From Leptospirillum ferrooxidans C2-3 (lineage in GTDB: Bacteria > Nitrospirota > Leptospirillia > Leptospirillales > Leptospirillaceae), in contig NC_017094.1 in assembly GCF_000284315.1 (NCBI RefSeq), positions 403,486 to 467,485 of the forward strand: a DNA stretch of 64,000 nt, given 5' to 3'. Each line of letters starts with the position of its first letter. Within the stretch, counting starts at the first letter, position 1. The translations under genes and the position numbers were made by a program. Under the pieces are notes generated by a model. That model was given only the letters and a program-made list of their open reading frames with translations, was not told the origin of the DNA and made no database searches. Shown here in pieces: positions 1 to 64,000 of the stretch.

Positions 1-696
1 GGAATCCCCTGTCGGAAGTTCGAGTGTCTGGTGAACAGGACAGAATCCTGAAAAGACAAGGTCCAGGATATAACGCCCGGCGACCATGGGAGGGGCGATG
101 AAGCGTCCTGTCGGATCAAGAGAGATCTCCCTTGTGGTTTCTCCCGGCCCTTCCGCTGTCAGAAAAAAGCTCAGCGTTGGAGAAGCCGTCCCGGACTTCG
201 GGGCGGAAAGACCGTTGATGATCCCGGATAGAAGGGCTGGTTTCGTCAGGTGTTTTCCTTCGTTGTCGATCGCTTTCCCGGACAGGATGATGGTTCCCTG
301 ACCGCAGTGGATGAAAGAGACTCTGACAAGCTCAATTCTCAGCGGCACTGGCTGACCGGGGTTTTTAGGAACATTGATCGATCCCTTGATGGGGCAGTAG
401 CCAACCGGCTGTGTTGAAAGGGCATAATGTCCCGGCAAAAGATCCGCTTCAAACGAACCGTCGGCTCTTGTGAGGAGTTCCCGATTGGTTCGGGTGCCGC
501 TTCCCTTCAGGAAAATGGTTGCGTGATTGATTGGAAGCCCCTCCGAGATCAGTTTGCCCGATATTCGGGTTCGTTCTCCATTGGAGGGGAGTGACCCCTG
601 GAGAGTTTGGCAAGCGGATAAGGAGAAAAGTGTGAGGGCTACCAAAACGATCGACATGGACAGCGGGGAAGAAAGGGGCAGCCGAGTCTTTTTCAC
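1..696 (-). CDS. putative secreted lipoprotein (3' end outside window)
   Basis: An open frame reads leftward from a GTG at 696 and runs off the window start without a stop. The first residues are basic (KKTR), then a hydrophobic stretch ending in the lipobox-like LFSLSAC, so export and lipidation are likely. The mature part has two beta-rich segments with the pattern 'GKLI..G.PI..A.IFLKG' followed by 'T..DG.F.A.LLPG.Y', which resembles carboxypeptidase-regulatory or transthyretin-like folds. AAAGG lies about 12 bases before the GTG. It is divergent from the EamA gene. The function is unknown, and the missing end prevents a length comparison. Confidence 0.7.
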   Translation of the reverse strand, partial: MKKTRLPLSSPLSMSIVLVALTLFSLSACQTLQGSLPSNGERTRISGKLISEGLPINHATIFLKGSGTRTNRELLTRADGSFEADLLPGHYALSTQPVGYCPIKGSINVPKNPGQPVPLRIELVRVSFIHCGQGTIILSGKAIDNEGKHLTKPALLSGIINGLSAPKSGTASPTLSFFLTAEGPGETTREISLDPTGRFIAPPMVAGRYILDLVFSGFCPVHQTLELPTGDS

Positions 697-929
697 GAGA
701 GTAAACCCTTTCAATGAAAAACTGTTAGAATTTTGCAAACGCCTGACCATGAGGATAACGAAAAAAAGGGAAGGGGCAGGACCGGGCTATCTATTCTTGA
801 AGTATAATCGATTTTGGGGTTCTTGGAAAACAGAATGATGTGCGGACTCCCCATGGACGTCTGCTTGTCCTCTATGTTCTCTTTCTGGTGGGCTTTGCCC
901 GGACCGGATTCAATCGATGGAAGAGGGAT

Positions 930-1889
930 GTGAAAAAAAGATTTTCAACGCTTGTCGGCGGGTATTGGGCAATCGCCTTGACGACCCTGATCTGGGGTTT
1001 TCATTATGTCGTTCTGTATGAACCTTTAAGAATGCTTACTCCCCGACATTTTTTGACGTTGCGTTTTGGTTGGGGAGCCATTTTGTTGCTTCTTCTTGGC
1101 CCCAGACTTTTTTCCCTGCTGAAAGAGCTCACATTGGGTCAATGGTCCGGTTTGGCCTTTTTGGCGTTCCTGTCGACCGTTTCCTATCAGATTTCTTTTT
1201 TTAAAGCGGTCTCTCTCCTTGATCCCCTCACGATTTCACTCATTTTGTCGCTTGGCCCCTTGATTTTGGCTGTATTTGGGCATATCGGTGCAGGCGAGCG
1301 TTACAAAAAGAGTCAATGGGGCGGGATGCTGGTGGTTTTTATGGGGACAGCCGTTCTCGTTGGCGGAGGTGCTCCCGTCGGAAGCGGACCATTCTGGTTG
1401 ACCGGATTATTATGGGGGGCTCTTTGCCTTTTTCTGTTTGTCCTTCAGACTCTTTGGTCCAGAAGACTTCTCCGGACGCTCCCGCCGTTGACGGTGACCG
1501 TCCTGCCGATCCTGATCGGAGGACTGTTCATCGCCCTGTCCAGCCCGAAAGAACTGCTTCTCTCTCCAGACGAAAGAGTTCCGGTCGTTTATTTCGCCTT
1601 GTTCTATACGATTGGCATCGCGCTTTATCTGGCCTATTTCCTCTGGAACCGGGCCCTTTCCGTCCTGGGAAGCACCCGAACGAGTTTTTTGGTCAATGGG
1701 CAGCCCATTGTAACGGCTCTGGGCGCAATTATTTTTTTGGGAAAGCCTCTCTCCTTCCATCAGGTCGCTGGAGGACTTTTGATGCTGTCTGGCTATGCCC
1801 TGTTTTTTGTTCCGGAGTTTCTGGATAAGCCGCTCCCGCTCGGAGATGCTCTTGACGTGGCATCGAACGGGGAGAGCATGCCCCAATAA
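930..1889 (+). CDS. EamA/DMT-family transporter
   Basis: Drug/metabolite transporter superfamily protein of the inner membrane, with about ten hydrophobic helices in two EamA halves. The first half starts with the typical 'ALTTLIWGFHYV' helix. The second half contains 'GIALYLAYFLWNRALSVLGSTR' like residues (split here: GIALYLAYFLW, then ALSVLGSTR). The substrate cannot be predicted; members export amino acids, metabolites or drugs. GTG at 930 follows GGAAG and gives a protein of about 319 residues, close to the family norm. An in-frame GTG at 840 would add 30 residues. It converges with the PLD gene. Confidence 0.8.
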   Translation: MKKRFSTLVGGYWAIALTTLIWGFHYVVLYEPLRMLTPRHFLTLRFGWGAILLLLLGPRLFSLLKELTLGQWSGLAFLAFLSTVSYQISFFKAVSLLDPLTISLILSLGPLILAVFGHIGAGERYKKSQWGGMLVVFMGTAVLVGGGAPVGSGPFWLTGLLWGALCLFLFVLQTLWSRRLLRTLPPLTVTVLPILIGGLFIALSSPKELLLSPDERVPVVYFALFYTIGIALYLAYFLWNRALSVLGSTRTSFLVNGQPIVTALGAIIFLGKPLSFHQVAGGLLMLSGYALFFVPEFLDKPLPLGDALDVASNGESMPQ

Positions 1890-1917
1890 CGGCCTTTTTT
1901 TGGGAAGTCGTGGGAGG

Positions 1918-2637
1918 TCAGTCGTATTTTCTCCTGCGGTGTTTGGCTTTGGGGAAGTGTCTCATGTTGTTTGGTCGATTCCAGAGATGGTCAAATTCTT
2001 TCACAAACTGTTTTGCCATGATCGGGTCTTCCGTGAGAAATAGGTTGTTGTCCTGCTGGAGCCTGTGACCGCAGGAATAACGCCGGCATGCGGCTCCTTC
2101 TCCGGGGGGAGACCAGTTGGCCGATCCTGTCCTCAGGATCCTGCCATCGACGATGTAGGACTTCAGATGCATGATGTTGCTTCTTCCGTTTCGTTTGATG
2201 CGGATCTCTATTCCAGGTTGGTTAAGCAGTTTTTGACTCTGGTCTCCATGGTCGTGTATTTGTGTCCGGTCACGGTAAATCCGGATTTTGACCCCTTTTT
2301 GGGCTTCCTGAAGGAGTACTCCCGAGAGATTCCTGTCGGTAAAGGCATACATTGCGATATCAATGGATTTTTTCGCTTTTTTGAGGATTGCGATATCGAT
2401 CTTTTCAAGATTTTCCGACGGGGAATAGTGCTCTCCCATTTTCGGGGATCCCTCAAAAAAGGAGCTTGCCGATGCAACGGAGAGCATTCCGGGAAAAAGA
2501 AGGAGAAAAGCAACGAGCGTGCTGGCTATCCGGAGCGGACCCGTTTCCTTATCCCCTTGTCGTGTTTCATGTCGGGGACTATGATGAACGGATGTCAACG
2601 GGTTTGTAACGGATTTCTTTTGAGTGGAGGAATTCAT
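1918..2637 (-). CDS. secreted PLD-family (Nuc-type) endonuclease
   Basis: A single HxKxxxxD motif (HLKSYIVD) followed by GSANWS identifies a phospholipase D superfamily protein of the Nuc type, which acts as a homodimeric nuclease. A hydrophobic segment (STLVAFLLLFPGM, ending VASASS) looks like a signal peptide, so the enzyme is probably periplasmic or secreted. Between GSANWS and the usual 'QDNNL' there is an extra stretch of about a dozen residues containing two Cys. The start is uncertain: ATG 2637 lies on the palindromic CATG that also contains the trx start at 2636, so the two genes are divergent and touch or overlap. A TTG further in is possible. Confidence 0.7.
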   Translation of the reverse strand: MNSSTQKKSVTNPLTSVHHSPRHETRQGDKETGPLRIASTLVAFLLLFPGMLSVASASSFFEGSPKMGEHYSPSENLEKIDIAILKKAKKSIDIAMYAFTDRNLSGVLLQEAQKGVKIRIYRDRTQIHDHGDQSQKLLNQPGIEIRIKRNGRSNIMHLKSYIVDGRILRTGSANWSPPGEGAACRRYSCGHRLQQDNNLFLTEDPIMAKQFVKEFDHLWNRPNNMRHFPKAKHRRRKYD

Positions 2638-3061
2638 GAGTACTCCTGTCAGGTGTCCTGCTTGTGGTGTGGTAAATAATGTTGACCCCGGAAGGCCAGG
2701 ACCGCGTTGTGGGGCATGCAAGGCCCCCCTCCCGGTAGGAGGAGCTCCGATTACGGTGACGGATGCCAGCTACCAGGCGCTTGTCCTGTCTTCGCCTGTT
2801 CCGGTCCTTCTGGACCTCTGGGCTCCATGGTGTGGTCCCTGCAGGATGGTCGCACCCATACTGGAGCAACTTGCAAAAAAGTACAACGGAAAAATCACCG
2901 TTGCCAAGCTCAATGTGGACGAAAACCCGGATACTGCCCAGCGCCTTGAGGCCAGAAGCATCCCCCTGATGGTGTATTTTAAAAATGGAGTTCCCGTCCA
3001 GCGCCTTGTCGGGGCCATGGGGCTTTCCGAAATTGAGCGCTCCCTTGGTCTATCCAATTGA
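2636..3061 (+). CDS. trxC: thioredoxin with N-terminal zinc ribbon (TrxC-like)
   Basis: Thiol-disulfide oxidoreductase. The N-terminus has two Cys pairs (CPAC near residue 8 and CGAC near 27) as in thioredoxin 2. The thioredoxin fold follows with the active site WCGPC and the conserved cis-Pro loop 'SIPLMVYFKNG'. The 141-residue length fits TrxC. ATG 2636 is preceded by GGAGG at a good distance. The M1 peptidase starts 28 bases after its stop, so co-transcription is likely. The thioredoxin-2 type is associated with oxidative-stress protection. Confidence 0.92.
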   Translation: MSTPVRCPACGVVNNVDPGRPGPRCGACKAPLPVGGAPITVTDASYQALVLSSPVPVLLDLWAPWCGPCRMVAPILEQLAKKYNGKITVAKLNVDENPDTAQRLEARSIPLMVYFKNGVPVQRLVGAMGLSEIERSLGLSN

Positions 3062-3089
3062 ACATGATCAACCTGAAAGGATTGACCTG

Positions 3090-5690
3090 ATGCCCGATAT
3101 GTCCTGCTATCAGCTTCCCCTCGATGTTCGTCCGACACACTATGACCTGGTTTTGAAAATGGATATGGAGGCTCTGACCTTCAGTGGTGAGGTCAAGATC
3201 CACCTCGATGTCCGGAGGGATACCACGGAGTTTGTCCTCAATTCTGTGGATCTGGACATTGATTACGCAACGGCTTTTGTAAAGGGGGATCCCTCTCCGC
3301 TCCGGGTTCTCGAGGATAAGGAATATGAGCGCATTGTTCTGAAAGCGGAAAGGCTTTTTGAGGCTGGTTCATCCGCTCTGCTGGAGGTTGTTTTTGCCGG
3401 AAAGGTCAACGACCTTCTCGCTGGGCTTTACCAGAGCCATTTTAAAGATCCTGACGGGGAAAAACGGGTTCTTGTGACGACCCAGTTTGAGGCTACGGAT
3501 GCCCGGAGGGTCTTTCCCTGCTGGGACGAACCCTCAGCGAAGGCAACCTTTTCCCTCACTCTGGTCGTACCTGAAAAACTTGTTGCGCTGTCCAACATGC
3601 CGGTGGTCAGGGAAAAGCTTCTGAAAGGAGCCATGAAAGAGGTTGTTTTTGCAAAAACTCCCCGAATGTCCACCTACCTTCTGCATCTTTCCGTTGGAGA
3701 CTTTGAGGAGGTCAGCGACCAGACTCCGGACGGTACGCGGATTTCTGTCTGGTCGACCAAAGGCAAAAAGGAACAGGGTGTTTTTGCCCTTGAGGTGGCA
3801 ACGCGTCTTCTTCCCTGGTTCAACCAGTATTTTGGCATCCCTTATCCCCTTCCAAAGATGGATCTTCTGGCGATCCCCGATTTTGCGGCCGGTGCCATGG
3901 AGAACTGGGGCATACTGACTTACCGTGAAACAGCTCTTCTCGTGGATCCGTCGGTTGCCTCAGCGAGAACCCGTCAGAGGGTGGCCATCGTGGTTGCTCA
4001 CGAAATGGCTCATCAGTGGTTCGGAGACCTGGTGACGATGGCATGGTGGGATGACCTCTGGCTGAATGAAGGCTTTGCTTCATGGATGGAGGTCAAGGCG
4101 GTCGACTATCTTTTCCCCGAATGGCGCATGTGGGAGCTTTTTCAGGCAGAGGACATGACGGAAGCCTTTGACCTGGACGGGATGACAGAATCCCATCCTG
4201 TTCAGGTGGATGTTCGGGATCCCCATGAAATCAATGAAATATTCGATGCCATTTCCTATACGAAAGGGGGTTCCCTGATCCGGATGCTCGAGGGCTATCT
4301 GGGGGAGGAGGTTTTCCGCGAGGGATTGTCGGACTATCTGAAACGCCACAGTTACGGAAATGCCCGGACGCAGGATCTTTGGAATGCCCTGGGACGAAAG
4401 GCCGGTCAGGATGTCCGGTCCATCATGGAAAGCTGGACTCTGAAGAAGGGATACCCGGTCGTGCGTCTGGAGGACGAAAAAAACCTCCATGCCGTACAGG
4501 AACCGTTTGCGAACCATCCTGTCCGGATGAAAGAGATTCTTTCCTCTCCGACAAAAGACGTTTGGCAGGTCATGATGGGTGTCCGTCGAGAGGAGAATGG
4601 CCAGGTATCCGAGCAATCTTTTCTCCTTGGGGAGGCAAGCTCCCCTTTTCCCTTTCCGATGGAATCCATCCGGAGCCTGAATGTGTCCGGAAGGGGTTTT
4701 TATCGGGTGAAGAATGAAGGAAGCTTAAGAAAGAGGATCCTTTCGGATATCCGGGAGGGCAAGATCTCTGCAGCGGAAAGTCTTGGATTTGTCAATGACG
4801 AATTTTCACTGTCTTTGGCCGGTCTGTCCAGACTCGAGGATTTTCTGGATACGGTCAATGTCTGCCGCCACCAGACAAATTATATTGTATGGGCTGACAT
4901 CATCGCGCATCTGGCTTATCTGGACCAGCTGCTTGCTTTTGAGCCGGCATGGGAAGCGTTTTCATCCTTCATCCAGGATGTGTGCCGTGAGGCCTTTGAT
5001 CGTCTCGGATGGGTCGTGAAAGAGGGGGAGGACCATCAGGCAAGGCTTCTCCGCTCACTGCTCCTGGGCGCGCTTGGCCGCTCCGGAGATATTTTGGTGC
5101 TGACCAGATGTGAAGAGATGTTCGGGGAGTTTCTGAAGAACCCTTCATCGCTCCATCCTGATTTGAGAATCGGTGTTTTTCGAACCGTTATTGGCGGTGG
5201 GCGTTTGTCGGATGCTTTTGGAGTCCTCCGGGATCGGGCTTTGATTGAGTCCCATCAGGAGGAGAAGATGAGGTTTTTGACAGGGCTTGCCTCTTCACGG
5301 AAACCAGAGGAGATCCGATTGCTTCTGGAAGACAGTCTTTCAGACAGGATCCGTTCCCAGGATACGGTGTCCGTGGTGGTGTCTGTTGCGGACAATCCTT
5401 ACGGGCGGGATCATGCATGGGCCTTTTTTACGGAGAGATTCCAGGAGTTTTCACGGCGCTACTCAAGCGGGGGCTTCGCTCTTTCAAGATTGATCCGCGC
5501 CATGGGGGATCATCGCAAAGAGAAGGCATTCTCCGAAGTGATCGGATCCTTTTTTGAAAAGAATCCCTTGTCCGGAGGACAAAGGGCCATCCGGCAGACG
5601 CTGGAAGCGATCGATTTCAACAGCGCGGTCTGGTCAGGGCAGGGAGAAGGGTTGTCGAAGAAATTGCTGTCAATGTTTCCCCTGAGGTAA
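3090..5690 (+). CDS. pepN: M1-family zinc aminopeptidase
   Basis: Large gluzincin aminopeptidase of about 866 residues that removes N-terminal amino acids from peptides. The substrate-anchoring GAMENWG is at about residues 268-274. The zinc site HEMAH is at about 304-308, with the third ligand Glu near 327 in NEGFASW. The upstream signature FPCWDEP is also present. The C-terminal half fits the ERAP1-C-like helical domain. There is no signal peptide, so it is cytosolic. ATG 3090 has AAAGG ten bases upstream and gives the family-typical 'YQLPLDVRPTHYDL' start; an earlier in-frame ATG at 2985 lies inside trx and is rejected. The architecture is closer to the APN/tricorn-factor type than to E. 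coli PepN. Confidence 0.9.
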   Translation: MPDMSCYQLPLDVRPTHYDLVLKMDMEALTFSGEVKIHLDVRRDTTEFVLNSVDLDIDYATAFVKGDPSPLRVLEDKEYERIVLKAERLFEAGSSALLEVVFAGKVNDLLAGLYQSHFKDPDGEKRVLVTTQFEATDARRVFPCWDEPSAKATFSLTLVVPEKLVALSNMPVVREKLLKGAMKEVVFAKTPRMSTYLLHLSVGDFEEVSDQTPDGTRISVWSTKGKKEQGVFALEVATRLLPWFNQYFGIPYPLPKMDLLAIPDFAAGAMENWGILTYRETALLVDPSVASARTRQRVAIVVAHEMAHQWFGDLVTMAWWDDLWLNEGFASWMEVKAVDYLFPEWRMWELFQAEDMTEAFDLDGMTESHPVQVDVRDPHEINEIFDAISYTKGGSLIRMLEGYLGEEVFREGLSDYLKRHSYGNARTQDLWNALGRKAGQDVRSIMESWTLKKGYPVVRLEDEKNLHAVQEPFANHPVRMKEILSSPTKDVWQVMMGVRREENGQVSEQSFLLGEASSPFPFPMESIRSLNVSGRGFYRVKNEGSLRKRILSDIREGKISAAESLGFVNDEFSLSLAGLSRLEDFLDTVNVCRHQTNYIVWADIIAHLAYLDQLLAFEPAWEAFSSFIQDVCREAFDRLGWVVKEGEDHQARLLRSLLLGALGRSGDILVLTRCEEMFGEFLKNPSSLHPDLRIGVFRTVIGGGRLSDAFGVLRDRALIESHQEEKMRFLTGLASSRKPEEIRLLLEDSLSDRIRSQDTVSVVVSVADNPYGRDHAWAFFTERFQEFSRRYSSGGFALSRLIRAMGDHRKEKAFSEVIGSFFEKNPLSGGQRAIRQTLEAIDFNSAVWSGQGEGLSKKLLSMFPLR

Positions 5691-5721
5691 AGACAGGATC
5701 GACAGACCGAACGCAGGGATT

Positions 5722-5753
5722 GCCAATGGGAATCCCGTGAGATCCCCATTGGC
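5722..5753. other. inverted repeat between convergent genes
   Basis: GCCAATGGG and its complement CCCATTGGC are separated by a 14-base loop, between the convergent pepN and YHS-SLOG genes. It could form a stable hairpin and end transcription in either direction. No T-run follows on either strand, so it is not a canonical intrinsic terminator. Confidence 0.5.
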
Positions 5754-5758
5754 CTGGC

Positions 5759-6481
5759 TCAGCCGACGATATGGACCGATGGCCTTCGGAAATGGTTAGT
5801 GGTGTATTCGTTCACGAGGAGAGTCAAAAGTGTTCCGGGGTCCGAGTGGTACAGGAGGCGGCTACCGGTTTCTTTTCCTATCTTCTTCACGATATCGGGA
5901 AGAATCTCGGTGATTCCGCCCGATCCGTCCAGAACACCGATCAGCTTGCCTTCGTCATAGGCGATGGAAAATTCTCCGAGGGTTCCGGAGTGTCCACCGA
6001 CGATCAGGACCAGATCGCTTGAGCGGATATTGATGACCTCTCGTCCCATCAGCCCGGATCCCGTGAAGATGATGATGTCAAACAGATCGTTCGGGGACTG
6101 GTATCGGGAGATATGTTCCTGCTCTGAAAGGGCGGGGGAGATGCCGATGGAGACGCCACCAACCTCCTTGAATCCCGATGCAGCCTCATATGGAAGGCCT
6201 GGGCAAGCTCCGGTGATCAGTCCCAATTCCCGTTTTGCGATCTCCCTGCCAAGATGGCGGGCGATCTCCCTGTGCTTTGCTTCAAGATCTCCGGAGGCGG
6301 CACCCATAACGCCCACGGTAAAGAGTCTTCCCGGAGGAGCGGTGACCTTTGCTGGATCCCGCTCGAATGTTTCAAGGCATTGAGGGCTGTGAAAATAAAG
6401 GATTCTTCCTTTATGGATACGGATGGCATAGGCATGTTGAAGTGTTGGAATCTTTGTTCCGCAAACGGGATCGACGGTCAT
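5759..6481 (-). CDS. YHS domain fused to SLOG/LOG-like Rossmann protein
   Basis: 240 residues. Residues 1-48 form a YHS-type metal-binding domain (DPVCGTKI, then YFHSPQCLETFERDP). The rest is a Rossmann-like SLOG domain of the 'putative lysine decarboxylase'/TIGR00725 type, with GVMG near the start, GLITGACPGLP, and the family signature GGHSGTLGEFSIAY. SLOG proteins bind or hydrolyse nucleotide-derived ligands, and LOG enzymes release cytokinin base. YHS modules are often found with metal transporters. ATG 6481 has AAGGAG six bases upstream. The reaction is unknown; the fusion suggests a metal- or redox-linked nucleotide sensor. Confidence 0.75.
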   Translation of the reverse strand: MTVDPVCGTKIPTLQHAYAIRIHKGRILYFHSPQCLETFERDPAKVTAPPGRLFTVGVMGAASGDLEAKHREIARHLGREIAKRELGLITGACPGLPYEAASGFKEVGGVSIGISPALSEQEHISRYQSPNDLFDIIIFTGSGLMGREVINIRSSDLVLIVGGHSGTLGEFSIAYDEGKLIGVLDGSGGITEILPDIVKKIGKETGSRLLYHSDPGTLLTLLVNEYTTNHFRRPSVHIVG

Positions 6482-6562
6482 GAGGCTCCTTTGTTGGGTG
6501 GTTTGTCCGGTCCTATTTCCAATCTCATCAGATAGTGCGGTAAAAGGGGGGAAATATTCAAG

Positions 6563-6913
6563 ATGGGTCTTCAGGAAGGTGCAAGGATCCTTGCCAGGAC
6601 GCTTCCGTGGTTTTTTCTGTCAGGCGTATTGGAGGTGGGCGGTGGATATCTTGTCTGGCGATGGCTGCGGGAGCACCAAAATCCATGGCAGGGAGTTATG
6701 GGTATGCTGCTTCTCGCCGCATATGGCATTTCCGCGACCAAGATACCGGCTCCGTTCGGCCGGGTCTATGCGGCGTATGGGGGGATCTTTATCGTCATTT
6801 CCATTTTCTGGGCGATGTCGTTTGATCACTTTCATCCCGATATCTGGGATAAGGCCGGGGCATTTCTGGTTCTTGTTGGTGTGGGGCTCATGATTCTGGC
6901 TCCGAGGGGATGA
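6563..6913 (+). CDS. ynfA: YnfA family (UPF0060) small membrane protein
   Basis: 116-residue inner-membrane protein with four predicted helices. Family signatures are visible: '[16 protein letters not shown]', '[11 protein letters not shown]', '[12 protein letters not shown]' and '[14 protein letters not shown]'. YnfA relatives are SMR-like transporters of the DMT group, and some members have been linked to drug export. The stop overlaps the uvrB start by 4 bases (ATGA), so the two are translationally coupled. Confidence 0.9.
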
Positions 6914-8964
6914 CAGTGAGTGGAGATTCTTCAAATATCAGATTCAGGATTGCGTCGGAGTTTATTCCTTCCGGTGATCAGGGGAGGGCCATAGAGGTCC
7001 TGTCAAACGGGATTCAATCCGGGGCGTCCTTTCAGACGCTTTTGGGTGTCACCGGGTCAGGGAAAACCTTCACCATGGCAAAAGTCGTGGAGAAACTTGA
7101 TAAACCCGCACTCGTCCTGGCCCCGAACAAGACACTGGCCGCCCAGCTCTACCGGGAATTCAAGACGTTTTTTCCGGAGAACAGGGTTGAGTACTTTGTA
7201 AGCTATTACGACTATTATCAGCCTGAGGCCTATTTGCCTTCGACGGATACCTTTATCGAAAAGGATTCGGCCATCAACGAGCTGATCGACCGGATGCGCC
7301 ACTCGGCCACGTCCGCGCTCCTTGACCGCAGGGACACCCTTGTTGTGGCCTCTGTTTCCTGTATTTACGGACTGGGTTCTCCCGAGTCCTACAAGAAGAT
7401 GCATCTTTATCTTGAACGGGGTCTCGTAATGCGCCGGGAGAAGCTTCTCGAGAGGCTTGTCGGGATCCAGTACCAGAGAAATGATATGGATCTGAAAAGG
7501 GGGACATTTCGAGTCAGGGGGGATGTAATCGATGTCATTCCGGCATCCTATGAGGATAGGGCGATCCGGATTGAGCTCTTTGGAGATGAGATCGATCGTT
7601 TGCGGGAGTTCGATCCCCTGACAGGGGCGGAACTGTCCCAGATGTCCTCGGTGATCATCTATCCCGGGACGCATTATGTCCTTCCACCGGATCAAATGGA
7701 ATCCGCCCTGTCCAGTATAGAAGAGGAGCTTGTCGAAAGAATCCGCTATTTCAGGAAGGAAGGAAAGCTGATAGAGGCCCAGCGTATCGAGCAACGGACA
7801 CTTTTTGACCTGGAAATGATACGGGAGGTGGGTTACTGTCACGGGATTGAAAACTATTCACGACATCTGTCGGGAAGAAAGCCGGGGGAGCCGCCTCCCA
7901 CCTTGTTTGACTATTTTCCGAAAGATTTCCTCGTACTGATTGATGAGAGCCATGTGGCTGTCCCTCAGGTGGGCGGAATGTACCATGGAGATCATTCCAG
8001 GAAAAAAAGTCTCGTGGAGTATGGGTTCAGGCTCCCGTCCGCCTTTGACAACCGTCCGATGACCTTTCCCGAGTTTGAATCGATCTTGCCCTCGGTGATC
8101 TTTGTTTCCGCGACCCCGGGACCCTACGAGCTTGAAAAGTCAGGGGGTGTGACGGTGGAGCAGGTGATTCGTCCGACCGGTTTGACCGATCCTGTTATTG
8201 AAGTGCGCCCTGCCAAGAACCAGGTGGATGATCTTTTGGGGGAGATCCATCTGACTGTTGGACTTTCCGATCGTGTTCTTGTCACCGTACTGACAAAGAG
8301 GATGGCGGAAAATCTGACCGAATACCTGGAGGAGAGGGGGATCCGCGTTCGATATCTCCATTCGGAGATTGATACGCTTGAACGAATGGAGATTCTCCGG
8401 GATTTGCGGAAAGGTGTTTTTGATGTTCTGGTGGGGATCAACCTTCTGAGAGAAGGTCTTGACCTGCCTGAAGTCGGTCTTGTGGCCATTCTTGACGCGG
8501 ATCGTGAAGGTTTTTTGCGTTCGAGGCGCTCCCTGATCCAGACAGCGGGGCGTGCAGCCAGAAATATTCGCGGACGGGTGATCTTTTATGGAGACTCCAT
8601 AACAGGCTCAATGCAGGAGGCCATCGATGAGACGGACAGGCGCCGTCGGGTCCAGATCGCTTTCAACAAGGAGCACAACATCTCTCCCCAGGGGATCATC
8701 AAGAATATCCCGGAGAGTCTCTATGCTGTTTCAGAAGGCGATTATACCGAGCCGCTGGCTTTTATTGAGGACAAAAAAGAAAAAGAGGCGGATGGACAGT
8801 TGTCGGATGCAGACATTCGCAAATTGATGGAGGCGGCTGCAGGATCTCTGGATTTCGAGCGGGCGGCCTATTTCCGCGATGTCCTGAAAAGTCGCGGAAA
8901 AGAGGTGGATGGACGTGGAATCAAGATCGCCGGAAAATCCGGACGGTCACGTAAAAAAGGGTAG
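6910..8964 (+). CDS. uvrB: excinuclease ABC subunit B
   Basis: DNA-damage recognition helicase of nucleotide excision repair, which works with UvrA and UvrC in the cytoplasm. It has 684 residues, the normal length. Walker A GVTGSGKT is at residues 46-53. The beta-hairpin region '[12 protein letters not shown]' follows, then the DEAD-like 'LIDESH', helicase motif VI 'QTAGRAARN' and a C-terminal UVR domain ([19 protein letters not shown]) that contacts UvrC. ATG 6910 overlaps the ynfA stop, so it is the second gene of a two-gene unit. Confidence 0.98.
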
Positions 8965-8973
8965 CGGGGCCCT

Positions 8974-9222
8974 TCAGGAATTCCTGTAGATATAATATCC
9001 CAGAACCATGCCGAGAAGGTTGAGCAAATTGATATGGACGCTGGTTCCGACCGTAATGTCCACCAGAATGAGCTTCAAGGTGAGCGGTCCGCTTGAGCCG
9101 ACGGTGACATGAGTCAGAAAAATATCTGCGAGGGGGCCGGAAGGGACAAAAAGATTGAAAATCGCGGTCAGGATCGATCCGAACGCCGCTCCGAGAAATA
9201 GAAAAAGAATGAGAAGCCCCAT
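8974..9222 (-). CDS. DUF4321 small membrane protein
   Basis: About 82 residues, two or three hydrophobic segments. The patterns GSILTAIFNLFVPSGPLADI and 'SVHINLLNLLGMVLGYYIY' match the DUF4321 family, whose function is unknown. Members are usually about 80-90 residues, so ATG 9222 (preceded by AAAAGGGG) is preferred. The frame is open further upstream to an ATG at 9366, which would add 48 hydrophilic residues not typical of the family. It converges with uvrB, whose stop is 10 bases away. Confidence 0.75.
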   Translation of the reverse strand: MGLLILFLFLGAAFGSILTAIFNLFVPSGPLADIFLTHVTVGSSGPLTLKLILVDITVGTSVHINLLNLLGMVLGYYIYRNS

Positions 9223-9782
9223 CCCCTTTTTTTGTTGTCCTGCAAATGCCAAGTGTCTGTCCTGACTGTTATCAGCAAAAAGGCTGGTTGTTTCGCCCCG
9301 CGTAACGGGGATGAATGATTCGGCCCCCCTTCGATTCCGGATGATGGTGGGTCCCGTGGATATCATCCGACTAATGAACCACGATCAGCTATAAAAATCA
9401 AATTTACCGTCCGGAAAAGCTCATTGGCTGTAGGGCCCCAAGAGAGGGGGAGATTGTTTTTTTGATCAGGTCTTGACGATGGAGGCTCCCATCCGGGGCA
9501 ATGGGGAGTCGATCATGGAACCGATTGATGGAGGATAAAGGAGTAGCAGGAGTTATGGGATTTTATTTTGCTATATTTTTCAAATGTATTGATGAAGTTT
9601 TAAAAAACTCTTCGTAAGGAATCTTTAATAATCATTTTTTATTCTTTAGTAATATCTTTTATGACATTTCTTCTTGGTGTTGCATTTTTTTAATGATTTG
9701 ATTCATTATTCCGGCTGTCTTAAATGATTTCGGGTGTTATTTCTGCTGGCCGTTCAAGGATCTTTGTCTTGATCCGGCACAG
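9223..9782. other. long AT-rich intergenic region
   Basis: No convincing coding sequence. The right half (about 9540-9720) is strongly AT-rich with T- and A-runs and probably holds the promoters of the globin-kinase operon. I cannot fix a specific -35/-10 pair with confidence. Confidence 0.5.
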
Positions 9783-11441
9783 GTGACTGTTTTCCCGGAG
9801 AGCGTCCAGATTGAACCAGCCGGAGTCTTTTTGAAAATCGTCGCGAATTTGGAAAAAGCGCGTGAGATGGCCCAGCGTCTTGATCTCTCCGAAGCCGGTA
9901 TCCAGCGAAGGAAAGCTTTCCTCGGAATTACACCGGAGGAAGAGATCGTCGTCCGGGATCTTGCCCCGTTCTTGAAGGAACGCATTCCGGAGTTTGTCCA
10001 GATTCTCCATGAGCGGATCAACTCCTTTCCCGAAAGCCGGATGATCCTTGAGAAGACACATTCCCAATCCTGGCTCAGACTCCGCCACGCGGAGTACTTT
10101 GTCGAACTGCTTTCCGGTCCCTATAATCAGGAATATGTCCACAACCGCCTCGGGGTGGGTGTTACCCATCAGATCATAGGGTTGGGACCCGAATGGGTCC
10201 AGTCCTCCTTTGCTCTCTTTCTGGAGTGGGCCAATGGTCTCCTCCGGGCGGAGCCCTCATCTCCCTGTTCCGGAAATCCGTCTCTTCCCGATATTCTCGG
10301 AAAGATCCTCTTCTTTGACCTGGGGCTTGTCATGGATTCTTACTTCCTGGCGGAGCGGGAACGGATGGAGGTCCTGTCTCGTGTTTTTGAGACCAATGTG
10401 GAGGCGGTCTGGATCCTGGATGGAAACTGGGTCATCGAGCATGCCAATCAGACGTCCGGGAAGATTATCGGATGGTATCCTGATGAGCTGGCCGGAAGGT
10501 CCCTTGACGAATTTCTCTGGGACGATCCGGAATCTTTGTCGCCTTCGCAGTTGGCGATCGGGGAAGTGGCTAGGGTCGAAGGCCATTGGGAAGGATCTCT
10601 TTTCCTGAGGCACAAAGACGGAAAAACCTTTCCTGCCTGGGCTACGGTCAATGTTTTTCAGAGAGCAGGAAAGACGGATCCGGAGTATATCCTCGAGTTT
10701 CGGGACAGGACGGAAGAGCACAAAAAACAAAACGAGCTGACCCAAAAAACAAAAGACCTCCTTCGATCCAATCGTGACCTGGAACAGTTTGCATATGTTG
10801 CCTCTCACGACCTTCAGGAACCACTTCGAATGGTGACAAGTTACACACAGCTTCTTGCACGCCGATATCAGGGGAAATTGTCGGAGGAAGCCGATGAGTT
10901 CATTCATTATGCCGTTGACGGGGCGCTCAGGATGCAATCCCTGATCAACGCGCTGCTCTCCTATTCAAGAGTCGATTCAATGGGACGGGAGCTTGTTCGC
11001 TGTGAATCCCGGACAGCCCTTGAAAATGCCCTGTCCAATTTGGCCATGGCCATTTCCGAGTGCGGTGGCATTGTCGAGGCAGGGGATCTTCCTCCTGTTC
11101 TCGGCGATCAGCTCCAGTTGATGCAGCTTTTCCAGAATCTTGTCGGCAATGCGCTGAAATTCCGTTCTCCGGACAGAGTTCCGACCGTCAAGATTGCTGC
11201 CAGGCAAGAAGGGGATTTCTGGTTGTTTTCTGTTCATGACAATGGAATTGGGATCGACCCCAAATTCTACGAAAGAATTTTTGTGATCTTCCAGCGACTC
11301 CACACGAAAGAGGAATACCCTGGAACAGGGATAGGGCTTGCCATGTGCAAGAGGATTGTCGAAAGGCATGGCGGAACCATCCGCGTAGACTCGCATCCGG
11401 GAGAGGGTTCCACTTTTTCTTTTACACTCAAGCGTCTGTAG
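9783..11441 (+). CDS. globin-coupled PAS sensor histidine kinase
   Basis: 552 residues. Residues ~30-165 are a globin-sensor (protoglobin-like) domain: 'RRKAFLGITPEEE', then a likely proximal haem ligand His129 in 'GVTHQIIGLGPEW'. A PAS domain follows (~205-325, VWILDGNWVIEHAN), a short coiled coil, a phytochrome-type HisKA box with His342 (YVASHDLQEPLRM) and an HATPase_c domain with 'NLVGNALKF', 'DNGIGIDP' and 'GTGIGLAMCKRIVE'. There is no transmembrane segment, so it is cytoplasmic. Expected input is O2, NO or redox through haem; output is phosphotransfer to the receiver encoded next. By eye the distal Phe-Tyr of globin sensors reads Leu75-His76. GTG 9783 is used; ATG 9867 is an alternative that keeps the whole globin. 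Confidence 0.88.
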   Translation: MTVFPESVQIEPAGVFLKIVANLEKAREMAQRLDLSEAGIQRRKAFLGITPEEEIVVRDLAPFLKERIPEFVQILHERINSFPESRMILEKTHSQSWLRLRHAEYFVELLSGPYNQEYVHNRLGVGVTHQIIGLGPEWVQSSFALFLEWANGLLRAEPSSPCSGNPSLPDILGKILFFDLGLVMDSYFLAERERMEVLSRVFETNVEAVWILDGNWVIEHANQTSGKIIGWYPDELAGRSLDEFLWDDPESLSPSQLAIGEVARVEGHWEGSLFLRHKDGKTFPAWATVNVFQRAGKTDPEYILEFRDRTEEHKKQNELTQKTKDLLRSNRDLEQFAYVASHDLQEPLRMVTSYTQLLARRYQGKLSEEADEFIHYAVDGALRMQSLINALLSYSRVDSMGRELVRCESRTALENALSNLAMAISECGGIVEAGDLPPVLGDQLQLMQLFQNLVGNALKFRSPDRVPTVKIAARQEGDFWLFSVHDNGIGIDPKFYERIFVIFQRLHTKEEYPGTGIGLAMCKRIVERHGGTIRVDSHPGEGSTFSFTLKRL

Positions 11442-11533
11442 GTCTTGGCCATTTCCATATGGCAGTCGAGGGCAGCAGGCAAACATCTCCGGAATGATCC
11501 ATTCCGGAACAGAAAGGAAAGAAGGGAACAGGT

Positions 11534-11998
11534 ATGAGCGGTATTGAGGACATGGGGCGCCCGGCCGAGTTTCTGCTGGTGGAAGACAATCCCGGTGATG
11601 TGAGGCTGACCAAGGAGGCACTGAGGGACAGCAAGGTCAGGAACCATCTCAATGTTCTGGGAGATGGTTTCGCTGCCATGGATTTTCTTCAGAGAAAGCC
11701 GCCCTACGAGAATGCTCCGAGGCCGGATATTATCCTTCTGGACCTGAATCTTCCGAAGATGGATGGCAGGGAGGTGCTTTCGCGAATCAAGGCCGATCCC
11801 GACCTGAGGAGAATTCCGGTAGTGGTGATCACCTCTTCGGAAGCAGAGCAGGATATCCTCAAAACCTATGATCTTCATGTGAACTGTTATGTGACCAAGC
11901 CGGTGGACCTTGACCAGTTCATCAAGGTTGTCCAGTCCATCGAAACATTCTGGCTGACCATCGTCAAACTTCCCAGCCCCGATATCCTGGAACAGTAA
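11534..11998 (+). CDS. Rcp1-like single-domain response regulator
   Basis: 154-residue receiver domain of the phytochrome-regulator (Rcp1) type: 'LLVEDNPGDVRLTKEAL' at the start, phospho-acceptor Asp70 in LLDLNLPKMDG, Ser/Thr in VVVITSS and the conserved Lys in VTKPVD. It has no output domain, so it probably relays phosphate from the upstream kinase, directly or through the receiver of the next gene. ATG 11534 follows a GGAAAGAAGGGA purine tract. It lies 92 bases after the kinase and 3 bases before the next gene, which indicates an operon. Confidence 0.92.
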   Translation: MSGIEDMGRPAEFLLVEDNPGDVRLTKEALRDSKVRNHLNVLGDGFAAMDFLQRKPPYENAPRPDIILLDLNLPKMDGREVLSRIKADPDLRRIPVVVITSSEAEQDILKTYDLHVNCYVTKPVDLDQFIKVVQSIETFWLTIVKLPSPDILEQ

Positions 11999-12001
11999 GC
12001 G

Positions 12002-14125
12002 ATGTTTGACCGGTCGCTCAGGGTTCTTGTTGTTGAGGATAATCCGGGAGATGTTCTTCTGGTGCAGGAGATGCTTCATGCCATCAGTGAAGACAGGATC
12101 TCGCTTTTTTCAGCAAACCGGGTCTCCCGTGTAGGAACTCTTCTATCAGAAATGGCTGTTGATGCGATTTTGCTGGATCTGGGGCTTCCGGACAGCAATG
12201 GCCTTGAAACGCTCAGAACCATCCATGATGTTTGTGGGGAAACCCCGATTGTGGTCCTTTCCTCCCAGGACGATGAACAGCTTGCTGTAACGGCTCTCCA
12301 GGTCGGAGCGCAGGATTTTCTCGTCAAGGGAACTTTTAATGGCCATATTTTGACCAGGTCGATCTTCTATGCCATCAAGAGAAAAGAGATGGATTCGAAG
12401 CTTTTTTATATGGCCTATCATGATTCCCTGACCGGGTTATCGAATCGGAAGCATTTTCATGAACATCTGGAACACTCGATTGAGTGGTGCGAGCGGGGCG
12501 AGCAAAAATTTGCCGTCATTTTTCTGGATCTGGACAATTTCAAGAAAATCAACGACACGTTCGGCCATTTGGCCGGAGATCTCCTGCTCCAGCAGGTTTC
12601 GGAGCGCATCCGGAATGTTGTGCGGAAGATCGATGTTGTTGCCCGTATGGGTGGGGATGAGTTTGCCATTATTCTCAATAATCTCAAGACCTTCAGCTAT
12701 GTCTCCCATGTGGCCAGAAAGATCAGGAAGCATATCTGCCGTCCCTATAAGATTGAATCGACACTCCTTGAAATGGATTTCTCCATGGGGATCAGCCTTT
12801 ACCCTCTCGACGGCCTGAATGAGTCGGAGCTGATCCGGAAGGCGGATCGGGCGATGTATCAGGCCAAGGAGTCGGGGGCAAAGAGATTCCGTTTCTATAA
12901 CCACGAGATGGACGAGCGTGAATCAGCGAGACAGACCTTGCGGGCCGATTTTCAAAACGCGATCAAGAATCATGAGCTTTGCCTTCACTTCCAGCCGATC
13001 ATCAATCTCCGGACCCATGCCATCAATTCTCTGGAGGCGCTTGTCCGCTGGAACCATCCCCAGAAAGGGCTCTTGTCTCCGGGGGAGTTCCTGAATGATA
13101 TTATGGGAACGGAGCTGATCGTTTCTCTTGGCGAAACCGTTTTCGAGTTGGTTTTTTCCTGTCTTTCAAAATGGAAAGACCAGGGAATCCTGATTCCCGT
13201 GAGTGTCAATGTCGATCTTCTCCAGATCAAGCAGCCGGACTTCCACCAGAAGTTCGTCCGCTTATTGCATCGATATCCGGATATTCCTCCCCATCTTCTT
13301 GAGATCGAGATTCTGGAGACAACCTCCGCGGAGGACGTTCCCAATCTCCGGGAGGTTCTCGATGGACTCCATGAACTGGGAATCAGGCTCTCCATCGATG
13401 ATTTTGGAACGGGGTACTCATCCCTTTCCTATCTGAAACATATTCCTTTTGATACATTGAAAATCGACCAGAGCTTTGTGATCGGCATGCTTGAGAACAG
13501 GGAAAACCTTGCCATTATCGAAAGCATTTCCAGTCTGGCTAAAATCTTCGGTCGCAATGTGGTGGCAGAGGGGATGGAACAGATGTCCTACAGTCCGATG
13601 CTGATGGCGATGGGATGCGATCTGGCCCAGGGTTATGCCATCTCAAGACCGCTACCCCCTGAGCGTTTTCTGGAATGGAGACAGCGTTGGATCAATAAGG
13701 ACCATTCCGAAGGTGTTTCTCCCTTCTTGCCCCTTTCGGAGTTATCCATATTACTGACGCAGATTTCTCATCTGTCCTGGATCCAGCGGATCATCTCCCT
13801 TGCGGATAAGTCGGATCATTCTCCTTTGACTCCATTTGAGAAAGAGGAATTTGGGAGTTCACCCGTTGAAGATTGGTACAACCATGAGGGGATTTCCCTT
13901 TATGGTGAAATTCCAACCTTCCAAAGCCTCTCTGATGTCCACAGGGAATCCCTCGATCTTGTCCGTGAAGTTTTCAGGAGAATCATCGAGAAGAACAAAG
14001 GTGCCACCCAATATTATTCCCGCCTTCTCCTTTTTCAGAAAGACTCACTTCTTTCTCTCTACGGAGCCCTTCAAAAAGATGTTCTCTTCCGCTCAATGAT
14101 GAGGGTAAATCCCGGAAAAGCCTGA
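12002..14125 (+). CDS. receiver-GGDEF-EAL cyclic di-GMP protein with degenerate CZB-like tail
   Basis: 707 residues. Receiver domain at 1-125 (VEDNPGDVLLV; phospho-acceptor Asp59 in LLDLGLPDSNG). GGDEF at ~135-300 with intact MGGDEF and an upstream RKID inhibitory I-site. EAL at ~315-555 with LEALVRWNHP, IDDFGTGYSSLSYL and VVAEGME. Both enzymatic activities therefore look possible. The C-terminal ~110 residues share the WYNHEG, YG, PxF, LxxxH spacing of chemoreceptor zinc-binding (CZB) domains, but the conserved Cys is absent. It is likely the effector of the globin kinase, changing c-di-GMP and so motility or biofilm. Start ATG 12002 lies right after the Rcp1 stop. Confidence 0.92.
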   Translation: MFDRSLRVLVVEDNPGDVLLVQEMLHAISEDRISLFSANRVSRVGTLLSEMAVDAILLDLGLPDSNGLETLRTIHDVCGETPIVVLSSQDDEQLAVTALQVGAQDFLVKGTFNGHILTRSIFYAIKRKEMDSKLFYMAYHDSLTGLSNRKHFHEHLEHSIEWCERGEQKFAVIFLDLDNFKKINDTFGHLAGDLLLQQVSERIRNVVRKIDVVARMGGDEFAIILNNLKTFSYVSHVARKIRKHICRPYKIESTLLEMDFSMGISLYPLDGLNESELIRKADRAMYQAKESGAKRFRFYNHEMDERESARQTLRADFQNAIKNHELCLHFQPIINLRTHAINSLEALVRWNHPQKGLLSPGEFLNDIMGTELIVSLGETVFELVFSCLSKWKDQGILIPVSVNVDLLQIKQPDFHQKFVRLLHRYPDIPPHLLEIEILETTSAEDVPNLREVLDGLHELGIRLSIDDFGTGYSSLSYLKHIPFDTLKIDQSFVIGMLENRENLAIIESISSLAKIFGRNVVAEGMEQMSYSPMLMAMGCDLAQGYAISRPLPPERFLEWRQRWINKDHSEGVSPFLPLSELSILLTQISHLSWIQRIISLADKSDHSPLTPFEKEEFGSSPVEDWYNHEGISLYGEIPTFQSLSDVHRESLDLVREVFRRIIEKNKGATQYYSRLLLFQKDSLLSLYGALQKDVLFRSMMRVNPGKA

Positions 14126-14197
14126 AAGCTGCAAGGTCTGTTCCATCGGGCATTTTAGAATGCGTCGAAAGCCAGTCCCGGATCTTGACTTCGTTGA

Positions 14198-14211
14198 AAT
14201 ATTAAAATATT
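14198..14211. promoter_or_regulatory. candidate ArsR-type operator
   Basis: AATATT-AA-AATATT inverted repeat in an AT-rich stretch directly before ATG 14220 of the ArsR gene. Autoregulated ArsR proteins usually bind AT-rich dyads overlapping their own promoter. This is inference from position and symmetry only. Confidence 0.4.
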
Positions 14212-14219
14212 CTAACATT

Positions 14220-14540
14220 ATGAGAGTTGATGACGATAAACAGACGACCGCTAAAATTCAACCATCCAAAGCCTCCAAAGGGGCGAGGTGCCTCAGGGTC
14301 CTTGGCCATCCCGCGCGCCTGTTGGTGATTGCTGTCCTGTCCGAAGGTCCCAGGAGTGTCAATGATCTTGCCGGACTTGTAGGGGTGAGCCAGTCCAATC
14401 TTTCCCAACATCTGTCGTTATTGAAAGACAAGGGGGTCATTGATTCTGTGAGGGATGGACATCAGGTTTTTTACCGGATTGTGAATCCCAAGGTCATGGA
14501 GTTCATGCGTCTGATGGAGGAGCTGTTTTGCCATGAATAA
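14220..14540 (+). CDS. ArsR-family winged-helix repressor
   Basis: About 106 residues with one winged helix-turn-helix: 'LRVLGHPARLLVIAVL' leads into the recognition part 'LVGVSQSNLSQHLSLLKDKG' and the wing 'VRDGHQVFYRI'. No CxC arsenic/cadmium motif is visible in the alpha-3 helix. One Cys is near the start of the domain (ARCLRV) and one near the C-terminus (LFCHE), so a thiol- or sulfide-responsive (BigR/SqrR-like) mode is possible. ATG 14160 is an alternative start, but the operator-like dyad lies between the two. The gene overlaps the TolC gene by 8 bases, so it probably controls the pump operon. Confidence 0.85.
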   Translation: MRVDDDKQTTAKIQPSKASKGARCLRVLGHPARLLVIAVLSEGPRSVNDLAGLVGVSQSNLSQHLSLLKDKGVIDSVRDGHQVFYRIVNPKVMEFMRLMEELFCHE

Positions 14541-15990
14541 TGAAATCCGGTCTGTTCCGAAGATCTCGATCCCCATGATCTCTTTCCGAATCTTGATCGC
14601 AGGTTTGATCCTGGGGATGATCGGACAGGTTTCCTGTGCAGGGGCATTGACCTTGTCAGAGGCCGTTTCCCGGGCACTTTCCAAAAATCCGGCTCTTCTT
14701 GAGTCCAGCCTTTCAGGCGAGATCATGCATGCCAGAAAGGTTCAGGCAATGGGCGCCTGGCTCCCGGCCATGTCCGTGAGCGAGTCGGCCATCAGCACGA
14801 CCAATCCCCTGAATGCGTTTGGCCTTTTGTTAAATGAAGGAGTCGTCCAGGCCGGTCAGCTGTCAAATGTCAATGAGCTGAACAATCCCTCTGTGACCCA
14901 GGCATTTGGATTCGCGGCTGTTGTGTCGGAGACCGTTTTTCAGGGGGGGAAGAGATATTTTACTTACCAGGCGACAACAAAAGGGGAGCAGCAGGCTGGT
15001 CTTGAGCTGAGAAGGGCCAGGGAAAAGCTGATTTCTGATGTGACGAAGGCCTATTTCAATGTGGTGATTGCAGAGAAGAAAGTTCGGGTCATCGATCGTG
15101 AGCGTGCTGCGGTCCAATCCTCCCTTTCCCGGGCGACAGAGTCCTTCGGGGAAGGGGGAATCGACAAGACCATGTTCGACGAGGCAAAGCTTAAGTCACA
15201 GTCGGTTGCACTGTCCTATTTCAGGGCAAAAAAAGCGGTCGAGATCAGCAAGATGAAGCTTGCCAGGCTGATGGGTGTTTCATCCGGAGATCTTGAGGGT
15301 TCATTGGCAAGGGAACGTTTCAGTCTCCCCCCAGGCGGAATTCAATGGGCTCGTTCGGTCGTTGAGCGATATTCGTCGTCCAACTCTCAGCTGGTTTCAG
15401 GGCAAGCCCTTTTGCATCGCCCTGATTACCAGGCCAGCGTGATGGGTGTCAAGAGTGAGTCGAGTCTTCTCTCCGCCGCGCATTCGGGATTCTGGCCGGC
15501 TTTGTCCGCCCAGGGGATCTTTAACGAATACGCCCAGGGGATCAATACATGGGGCAAGCAGGATTATACGGTTATGGGGACGCTCAGCTGGTCTATCCTG
15601 AACGGACTTTCCGACAAGGAGGAAAGCGAAAGATCCCATGCGAGGCTTCGTCAGGCTCTCTATTCCAGACAGGATTTGAAGTCGAAAATCGCTTATGAGG
15701 TGGCGAAAGCCCGGAGCGATGCGAAGGTCCTTGAATCGACACTTGAGTTTGACCAGCAGAAGGTCAATATCCGTTCTGAAGAGGAGCAGGTGGAAAAGGA
15801 TAGGGTTTCCCAGGGAATTGATCCGCCGCTGATGCTGCTTGAGGCGGATGTCCGCCTGGCGGATGCAAGACTGGTTTACCTTTCTGACAAGGTGGCATTG
15901 ATGGATTCTGGAGTCGACCTTCTCTTGGCAACAGGAGATCTTGACGAGAGGGGAATGGTTCCAGGTGCGATGGAGGTTTCCGGGAAATGA
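14533..15990 (+). CDS. TolC-family outer membrane efflux protein
   Basis: 485 residues with an N-terminal signal segment (FRILIAGLILGMIG) and two outer-membrane-factor repeats of long coiled-coil helices: 'LTLSEAVSRALSKNPAL' at the start and a second repeat from about residue 290 ('LLHRPDYQASVMGVKSESS'). It forms the outer-membrane channel of a tripartite pump. It overlaps the arsR stop and is followed by the MFP gene with an ATGA overlap. GGAGG lies about ten bases before the ATG, inside arsR. Confidence 0.9.
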   Translation: MNNEIRSVPKISIPMISFRILIAGLILGMIGQVSCAGALTLSEAVSRALSKNPALLESSLSGEIMHARKVQAMGAWLPAMSVSESAISTTNPLNAFGLLLNEGVVQAGQLSNVNELNNPSVTQAFGFAAVVSETVFQGGKRYFTYQATTKGEQQAGLELRRAREKLISDVTKAYFNVVIAEKKVRVIDRERAAVQSSLSRATESFGEGGIDKTMFDEAKLKSQSVALSYFRAKKAVEISKMKLARLMGVSSGDLEGSLARERFSLPPGGIQWARSVVERYSSSNSQLVSGQALLHRPDYQASVMGVKSESSLLSAAHSGFWPALSAQGIFNEYAQGINTWGKQDYTVMGTLSWSILNGLSDKEESERSHARLRQALYSRQDLKSKIAYEVAKARSDAKVLESTLEFDQQKVNIRSEEEQVEKDRVSQGIDPPLMLLEADVRLADARLVYLSDKVALMDSGVDLLLATGDLDERGMVPGAMEVSGK

Positions 15991-17081
15991 AGTTTTGTTT
16001 AAACCAAAAATGGATTGCACCGTGGAAAAAAATGTCACCCGCCGGTTATGTCGGGATGGCGATCTTGCTTTTGGGGACATCCTGTCATGAAGCTTCCAAG
16101 ACTTCAGGTCAGAAATCCCTTCCTGCAGTCAATGTCAGGGTGTTTGACGTCAGTCCGGGAGAAAGTCTGCACCTTTCCAGAGTTTCCGGAGTGGTTGAAG
16201 GCGAGCGTGATGCCAGGATCAATAGCAGGGTTCAGGGAAGGGTCGAGACTGTCCGGGTCAGGACCGGGCAGATGGTCCACAAGGGCGATCTTCTTATGAA
16301 ACTTTCCGGAAGGGCCGCTTACGACAGGCTCGAGGCATCGAGAGCCCGGTATGAAAACGCTCATGGACGATTCCAGAGAATGGACGCCCTCTATCAGAAA
16401 AAGGAAGCGTCGAGGCAGGAATGGGATGCGGCCAAGGCGGAGGATCTGATGTCTTTGGCGGATTACTCTGCAGCCAGGAATGAGGTTTCCCTGACGAGCA
16501 TCACTGCCCCCTTTTCCGGGAGGGTGGCCCTCAAGAATGTTCGTGTAGGCGATGTTGTGAGCCCGGGATTACTTCTTGCGGAAGTTCTCCGGGAGGGAGA
16601 TCTTCGGGTGTCCGCCAATATCCCTGAATATCTGGCGAATGAAATCTCTCCCGGGATGAAACTGTCTTTCAGAGTCCGGAAAAATGGCGTTGAGACCGAT
16701 TTGCCCGCGAAGGTGAGATCGATCTCTCCCCGTTCTGATCCCGCCACCCACACCGTTTTTGTCAAAGCCTCCCTCGGTCGTGTTCCCGGTCTCAGGCCAG
16801 GTTCCTATGGGGCGCTTCTCTTGCCTTCCGGAAAAGAGACGAGCCCTCTTGTTCCCCGGAGTGCCGTGATCGACCGAGATGGCTTGCGTGAGGTTTTTGT
16901 CGTCCGGAACGGTGTGGCGGGGCTTCGTTTCGTCAGGATCGGACATTTGAAAAAGAGCTCTGCTTCGGGTGCTCCCCTGGTCGAAGTTCTTTCCGGACTG
17001 AATTCCGGAGAGAAGGTGGTTGTATCCCATGATGGAGAGCTGTTTAATCAAACACCTGTCCATGTTTTGGGAGAAGACTGA
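15987..17081 (+). CDS. RND efflux periplasmic adaptor (membrane fusion protein)
   Basis: 364 residues. The N-terminus has a lipobox (LLLGTSC), so it is probably a lipoprotein anchored to the inner membrane. The HlyD/AcrA barrel-sandwich halves are recognisable (INSRVQGRVETVRVRTGQMV and 'SITAPFSGRVALKNVRVGD VV'), separated by a short alpha-hairpin and followed by beta-barrel and membrane-proximal domains. It bridges the RND pump and TolC. It overlaps the TolC gene by 4 bases and the pump gene by 1. Confidence 0.92.
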   Translation: MKFCLNQKWIAPWKKMSPAGYVGMAILLLGTSCHEASKTSGQKSLPAVNVRVFDVSPGESLHLSRVSGVVEGERDARINSRVQGRVETVRVRTGQMVHKGDLLMKLSGRAAYDRLEASRARYENAHGRFQRMDALYQKKEASRQEWDAAKAEDLMSLADYSAARNEVSLTSITAPFSGRVALKNVRVGDVVSPGLLLAEVLREGDLRVSANIPEYLANEISPGMKLSFRVRKNGVETDLPAKVRSISPRSDPATHTVFVKASLGRVPGLRPGSYGALLLPSGKETSPLVPRSAVIDRDGLREVFVVRNGVAGLRFVRIGHLKKSSASGAPLVEVLSGLNSGEKVVVSHDGELFNQTPVHVLGED

Positions 17082-20000
17082 TGACCGGCGAAAAACATGG
17101 TCCGGGATTCGCGGGATGGCTTTCCAGAACGTTCATTGATTCCCCCCTGACACCGATCCTGATTCTCATCTCCCTTGCCCTTGGTGGGTTGGCCGTTTTG
17201 AAAACGCCAAGGGAGGAGGACCCGCAGATCAAGGTTCCCATGATGGATCTTTTTGTTTCTGATCCGGGAATGTCCGCAACGGAGATGTCCCGCCATATTG
17301 TGGCTCCCCTGGAGCGACATCTTTCCAGGATCAAGGGGGTCAAGGCGGTTTATTCACAATCTGAAAGTGGGACGGCTGTGGTGACGGTCCGCTTTCATGT
17401 GGGTGAGCCCATGGGAAAGAGCCTCGTCAAGATTTACAGCGAGGTCATGAAGAGCCGCGGCTACCTTCCCCGGGACGCTGGTCCGGTTCTCGTCAAGCCA
17501 ATGGACATCAATGACGTTCCTGTAATGGCTGTGACGCTGTATTCAAAAACCGAGTCGGATGCGGTCCTTCATCGTCTATCGGAAGAGGTTGCGACAAGCT
17601 TCAAGAGGATTCCCGGGACGGGACAGGTGACGGTCATCGGAGGCAGAAGGCGAACGGTCCGTGTGGTATTGAGTCCATCGGATCTTACGGCCCATCATCT
17701 GACGGCGATGGATGTTTCCGCTGCGATCTGGCGATCGAACAGAAGTATTGATCTCGGAAGTTTCGATCGGAACAATATTTCTTATCAGGTGGCGCTTTCC
17801 GGAACATTGACCCGGGTTTCCCAGGTCCGGAACCTGGTGGTTTCCGTGCAACATGGGAAAAGCATACGTTTGTTTCAGGTTGCAAAAGTCACGGATGGTC
17901 CGGGGCCCCTTGAGAGTTATGTATGGATCGGCCATCCGGCCACATCTCCTTTATCGGGGGATGAAACGGCGGTCACTGTGGCTGTCGCAAAGAAAAAAGG
18001 GATCAATGCCGTTGTTGTCGCCAACCAAATCCTTCAGAAGATGAAAGATCTTTCGGCGAGAAAGATTCCTTCTGATGTCCAATGGACGGTGACCAGAAAT
18101 TATGGCCATACGGCCAATGAAAAGGCCGATGATCTTTTATTGCATCTCGTTGTTGCCACTGTTGCCGTGATCCTGCTTGTTGCGCTTGGTCTTTCACTGA
18201 GGGAGTCCGGAGTGGTGGCTGTCGCGATTCCGGTAACACTTGCCCTCACGTTATTCGGATCCATGGTGATTGGCTATACCGTCAACAGGGTCACGCTTTT
18301 TGCCCTGATCTTCTCCATCGGTATTCTGGTGGATGATGCGATTGTGGTAGTGGAAAATATCAACCGGCATTTTCATTTTCTGGGAGGCAAACGAGACAGG
18401 GATACCCTTCTTGAACGCGCCGTTGTCGCCGTGGGTGAAGTCGGGAACCCGACGATCCTGGCAACCTTTACCGTTATTGGAGCACTGTTTCCCATGGCAT
18501 TCGTCAGCGGGCTGATGGGGCCTTACATGCGCCCCATTCCGGTCAATGCCTCATTGGCGATGACAGGTTCCCTCCTGGTGGCCCTGACGGTGGTTCCCTT
18601 TCTTGCGCTAAGAATGGTTCCGCCCGCTGGCCATGTCAACAAGATCATGGGAAAGGTGGATGCGGGAATCCGTCACCTTTACAGGTCGATCATGCTCCCT
18701 CTGCTGAACTCCCGACTTCGGCAGAATCTGTTTTTTGCCTCAGTTCTGCTTCTGACGGTTGGTGTCATGGCCTTTTTTGATACACGCACCCTTTTGTTGA
18801 AGATGCTTCCTTTTGACAATAAAAGTGAACTGGATGTTGTCATCGATATGCCTGCGGGAACAACTCTTGAGTCCACCGCCAGAACCGCCATGGCTCTGGA
18901 ACGGGTGATCCTGAAGGATCCTTCTGTCCGTTCCGATCAGGCCTATGTCGGACTTGCTGCTCCGTTCGACTTCAATGGACTCGTCAGACACTATTATTTG
19001 CGGAGAGGGAAAAGGGTCGCCGAAATCCATATCAATCTTCTCCCGAGGGAAAAACGATCGCTTCAAAGCCATCGGATTGCCGAAGAGATGGAGCGCAAGC
19101 TAGCTCCCGTGGCGCATTCCTTTGGCGCAAGGATCAAAATGGTCGAGGTGCCCCCGGGACCTCCGGTCATGGCTCCGATCGTTGCGGAGGTCACCGGCCC
19201 GGATCAGAAAAGCATCAGTGACTATGCCAAAAAGGTTCGGGATGTCTTTCAGCATGCCGAAGGGGTGATTGATGTCGATTCAACCCTTCCGGACCCCCAG
19301 GTCCGCTACAGGATCCGCGTTGACCAGGAGAAGGCGGCTCTTTCGGGCGTTTCAACGGAGCAGATTGAAAAAGCATTGACTCTTGGATTGCATGGCGAGA
19401 CAGGGGAGCTTCATACGACATCCGGGAAGGGGTATGTTCCGATTGTCCTGGATGTTTCAAGGAAGGACCGCTCTTCCATCAAGGATCTGGACTCGATCAT
19501 GGTCCGATCCAATAATGGAAGACTCCTCCCCCTGGGGACACTGATTGATGTTTCCGAAGAAGGCGCGCCCGCCGTTCTGTACCGCAAGAATCTTCGTCCT
19601 GTGGTCTATGTGACGGGAAATACGATCGGCTCCAACCGGAGCCCTGTCTATGCGGCGGTGGATCTTTCAAGAAAACTCCCCCCGTCGGAGCTTTCCGGAC
19701 ATCCCGAAGCTGTTCGGCAATATTTTTGGGGATATCCGTCTTCCAACGACAAGATTTCGGTGCGGTGGGGTGGAGAGTGGCATGTCACCTATGTCACCTT
19801 CAGGGATATGGGAATCGCCTTTATTGCCGCCATCGTGGTCATTTATCTCCTGATCGTGATCCAGTTCAAAAGCTATGTGACTCCCCTGATCATCATGTCT
19901 CCGATTCCTCTGGCGCTCATAGGGGTGATTCCGGGCCATGTCCTTCTGGGATCGAACTTTACGGCGACATCGATGATCGGGTTTATCGCCCTTGGCGGAA

Positions 20001-20308
20001 TCATGGTTCGAAACTCCATTCTTCTTGTGGATTTCCTGCACACGAAAAAAGCGGAGGGAGTCGAGCTGAAACAAGCGGTTCTGGAAGCGGGTGCCGTTCG
20101 GACAAGGCCTATTTTGCTGACAGCATTGGCTCTTGTTGCTGGATCCTTTGTCATCCTCTCGGATCCGATTTTCCGCGGTATGGCGATTGCGCTTCTGGCG
20201 GGTTCGATGGTTTCGACGATTCTCACCCTTGTTCTTGTTCCCCTCCTGGTTGCCCGGGTGGAGGGGAAACGCTGGCCGGATGGCCGGCAGATGGTTTCCG
20301 GGAACTGA
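17081..20308 (+). CDS. RND-family efflux pump permease
   Basis: 1075 residues, the usual AcrB-superfamily length, with 12 transmembrane helices and two large periplasmic loops. The N-terminus 'TPREEDPQIKVPMMDLFV' and the TM4 motif VDDAIVVVENI (with the proton-relay Asp pair) place it among HAE-type multidrug or solvent exporters rather than CzcA metal pumps. The second half has 'IQFKSYVTPLIIMSPIPLAL' and 'GIMVRNSILLVDF'. Energy comes from the proton gradient. The substrate is unknown; with ArsR control, a sulfide, thiol or metalloid-related stress is conceivable. Confidence 0.93.
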   Translation: MTGEKHGPGFAGWLSRTFIDSPLTPILILISLALGGLAVLKTPREEDPQIKVPMMDLFVSDPGMSATEMSRHIVAPLERHLSRIKGVKAVYSQSESGTAVVTVRFHVGEPMGKSLVKIYSEVMKSRGYLPRDAGPVLVKPMDINDVPVMAVTLYSKTESDAVLHRLSEEVATSFKRIPGTGQVTVIGGRRRTVRVVLSPSDLTAHHLTAMDVSAAIWRSNRSIDLGSFDRNNISYQVALSGTLTRVSQVRNLVVSVQHGKSIRLFQVAKVTDGPGPLESYVWIGHPATSPLSGDETAVTVAVAKKKGINAVVVANQILQKMKDLSARKIPSDVQWTVTRNYGHTANEKADDLLLHLVVATVAVILLVALGLSLRESGVVAVAIPVTLALTLFGSMVIGYTVNRVTLFALIFSIGILVDDAIVVVENINRHFHFLGGKRDRDTLLERAVVAVGEVGNPTILATFTVIGALFPMAFVSGLMGPYMRPIPVNASLAMTGSLLVALTVVPFLALRMVPPAGHVNKIMGKVDAGIRHLYRSIMLPLLNSRLRQNLFFASVLLLTVGVMAFFDTRTLLLKMLPFDNKSELDVVIDMPAGTTLESTARTAMALERVILKDPSVRSDQAYVGLAAPFDFNGLVRHYYLRRGKRVAEIHINLLPREKRSLQSHRIAEEMERKLAPVAHSFGARIKMVEVPPGPPVMAPIVAEVTGPDQKSISDYAKKVRDVFQHAEGVIDVDSTLPDPQVRYRIRVDQEKAALSGVSTEQIEKALTLGLHGETGELHTTSGKGYVPIVLDVSRKDRSSIKDLDSIMVRSNNGRLLPLGTLIDVSEEGAPAVLYRKNLRPVVYVTGNTIGSNRSPVYAAVDLSRKLPPSELSGHPEAVRQYFWGYPSSNDKISVRWGGEWHVTYVTFRDMGIAFIAAIVVIYLLIVIQFKSYVTPLIIMSPIPLALIGVIPGHVLLGSNFTATSMIGFIALGGIMVRNSILLVDFLHTKKAEGVELKQAVLEAGAVRTRPILLTALALVAGSFVILSDPIFRGMAIALLAGSMVSTILTLVLVPLLVARVEGKRWPDGRQMVSGN

Positions 20309-20338
20309 TTCTGGGATTTTTGATAATGGAGGAGTAAA

Positions 20339-20551
20339 ATGTCGATGGAAAGAATGATCCGCGCGTTGGCCGGATCGATGATATTGATCAGTCTGCTTTT
20401 GTCCGTCTATGTTTCAAGGGAGTGGTTATGGCTGACAGCCTTTGTGGGTGCCAATCTCCTTCAGTCTTCAATCACCAGGTGGTGTCTTGCGGAGTCTATC
20501 TTGAGAAAGATTCTGCGAAGGCCGGCGGAAGGGGAAAAGAACTGCTGTTGA
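20339..20551 (+). CDS. DUF2892 small membrane protein
   Basis: 70 residues with two hydrophobic helices (ALAGSMILISLLLSVYV and WLWLTAFVGANLLQSSITRW), then 'CLAESILRKIL'. This matches the DUF2892/YgaP-like membrane domain, which often sits beside rhodaneses and ArsR regulators in sulfur or cyanide metabolism operons. The last residues are CC. ATG 20339 is preceded by GGAGG. It is inside the ArsR-RND operon, 30 bases after the pump. Confidence 0.85.
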   Translation: MSMERMIRALAGSMILISLLLSVYVSREWLWLTAFVGANLLQSSITRWCLAESILRKILRRPAEGEKNCC

Positions 20552-20564
20552 CCGGGAGAGCTCT

Positions 20565-21563
20565 ATGAAAGCGATGGTTCTGTCGAAGACAGGACCGGTG
20601 GCTCCGGATTCCCTTGTCCTTCGGGATCTTCCGGTTCCTTCTCCGGGCAAGGGGGAGGTTCTGATCAGGGTTCGCTCCTGCGGGGTTTGCAGGACGGATC
20701 TTCATGTTGTGGAGGGGGATCTTCCGGGTGTCTCTCCCGGGACGATTCCCGGACATGAAATTGTGGGCGAGATTGCAGCTCTCGGAGAAGGCGTCACCGG
20801 ATGGGCTCTGGGTGATCCTGTAGGGATGGCCTGGCTTTACCGGTCATGCGGAACCTGTCGTTTCTGTCTGTCGGGGAGGGAGAATTTGTGTTTGTCCCCG
20901 ATCTTTACCGGTTATGACAGGCCCGGTGGATTTGCCGAGTACGTTGTGGGGGATGGACGGTTTGTCTATCACCTGAATTTCACGGATCCTTCGGTATTTG
21001 CTCCGCTTTTATGCGCAGGCATTATCGGTTACCGGGCTTTTTCAAGGCTTGCGCTCCTTCGCGGGCAACATCTCGGTCTTTACGGATTCGGGGCATCTGC
21101 CCACCTTGTTCTCCAGATGGCAAAGTTTTTAGGGATGAGAGTGTCTGTCATCAGCAGGGGAGAAGGTCATCAGGCCCTGGCTCGGGAGATGGGTGCCGAT
21201 TTTGTCGGGCCGTCAGGGACTCATCCCGAAGAGCCTCTTGACGGAGCAATCCTGTTTGCTCCAGCGGGAGAGATTGTTCCGGATATCATGCTTGATCTTG
21301 ATCGGGGAGGAAAGCTCCTGATCGCAGGGATCCATCTGTCGAATATTCCATCCCTTGTCTATCAGGACCAGCTCTTTCTGGAAAAGAGCCTCGGTTCGGT
21401 GACAGCCAATACGAGGGAGGACGGGCAGGGTCTCTTAAAAATGGCCAAGGCGTTTGGAATCACCCCGAAAGTCAGGGTTTATTCTCTGGAAGAGGCAACA
21501 TCTGCCCTGATGGATCTCAAGAACGACCGGATCCGTGGAGCATGCGTGTTGAAGGTTTCCTGA
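20565..21563 (+). CDS. zinc-dependent alcohol dehydrogenase
   Basis: 332 residues, medium-chain dehydrogenase family. Catalytic zinc ligands: Cys in CGVCRTDLH and GHEIVGEI. Structural zinc: SCGTCRFCLSGRENLC. The nucleotide-binding 'GLYGFGASAHLVLQMAKFLG' lacks a perfect GxGxxG but is in place, and a typical MDR ending is present. It interconverts alcohols and aldehydes or ketones with NAD(P)H. It starts 13 bases after the DUF2892 gene, so it is the last gene of the ArsR-RND operon, perhaps detoxifying an aldehyde or solvent. A strong terminator follows. Confidence 0.9.
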   Translation: MKAMVLSKTGPVAPDSLVLRDLPVPSPGKGEVLIRVRSCGVCRTDLHVVEGDLPGVSPGTIPGHEIVGEIAALGEGVTGWALGDPVGMAWLYRSCGTCRFCLSGRENLCLSPIFTGYDRPGGFAEYVVGDGRFVYHLNFTDPSVFAPLLCAGIIGYRAFSRLALLRGQHLGLYGFGASAHLVLQMAKFLGMRVSVISRGEGHQALAREMGADFVGPSGTHPEEPLDGAILFAPAGEIVPDIMLDLDRGGKLLIAGIHLSNIPSLVYQDQLFLEKSLGSVTANTREDGQGLLKMAKAFGITPKVRVYSLEEATSALMDLKNDRIRGACVLKVS

Positions 21564-21610
21564 AGGGCCTGAAGGGTTTGAACGTTGAGATGAAAGAAGG
21601 ACAGAAAAAA

Positions 21611-21639
21611 AAGCCCTCCATGACGGAGGGCTTTTTTTT
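21611..21639. terminator. bidirectional intrinsic terminator
   Basis: AGCCCTCC-ATGAC-GGAGGGCT hairpin flanked by A-run on the left and eight T on the right, so it works on both strands. It ends the efflux/ADH operon and the convergent small secreted gene. Confidence 0.92.
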
Positions 21640-21985
21640 ATTCGACGTTGACGGTCACTTTGGACTTTGGTCCAAGAATCTTGTGACCTGCTGTTGCGAC
21701 CTTGAGTGTAAGGGTATGTCTGCCTTTGGGCAGTTTGATCTTTATGGGATTCTGGTGGGTGGGCTCTGTAAATTGACCATCGATGAAAAGATGGACATGG
21801 TCACCCTTTGGTCCTTTATGGAGGATGTAACGAATCAGGACAGGGTTATGAACGGTGGATCCGCTTTTTGGAGAGGTAATCTTGACGGATGTTTTTTCGG
21901 CCGCGAAAGCCGGTGTTCCGACGAGTCCCATGGAAAAAAATGCGGCGGATATAAGGGAAGCTGTGACCATTTTTAATGGGTGCAT
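21638..21985 (-). CDS. small secreted Ig-like protein
   Basis: 115 residues. A clear signal peptide (MVTASLISAAFFSMGLVG, cleavage after PAFA) is followed by a single beta-sandwich: 'VKITSPKSGSTVHNPVLIRY', a 'DHVHLFIDG' segment with two His, and 'LPKGRHTLTLKVAT'. The layout recalls DUF4399 or other periplasmic Ig-like domains, some of which bind metals through His. ATG 21985 is chosen because of AAGGAGG six bases upstream; the frame extends to 22054 without support. The function is unknown. Confidence 0.8.
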   Translation of the reverse strand: MHPLKMVTASLISAAFFSMGLVGTPAFAAEKTSVKITSPKSGSTVHNPVLIRYILHKGPKGDHVHLFIDGQFTEPTHQNPIKIKLPKGRHTLTLKVATAGHKILGPKSKVTVNVE

Positions 21986-22200
21986 GATTCCTCCTTCTTG
22001 GTCTGTTATGACATGTTGGCGTTGATGAAAATCGCATGAGGTGACGGACTCCATACACCTCCGGTGATTTCCGGAAACAGAGTGGCCGGTTTAAATGTTC
22101 ACCCAATCCATTATTTTTCCGGTTCCTGGAAATTCTATCACGATTTTCTGGAAAACGGTTCTATGGCATGATCTTGATGCCAATAATCATGGGGGAGGTA

Positions 22201-22206
22201 TATAAT
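22201..22206 (+). promoter_or_regulatory. candidate -10 promoter element
   Basis: A perfect TATAAT about 80 bases before ATG 22286, in an otherwise empty 300-base gap (21986-22285) between divergent genes. No good -35 lies at 17 bases. The gap also holds a GAGGTG...CACCTC dyad near 22040-22065. Confidence 0.4.
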
Positions 22207-22285
22207 GTGAACGGGAGCGGAATGAAAGAGACTGTTCCTTTTCCTAAACGGAGGTATTCAGATAGATCCAACCTGGAGGTGTCTC

Positions 22286-22519
22286 ATGGAATCGGATCGT
22301 TACATTGTGATTCGAAACAGGCTTCTTGATCTTGACGGAGAGATTTCGAAGGAACATTTTGTTATCGGGAGTCGCTGGCAGTCCCTTGAACAGGACGTTG
22401 ACGAGGGGGAGAACGACCATTTGCTGTCGGCCGAGGAAGCTTCGGCTCTCCGTGAACTTCTCGAAGATCTTCGCTCTGAACACGATCTTCGGATGAACTC
22501 CGGTACATTAGGGAGTTAA
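22286..22519 (+). CDS. hypothetical acidic protein
   Basis: 77 residues, highly charged, no signal peptide or membrane segment. It contains 'LLSAEEASALRELLEDLRSE', probably helical. Not recognised. ATG 22286 has CTGGAGG ten bases upstream, which supports translation. The next gene starts 4 bases after the stop, so the gene probably leads the small envelope operon. Confidence 0.65.
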   Translation: MESDRYIVIRNRLLDLDGEISKEHFVIGSRWQSLEQDVDEGENDHLLSAEEASALRELLEDLRSEHDLRMNSGTLGS

Positions 22520-22523
22520 TTCA

Positions 22524-23135
22524 ATGAAAATGGAAAACTATCGACTGATCCCCTCGAAAGCGGTGGGAAGTAATCTGTTTGTTCCGTTCGTTTTTCTTTT
22601 GTTTCTGGCGATTTCTTCTTGCCAAACCTCTCCTGCAGAACATTTTACCCCGGCAATTGTTGCAGAAGGCGTCTCCGGCGAGACTCCGGTGACAGTCTCC
22701 AAACAATTGACCTCCGAAATTGACGCTGTCCTTGACGGCACCCTTGAAAAAGGGAAGCCCCAGGAGAGTGTGCTCGTTCCCAAATTTGTGGATAACCGTG
22801 GTGTTGCGCGTGTTTTGGGGCGTTATCTGGCATCAAGGATCAGCGAAGGCTTGTCTACTGATCCCGCCTTGAACGTAATTGATTCCGGAAAACTCCGTCA
22901 AAAAATGCATCTGGAGGCGATCACTCAGGGAGGTCAAGGATCGTCTTCAATGGTGTTGATCGCAAGAGAGTTGAATGCAGACCGGATTGTTTTGGGGAGA
23001 ATGACGGATCTCGGGCAGCAAATAGAGATTTCGGTCAGGATCATGTCCGTTTCGGACGGTAAGGTTCTCGGTCAGGTTTCAAAATTGGTGAAAAAAAACG
23101 GATCATTTCTGAACCTCTGGGATGTTGGTCCATGA
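22524..23135 (+). CDS. FlgO/LpoB-like outer membrane lipoprotein
   Basis: 203 residues with a signal ending in the lipobox AISSC. The mature part has the fold of CsgG/FlgO/LpoB-type lipoproteins: 'ESVLVPKFVDNRGVARVLGR', 'LASRISEGLSTDPALNVID', 'ARELNADRIVLGRMTDLG' and 'VRIMSVSDGKVLGQV'. FlgO-family proteins localise to the outer membrane and in vibrios support flagellar stability; the role here is unproved. GGGAG lies seven bases before ATG 22524. Confidence 0.78.
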   Translation: MKMENYRLIPSKAVGSNLFVPFVFLLFLAISSCQTSPAEHFTPAIVAEGVSGETPVTVSKQLTSEIDAVLDGTLEKGKPQESVLVPKFVDNRGVARVLGRYLASRISEGLSTDPALNVIDSGKLRQKMHLEAITQGGQGSSSMVLIARELNADRIVLGRMTDLGQQIEISVRIMSVSDGKVLGQVSKLVKKNGSFLNLWDVGP

Positions 23136-23177
23136 AAGTTATGAAGATCATATTCCAGTGATCGTGCGGAGGAATTG

Positions 23178-24038
23178 ATGAAAAATTTCAAAAAAGCAGC
23201 TGGAGCGATTGCTCTCACCAGTCTTCTGGCGGGCTGTGTCGTTTCAATCAATCCGGGCCAGGCGGGTGTTTTCTGGGATATCAGCCATGGAACGGATAAA
23301 GCCCATATTTACAGGGAAGGCGTCCAGGTGATCGCCCCGTGGAACGAGATGTATATTTATTCCCTGAGAACCCAGGAAGCAAGGCTCAACTTGAATGTAT
23401 TGACGGTGAACGGTCTCCCTGTCGGAATGGATGCATCGGTTCTCTACAAGGTGGATGCGAAATACCTTCCGACGCTTCAGGAGACCGTTGGCCCCGATTA
23501 CTTTCATGTGCTGATCGCACCCTATGTTCGTTCCGAGACCCGGAAGATTGTTGGTCGCTACACCCCCTCGCAGATCTATTCGAATCAGAGAGAGAAGATC
23601 GAACGATCGATCCTGAAGCATCTTCGTGAGAAACTGAAAGGGTATCCGGTCACAGTCAGCGGATTTTTGATCAGAAATGTCAAACTGCCCCGTGTGATCC
23701 GGACGGCGATCGAGCATAAACTGACCGAGGAGCAGAACTTCCAGCGGATGGAATATGTTCTGGATATCGCAAGGAAGGAGGCCCAGAAAAAGCGCATCGA
23801 GGCGGAAGGAATTTCGGCCTTCCAGAAAATTGTTCAGGAAAACCTGACCTCGCAATACCTGACCTGGAAGGGAATTCGGGCGACTGAAGAGCTGGCCAAG
23901 AGCCCCAATGCGAAGATTGTTATCATCGGCGGTGGAAAAAATGGCCTTCCTGTGATATTGAATGCAGATCCGGGAAGGGCTTCAAACAGAACCATTCATC
24001 ACACATATAGGGGAAAGGAACAATCAAATGGCAACTGA
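23178..24038 (+). CDS. SPFH/prohibitin-family lipoprotein
   Basis: 286 residues. An N-terminal lipobox (SLLAGC) replaces the usual transmembrane anchor. An SPFH (band 7) domain follows: 'INPGQAGVFWDISHG', 'REGVQVIAPWNEMYIYSLRT', 'PSQIYSNQREKIERSI' and 'GFLIRNVKLP', then a helical coiled coil rich in Lys/Glu (ARKEAQKKRIEAEGISAFQK). SPFH proteins form ring-like scaffolds on membranes and often regulate proteases. ATG 23178 has GGAGG at a good distance. The stop overlaps the bcp start by 11 bases. Confidence 0.88.
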   Translation: MKNFKKAAGAIALTSLLAGCVVSINPGQAGVFWDISHGTDKAHIYREGVQVIAPWNEMYIYSLRTQEARLNLNVLTVNGLPVGMDASVLYKVDAKYLPTLQETVGPDYFHVLIAPYVRSETRKIVGRYTPSQIYSNQREKIERSILKHLREKLKGYPVTVSGFLIRNVKLPRVIRTAIEHKLTEEQNFQRMEYVLDIARKEAQKKRIEAEGISAFQKIVQENLTSQYLTWKGIRATEELAKSPNAKIVIIGGGKNGLPVILNADPGRASNRTIHHTYRGKEQSNGN

Positions 24039-24504
24039 TCCATTGAAGGAAGGGGATTTGGCCCCTTCCTTTTCAGCTGGTGTTTTGGGGTATGAGTCGC
24101 CAACTGTGAGTCTTTCTGATCTGAAGGGCCGAACGGTTGTCCTTTATTTCTATCCCAAGGATGATACGCCTGGTTGCACTCGGGAAGCTTGTGATTTTCG
24201 GGATGCTTTCGAGCCGTTAAAGCGGGCCGGAGTCGTGGTGTTGGGTGTTTCGAGGGATTCGCTGGAAAGCCATGGAAAGTTTGTCAAGAAATATGATCTG
24301 AATTTTCCCCTTCTTTCAGATCCTGACGGTGCGATCTGTACGGCCTATGGAGTTTTGAAAGAGAAGAACATGTATGGACGGAAATCGATTGGTATTGAAC
24401 GAACAACCGTAGTGATTGGTGCCGACGGAACGATCAGAAAGATCTATCCAAAGGTGAAGGTGGATGGCCATGTCGCTCAGATCATGAGTTTTTTGGGACT
24501 TTAA
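24028..24504 (+). CDS. bcp: thioredoxin-dependent peroxiredoxin (Bcp/PrxQ)
   Basis: 158 residues. Peroxidatic Cys in 'YPKDDTPGCTREACDFRD', with a resolving Cys five residues later (CTREAC), the classic Bcp pair. It reduces hydrogen peroxide and organic peroxides in the cytosol with thioredoxin. The length is normal. ATG 24028 with AAAGGAA upstream gives the standard N-terminus 'LKEGDLAPSFSA'. It overlaps the SPFH gene, so membrane-stress and peroxide defence appear to be co-expressed. Confidence 0.95.
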   Translation: MATDPLKEGDLAPSFSAGVLGYESPTVSLSDLKGRTVVLYFYPKDDTPGCTREACDFRDAFEPLKRAGVVVLGVSRDSLESHGKFVKKYDLNFPLLSDPDGAICTAYGVLKEKNMYGRKSIGIERTTVVIGADGTIRKIYPKVKVDGHVAQIMSFLGL

Positions 24505-24536
24505 CCTCTCAGCGCTGAAGGGTCAGGAGAAAACAC

Positions 24537-24788
24537 TTGAACTCGTTCGATGATATGGGAGGGAAAAAGATCCTGTGGGGGCTTCTGGTCATATGGATTG
24601 GGCTCCTTTATATGGCCCATTCCATGGAGGCAGGTTCGGGAACGGGAAATGGGGGGCTTCATCAGATGTTGCCGTCCGGCCCGTCTGGGGGGCTCCCGCC
24701 TGGTGGTGGCGGGAGATCTCCCCACTCTGGTGGAGATGAGGGAGGGGTTGGTCCTCCGCATTATCAGCCAACGTCACTTGGATACTGA
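24537..24788 (+). CDS. possible small membrane protein, Gly/Pro-rich
   Basis: 83 residues from a TTG at 24537 that has AGGAG eight bases upstream. One hydrophobic helix (KILWGLLVIWIGLLYMAHSM) is followed by a Gly/Pro/Ser-rich tail. No family recognised. It lies 32 bases after bcp on the same strand. A different-frame ORF in the same place (from 24550) looks less protein-like. Existence is moderately supported by the ribosome site and helix. Confidence 0.45.
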   Translation: MNSFDDMGGKKILWGLLVIWIGLLYMAHSMEAGSGTGNGGLHQMLPSGPSGGLPPGGGGRSPHSGGDEGGVGPPHYQPTSLGY

Positions 24789-24799
24789 TCGTTGTTTTT

Positions 24800-26017
24800 T
24801 TACCCTCTGAGCGGAGAATCCTGCGGGATGGCTTTTGTTCTGAGCATCAGAAGGGTTCCTGTTGCTATGAGGACGAGCGTTACTCCGAGAACATCGAGAC
24901 TATGTCCATGTTCCCATGCCCATGCTGCGGCCGGCTGAAACAGAAGCATCCCTGTTGTGGTGAAAATTTCAAGTTGGGAAAATCCCTTGCTTTTCTGATC
25001 CGGTCCCAGTTGCGAGGCAATCCGGGTCTTGACCGCTATCGTTGTCCAGAGTTCTCCTGCGCCCCATAGGGACATTCCGATCATATAGGCTGTTGTTCCT
25101 CCGGATGGACTCAGAAGGAGCGTGATTGCGAGTGACAGGATGACCGGTCCAGGCAAAAGGTCAAGGCGTTTTTCAGGAGTGATGGGCTTGAAGGATAAAA
25201 AGAGTCCGGATGCGACATGGACAACGCTTGAAAGAATGAATCCGACTCCCATCAGGATGGGCAGGCCACTTTGTTCATTAAAGCGGAACATCAGGAGTGT
25301 GGCTGGAAATATCGATATTTTTAAAAGGGTTCCCCCCAAGAGGGTCGGGATCCATCCTTTCTTGCCTCTGTACAGAAGATTTGTGGAAAAATGTTTTGGG
25401 GAGGTCTTCTCCCTGCTATCCTGCTTCAGGGAGGATGTCTGTTTTTGGGCCAAGCGGGAAGCAGATACGGCCCAGAAAAAACACAATGCCGCCGGGATGG
25501 ATGTCATATAGAACAGTTTTTGCACGCTGACTGTTCCGGTGAGGATTGTTGCAACCAACGGGCCAAGGATTCCCCCTGTCTGGTCAAGTGTCTGAATACG
25601 GGAATAGGCTCTTGACAGCCACTCTCTTGGGATGGTTTCCGAGACCAGCGCGTCTCTTGCCGGCCCGCGAAGCCCTTTCCCGAACCAGGACACGGATTTT
25701 AAAAGAATCAGGGCACCAGGTGCCGAGACCATTCCCATGAGAGGGGTGACGATGGCGGTTAATCCATAGCCTATCCTGACCAGTAACCCCTGTTTTTCTA
25801 CTGTCTCTCCCAAGCGGGAGGTGCTGATGGCTCCCCCCATTCTTGCGACCTCCGCCACGGATTCCATCACCGAAACGGTAACAGCCGTGCCGCCCAAATG
25901 AAGTATCCAGAGTGGCAAGAGCATATGTGCCATCTCGTAGGCAAAATCGGCATAAAGGCTTGTTTTGCCAAAACCCATGACAATGGCATTCTCTTCGTTG
26001 GAGAGTTTCTCATCCAT
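24800..26017 (-). CDS. MFS transporter
   Basis: 405 residues, about 12 hydrophobic helices. 'YADFAYEMAHMLLPLWILHL' starts helix 1. A motif-A-like loop 'RLGETVEKQGLLVRIGYG' lies between helices 2 and 3, and 'GKGLRGPARDALVSET' matches the group of bacterial MFS permeases with this signature. The substrate is unknown. It starts in the stop of the cation exchanger gene (TGATG), so the two are translationally coupled. Confidence 0.88.
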   Translation of the reverse strand: MDEKLSNEENAIVMGFGKTSLYADFAYEMAHMLLPLWILHLGGTAVTVSVMESVAEVARMGGAISTSRLGETVEKQGLLVRIGYGLTAIVTPLMGMVSAPGALILLKSVSWFGKGLRGPARDALVSETIPREWLSRAYSRIQTLDQTGGILGPLVATILTGTVSVQKLFYMTSIPAALCFFWAVSASRLAQKQTSSLKQDSREKTSPKHFSTNLLYRGKKGWIPTLLGGTLLKISIFPATLLMFRFNEQSGLPILMGVGFILSSVVHVASGLFLSFKPITPEKRLDLLPGPVILSLAITLLLSPSGGTTAYMIGMSLWGAGELWTTIAVKTRIASQLGPDQKSKGFSQLEIFTTTGMLLFQPAAAWAWEHGHSLDVLGVTLVLIATGTLLMLRTKAIPQDSPLRG

Positions 26018-26907
26018 CAGTTTGTCCTTTCCACGGTTGATCGTGCCCAGAGGGTTGAGAGCAGCAGTGCCAGAATCAGAACGGCCCCTGCAGCAATGTG
26101 CCTTTCCTGAATGATCCAGGGAGAGAGGATCAGTCCGGTCGCAAGGGAGACCGTCAGCTGAAAGTGGATCGACCCCCAGAGGATTGCGTAGGCTGCCGGA
26201 ATGTCCCTTTTTTTCAGAAGCATGAAGAGAGACAATGCTTCAGGAGATTCTGTCGACAGGGAAGACAGGATGATGGACAGGATGAAAATGGTTTCACCTC
26301 CTCCGGATCCCCCGAACCCCAGGATTCCCTTCAACAGGAGGACCGGGCCGATGAGAAGGAGTGCGACACCCGACAGAAACATAAGAGCTGTCCTGATAAA
26401 TGCCGGATGCTCTTCAGTGTTGCTACTGTCGTCAGGGAGCTCCTCTCCTTTGATTCCGAAAAGAATGGCCGGGTAGAGCATCAGGAGGAAGATGCCAATG
26501 CTCATATGAAGGGTGTGGGATGGAAAGGATCCTGCCAGAAGAGCCAGAGAGAGTCCTGCTGCCAGAATGGGAGCTTCCCTGGATAACTGCCTCTTCTCTG
26601 AAGAGGGAATAGGCGATTTTCGGGTGAAAAACAGGGTCATGGGCCAAAGTATGGCGATAAGAAGAAGCGGGGCGCCCAGAATGGCTCCAATCCCGGCATC
26701 TTTTCTTCCCTCTCCTGATCCGCCTAGAAAAGAGAAGAGAGGCAGGATCAACTCGGGAATGGAAAGGGACATATTCCCCAGTATGCGGCGGCCCAGGGAA
26801 TGGTTCCTGAAAAGCTTTTGGGTCAGTGCTTCTGCCGAATGGGAAAAAAGGATACTGCCGCCGAGGATCAGCAGGAATCCTCCGGCGGTTAAGAGTATCG
26901 CTGGCAT
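26017..26907 (-). CDS. sodium/calcium exchanger-like membrane protein
   Basis: 296 residues, about ten helices in two halves. 'GNMSLSIPELILPLFSFLGG' and 'LSSLSTESPEALSLFMLL' are the alpha-repeat positions of the CaCA cation/proton exchangers, with acidic residues in the expected places (SIPE and TESPE). It probably exchanges Ca2+ or a related cation for H+ or Na+. The usual ExxTS/GNxxx wording is altered, so the ion is uncertain. First gene of a two-gene unit with the MFS permease. Confidence 0.72.
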   Translation of the reverse strand: MPAILLTAGGFLLILGGSILFSHSAEALTQKLFRNHSLGRRILGNMSLSIPELILPLFSFLGGSGEGRKDAGIGAILGAPLLLIAILWPMTLFFTRKSPIPSSEKRQLSREAPILAAGLSLALLAGSFPSHTLHMSIGIFLLMLYPAILFGIKGEELPDDSSNTEEHPAFIRTALMFLSGVALLLIGPVLLLKGILGFGGSGGGETIFILSIILSSLSTESPEALSLFMLLKKRDIPAAYAILWGSIHFQLTVSLATGLILSPWIIQERHIAAGAVLILALLLSTLWARSTVERTN

Positions 26908-27196
26908 TGGAATGGACCTGTTTGGTATTTTTGGTTTGGTGGTAAGGCCATGAGGGTGTTTTTGACTTTATGGGGTTGTGAATCTTTTTTTTGAAAAGAC
27001 ATCGTCAGGTGATTGTCCCTGCTGATTTTGAAATCCATTCTGGAGGTAAGAAAGGAGTACATGTTCTCGAAGATATCTCTGATTGTCAATGTACTGGTTT
27101 GTGCCGGTTTGTTTTGAATACTCTGTTTCCCGGGTCGTTTTGGAGAAATCCGGGATTGGTTCTTTGGACCGGATTGAATTGGATCAAGGAGGTTCA

Positions 27197-27850
27197 TTGG
27201 AACAGTTGGTCAATGAGGATATCTCCCATCTAGCGGTCGTTTCGCCAGGAAATGCTAAATGGATTGAAGAGTCCGGAGCGAGAGTCTGCATGCTTGAGTC
27301 GAGGGCGGATGGGAATGAAAGTTTTTTGATCGCCCTGGGACGAGGAGGATCATGGCGATTTTCCTCGTCTGGAGACCTTGAAATCTTTTTGATGTCAGGG
27401 ACTCTCCTTTCCGGGAAGACGCTTTTTTCGAAGGGTTCCTATCTTTTGATTCCTCAAGGGGCGACTCCTTTTGTCTTGAACGCGGTGGATGATGAAGTTC
27501 TTTTTTTTGTCAAAAAGAGAATCCCTGAAGGGCTTGTGCGAAAGCCGGGATTGATTGAGACAGAGAAAGCCAACTGGGTACCAGGGTTGGTTTCCGGGCT
27601 GAGTGTCATGCCCCTTTTCTCTTCTGGAGGGGAAAATACCGCGCTCGTTCGATGGGACCCGGGAACGGTTTTCCAACCCCACAGGCATTTTGGTGGTGAG
27701 GAGGTCCTTGTTGTATCAGGTGTTTTCGAAGATGAGCACGGACGCTATCCCGAGGGGAGCTGGTACAGGAGCCCCCATTTGAGTCGTCACAATCCTTTTT
27801 CCGTAGCGGGATGTACCATTTTTGTCAAAACGGGACACATGAGCCAATAG
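27197..27850 (+). CDS. ChrR-like double-cupin protein
   Basis: 217 residues with two cupin domains. The C-terminal one carries the metal-binding pattern 'PHRHFGGEEVLVVSGVFEDE', then 'GSWYRSPHLSRH', matching the ChrR cupin family (zinc-binding anti-sigma factors and acetylacetone-type dioxygenases). The anti-sigma N-terminal domain and a sigma factor neighbour are absent, so it may be an enzyme or free-standing sensor. TTG 27197 is chosen because of AAGGAGG four bases upstream; the frame is open back to 27083 without a ribosome site. Confidence 0.75.
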   Translation: MEQLVNEDISHLAVVSPGNAKWIEESGARVCMLESRADGNESFLIALGRGGSWRFSSSGDLEIFLMSGTLLSGKTLFSKGSYLLIPQGATPFVLNAVDDEVLFFVKKRIPEGLVRKPGLIETEKANWVPGLVSGLSVMPLFSSGGENTALVRWDPGTVFQPHRHFGGEEVLVVSGVFEDEHGRYPEGSWYRSPHLSRHNPFSVAGCTIFVKTGHMSQ

Positions 27851-27910
27851 GGTGGTTTATGGATTCTTGGTGTGTCGGGATCTGACTTGACGTATCCATG
27901 TTTTTGAGAG

Positions 27911-30900
27911 TTATCCGGATCGAAGATTTTTCAGAAGCTCCCGTAGGGTGTTAGTGTTTTTTTTCAATCCGATCTTGAGGTTCCCGAGTGTTTGGACATC
28001 GTTTCTGTCTCGGGCCATAAACGCTGTTCGCGCCTGATGATGAAGCTCCTCATGGATCCTTTTGAATTCCTCAAATAACGGCAAGTTTCTAAACTGGCTT
28101 TTCCCGGCGTTATCGATCCATTGACCCGGTAAGCAGGCATGGGAGTTGATCCATTCTTCCCTTGGGGCTTCCATTGAGTCCAGGGTGGTCAGGACTCCTT
28201 TTTGAAAGGCCGCCAATGAGTGGTCGATGACCAGCACAAGCGCTCCTTCCATGGGGGAGGAGTCTTTTCTTTGTGATAACTGAGTCCAGGAGTCGAACGG
28301 GCGCCACTTCGAAATCCATTCGGGAATCTCTTCATGAGCCATCGGGGGAGCGATGCCAAATCCCTGGGCCACCGGACAACCCAGGGCTATAAGGGTTTTT
28401 CCTTCCTCTTCTGTTTCAACTCCTTCTGCAATCACATTGATCAGCATCATGTGAGCCGCAGTGGAAAGGGTTGAAACAATGGCCAGATCCTTCGGACTTT
28501 CCATCATCTTCTGGACAAATCCGACATCGATCTTGACCTCCCTGACATCAAGCTGCTGGAGGGATGTCAGGGAAGCCTGTCCTGTCCCAAAGTCGTCGAG
28601 GCCGACGGAAACTCCAAGCTTTCGGCAGAGTCTGATTTGTTCTTCGGCGTGTGCCAGATCACGAAGTGCCTCTGTTTCTGTCACTTCTATCCCGATCTCT
28701 GGCCGAATGGAGCTGTCGGCAGATCCGATGACATCGGCCAGTGTTCCGATGAAGTCACCGGATAAAAAGTGCCTGGCTCCAATATTGATGCTGATGCGAA
28801 GGTTGATCCCCTGCTGTCTCCACTCATCCTGCTGCCTGATGGCCGTTTTGAGGACCCATCGGCCAAGCGGAATGATGAGGTCACTTTTTTCGATCACTTT
28901 GATAAAGGATTCCGGAAGAAGAAGACCTTTCTTTGGATGTTTCCATCGAAGGAGGGATTCAACGCCGAGGATGATCCCCTTTTCCATGTTGACTTGAGGC
29001 TGGTAGTAGAGACAAAGCTCTCTATTCTCGATGGCTCTTGAAAACTCGGACCTTATGCGATGCTCTTCGATCAGGGTTTCTTCCATGACTTGCTCGAAGA
29101 TTGCCCAGCCGTTTTTCCCCTGATGCTTGACGCTATAGAGTGCCAGATCCGCATGGGCGATCAAGGCGGTGACGCCATCGTGCTCAGGGGGTGTGACCGC
29201 CAGCCCCAAACTTCCTGAAATCCTGACCGGTTCAGAGGATTGATCCCCCAGTGTGAACGGTTTGAGAAGAGCTTCTATAATTTTTCCAAAAATCTCCTGA
29301 TCACTCTTTTCAGTTTTTAATCCGGTCAGGATGAGTCCGAACTCATCCCCTCCGAGGCGGACCAGCGTATCATCTTTGCGAAGAAGGGACTCAATCCTTT
29401 TTCCCACATGGATCAGAAGTTCATCTCCCATGGGGTGTCCCAGTCGATTGTTCACCTCGTTGAATCCGTCAAGATCCAGAATCCCGACCGCAAATGACTC
29501 TTTTGTTTCCTGGTATCGGATCAGGGTCTGTTCGATCCTGTCGAGGAAGACTCTCCGGTTGGGCAAATCTGTGAGAGGATCATGTGTTGCCATGTGTTCG
29601 ATACGGATTTCATTTTTTTTTCGTTGGGTGATGTTCTGAGCCGATATGACCAGCCCCTTCCGGCTTCCGTCAGGAGAGAAAAGAGGGATTTTGGTCACTT
29701 CCAGAATGATGACATTTCCTTTTTTGTCATCGAGGGTTTCGACCGTATTCGAGGCGCCAAGGTTTTTCCATGCCGCGTTATCCGAGATTTCGCAATCGTT
29801 AAAGACTGAGGCAAGATCGGGCTGGAGAATGGCAAGTTCCTTGTTCGTCCTGTCGTTCCACAGATGATTCCCTTCAAGTCCAAACATGCGAAGACCGGCT
29901 TGATTGACGGACTTCCATCGCCCTTCTCCATCTTTAAAAATGATGGCTTCGGGGATGTTTTCGATCAGGGTGGTCAGTCGCTGTTCCGCTTCAATCCTTT
30001 TCATCTCGGTGTCGATGGAGTCGAGGGCACCTGTCAGGATTTCTCCGGCCTCATGAGCAAGGGATACCAGATCTTCGTCAAAGTAGTCGGGAATCCCTAT
30101 GTTCACATTGAGTATGTATGTGATTTTTCCTTCCCGGCGGATAGGCACGGTGATGGCGGAGTGGACATCCATCCGGAGGACGGCGTCAAGGCTATGGGGT
30201 TCGCCGATTTCTTCCGCCATTTTGGGAAGATTATTGGCTACTCCGGTCAGTCCGTTTTGAAGCGTGACCTCAAGGATCGGATAACGAAACTGGGGCTGGG
30301 CTTTATCGGCCGACAGAAAAAGCATCGAGCAAATTTTTCCAATGAGTTCAGGATTATTGGCTTCGAAGAAACGAGGGCGGATCCCATTGGCTTCCCGGTC
30401 AACCGACCATACAATAACGGAGGTGATATTCGGCTGGCCCATGAAAATGGAACAGCTTCCCTTGAGCAGATTCTCTTCGTTGGTGTTGGATGCGGCAAGG
30501 GAGCTGAGTTTCTGAAGCGCGTTATAAAGAGCTGTCTTTCTCATCAGACGCTGTTCTGCTTGAATCTGTTTCTGTTCCGTTTCGATGGCGTCAAGAGTGA
30601 GAGAGATAATGTCGGCCACCTCTTTCAGAAGCTTTGATATATCGGAAGAAAAAAAGTCTTTTTCAGCGGAAACGACTGCAAAAACACCGATGCACCGATT
30701 GTTCCGGAAGACGGGAAAGATCCCGACAGAGCGGAATGCAAGACTGTCATAGGTTTCCCCACGGGGTAAGAGTCCGACCTTCTTATAGGCGTTGATGAGG
30801 TCGTTCTCAATCACGGGGGTTCCCGTGATATAAGCCCTTACGGTCACGGTCCTGATATCGGGAGAGTTCGGGTCAAGGGAAAAACGGGTTGGATGTCTCC

Positions 30901-32230
30901 CGGTCAGCCCGGACGGGTCGATGATTTTGTAGACCTCGAGGTCAAGATATTGATTGTTTTCATCCGGGAAATAGAAACCTGAAGCGATAAATCCGCTATG
31001 ATCAATCAATGTGTTGACTGTTTCCGAAAAAAGTTCCCTTTCACCTGGTTTTCTGAGCACGAGGGCATGTATGGCTGTAAGAGACTTGTAGAGGCGGGTG
31101 ACTGAGTCGAGCTTTTTTTCTGTCCTCAAGCGGACGATGGATCTCGCTGCAATGTCGGCAGTGTCGGCGATGCTTTCAAAGACCATTGGATCATCAAGTC
31201 CATTCCTTTTTTGACCGAGAATCAGGAAGACTCCCAGCAGGGGATCTTCCGGCGAGCGTCCGTTCAACGGGAAGCCTGCCACCACTTCAATATCCCTGAA
31301 TGGCTCAATCTGAAAATAGCCCGGAAGATCGGGATCGTTCGGGAGATTTTTGAAGAGAAGCGGTTTTTTCAGGTCCCAGATTCTTGTCGGTGTAGGGATT
31401 CTGGAGCTTCCTTGAGGGACCGAAAAGGGAGGAGGGGGAAGTGTTTGGATGGCTTCTGCAAGGGGCCCTTCGATGGAGTATCGGATAAAACAGTCTTCTC
31501 CGGGTAGGAGGACTTCAACGGCAAGGGCTTTGGTTCCCCGGCTCACAACGGATGAAAGGATCCGGTAGATCTCTTCTTCTGTCTTGGCCGACAGGAACTC
31601 TTTCAGGACAATGCGCTGGGTTTCCCTGGCCTGCTCGAGCCCGATTGCGATGAGTCTGTCCTTTTTTCTGTCTAAAAGTCCGGAGACTTCATCGGCGATC
31701 CTCAGGAAAAGTTCGGCTGTTGCCGGGGAGATCATCGACTCATCATTAAAGTAGGCGAGGAGGAGGATTGTCTCACCATCTCTTCTGGATGATGTCACGG
31801 CAAGATTTCCGGCGACATGGAACTCTTGTCCTCTTTTTTTCATTTCATCTGGAGTGCGAGGATCGGAAAGAAGCCATGCCTGGGGAAGGGATGTGCGGAT
31901 AGCTTCCCCGGCAGGGCCTTTCCCTCCCGGCTTTTGGGGATCGGAAGAGAGGATGACGCCGTTCATCCATTCCAGGAAAGGCCCAGCCGCGGAGAGAATT
32001 TCGACGTCCGTGGCTCCCGACGGAATTTGCCCGATACAAAAGAAGGATGGAAACAGGATATCTGAAAGTGACTTTGTGAGCTCTGACAGGATCTCTTGAG
32101 GTGAAATATGGTCTGAGGGCTGATGGAGGATTCTGGTGGCTTCAGAAAGGGCCCGGTAGAAAGAGGAGAAAATCCTTGCTTCTTCGACCGGTTCTTTCAT
32201 CTGGGGGATATCCCGGTCGATATCCTGCAC
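27911..32230 (-). CDS. 4xGAF-PAS-GGDEF-EAL-CZB cyclic di-GMP protein
   Basis: 1439-residue soluble signalling protein. Four consecutive GAF-like domains (~25-190, 205-375, 380-560, 565-745) are joined by short coiled coils (ETEQKQIQAEQ, DTEMKRIEAEQ). A PAS domain (~750-865), GGDEF (~870-1035, RLGGDEF with I-site RKDD) and EAL (~1050-1290; ESLLRWKHP, DDFGTGQASL, IAEGVETEEE) follow. The tail (~1320-1430) is a CZB-like zinc domain with 'HACLPGQW' and 'RIHEELHHQA'. Both catalytic modules look intact. The zinc tail suggests sensing of zinc or hypochlorite-type oxidants, as in DgcZ. GTG 32230 overlaps the small gene upstream by 34 bases. Confidence 0.92.
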   Translation of the reverse strand: MQDIDRDIPQMKEPVEEARIFSSFYRALSEATRILHQPSDHISPQEILSELTKSLSDILFPSFFCIGQIPSGATDVEILSAAGPFLEWMNGVILSSDPQKPGGKGPAGEAIRTSLPQAWLLSDPRTPDEMKKRGQEFHVAGNLAVTSSRRDGETILLLAYFNDESMISPATAELFLRIADEVSGLLDRKKDRLIAIGLEQARETQRIVLKEFLSAKTEEEIYRILSSVVSRGTKALAVEVLLPGEDCFIRYSIEGPLAEAIQTLPPPPFSVPQGSSRIPTPTRIWDLKKPLLFKNLPNDPDLPGYFQIEPFRDIEVVAGFPLNGRSPEDPLLGVFLILGQKRNGLDDPMVFESIADTADIAARSIVRLRTEKKLDSVTRLYKSLTAIHALVLRKPGERELFSETVNTLIDHSGFIASGFYFPDENNQYLDLEVYKIIDPSGLTGRHPTRFSLDPNSPDIRTVTVRAYITGTPVIENDLINAYKKVGLLPRGETYDSLAFRSVGIFPVFRNNRCIGVFAVVSAEKDFFSSDISKLLKEVADIISLTLDAIETEQKQIQAEQRLMRKTALYNALQKLSSLAASNTNEENLLKGSCSIFMGQPNITSVIVWSVDREANGIRPRFFEANNPELIGKICSMLFLSADKAQPQFRYPILEVTLQNGLTGVANNLPKMAEEIGEPHSLDAVLRMDVHSAITVPIRREGKITYILNVNIGIPDYFDEDLVSLAHEAGEILTGALDSIDTEMKRIEAEQRLTTLIENIPEAIIFKDGEGRWKSVNQAGLRMFGLEGNHLWNDRTNKELAILQPDLASVFNDCEISDNAAWKNLGASNTVETLDDKKGNVIILEVTKIPLFSPDGSRKGLVISAQNITQRKKNEIRIEHMATHDPLTDLPNRRVFLDRIEQTLIRYQETKESFAVGILDLDGFNEVNNRLGHPMGDELLIHVGKRIESLLRKDDTLVRLGGDEFGLILTGLKTEKSDQEIFGKIIEALLKPFTLGDQSSEPVRISGSLGLAVTPPEHDGVTALIAHADLALYSVKHQGKNGWAIFEQVMEETLIEEHRIRSEFSRAIENRELCLYYQPQVNMEKGIILGVESLLRWKHPKKGLLLPESFIKVIEKSDLIIPLGRWVLKTAIRQQDEWRQQGINLRISINIGARHFLSGDFIGTLADVIGSADSSIRPEIGIEVTETEALRDLAHAEEQIRLCRKLGVSVGLDDFGTGQASLTSLQQLDVREVKIDVGFVQKMMESPKDLAIVSTLSTAAHMMLINVIAEGVETEEEGKTLIALGCPVAQGFGIAPPMAHEEIPEWISKWRPFDSWTQLSQRKDSSPMEGALVLVIDHSLAAFQKGVLTTLDSMEAPREEWINSHACLPGQWIDNAGKSQFRNLPLFEEFKRIHEELHHQARTAFMARDRNDVQTLGNLKIGLKKNTNTLRELLKNLRSG

Positions 32231-32484
32231 AGACCGGTTATCTCCTCTTTTTGATCGTAAGGAGGAGGATTGACAGACCAGTCTATTCTGTTTTTTCCGG
32301 TGGAGTCGATGTCATTGATCTCTTCACCTTCGATCTTTGCATAGGTATAGCGAGCATCAAGATCTTTTGTGAAAAGGTAGTCTCCTGTCTGATCGAGAAT
32401 GAAATGGAGTGGAGCCTCTTCCCCTTGTTGATTTGTAAAAAGAGGAAGGGATCCTTCTTTCCATAAGTCCATTTCATGACTCAT
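32197..32484 (-). CDS. short protein with a truncated PAS-like segment
   Basis: 95 residues. The stretch 'ILDQTGDYLFTKDLDARYTY' resembles the first strands of a PAS domain but the rest of the fold is missing, replaced by a charged tail. ATG 32484 is preceded by GGAGG at nine bases. It overlaps the start of the GAF-GGDEF-EAL gene, so it is translated just before it. It could be a small regulator of its neighbour or a leftover of a once longer N-terminus. Confidence 0.55.
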   Translation of the reverse strand: MSHEMDLWKEGSLPLFTNQQGEEAPLHFILDQTGDYLFTKDLDARYTYAKIEGEEINDIDSTGKNRIDWSVNPPPYDQKEEITGLCRISTGISPR

Positions 32485-32672
32485 CAGCCTCAACCCTCCG
32501 GACGTCCTCTGACGGATCAAATCGAATCGTCCATCATAACCATTCTTTCAGACCGGAGGACCTTTTTTCAAGAGGATGATTTCCTTGTCGGGCTGTCTTG
32601 CCGGGGATATCGGGAAGCTCTTTTTGAGGAGATCGTTCTTTTTACAGAAGCATCATCTCCTCTTTTCATTTT

Positions 32673-33272
32673 TTAATCGGAACGATTGAAATAATCTTGT
32701 CTGGATTGATATTGGTAATCATCAGACAAGCGCTTATCGACTGCTGCATCGACCAGTTCTTTCCCAAATTCGGATAGAGTATCGTGACAAAACCAGAAGC
32801 AAGTGTCTATTTGACTCACTGCACCTGTCCAAACGGTTCTTCCCGTTTTTGTCGAGATCATCTTCCATGTGAATCCGACAACAGGCTCTGTGGAGAGACC
32901 TGATCTATACTCATACTCCGTTACATTTCCAAATAGGACGGCATCAATATGTTCTTTTGCCAGAGGTTGAAGAATGCTATTGGGTAAAGTGCCACTTTCT
33001 GTCATCTTTTGAATATCTTTCATTGTTCCGTTACTTGCGGAAGACAGATACATGACATGGTGAAGGGTTATGGAAGAAATAAAAAGGGCGGAGATTGTCT
33101 TGCCCGCTTCAGGAGTTGATGTCAGGTTCTTAAATGGGAGAATCAAAACAGACATGTGCTCGATTGGCTCCGAGTTTTGGTAGGGAGTTGTTTTGCATCC
33201 CCCCATAACAATGGTTCCAATCAAGAGGAGGCATGCTGTGATTCTTTTTCCGAGCAATATGTTTTGAAACAT
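32673..33272 (-). CDS. lipoprotein of the CsgG/LpoB-like type
   Basis: 199 residues with lipobox TIVMGGC. The mature domain contains 'MSVLILPFKNLTSTPEAGKT', 'LAKEHIDAVLFGNVTEYEYR' and 'WKMISTKTGRTVWTGAV', a pattern shared by CsgG-, LpoB- and DUF799/GNA1162-like periplasmic lipoproteins. Three Cys occur late (CFWFC plus the lipid Cys). The stop lies 188 bases before the PAS fragment. AAAGGAT lies upstream of ATG 33272. It is 15 bases after the TPR/barrel gene, so the two form an operon. Confidence 0.75.
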   Translation of the reverse strand: MFQNILLGKRITACLLLIGTIVMGGCKTTPYQNSEPIEHMSVLILPFKNLTSTPEAGKTISALFISSITLHHVMYLSSASNGTMKDIQKMTESGTLPNSILQPLAKEHIDAVLFGNVTEYEYRSGLSTEPVVGFTWKMISTKTGRTVWTGAVSQIDTCFWFCHDTLSEFGKELVDAAVDKRLSDDYQYQSRQDYFNRSD

Positions 33273-33287
33273 TATTTCAATCCTTTC

Positions 33288-34739
33288 TCAAAACAGGAAG
33301 TTTATCCCCAGCATCAGTTCTTCTGAAGGTCCGGAGTAGAGAGTGGATTCATCGAAGTAAACGGCATTCCCATAAAAGGACCAGTGCATTGAAATGGGAT
33401 ACCGGATTCCTGCTGTGGCTTCGAACGATGTAACATGGCTATAGAAATCGTTGTACCCGCCCAACTGTCCATTGAAAACCAGCCCATTTGCATACTGCTT
33501 TTCCCCATTGAGGGCCAGGAGCAAGTATTGCTGGCGCATGATTTCGGGAACAAGCGCCGCCACAGCGGGTGAGCTTGCCATCACGGTCCAGTCATCGTAT
33601 CCAACGATAATGTCTGTAGCAGGGTCCTCTGTAAGCTGGAAGTCCATATACAAAAAAGAGTTATGAAGGTTCCCGTAGGGCAGTGTGCCGTTGTTGAGGG
33701 TGTAATTGTAATACCAGTAGTTGCCTCCCAGAGAGAGCCGTTGGCTTATTTTAAGATTGGCATAAAGACTAATACCGCTTTCACTGCCATTCATCTGGAT
33801 CGCTTGTCCGAAGTCTCCCCAGATCATGTTATCAACGCCTTGTATGTCTAGTGTAAGGTCCCCCGGGTTGTAGAATAGATGACCGTATAATCCGGTTCTT
33901 CCAATAGATGTATCGCCAGCATCCACCTGGATATCTGCATGGTTATTGATGGGAGCATCAATGCCTGCATATGTCCAGCTATTGACACCGTTCCCCTGGC
34001 TGGAAAATCCCAGATACTCAGTTCTTCCTGCAATGAAACGAAGCCCCATTGCCATGGGTGACTCCAATTTCGTATCGCCAAGAAAAAGAGCCCCTCCAGA
34101 GTAATTCACGCCCAGTGCTGAAAAGTCTAAACTCCAGCTTGGCAGGCTTGAAACAAGAAAGTCATCGGGGGTGAATGGTGTCTGAACCAATCCTAATGAG
34201 AACAGGTGTTGATCCATTGGGGGTATGGTTGATTGGTAGCCGTCCGGAAAATATGTTCTAAGAAGGTCCTTCTGAATAGTTTTATTATTTGGCTGAGATT
34301 TCTGAAAATGTTTTAAGATGTCTCTGGCTTGTTGAGTGTGGCCTTGTTCGATCAGGATTTCTGCTTTTAAAATGGACAAGTCGACATTTTCAGGGTCGAT
34401 TTTTAATCCTTTCTGTAAAGTCAAAAGGCCCTTTCGCAGAAAATGGACTTTTTTTTCGATATAAGCAAGAAGATAGATGTCATTCAAGTCCTCGGGATAT
34501 TGACTTTGTAGCTGACGGGCAAGCTTGTAGGCTTTTGGATATCTCTTTGCCTGGATCAGTTTTTCAATTTCTTTCTGTTTTTTTTGATTTTGAATGGAGG
34601 ATTCCGTTGTTTGAGGATCGCTGGTTGGGGCTTTTCCTTTTTCTTGGGCAAATATGGGTTGCGATAGGGAAAGGGACAATAGCAGGGAGAAAAGAAGTGC
34701 CTTTTTCTTTCCCTTGAATTTTATTGGAGTTGTTTTCAT
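33288..34739 (-). CDS. TPR and outer-membrane beta-barrel protein
   Basis: 483 residues. The signal peptide ends IFAQ. Residues ~35-165 have TPR-like helices ('IEKLIQAKRYPKAYKLARQL', 'GLKIDPENVDLSILKAEIL'). From ~170 alternating-residue strands rich in aromatics and Gly run to a C-terminal Phe (LMLGINFLF), the barrel-end signature for outer-membrane insertion. The layout recalls PgaA/YaiO-like exporters, but no polysaccharide genes are nearby. GTG 34748 is a possible earlier start. Confidence 0.72.
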   Translation of the reverse strand: MKTTPIKFKGKKKALLFSLLLSLSLSQPIFAQEKGKAPTSDPQTTESSIQNQKKQKEIEKLIQAKRYPKAYKLARQLQSQYPEDLNDIYLLAYIEKKVHFLRKGLLTLQKGLKIDPENVDLSILKAEILIEQGHTQQARDILKHFQKSQPNNKTIQKDLLRTYFPDGYQSTIPPMDQHLFSLGLVQTPFTPDDFLVSSLPSWSLDFSALGVNYSGGALFLGDTKLESPMAMGLRFIAGRTEYLGFSSQGNGVNSWTYAGIDAPINNHADIQVDAGDTSIGRTGLYGHLFYNPGDLTLDIQGVDNMIWGDFGQAIQMNGSESGISLYANLKISQRLSLGGNYWYYNYTLNNGTLPYGNLHNSFLYMDFQLTEDPATDIIVGYDDWTVMASSPAVAALVPEIMRQQYLLLALNGEKQYANGLVFNGQLGGYNDFYSHVTSFEATAGIRYPISMHWSFYGNAVYFDESTLYSGPSEELMLGINFLF

Positions 34740-34922
34740 TTCGATCACTTGTACCCACCCAAGGCAAACATGTTTTATCCAAGAATCATTGGAAGAAAGA
34801 TTGAAACCGGGATTTTTGCTTCTGTTATGAAAAAAATGTTGTGCAAGCTTTTTGAGTGAATCGTTTTATGGATTCCATTCAGGACAATTCACAGGATCTT
34901 GTTGTGATTTTTTATAACGATA

Positions 34923-34952
34923 AAAAGGGGGAGCAGCTAAACTCCCCCTTTT
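34923..34952 (-). terminator. intrinsic terminator of the repeat-protein gene
   Basis: AAAAGGGGGAG and CTCCCCCTTTT arms around an 8-base loop, with T-rich flank on the minus strand, 19 bases past the stop codon at 34971. The remaining gap 34740-34922 shows no gene. Confidence 0.88.
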
Positions 34953-34970
34953 CTGATTTATGGAAAAGCG

Positions 34971-36851
34971 TTACTTTTTGACTACAGGATGCACCACCGG
35001 ATGAACCGTTGGATGCGTTCCAGCGTTAAGCGGAGAGGCAGTTCCTGTGCCATGAAGAGCAGAAGCCGTTGAAATGTGATGGCCTTCATCTTTTCTAAGA
35101 TCCATTCGGGCGACTTTCAAGGAACTGACCGCAGCATGGAGCTTGGTCTTCAAGGCCTTGATGGCTGTCTTTAATGATGAAGTTTTGCTGGAACCATCTT
35201 CAGAGCTTTCCATGGATTCATAGAATTTATTTCGGTCAGCTCGAAGCATTTGATGGTCCTTTGAAATTTCGGCGACAAGAAGGTGGATCGACTTCTTATC
35301 GTTCTGAATATCTGTTGCAACTGCAGTGCTAGAAGATCCGCTGGAAGCGGTGTTCACCGAGCTTGAAGAAGACGCTGTCGTGGAACTTGACGGATCACTT
35401 AAAGCAGTTGTAACCGGAGATGAAGAGGTGGTGACTGTTGAACCAGATCGGTTTGCCACCCTTACGGAAGAGGCCGTAGAGCTGGAAGCTGTGGTCACCG
35501 GTGTGGATGAAGTCGAGCTAGCAGAAGGAGAGCTGCTCGCTGTTTTGGTGGAAGAGGTGGACGGCGAGCTGGAAGCCGTGGTCACCGGTGTGGATGAAGT
35601 CGAGCTAGCAGAAGGAGAGCTGCTCGCTGTTTTGGTGGAAGAGGTGGACGGCGAGCTGGAAGCCGTGGTCACCGGTGTGGATGAAGTCGAGCTAGCAGAA
35701 GGAGAGCTGCTCGCTGTTTTGGTGGAAGAGGTGGACGGCGAGCTGGAAGCCGTGGTCACCGGTGTGGATGAAGTCGAGCTAGCAGAAGGAGAGCTGCTCG
35801 CTGTTTTGGTGGAAGAGGTGGACGGCGAGCTGGAAGCCGTGGTCACCGGTGTGGATGAAGTCGAGCTAGCAGAAGGAGAGCTGCTCGCTGTTTTGGTGGA
35901 AGAGGTGGACGGCGAGCTGGAAGCCGTGGTCACCGGTGTGGATGAAGTCGAGCTAGCAGAAGGAGAGCTGCTCGCTGTTTTGGTGGAAGAGGTGGACGGC
36001 GAGCTGGAAGCCGTGGTCACCGGTGCGGATGAAGTCGAGCTAGCAGAAGGAGAGCTGCTCGCTGTTTTGGTGGAAGAGGTGGACGGCGAGCTGGAAGCCG
36101 TGGTCACCGGTGCGGATGAAGTCGAGCTAGCAGAAGGAGAGCTGCTCGCTGTTTTGGTGGAAGAGGTGGACGGCGAGCTGGAAGCCGTGGTCACCGGTGT
36201 GGATATTTTCTTAAGAGTTGCTAGATCGGATTTGTAATCTTTTTCATTTTTCATAATATCCTTGATCTGAGCGGATCTTTCCGAGATATCTTTCTTGATT
36301 TCAGTCTTCATTTTGTTAATTGACTGTCGTTCTTTTTTTAACTCATTATGAAGTTGGCTGATTTTTTTTCGATCAGCAAGAATATCTGCTTTCTGATCGT
36401 CTCTATCATCCTTCTTCATGTTTGATCGAAGATCAGCCTGAAGTCTTCTGAGCATATCTCGGGTTTTATCCTCCTTGTTCATCATTTTTTGTAATGCAAG
36501 TTTGTTTCTGAGAATGTCGACTTGCAAATAGGTAGAGATTTTCTTATCAAGAGCAATATCCTTCATGTCTTTTGTCATATCTGTTTTTACTGATGAGACA
36601 GAAGGGCTGCTTGATGCTGCTCCTGATGATGAAGAAGAGGTGTTGCTAACAGTGCTGCTTGTAGCTCCCCCATTGGAACCTGCAGATGTTGATGAAGTTG
36701 AGCCAACAGTAGGGATGGCAATGCTTGTACCTGAAGAAGATCCGGTTGTTGCGGCAAAGGCATTTCCGGAGACAAGAATTCCCACTATGGCTGTTGCCAC
36801 TCCTGCATTGCCGATGGCTATTGAAATGGATTTTTTTGATTCCTTTTTCAT
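34971..36851 (-). CDS. secreted Ser/Thr-rich tandem-repeat protein
   Basis: 626 residues. A signal peptide (SIAIGNAGVATAIVGILV, ending NAFA) is followed by a Ser/Gly/Thr linker, a Lys/Asp-rich coiled coil (~90-225), eight nearly identical 29-residue Ser/Thr/Ala/Pro repeats (unit with PVTTASSSPSTSSTK), a second helical part and a His/Pro tail (HPVVHPVVKK). No enzyme domain is seen. The design resembles surface or matrix proteins with a stalk suited to glycosylation. ATG 36851 has AAGGAG upstream. The start at 36983 is rejected for lack of a ribosome site and because it would precede the signal peptide by 44 residues. Confidence 0.82.
   Translation of the reverse strand: MKKESKKSISIAIGNAGVATAIVGILVSGNAFAATTGSSSGTSIAIPTVGSTSSTSAGSNGGATSSTVSNTSSSSSGAASSSPSVSSVKTDMTKDMKDIALDKKISTYLQVDILRNKLALQKMMNKEDKTRDMLRRLQADLRSNMKKDDRDDQKADILADRKKISQLHNELKKERQSINKMKTEIKKDISERSAQIKDIMKNEKDYKSDLATLKKISTPVTTASSSPSTSSTKTASSSPSASSTSSAPVTTASSSPSTSSTKTASSSPSASSTSSAPVTTASSSPSTSSTKTASSSPSASSTSSTPVTTASSSPSTSSTKTASSSPSASSTSSTPVTTASSSPSTSSTKTASSSPSASSTSSTPVTTASSSPSTSSTKTASSSPSASSTSSTPVTTASSSPSTSSTKTASSSPSASSTSSTPVTTASSSPSTSSTKTASSSPSASSTSSTPVTTASSSTASSVRVANRSGSTVTTSSSPVTTALSDPSSSTTASSSSSVNTASSGSSSTAVATDIQNDKKSIHLLVAEISKDHQMLRADRNKFYESMESSEDGSSKTSSLKTAIKALKTKLHAAVSSLKVARMDLRKDEGHHISTASALHGTGTASPLNAGTHPTVHPVVHPVVKK
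35479..36204. repeat. 87-bp tandem repeat array (8 full units plus part)
   Basis: Units begin at 35479, 35566, 35653, 35740, 35827, 35914, 36001 and 36088, with a partial ninth at 36175. They differ at very few positions: unit 1 has GAAGCT for GAAGCC, and units 7-8 have GTGCGG for GTGTGG (Thr to Ala in the protein). The 87-base period keeps frame. Such homogeneity implies recent expansion by slippage or unequal crossing over, so copy number probably varies between strains. Confidence 0.97.
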
Positions 36852-37421
36852 GTTTTCACTCCTTGGGTTAAGGTTATGAAAGATTTTGGGATTGGAAGAT
36901 GTGATATCCGGATTGGATATGCCTCCCAACTCCCGTAGCCGCTGTTTCCAGCGTGATTTCAGGTTATAGAAAGAATGCATCAAGGTCTGTGTGATGGATC
37001 AAGTTCAAAATTGATATGTCTCACGGCATATTTTGATTAGGCTCACGTTATTTGATGGCTTCTGTGCTCATTTTTTTTGAATCCGTAATGGAAAAATACT
37101 GATTAAATATGGTGTTCTAGTGGCTGTAGTTGAACGATTCCATCATGGGTTTTTTTAATGATTGGATCTTTCCGAAGTATTGGCTTGGTGTTCGGAAAAG
37201 AAGATAAGTGAAGCCCAATAAAGAGGGATGAAGATATTACGATGAGTGTTTGCTAAAGAATTTGGCGAGGATGGCTTGGGGGGGAGAGAGCACGCTCTGA
37301 AAATTTGAGGTGCATGATTTTTATGACGTTTTGGCTATGGGGGTTCTTTTTCTGGATGATTTGAAGGCGGCCTGTATGGGGGGATAAGTTTCATGCAAAT
37401 TTCATCGGTCAGAGATCTTGT
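36852..37421. other. long intergenic region upstream of the repeat-protein gene
   Basis: 570 bases without a credible gene. Near 36934-36950 the minus strand has a perfect CGCTG-GAAA-CAGCG tetraloop hairpin in what would be the leader of the repeat-protein mRNA. AT-rich sequence and T-runs at 37068-37160 may hold promoters. No known riboswitch consensus was recognised. Confidence 0.5.
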
Positions 37422-37496
37422 TGGAGGCGGCGCCCAGGTTCGAACTGGGGTATAAAGGTTTTGCAGACCCTTGCCTTACCACTTGGCTACGCCGCC
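37422..37496 (-). tRNA. tRNA-Cys (GCA)
   Basis: Minus-strand cloverleaf: 7-bp acceptor GGCGGCG/CGCCGCC, anticodon loop CTGCAAA (anticodon GCA), T-arm with GTTCGAAC, discriminator U73 (a Cys identity base) and a genomically encoded CCA at 37422-37424. Confidence 0.97.
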
Positions 37497-37585
37497 CTTA
37501 AACTGGGGAAGCCAATACTATCAGAACCATTGAGGATTCGGCAATCATTTTTCGATGGAGCCAGATTTTCGCGGAATAAGCCTTG

Positions 37586-38050
37586 TCATGAAATCCGGTA
37601 AAACCATCCCGAGATTGAACTTGAAATCCATAACAGGAAAAAAACCTTCGCAACGGGGACATGAAACCGGGAAATGGGGGCACCCTTTCTTTTCAGAAAT
37701 CCCAGAATGGCCAGGATAATAAATAAAAAAAGAGCTCCCTGAGCGGTGATCAGATGAAACCAGTCCAGAGCCGGAGGCACAGGGTGGAACTTTATTCGAC
37801 CCTTGATCCTTTCGACCTCCATGATGATTGTCCCGCTGACATCGCATGTAAACCCAAAAAGAGCCGAGGCGATATGCCCTCTCCGGATTCGAATGAAATC
37901 GGATGTGTTCTCTGTGGAAAAAAGTGATCCGATCTGCCGGCCAATGGCTGATCCGTTTCGTCCGGACCGGATATACCATGCCGTCAGGTAACCGGCAAGG
38001 GCAAGGTAGATCAGTATCGACATCATCACAATATAAGGATTCACCGGCAC
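37586..38050 (-). CDS. hypothetical membrane protein
   Basis: Up to 154 residues with three hydrophobic helices ('SILIYLALAGYLTAWYI', 'FHLITAQGALFLFIILAILG', 'VAKVFFLLWISSSISGWFY'). Two His lie at helix edges (WFH and RFH), spaced as if a haem or metal might be bound, but no family is recognised. The start is GTG, either 38050 or 38044; the latter has GAGG five bases upstream. A competing frame (37545-37979) lacks membrane character. Confidence 0.6.
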   Translation of the reverse strand: MPVNPYIVMMSILIYLALAGYLTAWYIRSGRNGSAIGRQIGSLFSTENTSDFIRIRRGHIASALFGFTCDVSGTIIMEVERIKGRIKFHPVPPALDWFHLITAQGALFLFIILAILGFLKRKGAPISRFHVPVAKVFFLLWISSSISGWFYRIS

Positions 38051-38179
38051 CTCGGAGTTAAAAGTGATCTTTTGATTAGGGAGCGCCCTTCCAGTATAGT
38101 TTCTATTGGAGCTCTGCTCAATTGTTTTCCAGTCTTATCGTTGGAAAAGCCTAAAGAAGTGGTTTGATGGGGGGGTGTT

Positions 38180-38311
38180 TTGGATCAACGTCATCTGCTG
38201 GCACAATCCATTCTGGATCATACGGCAACGGCTATGTGGATATTTCTGATTCTGGCCTGGAGCGGTGCGCTTGTTTACCTGCTGTTCCGGAAACGGAAGA
38301 AAAAAAAATAA
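38180..38311 (+). CDS. 43-residue single-helix membrane protein
   Basis: TTG 38180 follows a run of seven G at ribosome-binding distance. The product has a hydrophilic start (DQRHLLAQSILDHT), one helix (AMWIFLILAWSGALVYLLF) and the very basic end RKRKKKK, an ideal positive-inside anchor. It is divergent from the three-helix protein. No family recognised; the design is like CcmD or other one-helix assembly factors. Confidence 0.5.
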   Translation: MDQRHLLAQSILDHTATAMWIFLILAWSGALVYLLFRKRKKKK

Positions 38312-38328
38312 TGTCGAAGAGATTTTCT

Positions 38329-38346
38329 GCCAGTTCAAGAACTGGC
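38329..38346. other. perfect inverted repeat
   Basis: GCCAGTTC-AA-GAACTGGC, 8-bp arms with a 2-base centre, in the convergent gap between the 43-residue gene and uppP. No T-run follows. It may be a hairpin or a protein site. Confidence 0.55.
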
Positions 38347-38410
38347 CGATTCTTGGGCTATCTGTCTTCTTGATTGCTGAATCTGCTTCAGAAGACCCTT
38401 TCCGGAGTCT

Positions 38411-39259
38411 TTACGACATGTACCAATAGGCGGCACTACCAACAAGAAGACAATAGACTCCAAAAGGAACAAGGGCCTTTGATGTTTCAAAGGAACGGAA
38501 ATACTTCATCAGGATAAATGTTGTAAGCCACGCTGTAAAAAAGGAGACAATGGCTCCAACGAGGGAAAGGTGCAGGATCTGGGGCGAATGGTCCCTGAGC
38601 ATTTTGGGGATCTCCAGAACTCCGGCTCCCAGAATGATGGGTGTTGCGAGAAGAAATGAAAATCGTGCCGCTTCTTCATGGCCCAGTCCGTTGACGATTC
38701 CACCAACCATCGTAATCCCGGACCGGGAGAATCCCGGTATCAGGGCCACAGCCTGAAAAAGACCCACCAAAACGGCTCTTCCCATCGGAAGGTCCTGAAG
38801 CGGTATCCCTTTTTTCCTGGACTTGAGAATCTCACCCCCGAAAAGAACCAATCCGTTCGCCACCAGAAAAATCGCCGCCGTCTTCGGGGACTGGAAAAGA
38901 ACCCGGATTTTTTTTTCAAGAAGGAATCCCAGCAATCCTCCCGGAATACTGGCCCCCATCACGAGAAGGAGAATTCGGGCATGATCCACATCACTTTTCA
39001 ATAGCTGGGCCTTGCTGGTTGTCATCCACCGGAGAAATCCAAGGCACAGAGCCGTCCAGTCCCGATAGAAGTAAAGGAGAAGGGCCAGTGCTGTTCCAAG
39101 GTGAAGTGCGACCATGAAAGGAAGGAAATCCTTGTGCATCTGGAGAGATTTCCAGCCGAGAACTGCCGGCAAAAGGATCCCGTGTCCCAGTGAGCTGACG
39201 GGTGCAAGTTCTGTTGCCCCTTGAAGAAGTGCGAATAGGATCGCTTGCTGGGTATGAAT
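38411..39259 (-). CDS. uppP: undecaprenyl-diphosphatase
   Basis: Integral membrane phosphatase that recycles undecaprenyl diphosphate for peptidoglycan and other envelope polymers; it can confer bacitracin resistance. The family motif around TELAPVSSLGH and the second active-site loop GFSRSG are both present, with about eight helices. The first motif lies upstream of the first ATG/GTG/TTG in frame (TTG 39172). The frame is open back to a TGA, and the only sensible start is ATT at 39259 with AAGGGG six bases upstream. That gives 282 residues beginning HTQQAILFALLQGATEL, like other UppP proteins. Confidence 0.9.
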   Translation of the reverse strand: MHTQQAILFALLQGATELAPVSSLGHGILLPAVLGWKSLQMHKDFLPFMVALHLGTALALLLYFYRDWTALCLGFLRWMTTSKAQLLKSDVDHARILLLVMGASIPGGLLGFLLEKKIRVLFQSPKTAAIFLVANGLVLFGGEILKSRKKGIPLQDLPMGRAVLVGLFQAVALIPGFSRSGITMVGGIVNGLGHEEAARFSFLLATPIILGAGVLEIPKMLRDHSPQILHLSLVGAIVSFFTAWLTTFILMKYFRSFETSKALVPFGVYCLLVGSAAYWYMS

Positions 39260-39504
39260 GGTTTTCCCCTTTTTCGTGAGTTCCTGTTTCTTGAATCATG
39301 CGTTTTTTGAATATTTTTGAGCACAGATGAGTTCCATTGATCATTGAAAAACTCTTCTGAAATGTCAATCAAAGAACTAGGCCGGAAGAATCCAATGGCT
39401 TTAACAGGCAAAAATCATTACAAAAATTTTCATTATGAAAAAGGATTTTCAGGGGTTTGATTTCTTGAAAGGATTGTCTTAGAATCCCGGAATCATACCA
39501 CATA

Positions 39505-39532
39505 TTGTATCCATTGTTATTTGCCATACTAT
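39505..39532 (+). promoter_or_regulatory. candidate promoter of nrdJ
   Basis: TTGTAT (39505) and TACTAT (39527) with a 16-base spacer, 83 bases before the nrdJ ATG. Two AT-rich partial dyads (around 39497-39512 and 39523-39538) overlap it and recall NrdR boxes, but their spacing is not the usual ~31 bases. The gap 39260-39614 holds no gene and no recognisable cobalamin riboswitch. Confidence 0.3.
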
Positions 39533-39614
39533 AAGCGGTATGCTACTGGTATCTTTTGGAATAATTGGAAATTCAATGAGTTAGACCAATTTGTCTGTTT
39601 TGAATGGGGGTCGT

Positions 39615-41822
39615 ATGTCTGGAAATGTTGAAATCATGTTGTCGGAAAATGCCTTGAAAGTTCTGGAAAAGCGATATTTTGCCAAAGATGAGATGGGTGT
39701 TGTCCGGGAGAATTCCGAAGAGATGTTCAGGCGAATTGCCAACGCGATTGCCTCGGTCAACCCCCAGCCATCCGAGAGGGAGTTTCTGGCAGAAGAGTAC
39801 TATCGTTTTATGGCAGGTCTCGATTTTCTCCCCAATTCGCCAACGATCATGAATGCCGGTAGACCTTTGGGTCAGCTTTCCGCCTGTTTTGTGTTGCCGA
39901 TCGGGGACTCCATGCCCGAAATTTTCGACACGGTAAAGGCCACTGCACTGATCCACCAGACCGGTGGCGGTACCGGATTTTCCTTTTCCCGTCTTCGTCC
40001 CAAAGGAGCAGTGGTTCGGTCAACAGGAGGACAGGCATCGGGTCCAGTCTCTTTCATGAAGGTCATCAACGCATCAACCGATGCGATCAAGCAGGGTGGA
40101 ACGCGTCGCGGTGCGAACATGGGGATTCTCAGGGTGGATCATCCGGATATTCTGGAATTCATTGACTGCAAGATGGATTTGACCCAAGTGACCAATTTCA
40201 ATATTTCCGTTGCAATCACCGATGTCTTTATGAAAGCGGTCAAGGAAAATACGGATTACGATCTGATTTCCCCCAATAATGGCGAAGTTGCTGGCAGCTT
40301 GTCTGCCCGGATGGTCTTTGACCGTATTGCCCATAATGCATGGGCAAACGGAGAACCGGGACTTTTCTTTATTGATACTGCCAATCGGGCCAATCCAACT
40401 CCGTCAAAATGGACATATGAAGCAACGAATCCTTGTGGAGAGCAGGTTCTTGGACCTTATGAGTCCTGTAACCTTGGCTCCATCAATCTTGAAAAGCACC
40501 TTGTGCGGAATACCAAGGGGCAGTATTCAGTCGATTGGGAGAAGCTGACCCATTCCGTCTACCTCGCTGTCCGTTTTCTGGATAATGTTGTGGATGCCAA
40601 CCGTTTTCCAATTCCGGAGCTTGAAGAGGTCAACAAGGGAACACGGCGAATCGGGTTGGGTATCATGGGGTTTGCCCGGCTCCTGATGTATCTTGAGATT
40701 CCCTATGATTCCGAAGAAGGTCTCGAGATGGCCGAATCGATCATGAGTCATATTCAGGAAGTGGCAGAGCGGACCTCCCAGGAGCTGGCCGCGACCCAGG
40801 GGCCGTTCCCTTACTTCGAAGGGATTGGAACCAAAAAACGGAACAGCCATCTGCTGACAATTGCCCCGACGGGGACCATCAGCATGATTGCGGATACTTC
40901 CTCTGGCTGTGAGCCCGAATTTTCCATTATCTGGTATAAAAATGTCATGGATGGAACTCACCTTCCCTACACGCTTGATTATTTTACCGAAGTGGCCCAA
41001 AGGGAGGGTTTCTGGTCAGAAGAACTTCCATCCCTGATCGTTAAAAATCATGGATCCTGCAGGGGGATTCCACAGGTTCCCGAAAAGTGGCAGATGGTTT
41101 TTGCAACGGCCCATGATATTTCGGCGCCGTGGCATGTCCGAATGCAGGGAGCTTTTCAGAAGTATATCGATGCGGCAGTTTCAAAGACGATCAATATGTC
41201 CCAGGAAGCCACAATTGAAGATGTGGAGAAATCCTACCTTCTTGCCTATGACCTCGGTTGCAAGGGAATTACCGTCTATCGTGACGGAAGCCGTTCAAAC
41301 CAGGTTCTGAACCTTGGGACCGGATCAGAGAAAGTCTCCGATCCCCTTACCTCAAAGGATCTGAAATGGGGTAATCGAAGGGTTCCCCTGGATACAAGCC
41401 GGGGTGTGCGTGCCAAGATCAAGGGAAAGTCCGGAAAGTCCTACGTCCATCTTTATTTTGATGCGGATGGCCGGCCTGCCGAGATTTTTGTGACACCGGC
41501 AGCAGACCACCGGGAGAGAGAAAGCGCGATCCTGTTTGGTCGTCTTGGATCGATGGCGCTTCAGTACGGTGCTCCCATTGAAGAGGTGATCGGCCAGTTC
41601 ATCAAGTCCCATGAAGAGGCGGGAACCTTGGGATCGGACCCTTATGCCATTGCGAAAGCCATCGGCACAATCCTTTCTTCCCAAGATGGCGAAATCGCCG
41701 AAAAGGGGCTTGCGATTGAAGTGGCCTGTCCCACCTGTGGAGGTAAAGTCGCCTTCATGGAAGGTTGTCTCAAGTGTATGGGTGGTGAAAAAGGCGGGAG
41801 TTGCGGCTGGAGCCAGTGTTAA
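39615..41822 (+). CDS. nrdJ: B12-dependent (class II) ribonucleotide reductase
   Basis: 735 residues. It reduces ribonucleotides to deoxyribonucleotides with adenosylcobalamin and no oxygen requirement. Active-site features: SACFVLPIGDSM (redox Cys), 'NPCGEQVLGPYESCNLGS' (Asn/Cys/Glu radical site), QTGGGTGFSFSRLRPKG and 'APTGTISMIADTSSG'. The C-terminus has a Cys-rich tail (CPTCGG, CLKC, CGWSQC) that can feed electrons from thioredoxin. ATG 39615 has GGGGG upstream. It is monocistronic and ends at a strong terminator. Confidence 0.96.
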   Translation: MSGNVEIMLSENALKVLEKRYFAKDEMGVVRENSEEMFRRIANAIASVNPQPSEREFLAEEYYRFMAGLDFLPNSPTIMNAGRPLGQLSACFVLPIGDSMPEIFDTVKATALIHQTGGGTGFSFSRLRPKGAVVRSTGGQASGPVSFMKVINASTDAIKQGGTRRGANMGILRVDHPDILEFIDCKMDLTQVTNFNISVAITDVFMKAVKENTDYDLISPNNGEVAGSLSARMVFDRIAHNAWANGEPGLFFIDTANRANPTPSKWTYEATNPCGEQVLGPYESCNLGSINLEKHLVRNTKGQYSVDWEKLTHSVYLAVRFLDNVVDANRFPIPELEEVNKGTRRIGLGIMGFARLLMYLEIPYDSEEGLEMAESIMSHIQEVAERTSQELAATQGPFPYFEGIGTKKRNSHLLTIAPTGTISMIADTSSGCEPEFSIIWYKNVMDGTHLPYTLDYFTEVAQREGFWSEELPSLIVKNHGSCRGIPQVPEKWQMVFATAHDISAPWHVRMQGAFQKYIDAAVSKTINMSQEATIEDVEKSYLLAYDLGCKGITVYRDGSRSNQVLNLGTGSEKVSDPLTSKDLKWGNRRVPLDTSRGVRAKIKGKSGKSYVHLYFDADGRPAEIFVTPAADHRERESAILFGRLGSMALQYGAPIEEVIGQFIKSHEEAGTLGSDPYAIAKAIGTILSSQDGEIAEKGLAIEVACPTCGGKVAFMEGCLKCMGGEKGGSCGWSQC

Positions 41823-41878
41823 CGATTTGGAAATAAGCGAGTGAATGAACTGCTGAAATATTGGAAGATTGGAACATC

Positions 41879-41908
41879 AAAAAGGGGAGCCCGAAAGCTC
41901 CCCTTTTT
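41879..41908. terminator. bidirectional terminator between nrdJ and rubrerythrin
   Basis: AAAAAGGGGAGC-CCGAAA-GCTCCCCTTTTT: 12-bp arms with A/T tracts on both sides, between convergent genes. Confidence 0.95.
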
Positions 41909-41948
41909 CATATTCGGAGAAAATGGAAATGATGGCAAAAAGCCTGGA

Positions 41949-42368
41949 TCAGGCCATATTCTTGAGAGCTTGTGAAAATCTTCCCGCATGGGACTTTTCG
42001 GCTTTGGACATGGTTTCAAACCATTCCGCGATTTCTTCAAATCCTTCTTCTCTCGCGGTCTTCGCAAATCCGGGGTACATCTGGGTATATTCGTAGGTTT
42101 CCCCTGCGATCGCGGATTTCAGGTTGGTTGGGGTATCGCCGACAGGCTCCCCTGTGGCTGGATCGCCAACTTCCTTCAGAAAATCAAAATGGCCAAAAGC
42201 GTGGCCTGTTTCACCTTCAGCAGTGTCCCTGAAAACTCCGGCAACATCGGGATAGCCTTCAACATCGGCTTTTCTGGCAAAGTAGAGGTAACGACGATTG
42301 GCTTGGGACTCTCCTGCAAAAGCGGCTTTCAGGTTGTCGACTGTTTTTGAGTTCTTGAGAGATTTCAT
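41949..42368 (-). CDS. rubrerythrin-family diiron protein without rubredoxin domain
   Basis: 139-residue four-helix ferritin-like protein. The diiron ligands lie in '[17 protein letters not shown]', '[17 protein letters not shown]', '[17 protein letters not shown]' and '[11 protein letters not shown]'. The C-terminal rubredoxin domain of classic rubrerythrin is missing, so electrons must come from a separate donor. It is a peroxide reductase of anaerobic-type oxidative defence. ATG 42368 has TGGAGG at good distance. Confidence 0.95.
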
Positions 42369-42716
42369 AGATGTCCTCCAATGGTCATTTTTGGTTTTTG
42401 TGAGGGAAAAGGATGAAGCTGCAGGATTGAAAAAAAGGTGAATCTGTCAGCTAAAAACCTTTTTGGTGCCGGAGATTCTTCTGGATCGATTTTTGCGACC
42501 TCTAGCCATTGTAAGTGGGGGAAGATGCCCAATGCAAGGCTGGATAAAGGAATCTTTTATTTATTTTTTTAACGGGCGGGACTGTCTTTTAACCCAGAGG
42601 AGAGAGATGGGGATACATCAATTTATTTTTGATATGGCACAAGAGCAGAATTATGGTATATTTCCCGAGTATTTTGACTTTTCTGTCGGGTCATTTTTTG
42701 TTACTGGAGGGTTAGG
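42369..42716. other. intergenic region between rubrerythrin and the lipoprotein operon
   Basis: 348 bases. A GTG-initiated 85-codon frame (42463-42720) exists, but it has no ribosome site and no protein-like features, so I see no gene. It probably contains divergent promoters. Confidence 0.45.
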
Positions 42717-43349
42717 ATGATGTCGTTTCCTTTAAAGTCTGGAAAAATTTCATTTTTGGCTTTGTGCCTCTCTATTGTTTCTGTCCTGTCGTTCTCGGGG
42801 TGTTCTTCTTATAGTGTCAAACGGGTGAGCCTTGATACGGAAGGTGGGGTTACCAGCCGCTGGACCGACAATGATGCAAGACTCACGGCAAAGACCCTTA
42901 TCAGGAAAGCCCTCAGGGAAAACTGGCTGGCAAACTTCAAGGCCAAGCATGGAAGAAGGCCGGTTGTTGAGCTTGGTCAGATCATCAATCGATCCGACCA
43001 GCATATCAATACCCGGCTTTTTCTAAACCATTTTCAGGATCAGCTCCTTGAGTCCGGAAAGGTTCATTTTGTGACAGCCAATGCTGCCCATCGGGGAGAG
43101 GCTTCCTCGGAAAGAGCCTATCAGATGTCTCATGCCAGATCGTCAACGATCCATGGTCCTGACCAGCAAACCGGGGCGGATTATCTTTTGACAGGGTCGA
43201 TCAACTCCTATGTGGCGAGAAGGGGCGGAAAGACTGTCCGGATGTATGAGACTCACCTCAAGGCAATTGACCTGACATCGAACGAGATCGTATGGGCCTC
43301 GGAATATCGTGTCAAAAAGATTGCACATCAATCCAGTATGGGATTCTGA
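42717..43349 (+). CDS. LpoB-like penicillin-binding protein activator lipoprotein
   Basis: 210 residues with lipobox LSFSGC. The domain matches the LpoB family: 'RWTDNDARLTAKTLIRKAL', 'RRPVVELGQIINRSDQHINT', 'LLESGKVHFVTANA' and 'QTGADYLLTGSINSYVAR'. In enterobacteria LpoB is an outer-membrane lipoprotein that activates the peptidoglycan synthase PBP1B; in distant phyla this role is inferred. ATG 42717 follows GGAGGGTTAGG. First gene of a three-lipoprotein operon. Confidence 0.85.
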   Translation: MMSFPLKSGKISFLALCLSIVSVLSFSGCSSYSVKRVSLDTEGGVTSRWTDNDARLTAKTLIRKALRENWLANFKAKHGRRPVVELGQIINRSDQHINTRLFLNHFQDQLLESGKVHFVTANAAHRGEASSERAYQMSHARSSTIHGPDQQTGADYLLTGSINSYVARRGGKTVRMYETHLKAIDLTSNEIVWASEYRVKKIAHQSSMGF

Positions 43350-43370
43350 CCCATTGCTGACGGAGGTGTT

Positions 43371-44852
43371 TTGAAGGACGAATCGGTTCGGTCCAGGCGG
43401 CCTGCTCAATCACTTTTGTGTTTTATTCTGACATGTTTGATCCTTTCATCCTGTGCTCCGTCAACGGAGCAATACAAAGGGTATTTCGAATCCCTGTCCC
43501 TCAACCCTTCCGATGGAGGGGTTGATCCGGGACCGGAAAAAATCATCCGGAAAGCCCACGGTTCATATGGAGAGAAAAATGAAGTCCTCTATGACATGGA
43601 TCTTGGTGCTGCGGCACAAGCCTCCGGAGACTATCGGACAAGTGAAAAAGCTTTTCGCAGAGCGGATCGCCTGAGCAGGATTCTCTATACCAAATCGGTC
43701 ACCAATATCATCGAGGCCTATCAGACCAACGATCTGGTCATTCCCTACAGGGGATATCCATTTGAACGGGTCATGATCAATCTGTTGAATTCCTTGAATT
43801 ACGCAGAGACTGGAGACTGGACCGGGGCACTCGTTGAAACCCGCAAAATCCGTCTGAAGCTTCAGGAATACAATCAGGACTATCCCAAGGCTGCGACTCC
43901 TCCAGGCAAATTTGCACGATACGAAAGTTCCGCTGTTCGTTTAATGACGCAGCACCACATCGCGTTCAATACCGCTCAACTCAATCATTATACGGATGAC
44001 GGTTTTGCCAGATTCCTCTCCGGAGTTTACCAGGAGGCACAGGTCAACTCAGGGGGGGTGGACTATTCCTCATCCCTGATTTCCTATAGAAAAGCCTATT
44101 CGACGTATGAAAAGAATCAACTTCTGTATGGCGCCTCAATTCCTTCCTTTGTGCTTCCGGCGCTTCTGCGTTCGGCCGAGGCTTCCGGTCGGGTCAATCT
44201 TTTGGCCAGACTGAAAAAACGATTTCCGGGTGTGCAATGGATACGATCAAAATCGTTTGAAAAAATGGGGCATGTGATTTTTATTGGCTACAATGGCCAG
44301 ATCTTTCATCTGACAAGTCAACGGTTCGCTTTTCCGTTTCCCATCGCCAATACATTGGCGATGGTCAGCTTTTCCGTTCCCAATCCGGTTTCCGGGGGGA
44401 CTCAGATCTTTGGCCATCGTATCGTCGCAAGTGCTGCGGGGAAGACTGTTGTGGCCGAAAATACCTCCGAAGTGGCGGAGCCTCTGAGGGCAATCGGTTT
44501 GACCAATTTTCAGGATCATCTGAAGCGCGTGGTTTTCAGGGAAGCGATCCGATCTATCCTGAAGACAGCCGAAGAGGTTGTTGCCACAAATGTGGCCGAC
44601 AGGCAGGGCGGAGGCATTGCGGGTTTGATTGCCATGATTGTTGGTGATGTCGCGAATGTGGCCTCGGATGAGGCAGATACCCGTTCGTGGAGAACCTTGC
44701 CATCGCAAATGGATTATTCCGAATTGGATCTTGATCCGGGGACATATGATATTTCAGTGTATCCTATGGGAGTATCCGGACCGGTCATTGAGAAAAAGGT
44801 CACTCTGGTTCCCGGTCAGTTCCTTCTTTTGCACGAAACCGATGGACGTTAA
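43371..44852 (+). CDS. COG3014-type lipoprotein
   Basis: 493 residues with lipobox ILSSC. The N-terminal half is helical and TPR-like ('DLGAAAQASGDYRTSEKAFR', 'LLNSLNYAETGDWTGALVET'). The C-terminal half is beta-rich and contains a Gly-rich helix pair (DRQGGGIAGLIAMIVGDVAN). It resembles the COG3014 family, commonly found next to LpoB- and LPP20-type lipoprotein genes. The function is unknown; envelope assembly is likely. TTG 43371 has GGAGG at five bases. Confidence 0.8.
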   Translation: MKDESVRSRRPAQSLLCFILTCLILSSCAPSTEQYKGYFESLSLNPSDGGVDPGPEKIIRKAHGSYGEKNEVLYDMDLGAAAQASGDYRTSEKAFRRADRLSRILYTKSVTNIIEAYQTNDLVIPYRGYPFERVMINLLNSLNYAETGDWTGALVETRKIRLKLQEYNQDYPKAATPPGKFARYESSAVRLMTQHHIAFNTAQLNHYTDDGFARFLSGVYQEAQVNSGGVDYSSSLISYRKAYSTYEKNQLLYGASIPSFVLPALLRSAEASGRVNLLARLKKRFPGVQWIRSKSFEKMGHVIFIGYNGQIFHLTSQRFAFPFPIANTLAMVSFSVPNPVSGGTQIFGHRIVASAAGKTVVAENTSEVAEPLRAIGLTNFQDHLKRVVFREAIRSILKTAEEVVATNVADRQGGGIAGLIAMIVGDVANVASDEADTRSWRTLPSQMDYSELDLDPGTYDISVYPMGVSGPVIEKKVTLVPGQFLLLHETDGR

Positions 44853-44877
44853 CAACCTGTATATAAGGAGATTTTTC

Positions 44878-45903
44878 ATGAGTCATCCATTTCGGATCAA
44901 AGTCCTGTCGGCGGTTCTGGTGTTCTCGTCTATCCTGGCCGGCTGTGCAACATCTTCTTCCAATGGGGCATGGTGGGAGACAGGGATGAGTTCCTCTTAT
45001 CCCCGTTCCACCTATTTGACTGCTTCCGGATTCGGAAGCTCCGTTGACCGGGCAAAGTCGGATGCCATGAAAAATCTTTCAGGAATCATTCGCTCCAAGG
45101 TGAAATCACAGTCTGTTTCCATCCGGACGGAGTCGGATACGACACAACACTTTTTAAGACGAGAGCATCTTGATGTCTCAACGGATGCAGTCTTGAAAGG
45201 TGTGTATTTTCCCAAGGTCCAATTTGATTCCCATCAAAATGGCTACTATGCCCTTGCAGTCCTGAACCGGAAAAAAGCGACACAAGCCTTGTCCTCCGAG
45301 CTGTCTTCCCTGCGATTGAGGATCCTGTCCAAGAAAACACAACTGGAAGGAGTCTCTGACCCTGTCCATCAGGCAAGACTTCTGGTCCGGATTATTGAAA
45401 TTGAAAAGAAGGCAATCAAGAAATCCCAGGAGCTTTCGGGGCTTTCTGGTATGCATCCAATCCTTGGTTTTTCCATTGGGGACGATTCCGAGAAGCTGAT
45501 GAACCTTTTTTCAAAGTATCTGACATTTGCGGTTCATATTACGGGGGATACCTACGGGTCTTCAGTGGTGACCGACCAGATCACCCAGCTTTTGGGGGAA
45601 GACGGCTTTCGTCCATCGACGGGGAATCCTTCGATTCTCATCCAGGGAGATGTTCACACCGGCCAGGTTCCGGCTCCACCCGGTTCACCCTATACTTTTA
45701 TCGGCTTCAATAGCGCCATTGCCGTTGTGGACGTGAACCGGCGCCAGACGGTGCAAACAGTTCTCAAATCTGGAAGGGATGCCGGGAATGATCTCTCCCA
45801 GGCTCAAAGGCTTTTGGAAGGACGGCTCAAAAAAAGCATTTCCAGACCTGTGGTGAGAACAGTTGAAGACTATATCCTCCACCCGGAGCGTCTGGTCCAC
45901 TAG
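44878..45903 (+). CDS. LPP20-like lipoprotein
   Basis: 341 residues with lipobox SILAGC. 'YLTASGFGSSVDRAKSDAMK' and the following 'LSGIIRSKVKSQSVS' are the LPP20 domain. The second half carries 'VTDQITQLLGEDGFRPSTGN' and 'AIAVVDVNRRQTVQTVLKSG', like the CsgG/LpoB-type nucleotide-fold module. ATG 44878 is preceded by AAGGAG; the open frame back to 44638 lies inside the previous gene. Last gene of the LpoB-COG3014-LPP20 operon, 25 bases after its neighbour. Confidence 0.85.
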   Translation: MSHPFRIKVLSAVLVFSSILAGCATSSSNGAWWETGMSSSYPRSTYLTASGFGSSVDRAKSDAMKNLSGIIRSKVKSQSVSIRTESDTTQHFLRREHLDVSTDAVLKGVYFPKVQFDSHQNGYYALAVLNRKKATQALSSELSSLRLRILSKKTQLEGVSDPVHQARLLVRIIEIEKKAIKKSQELSGLSGMHPILGFSIGDDSEKLMNLFSKYLTFAVHITGDTYGSSVVTDQITQLLGEDGFRPSTGNPSILIQGDVHTGQVPAPPGSPYTFIGFNSAIAVVDVNRRQTVQTVLKSGRDAGNDLSQAQRLLEGRLKKSISRPVVRTVEDYILHPERLVH

Positions 45904-45978
45904 TTTGTCTGGGACTTTTTCCGGTGGTTGCGATTGTTGGGCGAAATGAAGTAGAATACCCAAGTTTTCCGCTTCAAT

Positions 45979-46054
45979 GGTGAGTGTAGCTCAAGGGCAG
46001 AGCACTGGTCTGTGGCTCCAGGGGTTGGGGGTTCGAAACCCCTCACTCACCCCA
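45979..46054 (+). tRNA. tRNA-His (GTG)
   Basis: Extra 5' G(-1) opposite C73, acceptor GTGAGTG/CACTCAC, anticodon loop CTGTGGC (anticodon GTG), T-arm GGGGGTTCGAAACCCC and encoded CCA. The D-loop is short and the anticodon stem has one T-T mismatch next to the loop. Confidence 0.97.
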
Positions 46055-46142
46055 ATGTATAGCCATATTACTTAAGAGTCTGATCGTTTTTTCCGTGGCA
46101 CTACCCTCTTTTGACTTTTTTTAAATCGCGTTCACCTTTTTC

Positions 46143-46382
46143 CTATCTCCGGACTTCTATCTCCGGAACAAAAGGGTAATCCACTGCCCATCCGTTTTCT
46201 GATCTCATTCCAGATCCCTTATGCTTCCTTCCGAGCATCTTGAATTTTTCGTTTGCTTCTCCGTTTTCAGGCCCGTATCGTTCTTTTATCTGAAAATGTT
46301 TTAAAACTTCGGGATTCATCCCGGAGAGGATTCCATCAAAGCCCTTTATAGGGCGCTCCGACTGAAAACTGAAGCGAATCAT
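46143..46382 (-). CDS. hypothetical 79-residue protein
   Basis: A charged small protein with no signal or membrane segment, not recognised. It lies alone between tRNA-His and a divergent secreted-protein gene. ATG 46382 has no clear ribosome site. The 3' end overlaps a direct repeat (CTATCTCCGGA at 46143 and 46157). Confidence 0.35.
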   Translation of the reverse strand: MIRFSFQSERPIKGFDGILSGMNPEVLKHFQIKERYGPENGEANEKFKMLGRKHKGSGMRSENGWAVDYPFVPEIEVRR

Positions 46383-46504
46383 GGCAGATTCAAGTGAGGT
46401 TCATGGGGAAAATGCCACCGTGGGTGAAGTCGCCTGGAAGATTGGAATTATGTATCATATAAGGGTCGAAGGATTGGCTCATACAATTTAACTTCAGGTG
46501 AAAA

Positions 46505-47041
46505 ATGCGAATGCTCAAGTTCATAATGGTTTTCCTCGCAGGCATCCAATTGACCTCTGGGGTTGTTTTGGCCGATTCAGCGCAAGATCTTCTCAACGAA
46601 ATGCAACAACGCTATGAAAGCACCAATTCACAGACTCCCGCCCAGACGAACCAAAATTCATTGCCACCACCACCTGTTTCACCTCCTATTGGAACGAATT
46701 CACCAGTGATTCAACCCTCGGTCGTTCCTCAGTCCACACAAAACAAGGGAAATATTTCCAAGAAGCAAAACAACAAAAATATCGGAAGGGTTGGTGTTGC
46801 CTGCACAAAAACGGAAACGCCGCTCATTATTGAAACCAACGTGTCGGCGAAACTGTTTTTTAATGGTCGCTATCTGACAAATACTCCTGTGAGAATCTGT
46901 GTTAAAAATAAAGCCATCTGGGCTAATGACGGCGCTTTTTTGATCCGGTTAAGCAAGCAAGGGTACGCCGAGATTGTGGATACGATTATCATGGGGACGA
47001 CCAAACTCAAGAAAAAGTATGTCCTTGTGAATCTGGACTAA
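46505..47041 (+). CDS. secreted protein with PEGA-like C-terminal domain
   Basis: 178 residues. Signal peptide (KFIMVFLAGIQLTSGVVLA), then a Gln/Asn/Pro-rich linker containing PPPPVSPPIG, then a small beta domain: 'TNVSAKLFFNGRYLTNTPVR' and 'FLIRLSKQGYAEIVDTIIMG'. This recalls PEGA domains, which sit on cell surfaces. AGGTG lies before ATG 46505. The role is unknown. Confidence 0.7.
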   Translation: MRMLKFIMVFLAGIQLTSGVVLADSAQDLLNEMQQRYESTNSQTPAQTNQNSLPPPPVSPPIGTNSPVIQPSVVPQSTQNKGNISKKQNNKNIGRVGVACTKTETPLIIETNVSAKLFFNGRYLTNTPVRICVKNKAIWANDGAFLIRLSKQGYAEIVDTIIMGTTKLKKKYVLVNLD

Positions 47042-47395
47042 GTGGGAATAATGATCGACAGATCCCCGCTGTGGAAATGAAATGGTAGACCGCTCCATGG
47101 CTGTTGCACCAGATTTGTGAGCCATTGACCAGCCTGTCCTATCTTTCCCTGACACTGAAGTATTTTCCATGATCCATCAGAGCAAGGGAAATGATGCCAA
47201 TCCCCTGAGTCAAGAGAAAACTCCGGTAACCTTACCCGAACATCCCTGTTTCCTGCCATTTTGCTATATCGCATTTCAACAAAAATGATGTAATGTTTCC
47301 ATTTTTGTTGCGCTGGGCTTATCTCATTTTTTATTATAAAATAAAATTATACTTATAACCTGAAAAAACTTATTGTTTCTCGATGCTTCCTAATG
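47042..47395. other. intergenic region upstream of the chemoreceptor
   Basis: 354 bases without a gene. The right half (about 47280-47360) is very AT-rich, a plausible binding region for an enhancer-binding protein acting on the sigma-54 promoter. I could not identify a specific activator site. Confidence 0.4.
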
Positions 47396-47411
47396 TGGCA
47401 TAAGGTTTGCT
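47396..47411 (+). promoter_or_regulatory. sigma-54-type promoter (-24/-12)
   Basis: TGGCATAAGGTTTGCT matches the RpoN consensus TGGCAC-N5-TTGCW, with exactly ten bases between GG (47397-47398) and GC (47409-47410). It lies 48 bases before the chemoreceptor ATG, the right distance for its transcript. Confidence 0.75.
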
Positions 47412-47458
47412 CATGATGCAGACAGTGCACTAAACCCTTGATGCTCATCGGAGGCGGT

Positions 47459-49600
47459 ATGCTTAAAAGTCATCAAATGAATTTATCTATAGATGAAAAG
47501 AAGTGGCTCCCTTTTTTGGGAAAAACGGGAGCGATGAGTCTTGGACTGTCTTGTCTTTTGAATCAGGATACTTATGGGCTTGTAGAAAGAACTTTTGAGG
47601 GGATTTCCGCGACCAGATTGAAAATATTGACGCAATGGGCTCAAGAGAAGTGGCTCTATTTATCGGCAATCGCTGAGGAGGCTGCTGACCTGTGGCCAGA
47701 GTTATCGAGTCAATTTCTGGAGTTGGAACGGGTTCATTCTTTGGATATTTCTGAACTGTTTGTCCTGGATTCTTCCGGAACGGTTGTTGCCTCAAGCAAA
47801 AAGGAAAGGGAAGGAAGGGCTGTTTTGGTATCAAAAGCTTTTTTCGAGGGGCTCAAGGCTCCATTCCTTCATGGCCCCTATATCGATCCCGAGACCGGTA
47901 GAATTGGTCCCTCGACATCAAAATTTCATGATGACGTGACCTTGATGTTTTATCACCCCATCAAGAGCCGGGGAGAAACTCTGGGGTGCCTTTGCGCAAG
48001 GATTCCCAATGATGTCATCGGGGATCTGATCCAGCGGGAGGCTGGCCATGTCTATCCCGAGTCGGGAGATAATTATCTCTTTATGGCAGAGTCTCATTTT
48101 GATCCTTCCATTGATCCGGGCACTGCGCTGTCTCGTTCACGCTTTGAAGATGACAGCTTTTCCTTTGGAGAGAACCTTAAGGGAGGAATCAAAACATCAT
48201 GGGGTACGGTGAAGGTGGAGCACCATACAGAGCTTGAACTCCGATTTACGGATCCATCGACAGGGGATCTTCACCCCGGGGTCCGGGAAACGATCCGAAA
48301 CGGGAGCAATCTGTTTGTGACCTATCCCGGATATTCCGATTACCGTCATGTTCCCGTGATTGGATCAGGTGTGACCTTTCAGATGCCTGGATCTCCCGAT
48401 CGATGGGGAATGATGTGCGAAGGAGATCTTGAGGAGGTCTATCGACGAAGATCCATGAATTTCCAGTTTATGGGACTTTTTGTAGGATTGAATCTTCTTG
48501 TATGGGCCTTGAATATCGGCTTTCTGCATCTTTCCGGACTCTCATTCTGGGAGCGCGAGGTGCTCACTCTTCCCTTTTTTATGATGGTGTGCCTGTGGTT
48601 TTATAAAAAAGGACTGCAGCCTTTTTCCCATCGACTAAAGGAGATGACCGGAGTGATCCGGACGATTTCAGAAGGGGGCGGAAACCTCCGCCAGAGACTT
48701 GATCACAAGATTCTCGTTGCGGATGAAACAGGAGAAATGGGGCGGTGGATCAATAGTTTCATCGACAACCTTGACGGGATAGTCGGTCAGGTCGTCAGGA
48801 CATCCGAATTGGTTCTCGAGACCAATCAGCAGATGCTTCAGAAAAATAATGAGGCTGATGGGGCCTCCGCTCAAGTCGTCAAGGCGATTGAGACCCTCCT
48901 GCAGTCTCTTGCCACTCAAATGGCGGAAATTTCCGTGGCATCAAAAACTGCAGAGGAAATGAAATCATCGATGACTCATGTCATTGAAACTGCCAGATCT
49001 CAATTTGACGCTGTTCGTGCCAGGACAGGTGGCATACGACACTCGATCGACCATTCCAAGGTATCCATTGAAGCGCTTGAGTTGAGCGCCAGGAATATTG
49101 GAAAAATCGTAGAGGTTATTCAGGAAATTGCCGACCAGACCAATCTTTTGGCGCTGAATGCCGCAATCGAGGCCGCCAGGGCCGGAGATCACGGGAGAGG
49201 GTTTGGTGTCGTCTCTGCAGAGGTTCGAAAGCTTGCGGAACGCACCAGCATGCAGACTCGTGAAATTCGTTCGATGATCAGCCAGGTTCAGGGAGAAGCA
49301 AAAGAAGCCGTTACTACGATGGAAGGCAGCATGTCCGGTGTTGAGGAGGGTCTTTTATTGACAGAAGGATCAAGCTCGGACCATGCAGGAATCGAGAAAG
49401 TCGTCCGGAAAATGGGGGATTCCATTGCCAATATTCTCGAGACGAGCGAATCCCATAGTGATATTGTCAAGAATACCAAGATCATGACAGAACGGATGCA
49501 ACACGCGGTAGAGGCTCTTCGGGGGAGTGTCGGTAAGGTTCGTTTTTCCACGAGACAATTGCAGCAGCTGGTGGGGCAATTTCAGGTGAGTGACCATTAA
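47459..49600 (+). CDS. methyl-accepting chemotaxis protein
   Basis: 713 residues. Sensor region ~40-330 ([33 protein letters not shown]), two hydrophobic helices (~340-362, '[20 protein letters not shown]', and ~374-392), HAMP-like linker, and the coiled-coil signalling domain with the conserved tip '[20 protein letters not shown]' and '[15 protein letters not shown]' (~550-600). It signals to CheA/CheW. No transmembrane helix precedes the sensor, so that domain would be cytoplasmic, unlike typical receptors. ATG 47459 has GGAGG; the upstream TTG 47438 is rejected. Confidence 0.93.
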
Positions 49601-49620
49601 GCGATCATGGGAATGAAGCG

Positions 49621-49651
49621 CCCGAAGCTCTCTTTTCAGGAGAGCTTCGGG
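49621..49651. terminator. terminator between chemoreceptor and diguanylate cyclase
   Basis: CCCGAAGCTCTC-TTTTCAG-GAGAGCTTCGGG: 12-bp arms, followed by a weak T-rich tract, between convergent genes. It probably serves both. Confidence 0.85.
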
Positions 49652-49657
49652 TTATAT

Positions 49658-50725
49658 TTACCCCTTGGTCTGGTGGACTTTTTCCTGGAATCTGGGGAGT
49701 TTGATCGTATTGTCTTTCAAGGAACGGGATTCTGAGATCCTGATCGAATCGACAAAGGAAGTCGATGAAACAAGACGCCATCTTTTTTGGTTCTGATTTT
49801 TGGACATATACATAGCCTCATCGGACCTTCGAATCAGATCTTCCCACAAGACACCATCCTGGGGGCAGATGGCAACCCCGGCAGATCCTGTTATCTCAAC
49901 AAGTTTTCCTTCGATCCTGATGGGCTTTTGTATCGCTTCCATAATGCGTTCGACCAGTAATGTCAGTGCCGTATCACTTTCAATATTGTTCAGAAGGATC
50001 AAAAACTCGTCACCACCCAGCCTGACAACAAGGTCTGTTCTCCTTGAGCATCGCAGGAGTCGTCCCGAGATCACTTTCAGAAGGGTGTCTCCCCCTGCAT
50101 GTCCACACGTATCGTTGACTTTTTTAAACCCGTTGAGATCAAGAAAGAGAACGCCCAGCCGGCTTTTTTCTTTTTGGGTTCTCAAAATTTCAGCCGGCAT
50201 CCATTGGGACAGGAAGTTCCTGTTGGGCAGCCCTGTCAACGGATCGATATGGGCTTGTTTCCATAGGATTTTTTCTTTCTGGATCTTGTTGTCCATATCT
50301 TTCCAGACATGAACAAAGCTTGTTATTGACCCATTATCTCCCAGAATCGGAATGAGGGTGATTTCATAGTTGCAAGGGGATCCATTGGTTCTGTGGTCGT
50401 GGTGTACCATTGTAAAGATCTTTCCCTGCAGTATGGTTTCCCAGACAGGCAGCGATGTTTTGCTGACGTGCTTGGGGACTTTCATAAACTCTGGGGTCTG
50501 ACCGATCAGGTTTTCTTTTTCTTTCCCGGTCATCTTGAGAAAATCTTCGCTGACCCAGACGATTTGCCCATCCTGGTCCGATATCATCGCACCGCTTTCG
50601 ATGGGTGGGTTCGGACTGGATGTCTGCTCACCGGATGGGATTTCAGGGGAAGTCTCGTGAATCCCGGGGACCCTGATGCTGGCCATGAGCGCCTTGATTT
50701 CTTCTGGGGAAAGGATCGGATCCAT
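49658..50725 (-). CDS. PAS-GGDEF diguanylate cyclase with FliM-like N-terminus
   Basis: 355 residues. Residues 4-15 (ILSPEEIKALMA) resemble the conserved N-terminal CheY-binding peptide of FliM (ILSQxEIDALL). A PAS domain follows (~45-150, MISDQDGQIVWVSEDFL), then GGDEF (~160-320) with LTGLPNRNFL, RLGGDEFLILL and the RRTD inhibitory site. It makes cyclic di-GMP. A C-terminal tail of ~35 residues is unassigned. ATG 50725 has AAAGGAG. It faces the chemoreceptor gene, which suggests joint control of motility. Confidence 0.92.
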   Translation of the reverse strand: MDPILSPEEIKALMASIRVPGIHETSPEIPSGEQTSSPNPPIESGAMISDQDGQIVWVSEDFLKMTGKEKENLIGQTPEFMKVPKHVSKTSLPVWETILQGKIFTMVHHDHRTNGSPCNYEITLIPILGDNGSITSFVHVWKDMDNKIQKEKILWKQAHIDPLTGLPNRNFLSQWMPAEILRTQKEKSRLGVLFLDLNGFKKVNDTCGHAGGDTLLKVISGRLLRCSRRTDLVVRLGGDEFLILLNNIESDTALTLLVERIMEAIQKPIRIEGKLVEITGSAGVAICPQDGVLWEDLIRRSDEAMYMSKNQNQKRWRLVSSTSFVDSIRISESRSLKDNTIKLPRFQEKVHQTKG

Positions 50726-51170
50726 GGAGGCTCCTTTATATATTGAGAGCAGGAAATACCGGGTGGAATTTGAAAGATCTTTTCATAAGCAATCGACCGG
50801 AAAATGATCCCGAGTGAACCATGAGAGCGAGATTACCCCCAATTGATGGATTGATCAGTGAATTTGGTCATGTTGTTATGTGACGCAAATCACATACTTC
50901 AACTCTCGGGATCCGGAACTCCTATCAGATAAGGGACAGATCATCGAAGTTCCCTTCCAGCCCTTAGTGTTTTTCGATGAGCGACTGTCTTTCAGATCGC
51001 TTGTTCCCAAATAAAAAAGTCTTGATTGCTAATCGCCTTCCTCACCCAAATGGGCATCAGCCCAGTGTTTCAAAAAATATGATGATATATTTAATTGATC
51101 TGATTTTTATTTTTTAATAACTCTTTCATTATATCATTTGTCGGCCAGATTTGTATGGATGGACCCGGGA
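50726..51170. other. intergenic region upstream of the diguanylate cyclase
   Basis: 445 bases without a gene. Holds a CRP/FNR-type site (50879-50894) and a TATATA element close to the cyclase start at about 50732-50739. The part beyond 51060 is AT-rich. Confidence 0.5.
50879..50894. promoter_or_regulatory. CRP/FNR-family binding palindrome
   Basis: TGTGA-CGCAAA-TCACA, a perfect match to the CRP core (TGTGA-N6-TCACA), 154 bases before the cyclase start. It could bind CRP or another member of that family. Confidence 0.65.
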
Positions 51171-52109
51171 CTAGTATGCGTCTTCGCAAACTCTTCTGAA
51201 AAAACAGCTCTTGCAGGAATAAGCTCCCGGCATCGGAGTGAATCCCTCTTTTTCCGCGACACCGTTCAAGGGATCCTGAATCTTTGAAAGAATGGTTCTG
51301 GTGTGTTGTTCGATGCGGGAATGGGTTTCCTCAAAGATGACTTGAGAAGAAGAGGAAAGGGAGACTTTCCTGTCCGGGTTTGAGAGGTAGATCGCTCCGG
51401 TCCTGATGGTATGGGGTTCTCGACCGAATTTTTTCACGGCATAATAAGCATAAAGATCGAGTTGTGGCTGATGATTCTTGGGGCTTGGTTTTCCTGTCTT
51501 CCAATCCAGGATGATCAAGCCTTCCGGATCGTTTATAGCCAAGTCGATGGATAGATAGACCGGAAAATCGATCCCATCGGTCTGAAAAGGGATACTCTCG
51601 AGGATTTCGTCTGTCCGTATAAGGCAATCGGGTCCCAGTGACCGGATCCATTCCCAAGGTTCGGACAGGAAGAAGTTCTCAAGCGTTGCAAGGCTTTTCC
51701 CGACAATTTCCTTCCATTCGGAATCGAGGATCGCCATTTCCTGGTCGTCGTGTTCAATGAATCGATAGCTTCCCTTGGGGGGAATGGTTTCGGGAAGAAG
51801 AGCCTTTGATTCCCTGAAATCGAGCCTCATCTGGAAGAGAAGTTTTTGTTTTTCCTTCTCCGGATCGATCTCATGGCCCGCCTGGAAGGATTTCAGAATG
51901 GAAGAGATGGCTTCATGGACTCGGCTTCCGCTCCAGAGATAACGGTTGGAGAGTTTTTTGAGCCTGTAAATCTCGCGCGTCAGGGGAGAACAGTTTTTTT
52001 CCCATCCACCCCATGATCCATAGCGGGAAAACCAGTATTGTCGGGGGCATGTTTCATACTGCCCCCATTGGGAAGGGGAATAACTGAACGAATTGACAAG
52101 AAGGGCCAT
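51171..52109 (-). CDS. Cas4/RecB-like PD-(D/E)XK nuclease with Fe-S Cys
   Basis: 312 residues. N-terminal 'YSPSQWGQYETCPRQYWFSR' and C-terminal 'CKSCFFRRVC' supply four Cys that in AddB/Cas4 proteins bind a 4Fe-4S cluster. The nuclease core shows 'DLAINDPEGLIILDWKTGKP' (D...DxK) and QLDLYAYYAVKKFG. It belongs to the PDDEXK_1 family. It starts 6 bases after ttuA, so it is the third gene of that operon. No CRISPR array or helicase is near, so a repair or RNA-processing role is possible. Confidence 0.88.
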   Translation of the reverse strand: MALLVNSFSYSPSQWGQYETCPRQYWFSRYGSWGGWEKNCSPLTREIYRLKKLSNRYLWSGSRVHEAISSILKSFQAGHEIDPEKEKQKLLFQMRLDFRESKALLPETIPPKGSYRFIEHDDQEMAILDSEWKEIVGKSLATLENFFLSEPWEWIRSLGPDCLIRTDEILESIPFQTDGIDFPVYLSIDLAINDPEGLIILDWKTGKPSPKNHQPQLDLYAYYAVKKFGREPHTIRTGAIYLSNPDRKVSLSSSSQVIFEETHSRIEQHTRTILSKIQDPLNGVAEKEGFTPMPGAYSCKSCFFRRVCEDAY

Positions 52110-52115
52110 GGTTCC

Positions 52116-53075
52116 TCAGTGAGTATTGGGCGTGATGAAATTGATCGAAGATTCCGCTGTTTCTTGAGTCTCGGGAAAAGGAGACAATTTCATCCGGAGT
52201 CGACAAAAACTGCAAATATCCGTGTAGCAGGGCTCCTGGCAGACTTTGCAACTTCCTGCGGGAGGAGCGTTTTCACTTGATGGAGGAAACATCTTCTCTA
52301 AGCGCTCGAGGAATCCGAAGTAAAAAAACTGTTTTGTACCGGGAGATTCTTTTTCAATGTCATTCAAGACTTTTTTATAGAAGATCTGTTTTGCATCAGC
52401 GGACATGGGGCATTCCCTGATGACGTAATCGATTCCCTTCAGGTAGGCATAGGTGGCCATTTCTTTTTCGGTCAGGCGATTCAACGGTTTGACTTTTCGT
52501 ATGAGCCCTCCTTCAGCAGGAAGGGATGGGGACTGTTTTTCCAGATATCCATCCTGCCAATGGAGAATGTTTCCCAAAAGGCGTGAGGCTTCATCGTCCA
52601 GGTTGTGTCCCGTTGCAAGAACCTGACAGCCATGTTGCCGGGCCGCCCGATTGAAAAGGTGCCGTTTGGAAAGGCCACATGCCGAGCACGGGGGTCTTTT
52701 GGTGGATTCGGCTATAACGGGAAGTGTGGCTCCCGTTTCTGATTCGATCTCCTCGATAATAAGTGGATATCCTCTTTTTTCCGCAAAAGCTCGCGTTTTC
52801 TCGGTGCTCTCCTTCGAGTACTCAGAAATGCCGAGGTCGAGGTGGTACCCGAGGACATCAAGTTCAAGCCTTTTCAGTATCTCCCAAAGGGCGAGAGAAT
52901 CCTTTCCTCCCGAAACGGCCAGAAGAATACGGTCACCCGGTTCGAACATCCTGAATTCCTTGATGGTTTTTCGAACCTGATCCATCAAGTATTTATCAAA
53001 GCAGTCTGCACAGAATGCGGTATTGTGCCGGGGGATGGCGATAACGGCCTTTTTTTTACAGACTCGACAATTCAT
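52116..53075 (-). CDS. ttuA: TtuA-type tRNA 2-thiolation enzyme
   Basis: 319 residues. N-terminal zinc finger (Cys3, 6, 22, 25), PP-loop SGGKDS at 55-60, CSACG with Cys130 and Cys133, Cys222 in RECPMSAD, and a C-terminal zinc finger (CKVC...CSFC). In characterised TtuA three such Cys hold a 4Fe-4S cluster that receives sulfur. The family (TIGR00269) forms 2-thioribothymidine at tRNA position 54 or related thiouridines. Its ATG overlaps the stop of the carrier gene (ATGA), and its ribosome site GGGAGG is inside that gene. TtcA is less likely because the double zinc fingers are TtuA-like. Confidence 0.88.
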   Translation of the reverse strand: MNCRVCKKKAVIAIPRHNTAFCADCFDKYLMDQVRKTIKEFRMFEPGDRILLAVSGGKDSLALWEILKRLELDVLGYHLDLGISEYSKESTEKTRAFAEKRGYPLIIEEIESETGATLPVIAESTKRPPCSACGLSKRHLFNRAARQHGCQVLATGHNLDDEASRLLGNILHWQDGYLEKQSPSLPAEGGLIRKVKPLNRLTEKEMATYAYLKGIDYVIRECPMSADAKQIFYKKVLNDIEKESPGTKQFFYFGFLERLEKMFPPSSENAPPAGSCKVCQEPCYTDICSFCRLRMKLSPFPETQETAESSINFITPNTH

Positions 53076-53362
53076 GATCCGGAACCTCCCGAGATGACCG
53101 GCCTGATCTCCACCTCGTACTGCGGATCAATACTGTCTCCCGGCAAAAGAAGACTGTCTTTCTGGATGACAAGAACGGTTTCAGAATCGAGGCCCAGCTT
53201 GAGCAGCAGTGTGGAAACCCTTTTCTGGAATGGAACTTCGATATGCTCTCCTGTTTGGGCGTTGAAGACCCTAATCGGTGTCGGAACCCTATGATGGGGA
53301 GCGGTTCCTTCTTCAGTGACGGATCGTGTTGCCTCGGGACTCTGGTCCTCGGATTCTGACAA
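53072..53362 (-). CDS. ttuB: ubiquitin-like sulfur carrier (TtuB/ThiS/MoaD type)
   Basis: 96 residues. A charged ~28-residue leader precedes a beta-grasp domain: 'IRVFNAQTGEHIEVPFQKRV', 'LLLKLGLDSETVLVIQKDSL' and 'VEIRPVISGG'. The GG pair (92-93) is the normal attachment site for thiocarboxylate, but it is followed by Ser-Gly-Ser rather than ending the protein. The gene overlaps ttuA by 4 bases. It probably supplies sulfur to TtuA after activation by an E1-like enzyme encoded elsewhere. Confidence 0.82.
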   Translation of the reverse strand: MSESEDQSPEATRSVTEEGTAPHHRVPTPIRVFNAQTGEHIEVPFQKRVSTLLLKLGLDSETVLVIQKDSLLLPGDSIDPQYEVEIRPVISGGSGS

Positions 53363-53506
53363 TGGGGAAATCCTTCCTGTTAAGGCGTATGGAGATGAAC
53401 GAAGGGAAGACTGAAAAACGTCCCTGTGAGATTCACCTGCCAGCAGTTTAGCGATATTCTGATCATATCAGAGCGGGGAACAGTTGGAAAAGGCAAGAGG
53501 GTCTGA

Positions 53507-54064
53507 TCAGCTATCCTGAGGGGGATCTGTTTTTGGCGAAATGATGGGTAATCCCAGTTTTTTAGCGGTGAGAAGGGATTTGAGGATGATCGGGTAACAC
53601 GCTTTCCGAACACCAGGATCTTCTGAGAGCATGCTGATTGCCATTGCCTGGTTCTGGAGCTCTTCTGTCAGTTCCACGCTGTTGTTTTTAGCCGGCAATG
53701 GTTTCCTGAAAGGCTTTTCAAGCCGGATGACAATCGGCAGGTGGGCAAGGTCGGGTGCGATGGCCTGAATCGTCTCCCGGATTTCGGGCAGAAGAAAAGT
53801 GCATTGTCGCTGCCACGCCTGCCGGGATGTCCTGATGATAATTCCTTCGGGTGAGATGGCTCCAGGGTAGGTATTGTCCCTGATCGGAGATGGAAGGTGG
53901 CTGTCCCAGTCCCGCTGGAAGAGGACAAGACGCACACCCTCTTCAATTCCAAAAAGGGATTTTTGGGAGCTGGCAATTGAGGAAATGGATGTGAAAGACA
54001 AGTTCGACCCCAATTCTGCCCGTAGAGGATTTGCAGGGAAAATCCTGTTTATGGAATAATACAT
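53507..54064 (-). CDS. DUF721/DciA-like protein
   Basis: 185 residues. The central part, 'WDSHLPSPIRDNTYPGAISPE', then 'IIIRTSRQAWQRQCTFLLPE' and 'LPIVIRLEKP', follows the DUF721 pattern, the family of the replicative-helicase loader DciA. The N-terminal ~40 residues and the C-terminal tail are not assigned. It may load DnaB, but family members are diverse. ATG 54064 has AAGGGA upstream. Divergent from the HNH gene; the gap to ttuB (53363-53506) shows no gene. Confidence 0.65.
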   Translation of the reverse strand: MYYSINRIFPANPLRAELGSNLSFTSISSIASSQKSLFGIEEGVRLVLFQRDWDSHLPSPIRDNTYPGAISPEGIIIRTSRQAWQRQCTFLLPEIRETIQAIAPDLAHLPIVIRLEKPFRKPLPAKNNSVELTEELQNQAMAISMLSEDPGVRKACYPIILKSLLTAKKLGLPIISPKTDPPQDS

Positions 54065-54165
54065 CCGTCCCTTTTGTCACTCAAGGGTCTTTCCTTTCAT
54101 GAAAGGCTCTCTGAAGCATTTTCGTCGGATCAGATGCTGTTGGCGTTAGGAGATTGGGGGTTCGG

Positions 54166-54735
54166 ATGTCCGGGCAAGCCCTTCTTTTGAATGCGACTTA
54201 TGAACCACTGAAAATTGTTTCCTGGGAAAAGGCCGTTACCCTGATTTTTCAGGGGAAGGTGGAAGTTGTGGAAACTTTTGACCGGGAGATCCATTCTGTT
54301 TCCATGGCGATGAAGATGCCTTCCGTTATCCGGCTCCAGCGGATGGTCTCTTTTCATCAAATTCGTCAGATGGTGCGTTTTTCCCGGGAGACCATCTTTG
54401 CCCGTGACGGTTATTCCTGCCAGTATTGCGGAAAACGATTCGATAAGAGTGATCTGACCTTTGACCATGTTTTTCCGGCCGCTCGTGGCGGGACAAAAAC
54501 ATGGGAAAACATCGTTACTGCCTGCAAAAAATGCAATCACCTCAAATCCGGACAGACCCCTGACGAGGCCGGAATGAGGCTTCTGAAGAAAGCCGCTCGT
54601 CCCCACTGGTTTCCCGCGATTCTCTTACATATGTCCCTTCGTTCTGAAATGCCCTCTTCCTGGTCAAATTATCTTTTCCAGTCCAATTATCGGGAGAGGA
54701 TCTTCTCAGCGGCTTCTTCGAAGGAGTCTTTTTAG
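54166..54735 (+). CDS. HNH endonuclease
   Basis: 189 residues. N-terminal 'ALLLNATYEPLKIVSWEKAV' is the conserved start of a widespread chromosomal HNH family. The HNH core has CQYCGKRF, TFDHVFPAARGG, 'WENIVTACKKCNHLKSG', with two Cys pairs for a zinc. The biological role of this family is not established. ATG 54166 follows GGGGG; TTG 54154 is an alternative. The 3' end overlaps murJ by 30 bases tail to tail. Confidence 0.9.
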   Translation: MSGQALLLNATYEPLKIVSWEKAVTLIFQGKVEVVETFDREIHSVSMAMKMPSVIRLQRMVSFHQIRQMVRFSRETIFARDGYSCQYCGKRFDKSDLTFDHVFPAARGGTKTWENIVTACKKCNHLKSGQTPDEAGMRLLKKAARPHWFPAILLHMSLRSEMPSSWSNYLFQSNYRERIFSAASSKESF

Positions 54736-56319
54736 CAGGGACCGGCTTCCCGAAAGAAGAAGCCGGCCCTCTTCCACCCCGGAAAAGATCGTTCCCATAA
54801 TATAAAAAGTGGCCCCTGACACAATAAGGAAGAGGATTGCCATTGCGATGAGGGAAGGGCTGGGTGCCGGAAACAGAACGGTGAACTTTTTCCACAGGAA
54901 TGCTTCCAGGATGAAAAGCCCTGAAGACCACCCCAGAACAGGGAGGAGATTCCCGAAAATTACCCATGGCCATTGTCCCATGATTTTTTTTGAACCATAA
55001 AAAAGAACCAGCTGATTGACGATAGACCCGATCGTAATTCCCACAGCCAGAGAAATGATTCCCAGCGATTTCAGGAAGACAACCGATACAATAAGGTTTG
55101 CCAGAAGTCCAAAAATGGCCGCTTTGACCGGGAATCTCGTGTTTTGTACGGCATAGTAGATTCGGACAAGGATCCGGACTCCCGAAAAGGACCAGAGTCC
55201 GATGGCGTAGCCCCAAAGCGCGAGAAGTGTTTCGTGGACACTTTGGGTCCGGAATGATCCATGCTCGAAAATGATTTTGATCAGTGGCTCTCCCAGGGAC
55301 AGGAGTCCTGCGGTTGCCGGAAGCATGAAGTAAAGTGAAAGCCTGTATCCGTCTTTCAGGGTATGAAGACTTTTTTCCTTGGCATTTTCCTCAAGACTTT
55401 GCCGGGCAAGAATGGGGAGAATGACTGTTGCGATCGCTGCTCCAATCAGTCCGAGAGGAAACTGAACAAGCCTCATCGCATAATAGAGTGAAGAAATGGT
55501 GCCCTTTGCGAGATACGATCCGAGGATCGTTGCAATCAGAAGATTCCCCTGCATCACCCACAATCCACCGATTGAAGGAATGATCAGACGCATGACCCTC
55601 CTGGCTTCGGTATGCCGGATCCCTTCTTTGAGGGACATGCTGAGATCGAGTCCAATAGAGTCCTTTTTCATGAAGAACCACTGTAGGGCCCATTGAAAGA
55701 TCCCTCCTAGAATGACTCCCATGGCAAGTCCATAAACAGGATGATGATCGGTCAGTCCGCCGGGAAGAACCATTCCGATAACAAGGCCCAGGGAGAAAAA
55801 GGCAGGAGAGAATGCCGGCAGGAAAAACTTGTTTTCGACATTCAGGATGCCCATCAGAAGGGCTGACAGTGAAATGAAGAACAGAAAAGGAAACATGATC
55901 CGGATGAGGGTGATGCCAATGGTTCTTGAGTGCGGGTCCATTGAGTATCCCGGAGCGAGTATCCGCAGGATCTCCGGGGCGAAGAGCTCTCCGAGAAGGA
56001 TAACCCCCCCAAGGATGATGACGAGGATATAAAGGACAGCGGTATAGAGTCTTGAGGCCTCCCGGACACCCTTTGTTGCGAGCGTTCTGGAAAGGGAAGG
56101 GATGAAGGCGGAGGAAAGGGCTCCTTCGGCAAAAAGCTCCCTGAGCATATTCGGAATCCTGTACCCGATATAAAAAAGATCCGAGAGGGACGTGGTTCCA
56201 AAACGATCGGCGATAAACATGTCCCGCAGAAATCCGGCAATTCTCGATATAAGCGTGGCCAGTGAGACCGATCCGGTTTTTTTTCCGAGATGCTTGGGTT
56301 CTTTTGTTTGTTCGGTCAT
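54706..56319 (-). CDS. murJ: lipid II flippase MurJ (MviN)
   Basis: 537 residues, 14 hydrophobic helices of the MATE/MOP fold. Family marks include 'LISRIAGFLRDMFIADRFG', 'RIPNMLRELFAEGALSSAFIP' and 'PLGLIGAAIATVILPILARQ'. It flips the undecaprenyl-linked peptidoglycan precursor to the periplasm. Essential; normal length. The gene converges with and overlaps the HNH gene by 30 bases. ATG 56319. Confidence 0.97.
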   Translation of the reverse strand: MTEQTKEPKHLGKKTGSVSLATLISRIAGFLRDMFIADRFGTTSLSDLFYIGYRIPNMLRELFAEGALSSAFIPSLSRTLATKGVREASRLYTAVLYILVIILGGVILLGELFAPEILRILAPGYSMDPHSRTIGITLIRIMFPFLFFISLSALLMGILNVENKFFLPAFSPAFFSLGLVIGMVLPGGLTDHHPVYGLAMGVILGGIFQWALQWFFMKKDSIGLDLSMSLKEGIRHTEARRVMRLIIPSIGGLWVMQGNLLIATILGSYLAKGTISSLYYAMRLVQFPLGLIGAAIATVILPILARQSLEENAKEKSLHTLKDGYRLSLYFMLPATAGLLSLGEPLIKIIFEHGSFRTQSVHETLLALWGYAIGLWSFSGVRILVRIYYAVQNTRFPVKAAIFGLLANLIVSVVFLKSLGIISLAVGITIGSIVNQLVLFYGSKKIMGQWPWVIFGNLLPVLGWSSGLFILEAFLWKKFTVLFPAPSPSLIAMAILFLIVSGATFYIMGTIFSGVEEGRLLLSGSRSLLKRLLRRSR

Positions 56320-56561
56320 TGGCCCTCAGGAGAATGTTTGTTGAAATGTTTTGTTTTTTCCCCTAGAATGACATCTTCGGATTTCGTGTCTTTTATCTCG
56401 GAGATTGCGGCCGATACCGTTTGATGTCGTCCTGATTCAGGAAGAAGGATGGGCGGTCTCCGATTGTGTAGACAATAGATTTTCTGCTTTTCTGGCGGCA
56501 GAATGACAGGTGAAATGGCCCACCGCTTTTGGTCGGGTCCGGTGTTTTCAAGGAGGTTCGT

Positions 56562-56825
56562 TTGGCATCCCATAGTGCTACAATCAAAGACATTCGTAAA
56601 AATGAAAAAAGACGGAATCACAATCGGCAGGCCATTTCGATGATCAGGACAATGGCCCGCAAGGTTGAGGTGGCTGTCTCCGAAGGCAAAAAGCAGGAAG
56701 CCATCACTTTTCTGGGTGAGGTGGTTCCGGTTCTTGATCATGCGGTCAATCGTCGCATCCTTCATCGCAATGCCGCTTCAAGAAAAATTTCCAGGCTGAC
56801 GAACAAAGTCAACGCACTTTCCTGA
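56562..56825 (+). CDS. rpsT: 30S ribosomal protein S20
   Basis: 87 residues, highly basic and helical: ASHSATIKDIRKNEKRRNHN and 'NRRILHRNAASRKISRL' match bS20. It binds the 16S rRNA 5' domain. The start is TTG 56562 with AAGGAGG five bases upstream; the open frame back to 56529 is rejected because it places 11 foreign residues before ASHSA. The 3' end overlaps holA by 17 bases tail to tail. Confidence 0.96.
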   Translation: MASHSATIKDIRKNEKRRNHNRQAISMIRTMARKVEVAVSEGKKQEAITFLGEVVPVLDHAVNRRILHRNAASRKISRLTNKVNALS

Positions 56826-57885
56826 CGCCATATTGGTTTGTGGGTTTCTGTCCCTTGGGGGACAGTGCCCACAGTCCCAACAGAAGCCTGTCCATGGCGA
56901 TGTCCGGATTTCCCCCCGACTTCATGAGAAAATCCGTTTCAACCAGAAGTTCATAGCCTCTTTTGAGAGTTTTGGAATTCAGCTTTCCTGCTGTTTCCAT
57001 CACTTTTCTCGCCCTGTAGGGAGAAAGCTTTTCCATCTGTGCCAAAGTTTGTGTTCCATTCGAATCCGATAGCAACAGGTTGCCAATGGTATAGAGTCTC
57101 CACTGGCGATGCCATAACGATAAAATTCCCAATGGTGATCCACTTTTTCCCGCAAACCTTTTCCAGTCCAGCAGGACTCTCCGGTCTTTCTCTTCCCATC
57201 CTGTAAAAAGATGAAAAACGGTCTGGAGAGGATCTTCAATCCTGTCCTCCGAGTGAAGAAGAAACTCGGGTGTGATGATGGGAAGTTTACTGTCGCTGGT
57301 TGCATTCTTGAATGAAACGCTGATCTTTTCCAGCCATTGGTCAACAAGTCCCAGATGGCTGTCAAAATGATGCTGAAGGATTTCTGCGGCAGGTTGTGTA
57401 ACCTTAAGATTTCTTTTCTTCCCAAGTTCCAAAACCCAGTTCTGAAATTCCTGATCTTTTTGGGCTGCGACTCTGGGCCATCCCATCCTGTATCCCGGAA
57501 AGGATTTTGAGAGCTCTTCCGCCGTTTTTTCCTTGAGTTCAAGAACAATCAGTGCCTTGGGAACGGACGTGTTCCCTTCCAGTATTTTGGAGATTGCCTT
57601 TAGGGACAGGTCGTCGATTTTATCGGCCTGTTCGATCCAGACGAGTCTCTTTGATCCAAAGAGACTCGATTCAAAAAGGAACCTTCGGATGTCGCCCGTC
57701 TGAACGTCACTTCCGGATTTTTCCTCAAGATTGATCAGGACATTGTCGCTGTCCGATTCGGGAAATATCCGGTGAATCAGTGCTTTTCGGATCACCTGTC
57801 TGATCAGGGCGTCTTCCGGAATCAGCAAGAGAATGGGAGAGACCGGAAAATCCTTTTGAAGAAGATCAAGAGAGGATTGGATCAT
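56809..57885 (-). CDS. holA: DNA polymerase III subunit delta
   Basis: 358 residues. HolA-type clamp-loader subunit: 'LLIPEDALIRQVIRKALIHR', 'FLFESSLFGSKRLVWIEQAD' and a C-terminal 'SGGNPDIAMDRLLLGLWAL' collar domain. It opens the beta clamp during replication. It starts at the stop of lptE (ATGA overlap), a leuS-lptE-holA order found in many Gram-negative bacteria. Confidence 0.92.
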   Translation of the reverse strand: MIQSSLDLLQKDFPVSPILLLIPEDALIRQVIRKALIHRIFPESDSDNVLINLEEKSGSDVQTGDIRRFLFESSLFGSKRLVWIEQADKIDDLSLKAISKILEGNTSVPKALIVLELKEKTAEELSKSFPGYRMGWPRVAAQKDQEFQNWVLELGKKRNLKVTQPAAEILQHHFDSHLGLVDQWLEKISVSFKNATSDSKLPIITPEFLLHSEDRIEDPLQTVFHLFTGWEEKDRRVLLDWKRFAGKSGSPLGILSLWHRQWRLYTIGNLLLSDSNGTQTLAQMEKLSPYRARKVMETAGKLNSKTLKRGYELLVETDFLMKSGGNPDIAMDRLLLGLWALSPKGQKPTNQYGVRKVR

Positions 57886-58616
57886 GGGATTGTCCCGGGA
57901 GGAATTCCGCCGGGAACACCAGGTTGCTGGGGAATCCCGCCCGGAGCTCCGGGTGAGTTGGGAAATGGGCTTGCCATTCCTCCGGGTACTTGTGGGGAGA
58001 GCGGCTGGGAAAGGGACTGGTTGGGGATGATGAAAACAGCCGATTTGAGGTTGTGGGCCATGGAAGACACAAGGCGGCTCACAGCCGATTGTGTTGCTTC
58101 GTTCATGGCATAGGACTGGTTCTGCTGGAATATGGCCAGATTGTTGTTGACATACATCGGGGCGCCACCAATGATGGATCCGCCTTGCCAGATAATTTTT
58201 CCATCGTAGCCGGTGACTTTGGCGGAGAGGACGATTTCAACCAGATATTGTTCGATTCCCTGGGTTGAGGACAGTGCAAGCGGGATTTCTGCTGCGCTGA
58301 CGACCGTTCCTGACAAGACAAGGTCCGCGTATTTGGGGTTGTTGACCAGGGTAATGCCCGATACTTTCAGAAGCTCGTCTTTTAAAAGCTGTGAAACCTG
58401 GGTTTCAATCAGGGGAAAGACTGTTGCGTTATGAAAAGACTGGACGGACATTGTCACATGCTTTCCCAGTGACAGGTGCTTGGCGTTAGGGAGATGCGTC
58501 AACCCCGACAGGTTGGATATGTGATACCCACATCCCCCCAATATCCCGAAGAAGAGGGAGAGAAAGCCCATTCGCCAGAAGAAGTGTTTCAATGGACTAT
58601 CCGGGTCCCGCGACAA
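57882..58616 (-). CDS. lptE: LPS-assembly lipoprotein LptE
   Basis: 244 residues with lipobox ILGGC followed by GYH, the standard LptE start. The domain has 'LSLGKHVTMSVQSFHNATVF' and 'ILTLV-like' strands near 100 (VSGITLVNNPKYADLVLSGT). LptE plugs LptD for lipopolysaccharide insertion. The last ~50 residues are Pro/Gly-rich (GAPGGIPQQPGVPGGIPPG), unusual for the family. The ATG at 58616 overlaps leuS by 20 bases. Confidence 0.9.
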   Translation of the reverse strand: MSRDPDSPLKHFFWRMGFLSLFFGILGGCGYHISNLSGLTHLPNAKHLSLGKHVTMSVQSFHNATVFPLIETQVSQLLKDELLKVSGITLVNNPKYADLVLSGTVVSAAEIPLALSSTQGIEQYLVEIVLSAKVTGYDGKIIWQGGSIIGGAPMYVNNNLAIFQQNQSYAMNEATQSAVSRLVSSMAHNLKSAVFIIPNQSLSQPLSPQVPGGMASPFPNSPGAPGGIPQQPGVPGGIPPGTIP

Positions 58617-61083
58617 AATTCAAAAGTTTTCCGGGAACATGGACGATCTTCCTGATCTGCAATCCTTCCAAAACCCGGGTGACCTTTTCATCCTGAAGGG
58701 CCTGTTCTTTCAGTTCAGCCTCGGTTGTGGCCGGTGGGAGCATCAATGTTGCCCGCAGCTTTCCATTGACCTGCACAATAAAGGGAACAACATCTCTCAA
58801 AAGGGCCGACTGGTCGATTTTCGGCCAGCCGGCATTTAAAACCAGCCCCTCTTCTCCCAGACTGCTCCAAAGATGCTGGGATAGGTGAGGGGCGAACGGA
58901 GAAAGAAGCATGGATGTGACATGAAGGCCTTCGTGGAGAACGGATCGTTCAGCGGCGCCATTTTGAATGTCAACCGAATAGAGCGTGTTCAGGAGCTCCA
59001 TGAGTCTTGCGATGGCGGTGTTCATCTGGGCATCGCCATCGAGGTCCCGTGTCACATCCTGTATCGTTTCATGGATTTTGGTCCGTACAAGACGAAGCTC
59101 TGACGGGAGCTCATCGGTAAAGGAAGCTCTTTTCTGAAATCCGGGATGAGTCAACAACTCCTGGGATTTTTGGAAAAGTCTTCCCAGAAATCGGTAGGCC
59201 CCTTCGACGGCCTTGTCGTCCCATGCGAGATCTTTGTCGGGGGGGGCGGAAAAAAGGGTAAACAGCCTGACCGTATCGGCTCCATAACGGTCAATGAGCA
59301 AATCGGGGTCCACGACGTTGCCTTTTGATTTGGACATCTTGCTTCCGTCTTTCAAAACCATCCCTTGAGTCAGAAGGGATTGGAAGGGCTCCCGAACCGG
59401 AGAGAGTCCGATATCGTTCAGGACCTTTGTAAAGAAACGGGCATAAAGAAGATGGAGGATGGCGTGTTCGACCCCTCCGACATACTGGTCGACCGGAAGC
59501 CAATGGGCAGATTTCAGCCGGTCAAATGGCATCTCGGTGTTTTTCGGGTCGGTAAATCGAAGAAAATACCAGGACGAGTCGATGAAGGTATCCATCGTGT
59601 CAGTTTCTCTCTTGGCATCCTTGCCACATTGTGGGCACCGGACATTGAGAAAAGACGGCTGTTCGGCGAGTGGAGAGCCACCCTTGCCGGTGAAGGAGAC
59701 ATGTTCTGGAAGCAAAACCGGGAGATCCTTTTCTGGTACCGGAACCATTCCGCAGCCATCACAATAGAGAACAGGGATAGGTGTTCCCCAATAGCGTTGC
59801 CGGGAGATTCCCCAATCCCTCAGCCTGTAGGTTGTAACAGAGCGACCCGCTCCTTTTTCTTCGAGGTATCTGGTGATCTCGATTTTGGCCTGATCGTTTT
59901 TGAGCCCGTCAAATTGTCCTGATTGAACCAGAATGCCCGGTCCGGTCATGGCTTCCTGTTGGGTTTGGAGCGGGTTGTTTGAAGAGTCGGAAATGACCGT
60001 CTTGATCGGAATGCCATACTTTTTGGCAAATTCAAAATCTCTCGTATCGTGGGCTGGAACGCCCATGACAATTCCTGTCCCGTAACCGGAAACAACAAAG
60101 TTTCCAATCCAGAGGGGGATGGTCTCTCCTGTCAACGGATGGACCAGCCTGACTCCGGAGTCGATGCCTTCTTTTTCAACGAGCTCCGCATTTCGTTCCG
60201 TTGTTCGCTTGTGAAGAGTTTCATGGATAAATGCCTTGGCCAAATCACGGTTTGGAGAAAGGGAGAGAAGCTCTTCCATTTCTTCGTGTTCCGGGGCAAT
60301 CGTTACGAATGTCACTCCGAACAAGGTGTCCGGACGGGTGGTAAAGACGGTCAGATGTTTCTTCAGTCCGGCAACGGTAAAGTCGATGTGTGCGCCGGTG
60401 GAGGGGCCAATCCAGTTTTCCTGCATTGTCCTGACTTTTTCAGGCCATCCGGTAAGTTCTTTTAATGTGTCATGAAGCTCTTTTGCATAATCGGTAATTT
60501 TCAGATACCACTGCTCAAGAGATCTGAGCTCAACCGGGCTTTTGCATCTCCAGCAAAGACCTTCTTCCACCTGCTCGTTTGCGAGAACCGTCGCACACTG
60601 GTCGCACCAGTTGAGAAGTCCTCCCTTTTTATAGGCCAGGCCCCGTTTTAAAAACTGGAGGAAGAGCCACTGGTTCCAGCGATAGTAGTCCGGGAGGCAG
60701 GTTGCGACCTCGCGGTCCCAGTCGTAGGAGAGCCCCAGCTTCTTAAGCTGTTTTTTCATGTGGGCAATGTTGTCGATTGTCCATGTTCTCGGTGGAATGT
60801 TTCTCTGTATGGCGGCGTTTTCGGCCGGAAGACCAAACGCGTCCCAACCCATCGGATGCAGGACATTGAATCCCCTCATTCGCTTATAGCGGGCGAGGGC
60901 GTCTCCAATGGAATAATTCCTGACATGGCCCATATGAATCCTTCCGGAAGGGTAGGGAAACATTTCCAGACAGTAGAACTTTGGTCGATCGCTTTGGTTT
61001 TCCGTTCGGAATGCATTGCTTTCTTCCCAAATGGCCTGAACATTGGCTTCGATTTCTTTAAAGAGGTAGGGATGCTGGCTCAC
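58597..61083 (-). CDS. leuS: leucyl-tRNA synthetase
   Basis: 828 residues, class I synthetase. 'PYPSGRIHMGHVRNYSIGD' holds the HIGH-type motif (HMGH) and 'LKDGSKMSKSKGNVVDPD' the KMSKS loop. An editing domain lies between, with TTRPDTLFG. It charges tRNA-Leu and edits mischarged norvaline/isoleucine. GTG 61083 is the start; GGAGG is 12 bases upstream, a longer spacing than usual. First gene of leuS-lptE-holA. Confidence 0.98.
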   Translation of the reverse strand: MSQHPYLFKEIEANVQAIWEESNAFRTENQSDRPKFYCLEMFPYPSGRIHMGHVRNYSIGDALARYKRMRGFNVLHPMGWDAFGLPAENAAIQRNIPPRTWTIDNIAHMKKQLKKLGLSYDWDREVATCLPDYYRWNQWLFLQFLKRGLAYKKGGLLNWCDQCATVLANEQVEEGLCWRCKSPVELRSLEQWYLKITDYAKELHDTLKELTGWPEKVRTMQENWIGPSTGAHIDFTVAGLKKHLTVFTTRPDTLFGVTFVTIAPEHEEMEELLSLSPNRDLAKAFIHETLHKRTTERNAELVEKEGIDSGVRLVHPLTGETIPLWIGNFVVSGYGTGIVMGVPAHDTRDFEFAKKYGIPIKTVISDSSNNPLQTQQEAMTGPGILVQSGQFDGLKNDQAKIEITRYLEEKGAGRSVTTYRLRDWGISRQRYWGTPIPVLYCDGCGMVPVPEKDLPVLLPEHVSFTGKGGSPLAEQPSFLNVRCPQCGKDAKRETDTMDTFIDSSWYFLRFTDPKNTEMPFDRLKSAHWLPVDQYVGGVEHAILHLLYARFFTKVLNDIGLSPVREPFQSLLTQGMVLKDGSKMSKSKGNVVDPDLLIDRYGADTVRLFTLFSAPPDKDLAWDDKAVEGAYRFLGRLFQKSQELLTHPGFQKRASFTDELPSELRLVRTKIHETIQDVTRDLDGDAQMNTAIARLMELLNTLYSVDIQNGAAERSVLHEGLHVTSMLLSPFAPHLSQHLWSSLGEEGLVLNAGWPKIDQSALLRDVVPFIVQVNGKLRATLMLPPATTEAELKEQALQDEKVTRVLEGLQIRKIVHVPGKLLNFVAGPG

Positions 61084-61243
61084 GGGACGGGTATTCCTCC
61101 ATTTAGTGGGGTATCTGACATCGGGTATCTTAACAAAAAAAGATGCCTATCCAAAGAAAACCAAAGAATTGCGGTGGGGAAATCTCAAGGGGATTTGATT
61201 CCGGAGAAGAAATCACTATAATCGGACGTCCTTCCTCTTTCAT

Positions 61244-61321
61244 GCGCCCGTAGCTCAGCCCGGATAGAGCAACAGACTACGAATCTGAAGGTCGCAGGTT
61301 CAACTCCTGCCGGGCGCACCA
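61244..61321 (+). tRNA. tRNA-Arg (ACG)
   Basis: Acceptor GCGCCCG/CGGGCGC, anticodon loop CTACGAA (anticodon ACG, normally edited to ICG), T-arm AGGTTCAACTCCT, discriminator A and encoded CCA. Confidence 0.97.
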
Positions 61322-61799
61322 CATCAAAACACATTAATTCCTCACCAGCATTGAACATTCCAAACGAATCATATGTCGTCTTCTGTCTTCTTGAAACTCA
61401 AAAACTACTCGCCACGAGTTCTTTGGGTGATAGGGATTCTTAAAGGATGTTTCGAGGAAACATTGGAAGACTCAGAACAGGTGGTCGTTGTCTCAGGGTC
61501 TGATGAGTCTCGCTCTATTGCGTCCGAGGAGCGACGGTACCAAATGGGCTGTGCCCGCTTCGGAAATCGATTCTCCTGGTCGACAATTGGGAGCAGATAT
61601 CGCCATTATCGGGTCTGTCGGATGTCTCACAATTGTTGTAGACCGGTTTGAACGAAGATTCTTTACCAGTTAAAGATAATTGATTTTAGCAAGAATACCG
61701 TAGTGTGGGCTCATTCAATCACTATCCTGGCCAAACTTACGAAGAAGCTAACAGTATTCCAGAGAAGTCAGGTGATTCGTTCAATCGATGATTGAGGCA
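61322..61799. other. region with no recognisable gene beside mobile DNA
   Basis: 478 bases between tRNA-Arg and the transposase relic. Open frames occur on both strands (for example 61373-61651 +), but none has a ribosome site or family resemblance. Probably degraded mobile-element sequence. Confidence 0.45.
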
Positions 61800-62024
61800 T
61801 CAACGGATCGCCTGAAATTGGTTTCCAGGACTCCCCTCGATCATCGATCCCTGAACCTTGTAGGTGGAGATCAGAGAGCGGGAGGAGGAGAGGGAAGTGT
61901 CGTCGACGTTGTTGGTGGCCAGCACGAGGACGCCTTTTTTTGTGAGGGTCGCCTCTTTGAGGCGTACCCGGACCTCTGTGAGAGTTCTCACTGACCGGCT
62001 ATATGGATCCATTCCCGCGGTAAT
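61800..62024 (-). pseudogene. fragment of an IS1634/IS4-type transposase
   Basis: The minus frame gives 'KKGVLVLATNNVDDTSLSSS' followed by 'LISTYKVQGSMIEG', the pattern 'ILATN...LS...TYKxQxxVE' near the last catalytic Glu of IS1634-type transposases. The reading degenerates after SMIEG and stops at 61800. The 5' part is missing and is not found on the other side of the IS3 element. Confidence 0.6.
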
Positions 62025-62044
62025 TGTCAAACAATCTGTCGCAT
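62025..62044 (+). repeat. left terminal inverted repeat of the IS3 element
   Basis: TGTCA...TGTCGCAT, 14 of 20 positions matching the complement of the right end. Confidence 0.65.
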
Positions 62045-63100
62045 TTTCTTGGACTTTTCCTCTTTCAAATTTTGGTCTTTACGGACCACCTCTTTTTGAG
62101 GATTCAAAGTCACTTTTCCGATAGGCGTCCAGTCTCTCGTTTTTCCGGACCATCGTTCGGGATTTTTCTTTTGTGCTTCCTGGTAAATCCTCTCCCTTCG
62201 ATTCAGAATTTCCCGCTCTTTCCCGCTATGTCTCTGTGAAGGCGTTACAAACTTGATGGCACTGTGGCGGTGCTCTTCGTTGTACCACCCTGTGAAAGAT
62301 GAGACCCATTTCCGCCCCTCTTCCAGTGTGTCGAAGGGCTTTTCCACCGGGTCGTCCGGCCGGTATTTCAGGGTTTTGAAGAGTGACTCCGAATAGGCGT
62401 TGTCATTACTGACGGAAGGACGCCCGAATGAGGGGCGAATTCCCAGCATCTGGAGCGTTCCAAGCATTGTGGCTCCCTTCATAGGCGCCCCATTGTCCGA
62501 GTGCAGGACGACCTTCGGCGCGATCCCTCCTTTTCTCTCCCGAAAAACGGTTTTCCGGATCGTCTCGGCCGCATGTTCGGAGGATTCTTCCGCATAGACC
62601 TCCCATCCCACAACCTTTCGGCTGTAAAGATCCAGAATCAGGTACAAATAGAAAAAATGGCCTTTGACGGTCGTGGAGAGATAGGTGATATCCCATGTCC
62701 AGACCTGATTCGGAGCGGTGGCTTCAAGCGGCGAAGGACGCTTGTGCGTCGGGGCCTTGGAACGCCCACGATGGGCAAGCTGCCCTCTCTTCCGAAGGAT
62801 CCGGTAGAGAGTCGACTCCGATGCCAGATACTGCTCTTCATCGGCCAGAATCGGAACGATCTGGGCCGGAGACATGGAGGCGAAGCGAGGTTCGTTCACC
62901 GTTGATACAATCATGGCCTCCTCTTCGCAAGTGAGCCCATTGGCAGGGGCTCGTTTCGTCTGGGCTGCCTTGCGCCCGTCCTCTCCTCCCGCTTTCTTCT
63001 TCCCATGTCGCTGGAACGCCCTGGGAGAAATCTCCAGAACGGCACAGATCCTGGAAAGGCGAGCCCCCTCCTTTCGGGCTTCCTCGATCAAACGTGTCAT
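62027..63100 (-). CDS. IS3-family transposase OrfB (DDE integrase)
   Basis: 357 residues. An N-terminal HTH-like part (LEISPRAFQRHGKKK) is followed by an rve integrase core: catalytic Asp in WTWDITYLS, Asp in VLHSDNGAPM and Glu in NAYSESLFKTLK, plus 'GWYNEEHRHSAIKFVTP'. It looks intact. Its ATG overlaps the end of orfA (ATGA), so OrfB is translated by coupling rather than through the typical -1 frameshift fusion. Confidence 0.95.
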   Translation of the reverse strand: MTRLIEEARKEGARLSRICAVLEISPRAFQRHGKKKAGGEDGRKAAQTKRAPANGLTCEEEAMIVSTVNEPRFASMSPAQIVPILADEEQYLASESTLYRILRKRGQLAHRGRSKAPTHKRPSPLEATAPNQVWTWDITYLSTTVKGHFFYLYLILDLYSRKVVGWEVYAEESSEHAAETIRKTVFRERKGGIAPKVVLHSDNGAPMKGATMLGTLQMLGIRPSFGRPSVSNDNAYSESLFKTLKYRPDDPVEKPFDTLEEGRKWVSSFTGWYNEEHRHSAIKFVTPSQRHSGKEREILNRRERIYQEAQKKNPERWSGKTRDWTPIGKVTLNPQKEVVRKDQNLKEEKSKKMRQIV

Positions 63101-63619
63101 TTCCTGACGGGACTCCCCATCGATCTTCCGACCTCTTTTTCCTCCAAAAGAGCGTCCACTTTTTTTTTAAGCATCAGGAGAGTGGCCTCCTCTGCCAGGG
63201 CTTTTTCCTTCCGAAGAAGCTCGCTTTCCAGCTGCCGGATCGTTTTGGCTTGCTGAGATACCTTTTCCCTCTGCGTCTTTTCAGGGAGAGAGCAACCCCT
63301 CCAGAACCGTTTTCTTCCAGGCCTCAATCTGTTCCGGGTAGAGGCCCTTTTGACGACAATACTCTCCCAACTCGTGTTCATTTAAGGACATTGTTTCGAG
63401 AAGGATTGAAAGCTTCTCTTCCGAGCTCAGGGAAGACGTTTCCCGATCTTTCAAAAGGGCTGCGCCCATGAACCGGGATCGATATTTAACCCTCCAGGTA
63501 TAAAGAGTATCGACAGGAATCCCGGTTTCCCGGGACAAGGTGGGGATATATTCGTTCTGAGGAGAAAGCATTCTCTTGACGATGCTTTCCTTGAATTCCA
63601 ATGCGTATTGTTGACCCAT
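63097..63619 (-). pseudogene. IS3-family OrfA with internal frameshift
   Basis: The first part (63619-63281) encodes 'FKESIVKRMLSPQNEYIPTL' and the HTH 'GIPVDTLYTWRVKYRSRF', then stops after LEGLLSP. The +1 frame continues from about 63310 with SLPEKTQREKVSQQAKTI and a leucine-rich coiled coil to the stop at 63097. Removing one G from the GGGG near 63297-63302 would join them into one ~170-residue OrfA. Either a mutation or an unusual +1 recoding site. Confidence 0.75.
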
Positions 63620-63679
63620 GTTTTCTCTCCTCGCCTGTTTAGTTTTGGATCAATCTTCCCTCAAAGACTTCTCAAAGTC

Positions 63680-63699
63680 ATGCGACAATTATCCTGACA
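63680..63699 (-). repeat. right terminal inverted repeat of the IS3 element
   Basis: Read on the minus strand it begins TGTCAGGATAATTGTCGCAT. It matches the left end in the outer TGTCA and inner TGTCGCAT. Confidence 0.65.
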
Positions 63700-63819
63700 C
63701 AGGGGGAGAAAGACCTGAAAAACGGGCCTGAGGATCAGAAAGCCAAAAACTCGGATCCAGACTTTTAACCAGGAACGATTATGATCTGTTTTCCTCGTTA
63801 GAGGATCTTGTTTTCAGAC

Positions 63820-64000
63820 TCATTCTTCAATTGGAATTGACTGCACCATGGGAGACGCGTCACATACTTCTGTGTATCCTGATAAGAGATCAAGTGCATG
63901 CCGGATAACCGGAATCAGGAGGCTTAAATGATCAGCAACGGCCTTTGGGCTCCCTGGTAAATTGATGATCAATGTTTTTCCCCGTGTTCCACAAACACCG
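63820..64000 (-). CDS. mogA: molybdenum cofactor protein MogA (C-terminal part)
   Basis: The C-terminal 60 residues of a MogA/MoaB-type molybdopterin adenylyltransferase: 'RGKTLIINLPGSPKAVADHL' then 'HALDLLSGYTE'. The enzyme adenylylates molybdopterin before metal insertion. The 5' part lies beyond the window. The 3' end is 121 bases from the IS3 element; the gap 63700-63819 shows nothing. Confidence 0.85.
   Translation of the reverse strand, partial: GVCGTRGKTLIINLPGSPKAVADHLSLLIPVIRHALDLLSGYTEVCDASPMVQSIPIEE

Follow-up and report, generated by a model that had tools for sequence, protein, structure and literature searches.

A Cas4-like nuclease gene behind the conserved dciA-ttuB-ttuA block of Leptospirillum ferrooxidans

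The locus described here very likely represents a conserved dciA-ttuB-ttuA housekeeping block, to whose 3' end an independent DNA end-processing nuclease gene is attached in four of the five genera of the family Leptospirillaceae. That ttuA and the nuclease gene are paired seems to be a chance result of local genome arrangement, not a new joint pathway; the nuclease itself belongs to a known nuclease family as one of its lineage-specific members, and its operon juxtaposition is an ordinary one. Tight packing in one genome is thus no proof of a joint pathway, since a sister genus has the nuclease gene packed equally tightly, but beside an unrelated gene. This reading builds on what was observed of the gene anatomy, the conservation of motifs, the predicted fold and the differing position of the nuclease gene in related genera. 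No account of a ttuA-nuclease operon was found in the literature searched. In the following, the window is the whole stretch of 64,000 nt that was analyzed, taken from a complete genome of 2,559,538 bases (the own genome). The genera of the family (f1) are labelled g1 to g5, with the own genome belonging to g1, and individual genomes are labelled G000 and so forth.

A sequence-only reading had described three genes packed with a 4-base overlap and a 6-base gap, and all open reading frames were indeed recovered in that place, strand and spacing (Table 1). The genes ttuB and ttuA share the bases ATGA, the 6-base gap separates ttuA from the nuclease gene, and the Shine-Dalgarno sequence of the latter, GAGGA, overlaps the ttuA stop codon (cTGAGGAaccATG). 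One further gene upstream, dciA, belongs to the conserved unit with ttuB and ttuA. Neither a terminator nor a promoter was found when the junction of ttuA and the nuclease gene was searched for them. The packing of the three genes is operon-like, from which we infer co-transcription, and translational coupling within the packed genes is probable. All genes are under purifying selection and consequently none of the set is a chance open reading frame. Synonymous sites are near saturation, so that dN/dS values are rough: 0.04–0.07 for the nuclease gene and ttuA (0.05–0.07 for the nuclease gene within the genus) and 0.13–0.24 for ttuB and dciA. The nuclease gene is constrained about as strongly as ttuA and murJ.

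Table 1. Features of the locus, with positions counted in the window.
Feature	Position	Strand	Description
ttuB	53072..53362	-	96 aa, ubiquitin-like sulfur carrier; TTG start, AGGAAGG upstream
ttuA	52116..53075	-	319 aa, tRNA 2-thiolation enzyme; TtuA N-terminal LIM, PP-loop, key residues
nuclease	51171..52109	-	312 aa, stand-alone PF12705 PD-(D/E)XK; Cys box, active-site motif, model, fold match
dciA-like gene (PF05258)	53507..54064	-	lies upstream of ttuB in the conserved unit
ttuB/ttuA junction	53072..53095	-	Gly codons GGA GGT form the GGAGG Shine-Dalgarno sequence for ttuA
HNH - murJ - rpsT synteny block	54154..56825		flanking; kept in all five genera; adjacency control

The identification of the first two genes as a TtuB/TtuA pair stood up well. 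By profile matches, TtuA comprises the TtuA N-terminal LIM domain and a PP-loop domain. Its best solved relative is TtuA of Thermus thermophilus (PDB 5gha, 5b4e, 5ztb), to which it aligns over the full length (E 3e-77), while the match to the U34 thiolase 6scy is far weaker (E 4e-29). All seven published key residues, S55, D59, C130, C133, K137, D161 and C222 (PMC9821441), are found at identical numbers, among them the PP-loop residues S55 and D59. The sequence-only reading had taken Cys130, Cys133 and Cys222 as cluster ligands, which is their published role (PMC9821441). N- and C-terminal Cys pairs are present as well. The score of 274 bits lies below the NCBIfam equivalog cut-off of 450; judged by its residues and alignment, the neighbor of the nuclease gene nevertheless encodes a true TtuA. 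Since MnmA, present in the own genome, covers position 34 and a TrmFO-like protein for m5U54 is encoded as well (413 bits, just under the curated cut-off of 428.65), s2T54 in tRNA is our best guess for the predicted TtuA product. Leptospirillum, unlike Thermus thermophilus, is not known to be an extreme thermophile. E1-like ThiF proteins are also present in the own genome. By homology, TtuB would lose its tail, be activated by E1 and hand sulfur to TtuA, whose [4Fe-4S] cluster would then thiolate tRNA, most likely at the m5U54 made by TrmFO.

The match of the window's TtuB to Thermus TtuB (5ztb_E) is weak (phmmer E 0.005), and the protein is identified as the probable carrier by its position, its Gly-Gly end and the adjoining ttuA. 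The ISGG end is common to both proteins. However, the 14 family proteins aligned all differ from the Thermus protein in carrying 2–10 residues beyond the diglycine of EIRPVISGG, with three in the window (...EIRPVISGG-SGS). The glycine codons read GGA-GGN in 11 of these 14 ttuB genes and form a GGAGG Shine-Dalgarno sequence for the overlapping ttuA, while the tail codons (TCC GGA TCA in the window) fill the space up to the start codon of ttuA. Two relatives from another family, with non-overlapping ttuB and ttuA genes, have a single-residue tail or none. The simple reading is that the short tail is forced by translational coupling and then trimmed. Thiocarboxylation would need such trimming, as the Gly-Gly is present yet extended in all family members aligned, and TtuB thus apparently requires it before it can carry sulfur. 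A JAMM gene is found in all 13 family genomes searched, and in the own genome it lies beside an E1 gene and a MoaD/CysO-like carrier ending in GG-A; that the JAMM protein trims TtuB is a guess. The sulfur-carrier cluster in question (C1:1766104-1771304) comprises, besides the genes for the JAMM protease (C1:1766182-1766493) and the carriers, those for two E1/ThiF proteins and for a PALP enzyme that bears a Cys motif at its N-terminus, as well as a cysK/cysM-like gene. The MoaD/CysO-like carrier ends in AIAGGA and a ThiS-like one in MGGGL, both with a residue beyond the glycines.

The order of the genes differs between related genera. All five retain the dciA-ttuB-ttuA block, and the nuclease gene follows ttuA in four of them (g1, g2, g4 and g5; six genomes, G000–G003, G005 and G006), with junctions ranging from a 1-base overlap to a 70-base gap (five measured). 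This adjacency is old, as it spans genera whose nucleases are only 44–47% identical. In contrast, twelve g3 genomes carry dciA-ttuB-ttuA with no nuclease gene behind ttuA, and in those read further the block has the same neighbors HNH, murJ, rpsT, holA and lptE. The g3 nuclease gene instead comes after genes for a sugar-nucleotide epimerase and an LPG_synthase_TM protein and has a 4-base overlap with the second of them; ilvD lies upstream, and some genomes have a hydrolase gene downstream. Six g3 genomes hold ttuA and the nuclease gene apart (G004, G008, G010, G011, G012 and G018). Conversely, the epimerase-LPG_synthase_TM pair occurs without the nuclease gene in the own genome, G003 and G006. 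Two conserved units can thus carry the nuclease gene at their 3' end, and each of them persists without it. Trees separate g3 from the other genera (MurJ split 100/100, TtuA split 70/92) and consequently a single relocation, in either direction, is enough to explain both positions. Within the four genera, ttuA and the nuclease gene stay together no more faithfully than dciA, HNH, murJ, rpsT, holA and lptE do as a block. The suggestion that the nuclease is tied to tRNA thiolation is not supported by this comparison across the genera of the family, the outcome being the one that the sequence-only reading had itself named as refuting: the g3 orthologue lies in another cluster, beside unrelated genes, with dciA-ttuB-ttuA intact in its absence, and the two do not stay together as a module would. 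In two g3 genomes (G009, G015) the nuclease gene was found and ttuA was not; a true loss was rejected, since the neighboring murJ is missing too and these drafts probably lack that part of the genome.

The nuclease matches PF12705 well above threshold (E 1.2e-17; 65 bits against a gathering cut-off of 22), and it has weak matches to Cas4 profiles and Cas4-like matches in PADLOC. The sequence-only reading had called it a PD-(D/E)XK nuclease with four Cys. The nuclease and four conserved Cas4-type Cys held, but the protein has six (21, 40, 162, 299, 302 and 308), of which only C21, C299, C302 and C308 are conserved. This is the Cas4/AddB-type layout of one N-terminal and three C-terminal Cys. 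The active-site motif reads D189...D202-W-K204, Q216-x3-Y220. These four Cys together with H65, D189, D202, K204, Q216 and Y220 are invariant in the eight family members aligned and also in viral relatives of 23–29% identity. A scan of genome contigs gave only two same-genus relatives, the nuclease of one being 85% identical. A structure model was derived from the window protein together with sequences from the genus and from viruses (mean pLDDT 87, pTM 0.86). Its best solved match in a fold search was the Argonaute-associated Cas4-family ACE1 (PDB 9iab, 9iac; E 1.8e-9, TM 0.63/0.73), followed by AdnAB, Dna2 and SSO0001. ACE1 is also the best PDB profile match by sequence (E 1.6e-6) and has the C-terminal Cys box in common; however, identity is about 17%, and the own genome and the family genomes searched lack Piwi. 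With Cas4 (Sso0001), AddB, AdnAB and Dna2 the nuclease shares the N-terminal Cys plus CX2CX5C and the H...D...DXK...QX3Y series, yet it lacks a helicase domain and CRISPR neighbors. SSO0001 acts on ssDNA as a 5'-3' exonuclease and carries an Fe-S cluster bound by 4 Cys (PMC3466216). Since motifs and fold match the Cas4 family, AdnAB, Dna2 and SSO0001, DNA end processing is expected, and the protein is predicted to be a metal-dependent DNA exonuclease. From its sequence it is likewise predicted to hold an Fe-S cluster. Most likely it would trim or resect DNA ends independently of TtuA and might act in repair, recombination or the removal of foreign DNA.

The gene was found in 14 genomes of the family, while none of 275 Nitrospirota genomes outside it gave a full-length match (two weak partial ones). 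Among distant relatives, the best ones recovered come from viral contigs (23–29% identity). Some of these have RNase H, RecA-like and ribonucleotide reductase genes nearby, a context that suggests kinship with a phage nuclease of replication or recombination. Searches among isolated phages and on plasmids for a close match gave only weak ones. Stand-alone PF12705 Cas4-like proteins of bacteria and phages have been placed outside CRISPR, with repair or defence roles proposed (PMC5704561). The Leptospirillaceae protein has the Pfam family, the non-CRISPR setting and virus-borne relatives in common with them. It differs as a lineage-specific subgroup without UvrD fusion, and several virus-borne PF12705 nucleases from metagenomes share its SW-x-GW and YRLKKL-like motifs. 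This small, well-conserved subgroup, which is shared with viruses, could be assayed.

How far might the nuclease and TtuA nevertheless belong together? One might speculate that the nuclease works with TtuA, e.g., by cleaving tRNA without s2T54 as quality control, as the tight packing with likely translational coupling in g1 and the adjacency in four genera would fit. However, this is highly improbable: six genomes hold the genes apart, with the nuclease gene equally tight with an unrelated one, the rest of the phylum (the same 275 genomes) has no full-length relative, and sequence, fold and viral contexts all indicate DNA nucleases. An Fe-S supply or redox control shared through one promoter would be conceivable in an iron-oxidizing acidophile, since TtuA and the nuclease both carry predicted Fe-S ligands. 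It is unlikely, as the g3 nuclease gene follows epimerase and LPG_synthase_TM genes, neither matched as an Fe-S family, although the ilvD upstream blurs this test. Members of the ilvD family often bind Fe-S clusters. Against two independent functions speak the age of the adjacency and the overlap of the g1 nuclease gene's Shine-Dalgarno sequence with the ttuA stop; co-expression could be useful there. It is also improbable that in the genera with ttuB-ttuA-nuclease order the coupling gained a function, e.g., that both genes respond together to Fe-S status or that the nuclease acts on unthiolated tRNA, and that g3 lost this function or never had it.

A role in defence against plasmids or phages is possible, though doubtful. 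The closest fold, the Argonaute-associated ACE1, the PADLOC matches and the confinement to one family within the phylum would all agree with it. A Cas4-like nuclease of Synechococcus elongatus, reported to lower RSF1010 transfer or maintenance (PMC10653904), might serve as a model. However, no Piwi protein occurs in the family genomes searched, no defence genes were seen at either position of the nuclease gene, and purifying selection as on ttuA and murJ looks like that of a housekeeping gene. The chance that the protein is a Cas4 of CRISPR adaptation is close to nil: its weak Cas4 profile matches include only 33 bits for TIGR00372 (cut-off 65), there is no linkage to cas1, and Cas1 is absent from the complete own genome and most relatives with the nuclease. 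An Argonaute or CRISPR partner was consequently rejected. The nuclease as an independent enzyme of DNA ends, attached to a housekeeping block, remains our preferred reading. That it substitutes for a missing RecBCD was rejected as well, since long RecB- and RecC-like genes occur in the own genome in addition to the nuclease gene, the RecC-like one called by position and length only.

Besides the nuclease gene, the locus contains an HNH endonuclease-family gene (54154-54735) between dciA and murJ. It is 61–94% identical to its counterparts, which are found in all five genera, and in the window genome it overlaps convergently with murJ.
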